Assembly: GCA_016193065.1 (NCBI GenBank) | Contig: JACPSX010000087.1 | Location: forward strand, 1-13,112 | Source of the DNA: Candidatus Tectimicrobiota bacterium | GTDB taxonomy: Bacteria > JACPSX01 | DNA: 13,112 bases | Direction: 5' to 3' | Shown: positions 1 to 13,112 of the stretch, one piece after another | How the letters are laid out: the number at the start of each line of letters is the position of its first letter | Numbering within the stretch: the first letter of the stretch is position 1 | The notes under the pieces: generated by a model | Database searches by the model: none | Told to the model about the DNA's origin: nothing | What the model saw: the letters and a program-made list of their open reading frames with translations, nothing else | Program-made: the position numbers and the translations under genes

Positions 1-420
1 ATCCACTGTGACTTCCGTGGCCATGGAGTTCGAGATCAGACAGTACTGCTTGGCTTTTTGCAGAAGCCTCCCGACCGGCTCCTGATCCTCAGGACGGGAG
101 AGCCAGACTTTGGGAGTCAGGTGAATCCGGGTCATCTTGAATTTGCCGTCAACGAATTCCAAAGTTCCCTCTGCCTGACTTTCAAACCCGATGAGGTTGA
201 CCTTGGCCTTTTCGGCCAGATAGAGGAAGGTCGTCATGAAGCAGCCGTTGGCTGAGGCGACGTAGAGGTCCTCGGGGCTCCAGAACCCCTCGGGTCCACC
301 AAACTCCGGCGGGGTGGCCACCGGCAAGTCCGGCTTTCCTGCGCTGGAGAGAAGTCCCTTCTTGCCGTCCTGCCAGTAGATTGAGGATTGGTAAACGTGA
401 GTTTTTGCCTGGATGCTCAT
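1..420 (-). CDS. OsmC-family peroxiredoxin-like protein (partial, C-terminus beyond window)
   Basis: OsmC/Ohr-type proteins reduce organic and other hydroperoxides in the cytoplasm with a pair of cysteines. The minus-strand frame opens with ATG at 420 and stays open for 140 codons to the window edge, so the C-terminal end is missing. Both family cysteines are visible: Cys60 in the context SANGCFMTTF and Cys127 in KQYCLISNSM, each at the start of a helix as expected. The start is supported by AGGAGG at 431-426, five bases upstream. The gene is divergent from the acyl-CoA synthetase gene, with a 136-base gap between the two starts. It has no obvious link to the nitrogenase-like operon beyond general redox protection. 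The family call is firm; the subfamily and substrate cannot be told. Confidence 0.88.
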   Translation of the reverse strand, partial: MSIQAKTHVYQSSIYWQDGKKGLLSSAGKPDLPVATPPEFGGPEGFWSPEDLYVASANGCFMTTFLYLAEKAKVNLIGFESQAEGTLEFVDGKFKMTRIHLTPKVWLSRPEDQEPVGRLLQKAKQYCLISNSMATEVTVD

Positions 421-497
421 GTCATCCTCCTGTCGGCTGTCCCCCTCGCCTGTAGTGAGCCCGTTTCAACCAAAAGGGTGCGCGGGAAGCAATTTCC

Positions 498-527
498 TTG
501 ACTGCAAGGCAAGGGGTTCAGTACAAG
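498..527 (+). promoter_or_regulatory. Putative sigma70-type promoter for the acyl-CoA synthetase unit
   Basis: TTGACT (498-503) and TACAAG (522-527) are separated by 18 bases. Transcription would start near 534, giving a leader of about 23 bases before ATG 557. This placement argues against the longer reading frame that opens at 413. The -10 box matches the consensus at only four of six positions, so confidence is moderate. Confidence 0.4.
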
Positions 528-556
528 AGAGAGGGGGCGGAAAAACGGGGAACCGG

Positions 557-2451
557 ATGAGAGAATTTTTCAAGCCTCGCGCTGTGGCCGTCGTCGGCGC
601 TTCCCGCGTGGAAGGCAAGGTGGGCCACAGCATCCTGCTGAATCTCCTGCGCGGCGGTTTTCCCGGAGCCATTTATCCCATCAACCCCGGTTCCCCGGAC
701 ATCCTTGGAGTCAAGGCGTATCCGGACGTCTCTGCAATTCCCGCAGAAATTGATCTGGCCGTATTGGTCATTCCCGCACCCCAAATCCTATCGGCTCTGG
801 AAGCCTGCGTGGCCAAGGGGGCCCGGGGGGCCGTCGTCATATCGGCCGGCTTCAAGGAGATCGGTGGAGAAGGAGCCGCCCTGGAGCGTGAGCTGAAAAA
901 GTGCGCCCGGGAGCTCGGGATTCGAGTCCTGGGACCCAACTGTCTTGGAGTCATCTCAACTCAGGGGCGCCTGAACGCGAGTTTTTCCCCCGGTATGCCT
1001 CCCGAAGGAGGCATCGGTTTTTTTTCTCAATCAGGAGCCCTGGGGACGGCGATCCTGGATTGGGCCGTGGGGCAGCGGATCGGGCTCTCCAGGTTCTTGA
1101 GCCTCGGCAACAAAATGGACCTCTCCGAAGTGGACGCGGTGCGGGCCATGGCCGAGGATCCGGACACGAAGGTGATCCTGGGTTATGTGGAGGGAATTGA
1201 GCAGGGGCGGGAGTTCATGGCAGCGGCCCTGGCCGCCTCCCGTAAAAAACCCCTGATCATGTATAAAGCAGGAACCACCTCGGCGGGAGCCAGAGCGGCC
1301 TCCTCCCATACGGGGGCCCTGGTGGGCTCCGACAAGGCGGTGGAGGCGGCCTTCCGGCAATCCGGGGTTTTTCGAGTATATTCTCTGGAGGACCTCTTTG
1401 ATCTGGCTCAGGCCTTCAGCTCCCAACCACTCCCCTCGGGGCCCCGCCTTTTGATCTTGACGAACGCGGGAGGTCCGGGGATCATCGCGGCCGACGCGGT
1501 CGAGAAGGCCCGGGTGGAGCTTGCCCGGCTCTCCGACGAAACCGTTGCCCGCTTGCGTCAGTTTATGCCCCCGACGGCGGCCCTTTATAATCCGGTGGAC
1601 GTCATCGGAGACGCCCGGGCGGATCGCTATCAGAAGGCGCTGGAAGTGCTGCTGCCGGACCCCGGGGTGGACGGGGTCCTGGTTCTGTTGACTCCCCAGG
1701 CAATGACCGAGATTGACAAGACCGCGCAACTTATCGGGCAGGCGTCTGCGGCCTCGGGAAAACCGATTCTGACTTCCTTTATGGGGGAGGCCAGCATGGG
1801 AGAGGCCCGCGAGATTCTACGGCGCTATCACGTACCGGACTACCCATATCCCGAAGAAGCCGTCAAGGCGTTTGAGGCGCTGGCTGTTTACCGGAGCCGG
1901 CGGGATTCTCCGAGCGAGCATCCCGTCACGTTTCCCTGCCGCGGGCAGGAGGCCAGGGAAAGGATCCGGAAGGCTCGAAGGCAAGGCAGAATCAATCTTG
2001 GAGAGTCCGAAGCCCGCTTTGTCGCCGAGGCCTTCGGTTTCCGGTTTCCGCGCAGCGTGGTCGCTCAGACGGCGGATGAAGCTGTCAACGCCGCGGAAGA
2101 GACGGGGTATCCCGTGGTGCTCAAGATCGTCTCTCCGGAGATTCTTCACAAGACCGACGTGGGTGGGGTGAAAGTCGGCCTGCGTGGCCCGAAAGAGGTC
2201 CGTGAAGGGTTCCTGGAAATCACCACCCGCGTGAGACGCCTGTTTCCCGACCCTTGCTGCTCGGAGTGCGAGGAGAGAAGCCTGCGGATCTGCAGGCCCT
2301 CGTTGAAAGCCTGCAGCGTCTCTCCCAGCTTGCTATGGAACTTCCCGAGGTTTTGGAGATGGATATCAATCCACTCATTGTCCGGCCGGCCGGAGAAGGT
2401 GCCGTGGCCATTGACGTGCGGATGTCGCTCGTCCACGAGGAGGCCCCATGA
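557..2451 (+). pseudogene. ADP-forming acyl-CoA synthetase (acetyl-CoA synthetase type), broken by internal deletion and frameshift
   Basis: These enzymes convert acyl-CoA, ADP and phosphate to acid, CoA and ATP. The order is a CoA-binding Rossmann domain (about residues 1-130; MREFFKPRAVAVVGAS), ligase domains with SQSGALG near residue 157 and the phosphohistidine motif SSHTGALVG (His251), and a C-terminal ATP-grasp domain with ILHKTDVGGVKVG. The frame from ATG 557 is normal until FPD at about 2251. The typical C-terminal sequence (LLLGVRGEKPADLQAL, then MDINPLIV) then continues in another frame to TGA 2449-2451. About 65-75 family residues that normally lie between these parts, the middle of ATP-grasp, are absent, so this is a deletion of about 200 bases (length 1 modulo 3), not a single-base slip. 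The restored frame ends in an ATGA overlap with the next gene, showing it was once translationally coupled. The unbroken frame runs on to 2542 with unrelated sequence. A mis-assembly is the main alternative. Confidence 0.8.
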
Positions 2452-3509
2452 AATCGCTATACATTGGTTCCACGGGAGATTATTCGGGAAAGACCCTGGT
2501 CACGATGGGGTTGGCGATGGCTCTGCAGAAACAGGGTTTTAGCGTCGGGTATCTGAAGCCTCTGGGAAGGCTCCCCATTGTTGTGGAAGGGGAAGCCGTT
2601 GACGGCGATGCGGAATTTCTCAAGAAGATCCTGCATCTGACGGATCCTCTGAGCCTGATCTCTCCTGTTGTCCTCACTCACGAGCTCGTCGTGCAGCACT
2701 ACAAAGGGGCTCTGCCGGATCTGCTCCCGAAGGTGGTGGCGGCCCATGCCCAGGTCTCTCGGGACAAGGACCTGGTCCTGATCGGAGGAGCCGGGAATTT
2801 CATGGGAGGGACCTTTCTGGATCTGGAGATTACCCGGGTCTGCGAGGCCCTTGCTTCCCAGGTTCTACTGGTTGATTCTTCCGATCCGCAGCGCGGCTAT
2901 GACGCGCTCTTTGTGGCGCGGGAGATCCTGGGAGACCGCCTGATCGGCGTGATCCTCAATCGGGTTTCCTCCTTACTGCATAACATGGTGGAGGAGATGG
3001 CGATTCCCTTCCTGACTAAGTCGGGGTTCCGGATCCTGGGTGTTCTCCCTCACGACCCGCTTCTTGACGCCATCACCGTAGGCCAGCTCCAGGAGCTGTT
3101 GGATGGGAAGATCCTGTGCGCCGCGGATCGACTGGATGAGCTGGTTGCCAACTTCAGCGTCGGGGCCATGGATCTGGACAAGGCCATGAGCTACTTTCGC
3201 AAGCTCCCCAACAAGGCCGTCATCACCGGAGCAAACCGTCCCGACCTGCAGCTTGCCGCTCTGGAGACAGCCACCAAATGCCTCATCCTCACCGGGAATC
3301 AATCTCCCAACGAGATCATTATTTCACGGGCCCGGGAGCTGCGGGTTCCCATCATCGTGGTCCCCTACGATACCTTCACGACGGTGGATCGGGTCGAGCA
3401 TTTCATGGGCCGGATCCGCATCCGGGAGCAGCAGAAAGTGGAGAAGGCCCGCCAGCTTCTGGAAGAGCGCCTGGACTACCGCGCTCTCCTGCAGGCGCTG
3501 CAACTGTAG
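2448..3509 (+). CDS. BioD-like P-loop protein with DRTGG domain (phosphotransacetylase N-terminal family)
   Basis: The 353-residue protein opens with a dethiobiotin-synthetase-like P-loop (GSTGDYSGKT, residues 7-16). A BioD-like fold follows to about residue 220, including LVLIGGAGNFMGG and LLVDSS strands. The C-terminal part (about 240-330) resembles a DRTGG domain (KAVITGANRPDLQLAALE), with GANR in place of the usual GDR. This pairing forms the N-terminal regulatory half of long phosphotransacetylases; here it stands alone without the catalytic PTA domain. The ATG overlaps the stop of the acyl-CoA synthetase remnant (ATGA), so the two form an operon. A role in acetyl-CoA/ATP metabolism, perhaps sensing nucleotide or acyl-phosphate levels, is inferred from this partner. 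The exact activity of stand-alone versions is not something I can state. Confidence 0.8.
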   Translation: MKSLYIGSTGDYSGKTLVTMGLAMALQKQGFSVGYLKPLGRLPIVVEGEAVDGDAEFLKKILHLTDPLSLISPVVLTHELVVQHYKGALPDLLPKVVAAHAQVSRDKDLVLIGGAGNFMGGTFLDLEITRVCEALASQVLLVDSSDPQRGYDALFVAREILGDRLIGVILNRVSSLLHNMVEEMAIPFLTKSGFRILGVLPHDPLLDAITVGQLQELLDGKILCAADRLDELVANFSVGAMDLDKAMSYFRKLPNKAVITGANRPDLQLAALETATKCLILTGNQSPNEIIISRARELRVPIIVVPYDTFTTVDRVEHFMGRIRIREQQKVEKARQLLEERLDYRALLQALQL

Positions 3510-3550
3510 CTGAGAGCCTAGAGCTAAGTGCTGAGGGCTGAGTGCCTATT
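3509..3550. repeat. Imperfect heptamer tandem array (GCTGAGN)
   Basis: Six consecutive 7-base units read gctgaga, gcctaga, gctaagt, gctgagg, gctgagt and gcctatt. The array begins on the last base of the preceding stop codon and abuts the palindrome at 3551. It has no coding role. Confidence 0.6.
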
Positions 3551-3576
3551 GTCATTCCCGCGCAGGCGGGAATGAC
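3551..3576. repeat. Palindromic repeat element (GTCATTCCCGC stem)
   Basis: Arms at 3551-3561 (gtcattcccgc) and 3566-3576 (gcgggaatgac) are perfect 11-base complements around a 4-base loop. No T-run follows, so it is not a standard intrinsic terminator. From general knowledge, sequences of this type are dispersed intergenic repeats in many bacterial genomes. Confidence 0.7.
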
Positions 3577-3641
3577 GAAAGCGCAGCAATTGTGACACCA
3601 TATCCAAACGTCCCGAGTAATAATTTTCGATGCCAATGCCG

Positions 3642-3670
3642 TTGACGGGGGATGAAGACTGCGGTACAAG
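3642..3670 (+). promoter_or_regulatory. Putative promoter of the ECF sigma / anti-sigma pair
   Basis: TTGACG (3642-3647) and TACAAG (3665-3670) lie 17 bases apart. The predicted transcript would begin near 3677, downstream of ATG 3630 but upstream of TTG 3714, so it supports the later start. The box pair resembles the one before the acyl-CoA synthetase gene. Confidence 0.4.
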
Positions 3671-3702
3671 GGAGATTGTTCGGGCCGGGCCTGTTGCGGA
3701 GA

Positions 3703-3708
3703 AGGAGG
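3703..3708 (+). promoter_or_regulatory. Shine-Dalgarno site deciding the TTG start of the ECF sigma gene
   Basis: A perfect AGGAGG sits five bases before TTG 3714. The alternative ATG at 3630 has no such site. Confidence 0.6.
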
Positions 3709-3713
3709 GGGAA

Positions 3714-4307
3714 TTGGTCGATTCTTCGGATCAACAGATCATTGAGCGGGTCAATCAAGGCGATCCGGCCGCCTTTGAAGAACTCCTGGAACGATATGAA
3801 GAGAAGATCTTCCACTTCGGCATGCGCATGTGCGGCCAGGTGGAGGACGCCCGCGATTTGCTGCAGGAGACCTTCCTGAACGCCTTCCGGTACCTGAAGG
3901 GTTTTCGGGGGGAGGCCCAGTTCAAGAACTGGCTTTACAAGATCGCCAGCAGCGTGTGCATCAAGATGCGGCGCAAGGGGAAGTTCGAGCCGGACTTTGA
4001 AATTTCCCTTGACCAGCTTGTTCCCACGGAAGATGGAGAAGTCCCTCAGGAAATTCCCGATTGGGCTTTAGAGCCCCTGGAGAACGTGCTGAGCAAGGAG
4101 GTCCGCCGGCGCCTTTCGGAGGCTCTGGCCCTCCTTCCCAAGGAGTACCGCATTGTCCTGGTCCTGAGGGACATGGAAGGCTTTTCCACGGAAGAGACAG
4201 CGGAGACCCTGGGCATTAGCGAGGCGGCCGTCAAGTCGCGCTTGCACAGGGCGCGGCTGTTTGTGCGGCACAAGCTCCACGAGTATTTTCAAGGAAGGAA
4301 ACCGTGA
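3714..4307 (+). CDS. ECF-type RNA polymerase sigma factor
   Basis: This is a 197-residue sigma70 group 4 (RpoE-like) factor that would direct RNA polymerase to a small regulon. Region 2 is clear (AFEELLERYEEKIFHFGMRM, then DLLQETFLNAFRYLKGF and FKNWLYKIA). Region 4 is also clear (LPKEYRIVLVLRDMEGFS, then TLGISEAAVKSRLHRAR). No extra C-terminal domain is seen. I chose TTG 3714 because it has a perfect AGGAGG, gives the usual N-terminus (MVDSSDQQIIERVNQGD) and lies downstream of a plausible promoter. An ATG at 3630 in the same frame would add 28 residues unlike the family. The stop (TGA 4305-4307) overlaps the ATG of the anti-sigma gene, the standard sigma/anti-sigma arrangement. Its regulon is unknown. 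Confidence 0.92.
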   Translation: MVDSSDQQIIERVNQGDPAAFEELLERYEEKIFHFGMRMCGQVEDARDLLQETFLNAFRYLKGFRGEAQFKNWLYKIASSVCIKMRRKGKFEPDFEISLDQLVPTEDGEVPQEIPDWALEPLENVLSKEVRRRLSEALALLPKEYRIVLVLRDMEGFSTEETAETLGISEAAVKSRLHRARLFVRHKLHEYFQGRKP

Positions 4308-4540
4308 TGGACGAGGGCTGCCGAAAACTCTTTGAGCGCATGTCGGAGTACCTGGACGGCGAGCTTGATCTCAAGGAGCTGGCCGATATCGAGTCCCACC
4401 TGCATCTCTGTCATCACTGCGAGGCGTGCCTGGCGGCTCTGCGCCGCACCATCGAGGTTTGCCGTTCGCACAGCGTCCCCTCCATGCCCACGGAAGTCCG
4501 CCGGGAACTGCACGAGCTGATTCGCAAAAACCTGTCTTGA
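4307..4540 (+). CDS. Short zinc-finger anti-sigma factor (zf-HC2 type)
   Basis: The 77-residue soluble protein carries the zinc-binding anti-sigma signature H-x3-C-x2-C in SHLHLCHHCEAC. A helix precedes it (LFERMSEYLDGELDLKELADIESHL) and a charged C-terminal helix follows. Such proteins hold the cognate ECF sigma inactive until a signal, often thiol oxidation or metal loss, releases it. It has no membrane segment, so sensing would be cytoplasmic. The ATG overlaps the sigma gene stop by one base (TGATG); a GTG three bases upstream is also in frame. The site aaggaagg lies a suitable distance upstream. The stop codon lies inside a dispersed repeat element starting at about 4537, so the repeat may have trimmed or redefined the C-terminus. 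Confidence 0.85.
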   Translation: MDEGCRKLFERMSEYLDGELDLKELADIESHLHLCHHCEACLAALRRTIEVCRSHSVPSMPTEVRRELHELIRKNLS

Positions 4541-4577
4541 GCAAAGCCTGCCCTGAGCAGAGCCGAAGGGTCGAAGG
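4537..4577. repeat. Dispersed repeat of the CCCTGAGC...GAAGGG type
   Basis: The stretch contains ttgagcaaagcctg, ccctgagcagagccgaaggg (4551-4570) and tcgaagg. I recognise this family from many bacterial genomes: when spuriously translated it gives the familiar junk peptide ACPEQSRRVEG, which appears here in one frame. It overlaps the last codons of the anti-sigma gene. The remaining gap to 4763 holds no gene that I can support. Confidence 0.6.
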
Positions 4578-4709
4578 ACCTGCGCTGAGCTCCCTCTTGC
4601 TCCTCTTGTGAAAAATAATGCAACTGACCTATTGCACCACAGAACCCCTGGGCCAAGGTTAAAGGTGTAGCTGGAAGTATTTGATTTACTACAAGTTCTA
4701 GCGATCGCT

Positions 4710-4737
4710 CGGAAGTCCTGGGGGCGGGCGACTTCCG
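4710..4737. promoter_or_regulatory. Inverted repeat upstream of the TetR gene (possible operator)
   Basis: Arms cggaagtc (4710-4717) and gacttccg (4730-4737) are perfect 8-base complements with a 12-base centre. The repeat ends 26 bases before the TetR start, a common place for an autoregulatory TetR site. No T-run follows. No convincing -35/-10 pair was found beside it, so this is only a candidate. Confidence 0.3.
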
Positions 4738-4763
4738 GTTCTCAGTCACAATTGGCGGTAGTC

Positions 4764-5408
4764 ATGGAATACCAGGGTCGGTTGCAGGAAGTCCTGCGTC
4801 AGGCCGCAGCTCTCTTTTCCGAGAAAGGGTACCCGTCCGCTTCGATCCGGGACCTGTCGCGGGTTTCCGGCCGGAGCATGGCGGGCCTTTACTACTATTT
4901 CGCGGGGAAGGAGGAACTGCTCTACCGGATCTGCGCTCAAAGCCTCCAGGAGATTCTCGAGGAGCTCGACCGATCTCTACCCCAAATCGCCCCCCCTCAG
5001 GAAAAGCTCCGCTACCTCGTCGCGGTTCACCTGGACTATTTCCTCAACCACCGGGACGAGATGCGGGTCCTCTCTCAGGATTCGGAATTTCTCCAGGGAG
5101 AGCATAAGGAAAAGCTGGCTGAGCAGCAAAAGGGCTATTACCTGCTCTGTCAACAGGTGTTGCGAGAGGTTTGGGAAGAAGCCGGAAGCGGCCAGGAGAT
5201 TTCCCGAGAGGAGCTGCGGCTCTCGACCCTGGCCCTTTTCGGGATGATCAACTGGGTTTACAAATGGTACGAGCCGGGCAAGGACCTCTCCTCCAGAGAT
5301 CTTGCGGACTGGATGACGCGGTTCTTTCTGGAAGGGTACCTGGGGAGCCCAGCAACTTCTCCGTTTCCGGAACAGAGTCTCCGGGGGATCGACAGTCGGA
5401 TGGAATGA
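4764..5408 (+). CDS. TetR/AcrR-family transcriptional regulator
   Basis: The 214-residue protein has a typical N-terminal TetR helix-turn-helix: LRQAAALFSEKGYPSASIRD, then LSRVSGRSMAGLYYYFAGKE ending in EELLYRI. The rest is a helical ligand-binding and dimerisation domain with FGMINWVYKWY near residue 160, resembling the acyl-CoA- or lipid-responsive TetR subgroup, though the ligand cannot be read from sequence. The start at ATG 4764 gives the normal short arm before the first helix; an upstream TTG at 4752 is in frame but adds only four residues. It is the last gene before the nitrogenase-like operon and points the same way with a 99-base gap, so it is a natural candidate to control that operon. 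That is inference from position. Confidence 0.9.
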   Translation: MEYQGRLQEVLRQAAALFSEKGYPSASIRDLSRVSGRSMAGLYYYFAGKEELLYRICAQSLQEILEELDRSLPQIAPPQEKLRYLVAVHLDYFLNHRDEMRVLSQDSEFLQGEHKEKLAEQQKGYYLLCQQVLREVWEEAGSGQEISREELRLSTLALFGMINWVYKWYEPGKDLSSRDLADWMTRFFLEGYLGSPATSPFPEQSLRGIDSRME

Positions 5409-5415
5409 ATCGGTC

Positions 5416-5435
5416 GGGCGCAATGAATTGCGCCC
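5416..5435. repeat. Palindromic repeat between TetR and nifB-like genes
   Basis: Arms gggcgcaat (5416-5424) and attgcgccc (5427-5435) are perfect 9-base complements around two bases. GGGCGCAAT palindromes of this kind are common dispersed intergenic elements. Eight bases separate it from the TetR stop. No T-run follows, so termination is doubtful, but it could affect read-through into the operon. Confidence 0.55.
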
Positions 5436-5507
5436 CTACTATAGATTCACGTCCACAAAGCGACAGGTCTTGTTACGGGTTCCCGGCGGGGCAGAGGTCA
5501 ACGGGCC

Positions 5508-6932
5508 ATGCAATCCAGCCAGTGTCCCGGGTTTCAAGGCTACAGACTCCATTTCGACGCGCCCAGCGAGTCCTTGCGCCGGCGCATTGACGACCATCCC
5601 TGTTACAGCGAGGAAGCACATTGCTTCTTTGCCCGAATTCATCTGGCCGTGGCGCCTCGCTGCAATGTTTTTTGCAACTACTGCAACCGCAAGTTTGACT
5701 GTCCCAACGAGAGCAGGCCTGGAGTTGCCAGCACGGTCTTAAACCCGAAAGAGGCCGTGAGGCAAGTTGAACTTGTCCTGGAGAGGGTTCCCTGGACTAC
5801 GGTCGTGGGAATTGCCGGACCCGGGGATCCGCTGGCCAACCCCCAAGAATCCCTACAGACCTTCCGGCTGGTGCACCGTGAATTTCCCGATCTGATGCTC
5901 TGCCTTTCGACGAATGGGCTCGCGCTAACGGACCACCTGGATGAACTCGTCGAATTGGGGGTCAGCCATGTCACTCTCACCATCAACATGGTTGACCCGG
6001 AGGTCGGCCGGAGCATTTACTCCTGGGTGCGCTATGGAGGCATTGTGTATCGGGGGTGGGAGGGGGCTGAACTGCTTCGCATCCAGCAGATGCGGGCCCT
6101 CGAAGAGCTCCGTCGCCGGGATATTCTTACCAAGGTGAACATTGTCCTCATTCCGGAGGTCAATGACTTCCATCTCCCGGAAGTCGTCAAGGAAGTTCAG
6201 AGAAGGGGAGCTTTTCTCGTCAACGTGATCCCGCTCCTTCTGGTTCCCGGGAGCAAGTTTGAGAAGCAAGAGGTCCGGGAGCCCAGCCTGGAGGAGCGGA
6301 GAGTCATTCAGGACCTTTGTGAACGGAAGCTGGGCGTGCAAGTCATGCGTCACTGCCGCCTGTGCCGGGCTGATGCCGCCGGATTTTTGGGACAACAAGA
6401 AGAGACAAGTCCACGACCTGCCCGGACTCCGCAAGATCGGGGAGCCTTCCTGGCAGAAGCGAGACGCCGGCGTGACCGGGTGCGCCGGGTCCGGGAAGAA
6501 GTTCTCGAAACTCTCGTCGTCCTGGATGGCCGATCCCTGCGGGTGGCCGTTGCCTCTCGGGGAGGGAGGCTTGTAAACGAACATTTCGGGAGGACCCGGG
6601 AGTTTTTAATCTTTGAGGTGACCTCCGGGGCCATCCGGCTCCTGGAGATCCGGCCCGTGGCAGGATATTGCACTGGACCCCAGAGCTGCGGAGACGAACC
6701 ACAAAGTCTTAGTTCCTTGATTTCTTTGCTGAGCGACTGCCACATGGTGCTGTGCAGTCGGATCGGGCTGGATCCGGTCAAGGCTTTGAGGCAGGCAGGC
6801 ATACGTCCCGTAGAAGCTTACGGTTTCATTGACCGGGCCATCGCCGGCGCCGTCAGCGCCCACGTAGGGGTACCCGCCGGAAACTACGTCACTGCAGGGA
6901 AGGAGGTTGATGAGCCATCGGGGAATCTCTAG
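5508..6932 (+). CDS. nifB: NifB: radical SAM nitrogenase cofactor-precursor synthase with NifX-like domain
   Basis: NifB fuses two [4Fe-4S] units and inserts a SAM-derived carbide to make the 8Fe core (NifB-co) of nitrogenase cofactors. All hallmarks are present in 474 residues: HPCYSEEAH (His30, Cys32), the radical SAM triad C-x3-C-x2-C (Cys52, Cys56, Cys59), the NifB signature E-x-R-P-G (68-72), GIAGPGDPLANP, and the second cluster-binding motif HCRLCRADAAG (Cys283, Cys286). The C-terminus (about 344-455) is a NifX/NafY-type cofactor-binding domain with VAVASRGG, VNEHFG and YCTGPQSCG. The length equals classical fused NifB. ATG 5508 is preceded by agaggt at a loose spacing. It heads the operon, 61 bases before the first Fe-protein gene. 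With no NifEN in the window, its product may be used directly or matured elsewhere. Confidence 0.95.
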   Translation: MQSSQCPGFQGYRLHFDAPSESLRRRIDDHPCYSEEAHCFFARIHLAVAPRCNVFCNYCNRKFDCPNESRPGVASTVLNPKEAVRQVELVLERVPWTTVVGIAGPGDPLANPQESLQTFRLVHREFPDLMLCLSTNGLALTDHLDELVELGVSHVTLTINMVDPEVGRSIYSWVRYGGIVYRGWEGAELLRIQQMRALEELRRRDILTKVNIVLIPEVNDFHLPEVVKEVQRRGAFLVNVIPLLLVPGSKFEKQEVREPSLEERRVIQDLCERKLGVQVMRHCRLCRADAAGFLGQQEETSPRPARTPQDRGAFLAEARRRRDRVRRVREEVLETLVVLDGRSLRVAVASRGGRLVNEHFGRTREFLIFEVTSGAIRLLEIRPVAGYCTGPQSCGDEPQSLSSLISLLSDCHMVLCSRIGLDPVKALRQAGIRPVEAYGFIDRAIAGAVSAHVGVPAGNYVTAGKEVDEPSGNL

Positions 6933-6993
6933 CCAGTTAGACCGCGAAGCGAAGGTTGGGGGGCCGTAAAACAGAGAAGGGAGGTGGAGAAAG

Positions 6994-7848
6994 ATGCCGC
7001 CGGCAATGAGACAAATCTCGATCTACGGAAAGGGAGGGGTAGGAAAATCCACGGTTGCCAGCAACACCTCGGTCGCCCTGGCGGAAATGGGCCGCCGGGT
7101 CATGCAGATGGGATGTTCTCCGAAAGCCGACTCGACCTATCTGTTGTTGGGTCACATGTGTCACCCCACAGTCCTCGATCAGGTCCGGGCCAAAGGCTAT
7201 CGCAAACCCGAGTACATCGATGAGTGCCTGCAGATCGGGCACAAGGGGATCGTGTGCGCCGAGGCGGGGGGGCCCGAACCTGCTCTGGGCTGCGCGGGGC
7301 GCGGGGTTTTGTTGGTCCTGGAACTGCTGCGCAAGTATCGTCTTCCGGAAAAGCACGAGGTGGATTTCCTGGTCTTCGATGTCATTGCGGACGTGGTCTG
7401 CGGCGGGTTTGCCCAGCCCATCCGCAGGGGGTATGCCAAGGAAACCTATATTGTCACCAGCGGGGAGCTCATGGCTCTGTACGCGGCCAACAACATCTGT
7501 AATGCGGTGAAGACCATGAACGAGCTCAAGGGGGCCCAGGTTTTCGTGGGTGGGCTCATCAACAACATGCGCGGGGTTCCCGGAGAGTTGGAGTTGGTGA
7601 GGGAGTTCGGGGAGATCATCGGAGTTCCGGTGGTTGCCAACATCCCCCATTCCGATCTGATGCAGCGCGCGGAAACCCAGAAAAAGACTCTGGTGGAGAA
7701 TTTCCCGGATTCCGCAGAGGCCCAGGAATTCCGCAGCTTTGCCCAACAGATCCTGGAACCCCGGGGGATTATTCCCCAGCCGCTGGACCCCAAGGACAGT
7801 ATTTCGGTAATTCGAGACCTCCTACGGAAGTACCAGGTCTTCGATTGA
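6994..7848 (+). CDS. NifH-like Fe protein, paralog 1 (altered switch regions)
   Basis: NifH-type proteins are dimeric ATPases with one [4Fe-4S] cluster between subunits that pass electrons to a DK partner. This 284-residue copy has the P-loop YGKGGVGKST (11-20), both cluster cysteines (Cys100 in GCAGRG, Cys136 in VVCGGF) and the conserved Arg103. Two nucleotide-sensing positions differ from NifH: switch I reads GCSPKADST, with Ser42 where Asp is nearly invariant, and switch II reads DVIADVVC, with Ala132 in place of Gly. The loop before GIVCAEAGG is about ten residues shorter than in paralog 2. ATG 6994 follows GGGAGGTG by seven bases; ATG 7006 (MRQISIYGKGG) is a possible later start. Its stop is 14 bases before the paralog 2 start. 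Confidence 0.93.
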   Translation: MPPAMRQISIYGKGGVGKSTVASNTSVALAEMGRRVMQMGCSPKADSTYLLLGHMCHPTVLDQVRAKGYRKPEYIDECLQIGHKGIVCAEAGGPEPALGCAGRGVLLVLELLRKYRLPEKHEVDFLVFDVIADVVCGGFAQPIRRGYAKETYIVTSGELMALYAANNICNAVKTMNELKGAQVFVGGLINNMRGVPGELELVREFGEIIGVPVVANIPHSDLMQRAETQKKTLVENFPDSAEAQEFRSFAQQILEPRGIIPQPLDPKDSISVIRDLLRKYQVFD

Positions 7849-7856
7849 GGGAGGTG
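7849..7856 (+). promoter_or_regulatory. Shine-Dalgarno site deciding the paralog 2 start
   Basis: GGGAGGTG begins directly after the paralog 1 stop and lies six bases before ATG 7863. The same octamer precedes paralog 1 (6979-6986), suggesting matched translation of the two Fe proteins. It rules out the in-frame TTG at 7845. Confidence 0.6.
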
Positions 7857-7862
7857 AACGCC

Positions 7863-8762
7863 ATGATTGAACGATTTGAAGTCCCCAAGGAAGTGCCGCG
7901 CAAGATCGCTATTTACGGCAAGGCCGGCATTGGCAAGTCCATTACCTCCTCTCACATCAGCGCCGCCCTCTCGGAGATGGGGGAGAAGGTGGGTCTCATG
8001 CAAGTGGGCTGCGATCCCAAGCGGGATTCCATCGCCCTGCTGTGCGGGGGGATCATGCCTACAGTCCTGGAAAAGCTGCGCATGATCGAGAGCGACAGCC
8101 TGGGCGACGAAGATACGGGACCTGTGGAGCTGACCGACGTGAAACTCGACGAGGTGATCTTCTCGGGTTACAACGGCATCGTGTGCTGCGAGGCCGGGGG
8201 GCCGAGGCCGGGGATGGGCTGCGCCGGGCGCGGGGTCCTGGTAGCCATCAACATCCTGGACGAGTTCAAGGTCTACGAGCGCAACAACGTGGGGTTTGCG
8301 ATCTTTGACGTGCTGGGGGACGTGGTTTGCGGCGGGTTCGCCCAGCCCATGCGGGCCGGGCAGGCTCACGAAATCTACATCGTCACTTGCGGCGAGATTC
8401 TGGCCCTCTACATCAGCAACGAGATCATGAGAGCGGTGAACCGGATCCGCAGCGAGGGGGTCAACGTGGGGCTGGCGGGGCTCATTGACAATCAGCGCAA
8501 CGTCCCCTTCGAGAGGGAAATCGTGGAGGAGTTTGCCCGCCGCACCGGGGTTCCCGTCATTCTGCACGTGCCCAGGTCCCCCAAGGTCCAGGAGGCCGAG
8601 ATCATGTGCAAGACCGTGATCGAGGCCTTTCCGGAGTCGGATCAGGCGTTGGTCTACCGGTCTCTGGCCAGGAAAGTGTATGAGAACCAGTACATTTACG
8701 CGCCCGCACCCCTAAACGGGCTCGATGAGGTGGTTGATGTGGTCCGCACCTACATCCATTAG
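7863..8762 (+). CDS. NifH-like Fe protein, paralog 2
   Basis: This 299-residue Fe protein lies just after paralog 1 but is clearly different in sequence. It has the P-loop YGKAGIGKSI (18-27), with Ala21 for the usual second Gly of GKGG and Ile27 for Thr. Switch I is canonical GCDPKRDS (49-56), the cluster cysteines are Cys120 (GCAGRG) and Cys156 (VVCGGF), switch II is canonical DVLGD, and Arg123 is kept. It has a longer acidic loop before GIVCCEAGG (residues 73-103), nearer to the layout of NifH. Paralog 1 carries the switch changes and this copy the P-loop changes, so the two look complementary. They may form a heterodimer or serve separate steps. The next gene starts 47 bases downstream, after a palindromic spacer. 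Confidence 0.93.
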   Translation: MIERFEVPKEVPRKIAIYGKAGIGKSITSSHISAALSEMGEKVGLMQVGCDPKRDSIALLCGGIMPTVLEKLRMIESDSLGDEDTGPVELTDVKLDEVIFSGYNGIVCCEAGGPRPGMGCAGRGVLVAINILDEFKVYERNNVGFAIFDVLGDVVCGGFAQPMRAGQAHEIYIVTCGEILALYISNEIMRAVNRIRSEGVNVGLAGLIDNQRNVPFEREIVEEFARRTGVPVILHVPRSPKVQEAEIMCKTVIEAFPESDQALVYRSLARKVYENQYIYAPAPLNGLDEVVDVVRTYIH

Positions 8763-8796
8763 CCCTGAGAAATCGTTCTTCTCTGATCGATCAGGG
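8763..8796 (+). promoter_or_regulatory. Palindromic spacer between the Fe-protein and D-subunit genes
   Basis: A perfect 12-base palindrome ctgatcgatcag (8783-8794) sits here. The outer arms ccctga (8763-8768) and tcaggg (8791-8796) can instead form a hairpin over the whole spacer. No T-run follows, so full termination is unlikely. It could be a processing or partial attenuation point giving more Fe protein than DK, as known for nifH-nifD spacers, or a protein-binding site. Confidence 0.35.
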
Positions 8797-8809
8797 GAAA
8801 GGAGGAGAG

Positions 8810-10450
8810 ATGAACTGGCCTGTCTGTGACCAAGTCATGCCATGGGATAAGGTGGATCGCACCCGGGAGCCCTGGGAGATTGCCCGGGACTACCTGGAGA
8901 TGCGTGCCAAGAAACAGTTTGAGATCGTCACCTTCAGGGATTTGCTGGAGAAGACGGAAGACACGGCAGCCTCGGACTGGTGGGAAAAAATCGTCCCCGG
9001 ATACGGCAGCGGGCTCTGGTGCCCCGCTTATTATTCGATCCAGACCTGGGCCGGGTTGCCCAACTCCGTCGTGGTCTTCCACGGACCGACCCACTGCGTT
9101 TCCGCGGCCCGCTTTTTCCAGATCTCCTACGGCGGCGGCGGGGGCGGAAGCTACTACTGGGGCGGTCCGTTCTGTTTTGTCCCCAGCACGGAGATGAACG
9201 AGCGGGACGCGATCCTTGGGGCTCCCGAGAAGCTCAAGAAAGCGATCCTGGAGATCGATGCAGTGGCCAAGCCGGAGATCATCATCGTGGCGCCGGCCTG
9301 CGCCCCCAGCATGATCGGAGAGCCCATGGAGGAGGTCATCGAAGACGTGCGGGGGCAGATTCAGTCCGAGATCATCTTCGTGGATGCGCCGGGGTTTAAG
9401 TGCATTGACGAAGGAGACATGATCCGGTTGGTCACCAGCAAGTACTGCACCGACTTAATGGAAGAACCCAAGACCAAGGACAAAGGGGCGGTCAATGCGG
9501 TGGGGGATTGGCGCACAAGCGCCTGGGAGGAGCGCTACGGCGTCAAGTGCAATTTCCCAACGGCCTACGATGAGCTGAACAGGATCCTCAAGAGGATGGG
9601 CCTCAAGCTGAAGACGGTTCTGCCGCAGGCCCCGCTGGCGGACATCCGGCGGGCTCCCGAGGCGGAGTTCAACGTCTGCACCTGCCCCATGTTTGCCTAC
9701 CCGATCTGCGAGGAGATGAAAGCCAAGTTCGGTGTCCCGTACAGCAACCACGTGTACCCCCTGGGGATAGAAGCAACCCGAAACTACATCATGGCCATCG
9801 CGGACTTCTTCGGCAAACAAAACGAGGCGGAAGCTCTCCTACGGGAGGAGTTTGGGAAGCTTCAGCCCTTGTGGGACGAGGCCAGGAGAAAGATCGCCGG
9901 CAAGGTGGCCCTCATGGATTCTTCCATCGCCATGACTTCCGTGAACCGGCAGATGGGTTATGCACGCATGCTCATCGAGTTGGGGATCGAGGACGTGATC
10001 TTCTTCAACATCGCCCCCTCGGAAGTTCTGGGCCGCAGGGAAGGGGTCGAATACTACCTGAGCCAGACGATCAATGGAGTTCCCTACAACCCCAAGTTCC
10101 TCTGGTGGCCGGCTCCCCACGCCATCAAGTTAAGTCCTGTGGAGGTCATGGAATTCCTGGGCTTGAAGCCGCAAGATGTCCTCTACCTGTACGGAGATCT
10201 GGGGTGGTATGCCAAGGCTCCCGACATCGATCCCGCCAACACGGCCCAGGTGCAATCGGGGATCCACTGGCGCAGGCGCCGCAACGTGTGCTCCCGGTCC
10301 ATCTTCTTTAGCGGCATCCGGGGGCTCTTGCGGGACATCATCAATGCGGTGAATACTTCTAGCCGCGGCAGGAACTTCACCCTCTATGGCCGGGTCATCG
10401 GGGAGTGGGCCATTGGGGATGGGGCTGCCGGAGCTGCGGAAAGGGGGTGA
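8810..10450 (+). CDS. NifD-like catalytic subunit of a nitrogenase-like reductase
   Basis: This 546-residue protein has the nitrogenase component 1 fold. Three P-cluster-type cysteines align with those of NifD: Cys71 (GLWCPAYY), Cys96 (HGPTHCVS) and Cys164 (APACAPSMIGEPMEEV). By hand alignment, Cys292 (TCPMFAYPICEEMKAKFGVP) matches NifD Cys275, the FeMo-cofactor ligand. Residues aligning with NifD Gln191 and His195 are Glu201 and Ile205, and no clear equivalent of the cofactor ligand His442 is seen; His486 and Cys494 are nearby candidates. A glycine run (GGGGGGS, 108-114) follows the second cysteine, in the segment that borders the cofactor pocket in NifD. This argues against N2 reduction while keeping a cofactor site. 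ATG 8810 follows AAGGAGG; the K gene starts six bases after the stop. Confidence 0.9.
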   Translation: MNWPVCDQVMPWDKVDRTREPWEIARDYLEMRAKKQFEIVTFRDLLEKTEDTAASDWWEKIVPGYGSGLWCPAYYSIQTWAGLPNSVVVFHGPTHCVSAARFFQISYGGGGGGSYYWGGPFCFVPSTEMNERDAILGAPEKLKKAILEIDAVAKPEIIIVAPACAPSMIGEPMEEVIEDVRGQIQSEIIFVDAPGFKCIDEGDMIRLVTSKYCTDLMEEPKTKDKGAVNAVGDWRTSAWEERYGVKCNFPTAYDELNRILKRMGLKLKTVLPQAPLADIRRAPEAEFNVCTCPMFAYPICEEMKAKFGVPYSNHVYPLGIEATRNYIMAIADFFGKQNEAEALLREEFGKLQPLWDEARRKIAGKVALMDSSIAMTSVNRQMGYARMLIELGIEDVIFFNIAPSEVLGRREGVEYYLSQTINGVPYNPKFLWWPAPHAIKLSPVEVMEFLGLKPQDVLYLYGDLGWYAKAPDIDPANTAQVQSGIHWRRRRNVCSRSIFFSGIRGLLRDIINAVNTSSRGRNFTLYGRVIGEWAIGDGAAGAAERG

Positions 10451-10456
10451 GGAGAA

Positions 10457-11833
10457 ATGCCGGTCATCGAGAAAAAAATGCGCACGGCGAACGACGCGTT
10501 CCAGCCCAGCGCCATGATGGGAGCCGTCCTGGCCCTGTCGGGAATCGAGGGCGTGGAAATCGCCTTTCACGGGCCTTCGGGGTGTTACACCATTGCTGGG
10601 CACTATCGCACCGATCAGGCCCCCATGGGAGTCTATTCCTCCATGCGTCCCAGTGGAGTAACGGAAGACAATCTGGTCATGGGGACCAGCATGGAGAAGC
10701 TGAGCCAGCTCATCAAGTTCATGAAGATGACCTTCAAGAAGGACCGCTCGCGGCTGTTCGCGATCGTCAACACGGACTCTACGGCGATCACGGGTGATGA
10801 CATCTTGGGCGCGGCGCGGCGCTTCGAGAAGGAGATGGGGTTTCCCGCCATTGCGGTAGATGCCCCTGGATTCAAGGGGTGGGACGTGGTGGGATATGAC
10901 CTTTCCTACCGGGCCTTGCTCGGGAAGTTTGCCCCCGGGGATTCCTTGGCGAAGATTCCCGACAGCGTCAACATCATCGCCCCCTATATGCTGCACTCCC
11001 AGAACTGGATCTTCGACTTCGAGGAGATCAGGAGCCTCTTGGCCAGACTGGGAATCCGGATCAACTGCGTTCTCACTCGAAATACCCGCATCGAGGACAT
11101 CAAAAACTTCAGCGCGGCCCAGTGGAACCTGCACCTGAGCGCCGAGGATTTTCCAAGCTTCCAGAAGGAGGCCGACCGGCTGGCGGTGCCCTCTTTCGGC
11201 GCGGATCTCCCCTTGCCTTACGGGATCGCCAACACGGAGGCCTGGTTCCTGGGGGTGGCCCGGCAGTTCGGCAAAGAGGAGAAAGCGCGAGAAATCCTGA
11301 CCGAGGACAGCAAGCGGGTCAAGTCCATCCTGGGGTTCAACTACACTTACACCTGGCTGGCGAACCTTCTGATGCAGAAGAGGGTGGCGGTTATCGGCCG
11401 CGAGAAGTTTGCCGCCAGCATCGCCCGCGCGCTGTTCTACGACTTCGATGCCTATCCCGACGTGGTAATCCTCCAGGGTTCCGGCCGCTCTGCCTTTGAA
11501 CGCTCCAAGGCCCTGCTGGCGGACATTGAAAAGGACGGGTATTCCGTCAAGATCATGGAGAACCCGTCCTATATCGAAGTGGCCCGCCTGATCCAGGAGA
11601 GCGAGGTTGACTTCGTCATCGGCTCCCGGATCGAGAAGCCGCTCATCGAGGGGATGCGGTTCCCTCACCTGAGCCTGGGGAGCGCAGGCTACTTCCAGAG
11701 CTTCCGGTTTGTCCCCTACCCCTATGTGGGCTACAACGGGGTCCTCTACCTTCTCCAGGAGTTGGGGCTGGTGATGCACGACATGATGACCGAGAAGGAG
11801 ATGTGGCGAGGCCTGCGCTTCAAGAACATTTGA
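10457..11833 (+). CDS. NifK-like subunit of a nitrogenase-like reductase (reduced P-cluster ligand set)
   Basis: The 458-residue partner shows the NifK layout: FQPSAMMGAVLALSGI, HGPSGCYTIAGHYR, TDSTAITGDDILGAARRFEK, a conserved DAPGFKGWD segment, and a C-terminal Rossmann domain (RVAVIGREKFA; FVIGSRIEKPL). It lacks the long N-terminal extension of NifK. Of the three NifK P-cluster cysteines only one is kept, Cys43 (NifK Cys95). Phe15 aligns with Cys70, and Asp107 or Ser108 with Cys153. Together with three cysteines in the D subunit this gives a 3+1 set that suits a [4Fe-4S] cluster, as in chlorophyllide oxidoreductase, better than an 8Fe P-cluster. The start is preceded by ggtgaggag. It is the last gene of the operon and is followed by a strong terminator. 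Confidence 0.9.
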   Translation: MPVIEKKMRTANDAFQPSAMMGAVLALSGIEGVEIAFHGPSGCYTIAGHYRTDQAPMGVYSSMRPSGVTEDNLVMGTSMEKLSQLIKFMKMTFKKDRSRLFAIVNTDSTAITGDDILGAARRFEKEMGFPAIAVDAPGFKGWDVVGYDLSYRALLGKFAPGDSLAKIPDSVNIIAPYMLHSQNWIFDFEEIRSLLARLGIRINCVLTRNTRIEDIKNFSAAQWNLHLSAEDFPSFQKEADRLAVPSFGADLPLPYGIANTEAWFLGVARQFGKEEKAREILTEDSKRVKSILGFNYTYTWLANLLMQKRVAVIGREKFAASIARALFYDFDAYPDVVILQGSGRSAFERSKALLADIEKDGYSVKIMENPSYIEVARLIQESEVDFVIGSRIEKPLIEGMRFPHLSLGSAGYFQSFRFVPYPYVGYNGVLYLLQELGLVMHDMMTEKEMWRGLRFKNI

Positions 11834-11860
11834 ATCCGAACGGCCCCGTGGGCCCGCGCC

Positions 11861-11914
11861 AGACCCTGTCCGGGAGACCCGATTCGGGACATCCCGGGCA
11901 GGGTCTTGCTTTTT
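11861..11914 (+). terminator. Intrinsic terminator of the nitrogenase-like operon
   Basis: Arms 11861-11874 (agaccctgtccggg) and 11893-11906 (cccgggcagggtct) pair over 14 bases with a single G-U. The loop contains a second small hairpin (cccga/tcggg). The tail is tgcttttt. It lies 27 bases after the K-subunit stop. Confidence 0.88.
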
Positions 11915-11960
11915 ACGGGATGTTCTCCTCAGGATTCCAGGGCGCTGGAACATATGCAGA

Positions 11961-11989
11961 TTGATTTTCGGACGGCATCTGTGTAGTAT
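11961..11989 (+). promoter_or_regulatory. Sigma70-type promoter of the hicBA pair
   Basis: TTGATT (11961-11966) and TAGTAT (11984-11989) are separated by 17 bases, predicting a start near 11996 and a 25-base leader before ATG 12021. This excludes the longer HicB reading frame that begins with the TTG at 11961. Confidence 0.6.
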
Positions 11990-12020
11990 AAGAAAAGCCT
12001 TGATGAGGCGGAGAGCGACG

Positions 12021-12293
12021 ATGATTTGCATTGATCACACGGTTCAGATTTGGCAAGAGGGGGACACCTATGTCGCCCACGCTCATCCTCTGGATGTCAT
12101 GAGCTGTGGCGAATCCCCTGAGGAGGCCCGTCGGAATTTGGAAGAAGCGGTCCGCCTTTTCTTGAAGGTGGCTGAAGAGCAGGGGACCTTAGAGGAGGTC
12201 CTTCGTGAGGCTGGTTATATCCTCAAGGACCACCACTGGAGCGCTCCCGAAATCATTTCCTCAGAGCGCGTTTCCCTCTCGCTTTCGGCGTAA
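12021..12293 (+). CDS. hicB: HicB-family antitoxin
   Basis: The 90-residue protein matches the HicB partial RNase-H-like fold: MICIDHTVQIWQEGDTYVAH, then DVMSCGESPEEARRNLEEAV followed by RLFLKVAEEQGTLEEVLREAG. HicB proteins bind and neutralise the HicA mRNA interferase. There is no added C-terminal helix-turn-helix or ribbon-helix-helix domain; the tail (SERVSLSLSA) is short, so autoregulation through a fused DNA-binding domain is not evident. ATG 12021 is chosen because it follows ggag at a suitable distance and sits downstream of the promoter. The stop overlaps the HicA start by one base (TAATG), which implies coupled translation with antitoxin first. Confidence 0.88.
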   Translation: MICIDHTVQIWQEGDTYVAHAHPLDVMSCGESPEEARRNLEEAVRLFLKVAEEQGTLEEVLREAGYILKDHHWSAPEIISSERVSLSLSA

Positions 12294-12523
12294 TGCCGAA
12301 GATCACCCCAACCCACTGGTCTGTTCAGGAGAAGATCTTCCAGGCGGATGGATTTATTTTTGTTCGCCAGGAGGGGAGCCACCGCGCCTATATAAAGCCT
12401 GGAATCCCCAGGCCTGTCATTATTCCCGTGTATCGGGAGGTTCCTGTCTCCATCATTCGAAATAATATGAAAACTGCCGGGATGACCCGCGAGCGCTATT
12501 TTAGCCTGCTGGCCCAGGTCTAG
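12293..12523 (+). CDS. hicA: HicA-family mRNA interferase toxin
   Basis: This 76-residue double-stranded RNA-binding-fold toxin has the catalytic signature G-S-H (His30 in RQEGSHRAYIKPG), preceded by KIFQADGFIF and followed by a basic C-terminal helix (VSIIRNNMKTAGMTRERYFS). HicA cleaves mRNA without needing the ribosome and is held off by HicB. The gene appears intact, with full family length. It overlaps HicB by one base. The pair sits just after the terminator of the nitrogenase-like operon; a stabilising role for the neighbourhood is possible but unproven. The related YcfA-type annotation is the same family. Confidence 0.9.
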   Translation: MPKITPTHWSVQEKIFQADGFIFVRQEGSHRAYIKPGIPRPVIIPVYREVPVSIIRNNMKTAGMTRERYFSLLAQV

Positions 12524-12549
12524 TTCGAAGGACCTCGGGCACAAATTTT
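12512..12549 (+). terminator. Possible weak terminator after hicA
   Basis: gcccaggtc (12512-12520) pairs with gacctcgggc (12531-12540) with one bulged base, followed by acaaatttt. The stem overlaps the end of hicA and the T-run is short. Confidence 0.3.
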
Positions 12550-12574
12550 GGATGCTCCCCGCCTACCCTGCGGA

Positions 12575-12604
12575 TTGACCGGATCACCTGAGAGGGGATA
12601 CAAT
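12575..12604 (+). promoter_or_regulatory. Sigma70-type promoter of the VKOR gene
   Basis: TTGACC (12575-12580) and TACAAT (12599-12604) match the consensus at five of six positions each, with an 18-base spacer. The leader to GTG 12658 would be about 47 bases. Confidence 0.65.
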
Positions 12605-12657
12605 ACCGTGGAGTTTTCTGGGTGGGGAACCGACGAGCGTAAGTTAGGATTGGCCTA

Positions 12658-13112
12658 GTGAACGAGAACCGCTGGCCGTTGCAGGGGATTCTGGTGTTGG
12701 CGCTGGCCGGGGTGGGAGTCAGTTCCTATCTCTCCTACCTGGACGTGCAGATCTCCAGAGCTCCCAACAAGGCCTTTTGCAGCATCTCCCAGCTCTTCTC
12801 CTGTGACGTGGTCATTCGCAGCCCTTACGCCCATTTCTTCGGCATCCCCGTGGCCTATCTGGGGGTGGCCGGGTTTCTGCTGTTTTTGATCCTGGCGGTA
12901 TGGGCCCTCGCTTGCCGGGATCGTTCAACGACACGCTGGCCAATTTTGGGATTGGTGAGCCTGTCCTGGATCGCCCTGGTATTTGAATGTTATTTAACCT
13001 CGGTGGAAGCTTTTGTCCTCAAAACGTTTTGTCCGTACTGCCTGACGGTTTTCGCATTCATTATTGCTATTTTCCTGTTATCCTTGCGGGCGACCTCCCG
13101 GGTTCCGAGCAC
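12658..13112 (+). CDS. VKOR-family thiol oxidoreductase (partial, continues beyond window)
   Basis: VKOR proteins are inner-membrane enzymes that pass electrons from periplasmic DsbA-like thioredoxins to quinones, sustaining disulfide formation. The 151 visible residues contain the loop cysteine pair (Cys41 and Cys49 in FCSISQLFSCDVV), the conserved SPYAHFFGIPVAYLG segment with its serine (Ser55), and the active-site C-x2-C (Cys125-Pro-Tyr-Cys128). Four hydrophobic segments are seen at about 8-26, 62-85, 95-115 and 126-145. The GTG start follows agga at eight bases; no earlier in-frame start is better. Reading continues to the window end without a stop, so a C-terminal thioredoxin-like domain, common in bacterial VKORs, may follow. 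It has its own promoter and is probably independent of hicBA. Confidence 0.9.
   Translation, partial: MNENRWPLQGILVLALAGVGVSSYLSYLDVQISRAPNKAFCSISQLFSCDVVIRSPYAHFFGIPVAYLGVAGFLLFLILAVWALACRDRSTTRWPILGLVSLSWIALVFECYLTSVEAFVLKTFCPYCLTVFAFIIAIFLLSLRATSRVPS

Follow-up and report, generated by a model that had tools for sequence, protein, structure and literature searches.

A NifB–H1–H2–D–K operon of the nitrogenase superfamily with two paired, unlike Fe proteins and an incomplete P-cluster site

Introduction

Among the described members of the nitrogenase superfamily, the methylthio-alkane reductase MarBHDK of Rhodospirillum rubrum (PDB 9FMG/9D9U) stands closest to the locus considered here: it combines a radical-SAM B protein with H, D, and K, retains the equivalent of the cofactor ligand Cys275, and provides the nearest solved structures, judged for D by sequence profile and for K by fold. 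Mar nevertheless employs one Fe protein, a six-cysteine P-cluster, and other active-site residues, and its D, K, and H proteins belong to separate clades. The isethionate reductase IsrBHDK likewise shares the B-H-D-K content and has four cysteines overall at the P-cluster site; however, one of these resides in IsrD and three in IsrK, the reverse of the present arrangement, Cys275 is absent, and IsrB is not NifB-like (PMC11423573).

Other relatives resemble the locus in different respects. NifEN presents the same three-plus-one cysteine pattern at the P-cluster site together with an L-cluster cysteine, whereas the proteins described below fall outside the NifE and NifN clades, have no NifHDK client, include two Fe proteins, and carry aspartate at the K Cys153 site. 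The NifDK, VnfDK, and AnfDK nitrogenases have in common with them the two-component fold, NifB, and the cofactor cysteine, but here K has lost two P-cluster cysteines, and His195 and the NifD His442 motif are missing. With DPOR and COR (BchLNB and BchXYZ) the same fold is shared, and a four-ligand [4Fe-4S] relay would be plausible; the presence of NifB and of the cofactor cysteine, as well as the tree, sets the two apart.

Gene content, genomic context, and relatives

The window analyzed is a 13,112-nucleotide contig of a Candidatus Tectimicrobiota bacterium (JACPSX010000087.1). Between positions 5508 and 11833, five intact open reading frames without internal stops run collinearly on the plus strand in the order nifB-H1-H2-D-K (Table 1), the start of H2 overlapping the end of H1 by 4 nt. 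A promoter scan of the window returned nothing above chance. The source metagenome-assembled genome (MAG; 2.9 Mb, 86% complete) encodes a single NifB, no PF00148 protein besides D and K, and no strong NifH relative besides H1 and H2. The open reading frames and the hairpin thus bear out the original prediction of a complete NifB, two NifH-like proteins, and D- and K-like subunits ending at one strong terminator, and its claim that NifEN is absent holds for the MAG, where neither NifEN nor a NifHDK set is found elsewhere.

Table 1. Features of the operon and of its predicted cluster and nucleotide sites
Feature	Position	Strand	Description
nifB gene	5508-6932	+	NifB, 474 aa
H1 gene	6994-7848	+	Fe protein H1, 284 aa, GCSPK type
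H1 Ser42 codon	7117-7119	+	Site of NifH Asp39
H2 gene	7845-8762	+	Fe protein H2, 305 aa, GCDPKRDS type
H2 Asp57 codon	8013-8015	+	Equivalent of NifH Asp39
D gene	8810-10450	+	NifD-like D subunit, 546 aa
D Cys71	9020-9022	+	NifD Cys62, P-cluster ligand site
D Cys96	9095-9097	+	NifD Cys88
D Cys164	9299-9301	+	NifD Cys154
D Cys292	9683-9685	+	NifD Cys275 / MarD Cys270, cofactor ligand
D His486	10265-10267	+	Clade-specific C-terminal insert; candidate second cofactor ligand
K gene	10457-11833	+	NifK-like K subunit, 458 aa
K Ser18	10508-10510	+	Site of NifK Cys70, ligand lost
K Cys43	10583-10585	+	NifK Cys95; sole K cysteine ligand kept
K Asp107	10775-10777	+	Site of NifK Cys153
Terminator-like hairpin and T-run	11858-11914	+	-41.2 kcal/mol, z -5.4 vs shuffles

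The genome search for the nifB-H-H-D-K order, which had been proposed as a check, recovered it in the complete chromosome of a Ca. Eisenbacteria (CP070702.1) and on a Ca. Cloacimonadota MAG contig whose ends truncate NifB and K; identity to the window is about 60% for D and K and about 70% for H1 and H2. Because the same five genes occur in the same order in both, the arrangement is neither chance nor misassembly. The Eisenbacteria chromosome has no other component-1 (D/K/E/N) protein, and so neither NifDK nor NifEN, and no further strong NifH relative was found in it. The contig search succeeded with an H1-specific motif alignment; with concatenated D and K, limited to six low-degeneracy peptides, it returned zero relatives.

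The NifB is intact. It scores 505.7 bits against TIGR01290 (equivalog cut-off 343.65), contains a radical SAM domain (PF04055) and a C-terminal NifX-like domain (PF02579), and matches all 35 columns conserved across 31 other NifB proteins, with the conserved cysteines Cys52/56/59, Cys32, 65, 132, 283, and 286 kept.

Two paired Fe proteins

To our knowledge, all nitrogenase-type Fe proteins of known make-up are symmetric homodimers. H1 and H2 both exceed the gathering cut-off of PF00142 (290 and 281 bits), and both reach only about 300 bits against the NifH model TIGR01287, below its cut-off of 394. Each forms a monophyletic clade of 10 rows (support 100/99 for H1 and 100/98 for H2), and the two join at 100/99 apart from other Fe proteins, a topology by which H1 and H2 split in one old duplication. 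The pair is co-inherited in ten genomes, the two genes adjoin in every paired locus found, and their tree topologies largely match. In two genomes H1 and H2 are fused, in the same order, into one protein of 584 aa (G086) or 591 aa (G442).

The two proteins differ consistently at the site of NifH Asp39, which is serine in all eight H1 sequences and aspartate in all eight H2 and all 12 NifH sequences; two further H1/H2 pairs and the G442 fusion show the same split. Each of them has the Walker lysines as well as both cysteine motifs of the [4Fe-4S] bridge. This old, co-inherited, twice-fused pair with its fixed Asp39-to-Ser difference had escaped the original prediction. A literature search on Asp39 found nothing, and the non-subscription literature searched contained neither a description of paired H1/H2 proteins nor a heterodimeric Fe protein.

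The pairing extends to a genome in which the catalytic subunits have multiplied. Genome G388 encodes six D and three K genes, a single H1-H2 pair, and a lone related H, a multiplicity consistent with one reductase being shared among catalytic units that have diversified. Monophyly of D across all the paired-H systems is rejected (p=0.018), so that vertical inheritance of the whole system as one unit is not claimed; DK modules and H pairs have reassorted in part.

The D and K subunits

D and K match PF00148 above the gathering cut-offs (7e-50 and 3e-57) and fall below every NCBIfam equivalog cut-off, nifD and nifK included; the window proteins likewise fall below those for CfbC/CfbD and BchN/B/Y/Z. 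With Chloroflexi homologues they form a clade supported at 100/100, which lies outside MarDK, NifDK, NifEN, and BchNB/YZ, so that neither subunit enters a sampled characterized clade in the phylogenies that had been suggested as a check. No description of this clade was found in the non-subscription literature searched. The best PDB profile match of D is MarD (9d9u_A, 6e-51). The AlphaFold2 model of D (pLDDT 69) matches component-1 folds at Z about 25, and that of K (pLDDT 76) has MarK (9d9u_D) as its top fold match at Z 32.1, followed closely by BchB and others; these models are uninformative on cluster content. Frame damage in the divergent C-terminus of D was considered and rejected because two relatives, L098 and L099, carry the same C-terminal sequence.

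At the cluster sites, Cys71, Cys96, Cys164, and Cys292 of D are invariant together with NifD, NifE, and Mar-like rows (Cys292 in a 13-row alignment), and two relatives (L052 and L224) have serine at the cofactor-cysteine site. The alignments also agree with the earlier claim that the full P-cluster and His195 are lost: four of the six P-cluster cysteines persist in the window, three in D and one in K, and D lacks His195, Gln191, and the NifD His442 motif. The K Cys153 site is aspartate in the window, L098, L099, and L193, and cysteine in L103, L190, L224, and all K proteins of the outer sister operons. Since the sister operons keep six or five cysteines, erosion of the P-cluster site took place inside the clade. 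This stepwise loss, not remarked upon in the original prediction, proceeds from six to five to four cysteines with the cofactor cysteine mostly kept, and bears on the relations among P-cluster, NifEN-like, and nitrogenase-like enzymes.

A candidate second cofactor ligand is His486 of D, which is present in eight of nine D rows of the group formed by the window and G388 (one G388 paralogue is without it) and absent in G450 and G442. Together with the arginines that follow, it may be compared with the cluster-anchoring loop Arg428-His429 of Mar, although both the alignment and the model (confidence <50) are unreliable in this region.

A proposed reductase and its alternatives

We propose that this rare bacterial operon specifies a nitrogenase-superfamily reductase that is self-contained, has two components, and is driven by ATP. 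NifB would make an [Fe8S9C]-type cluster, to be loaded straight into DK without NifEN, homocitrate, or a heterometal and held there by Cys292. H1 and H2 would constitute one asymmetric Fe protein, most likely a heterodimer sharing a [4Fe-4S] cluster and having two unlike ATP sites, that of H1 without Asp39. Electrons would pass from H1-H2 to a cluster occupying the former P-cluster position, where three cysteines of D and one of K (plus the aspartate) probably bind a [4Fe-4S] cluster as in NifEN, and on to the active-site cluster, which would reduce a small substrate. Retention of NifB alongside two different, always paired Fe proteins suggests that this substrate is probably other than N2 and is reduced by a modified form of nitrogenase's energy-driven mechanism. 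Precedents exist in MarDK, which carries [Fe8S9C] without homocitrate (PMC12552129), and in L-cluster-bound NifEN, which is itself catalytic (PMC13245594). Taken as a whole, the proposal of an asymmetric Fe protein feeding a NifB-cofactor DK reductase is in our judgment probable, with a fair margin for error. A bolder form, which we advance tentatively and at somewhat less than even chances, holds that the heterodimer is obligate with unequal ATP sites and serves several diverged DK units, each with a NifB-made [Fe8S9C] for a different substrate, and that the P-cluster has become a four-ligand [4Fe-4S] cluster in the window branch.

The make-up of the Fe protein admits a credible, if rather unlikely, alternative. 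NifH has maturation roles, and H1 and H2 might form separate homodimers in which H2 donates electrons and H1 acts as a cluster-loading or maturing maturase replacing NifEN-linked functions. Because each protein keeps the Walker lysines and the cysteines of a homodimer cluster, two homodimers with different tasks are conceivable, and loss of Asp39 could disable turnover yet leave a carrier role. The two same-order fusions, the constant adjacency, and the largely matching trees favor instead a physical 1:1 unit. It is improbable, moreover, that the system is a divergent Mar performing the same cleavage of C-S bonds: notwithstanding the profile and fold matches to MarD and MarK, the B-H-D-K content shared but for the second H, and the [Fe8S9C] active site of Mar, joining the clade to core Mar is rejected by the AU test (p=0.010 for D and p=4e-5 for K), as is grouping H1 with MarH-like rows (p 2e-4), K is without two P-cluster cysteines, and Mar Trp195 and Phe199 do not occur at the aligned sites.

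That DK is a cluster-assembly scaffold rather than a catalyst appears very improbable. The ligand pattern of NifEN is matched (three cysteines in D/E, one in K/N, and the L-cluster cysteine), and NifE is among the best NCBIfam matches, though far under its cut-off; the ligand loss, however, is a derived trait arising inside a clade with six-cysteine sisters, D and K group apart from NifE and NifN, and a client is lacking, as neither the Eisenbacteria chromosome nor the window's MAG has another component-1 protein. Barely credible is an unusual nitrogenase fixing N2 through an Fe-only cluster. NifB and the cofactor cysteine are in place, and proteins carrying the L-cluster act on N2 both in vitro and in engineered E. 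coli (PMC13245594), but D lacks His195, Gln191, and the His442 motif, the P-cluster is incomplete, nifE and nifN are absent, and D, K, H1, and H2 all lie under the NCBIfam cut-offs.

Should the proposed asymmetric reductase be borne out, the set of NifB-dependent reductases may widen past N2 and thioether reduction. It has long been asked how the two ATP sites of the Fe protein are coupled to electron transfer, and a natural H1-H2 unit with one Asp39 removed would allow each site to be probed on its own without engineered hybrids.

Gene neighbors and substrate

Acyl-CoA genes recur near these operons: an acyl-CoA synthetase and TetR_C_24 in the window, ACAD/ETF in Eisenbacteria, ACAD/AMP-ligase/ECH in L193, TetR_C_24 twice with AMP-ligase/ECH in L225, and an acyl-CoA synthetase in L227. 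The theme is recurrent but weak. It has no background rate, and no gene adjoining the operon is conserved across the compared loci; for both reasons the substrate is not inferred from the neighbors, and the C-S, C-N, or C-X bond suggested earlier finds no support in them. The L147/L195 locus has CN_hydrolases, a DHO_dh/Fer4 protein, and an arginase-family protein nearby, a set not common to the other loci.

Operon Conservation and Distribution

The five collinear genes nifB-H1-H2-D-K put forward in the original prediction are borne out in the window, itself one entire 13,112-base contig from a 2.9-Mb MAG, and a scan with H1-specific motifs located the identical order in Ca. Eisenbacteria CP070702.1 as well as on a contig of Ca. 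Cloacimonadota, where NifB and K run off the contig ends. The D and K proteins of these two operons share about 60-63% identity with those of the window. Against NCBIfam profiles, NifB scores above the equivalog threshold; the other four proteins give superfamily-level matches only, below every nif, anf, vnf, bch, and cfb cut-off. Folding of the downstream DNA places a hairpin of -41 kcal/mol and a T-run 3′ of K. The operon is real and conserved.

Searching the 2.9-Mb MAG revealed no second D/K-type protein, no further strong NifH relative, and no second NifB. The anticipated absence of a NifEN/NifHDK set elsewhere thus holds for this MAG and also for CP070702.1, a complete chromosome whose sole component-1 proteins are the operon's D and K; the missing NifEN/NifDK is therefore not a draft-assembly artefact. 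Relatives are sparse: the system occurs in 1 of 47 genomes of the Eisenbacteria phylum and in 1 of 147 genomes from the Cloacimonadota set, and in the class to which Chloroflexi G388 belongs, 8 of 294 genomes carry a D homologue (E below 1e-25). This patchy distribution suggests horizontal spread.

Coordinates of the operon, its neighbors, and relatives at other loci (L)
Feature	Location	Strand	Remarks
NifB, H1, H2, D, K	window 5508-11833	all same strand	ORF reading
TetR regulator with TetR_C_24 domain	window 4752-5408		directly upstream of nifB
NDP-forming acyl-CoA synthetase	window 413-2542		ATP-grasp domain ends at profile position 94 of 221
H1-H2 fusion, genome G086	L095:4415-6169		584 aa
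H1-H2 fusion, genome G442	L232:4265-6040	minus	591 aa
Fe protein fused to D-like domain	L196:1153-3372	minus	739 or 724 aa
Fe protein fused to D-like domain	L062:5961-8135		739 or 724 aa
D-like protein, Ser for cofactor cysteine	L052:11049-12362	minus	shares paired Fe protein (G086)
D-like protein, Ser for cofactor cysteine	L224:1339-2880	minus	otherwise shares clade

A New Clade of Component-1 Proteins

In the D tree and again in the K tree, the window, Cloacimonadota, Eisenbacteria, and Chloroflexi proteins form one 100/100 clade separate from MarDK, NifDK, and NifEN. Also separate are the NCBIfam-labelled DPOR/COR rows and the candidate CfbD rows, which are Methanomassiliicoccales proteins whose label NCBIfam did not confirm. 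Constrained-tree tests rejected grouping with core Mar for D (p=0.010) and K (p=4e-5). The predicted folds are component-1 folds (Z about 25 for D; 32 to MarK for K). In line with the original prediction, D and K lie outside the known clades sampled; within the nitrogenase superfamily they represent a clade and a variant that are both new.

Cofactor and Cluster Ligands

Across the 35 residue columns conserved in 31 other NifB proteins, every conserved cysteine among them, the window NifB has no mismatch, so its expected product is an [Fe8S9C] cluster of the NifB type. Mar uses an [Fe8S9C]-type cluster directly, without homocitrate (PMC12552129), and a nitrogenase without NifEN is known (PMC11573651).

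When D is aligned with NifD-like, NifE-like, and Mar-like proteins (13 rows in all), C71, C96, C164, and C292 are invariant, the first three aligning with the NifD P-cluster ligands and C292 with the cofactor cysteine. K keeps only C43, with Ser18 at the Cys70 site and Asp107 at the Cys153 site. Across the clade and its neighbors, P-cluster-site cysteines number six (L225, L226, L227, L229, L230, L231), five (L103, L190, L224), or four (window, L098, L099, L193), a series from which it follows that the site was reduced inside this group and converged on NifEN's three-plus-one arrangement. Unlike NifD, window D lacks His195 and Gln191, and the Trp195/Phe199 of Mar are not found at its aligned sites. 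His486, a conserved histidine within a C-terminal insert, might be the second cofactor ligand; it is absent in some relatives, and the structure model is poor there. In MarD, a clade-specific loop histidine is the second cofactor ligand (PMC12552129).

Related D-K-H-B operons at L226, L227, and L229 (genomes G594, G616, G725) retain all six P-cluster cysteines and encode a single Fe protein outside the H1/H2 clade.

A Paired, Probably Asymmetric Fe Protein

The surprising part of the system is its paired Fe protein, of which no description was found in the open-access literature. An H1-then-H2 pair occurs in ten genomes (window, Cloacimonadota, Eisenbacteria, G388, G389 at L147, G041, G320, G453 at two loci, G086, and G442). 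In a tree of 47 Fe proteins, leaving out the fused G442 pair, H1 (ten rows, 100/99) and H2 (ten rows, 100/98) form separate clades that jointly stand apart from all other Fe proteins (100/99). The two proteins did not arise by a recent duplication.

Both proteins keep Lys10, Lys15, Asp125, Asp129, and Cys132 at the aligned columns, and the GCxG motif with the other cluster cysteine. NifH position 39 is Ser in every H1 and Asp in every H2. In NifH, Asp39 is part of switch I near the nucleotide, and changing it affects complex dissociation. Because a lineage of unpaired relatives with Asp39 (L225, L234) is placed near the H1/H2 split, Ser39 is suggested to be derived. The simplest reading is an H1-H2 heterodimer with unlike ATP sites, and the main rival is two specialised homodimers, one of H1 and one of H2. 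The two fusions share the same order, their N-terminal half carrying Ser39 and their C-terminal half Asp39, and favor a one-to-one unit.

One paired reductase might also serve several catalytic units. Chloroflexi NC_groundwater_653 (G388, L190-L194) carries six D and three K genes over five separate loci, two of the D genes standing alone without K, but just a single H1-H2 pair and a further, unpaired related H; sharing of that reductase among them would fit substrate diversification.

Other arrangements were also seen. At several loci of gut Clostridia, L100, L114, and L150 among them, two GCDPK-type Fe proteins, a group distinct from H1/H2, flank distant component-1 proteins, and a second component-1 protein adjoins each Fe protein/D-like fusion.

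Proposed Function and Gene Neighborhood

The best-supported proposal is an ATP-dependent reductase in which the asymmetric Fe protein would act as the donor side, a NifB-derived cluster would be seated in D, and a four-ligand cluster would lie at the DK interface. Acyl-CoA genes recur near several loci, but they are common in such genomes, so that these neighbors are only a lead to the substrate. The acyl-CoA synthetase in the window looks frameshifted at its 3′ end. At L225, two TetR_C_24 regulators lie upstream of the D-K-H genes. In G389, the paired-H operon of L147 has a DHO_dh/Fer4 protein, an arginase-family protein, and two CN_hydrolases on its flanks (L195), a hint of a pathway for nitrogen compounds at that locus.
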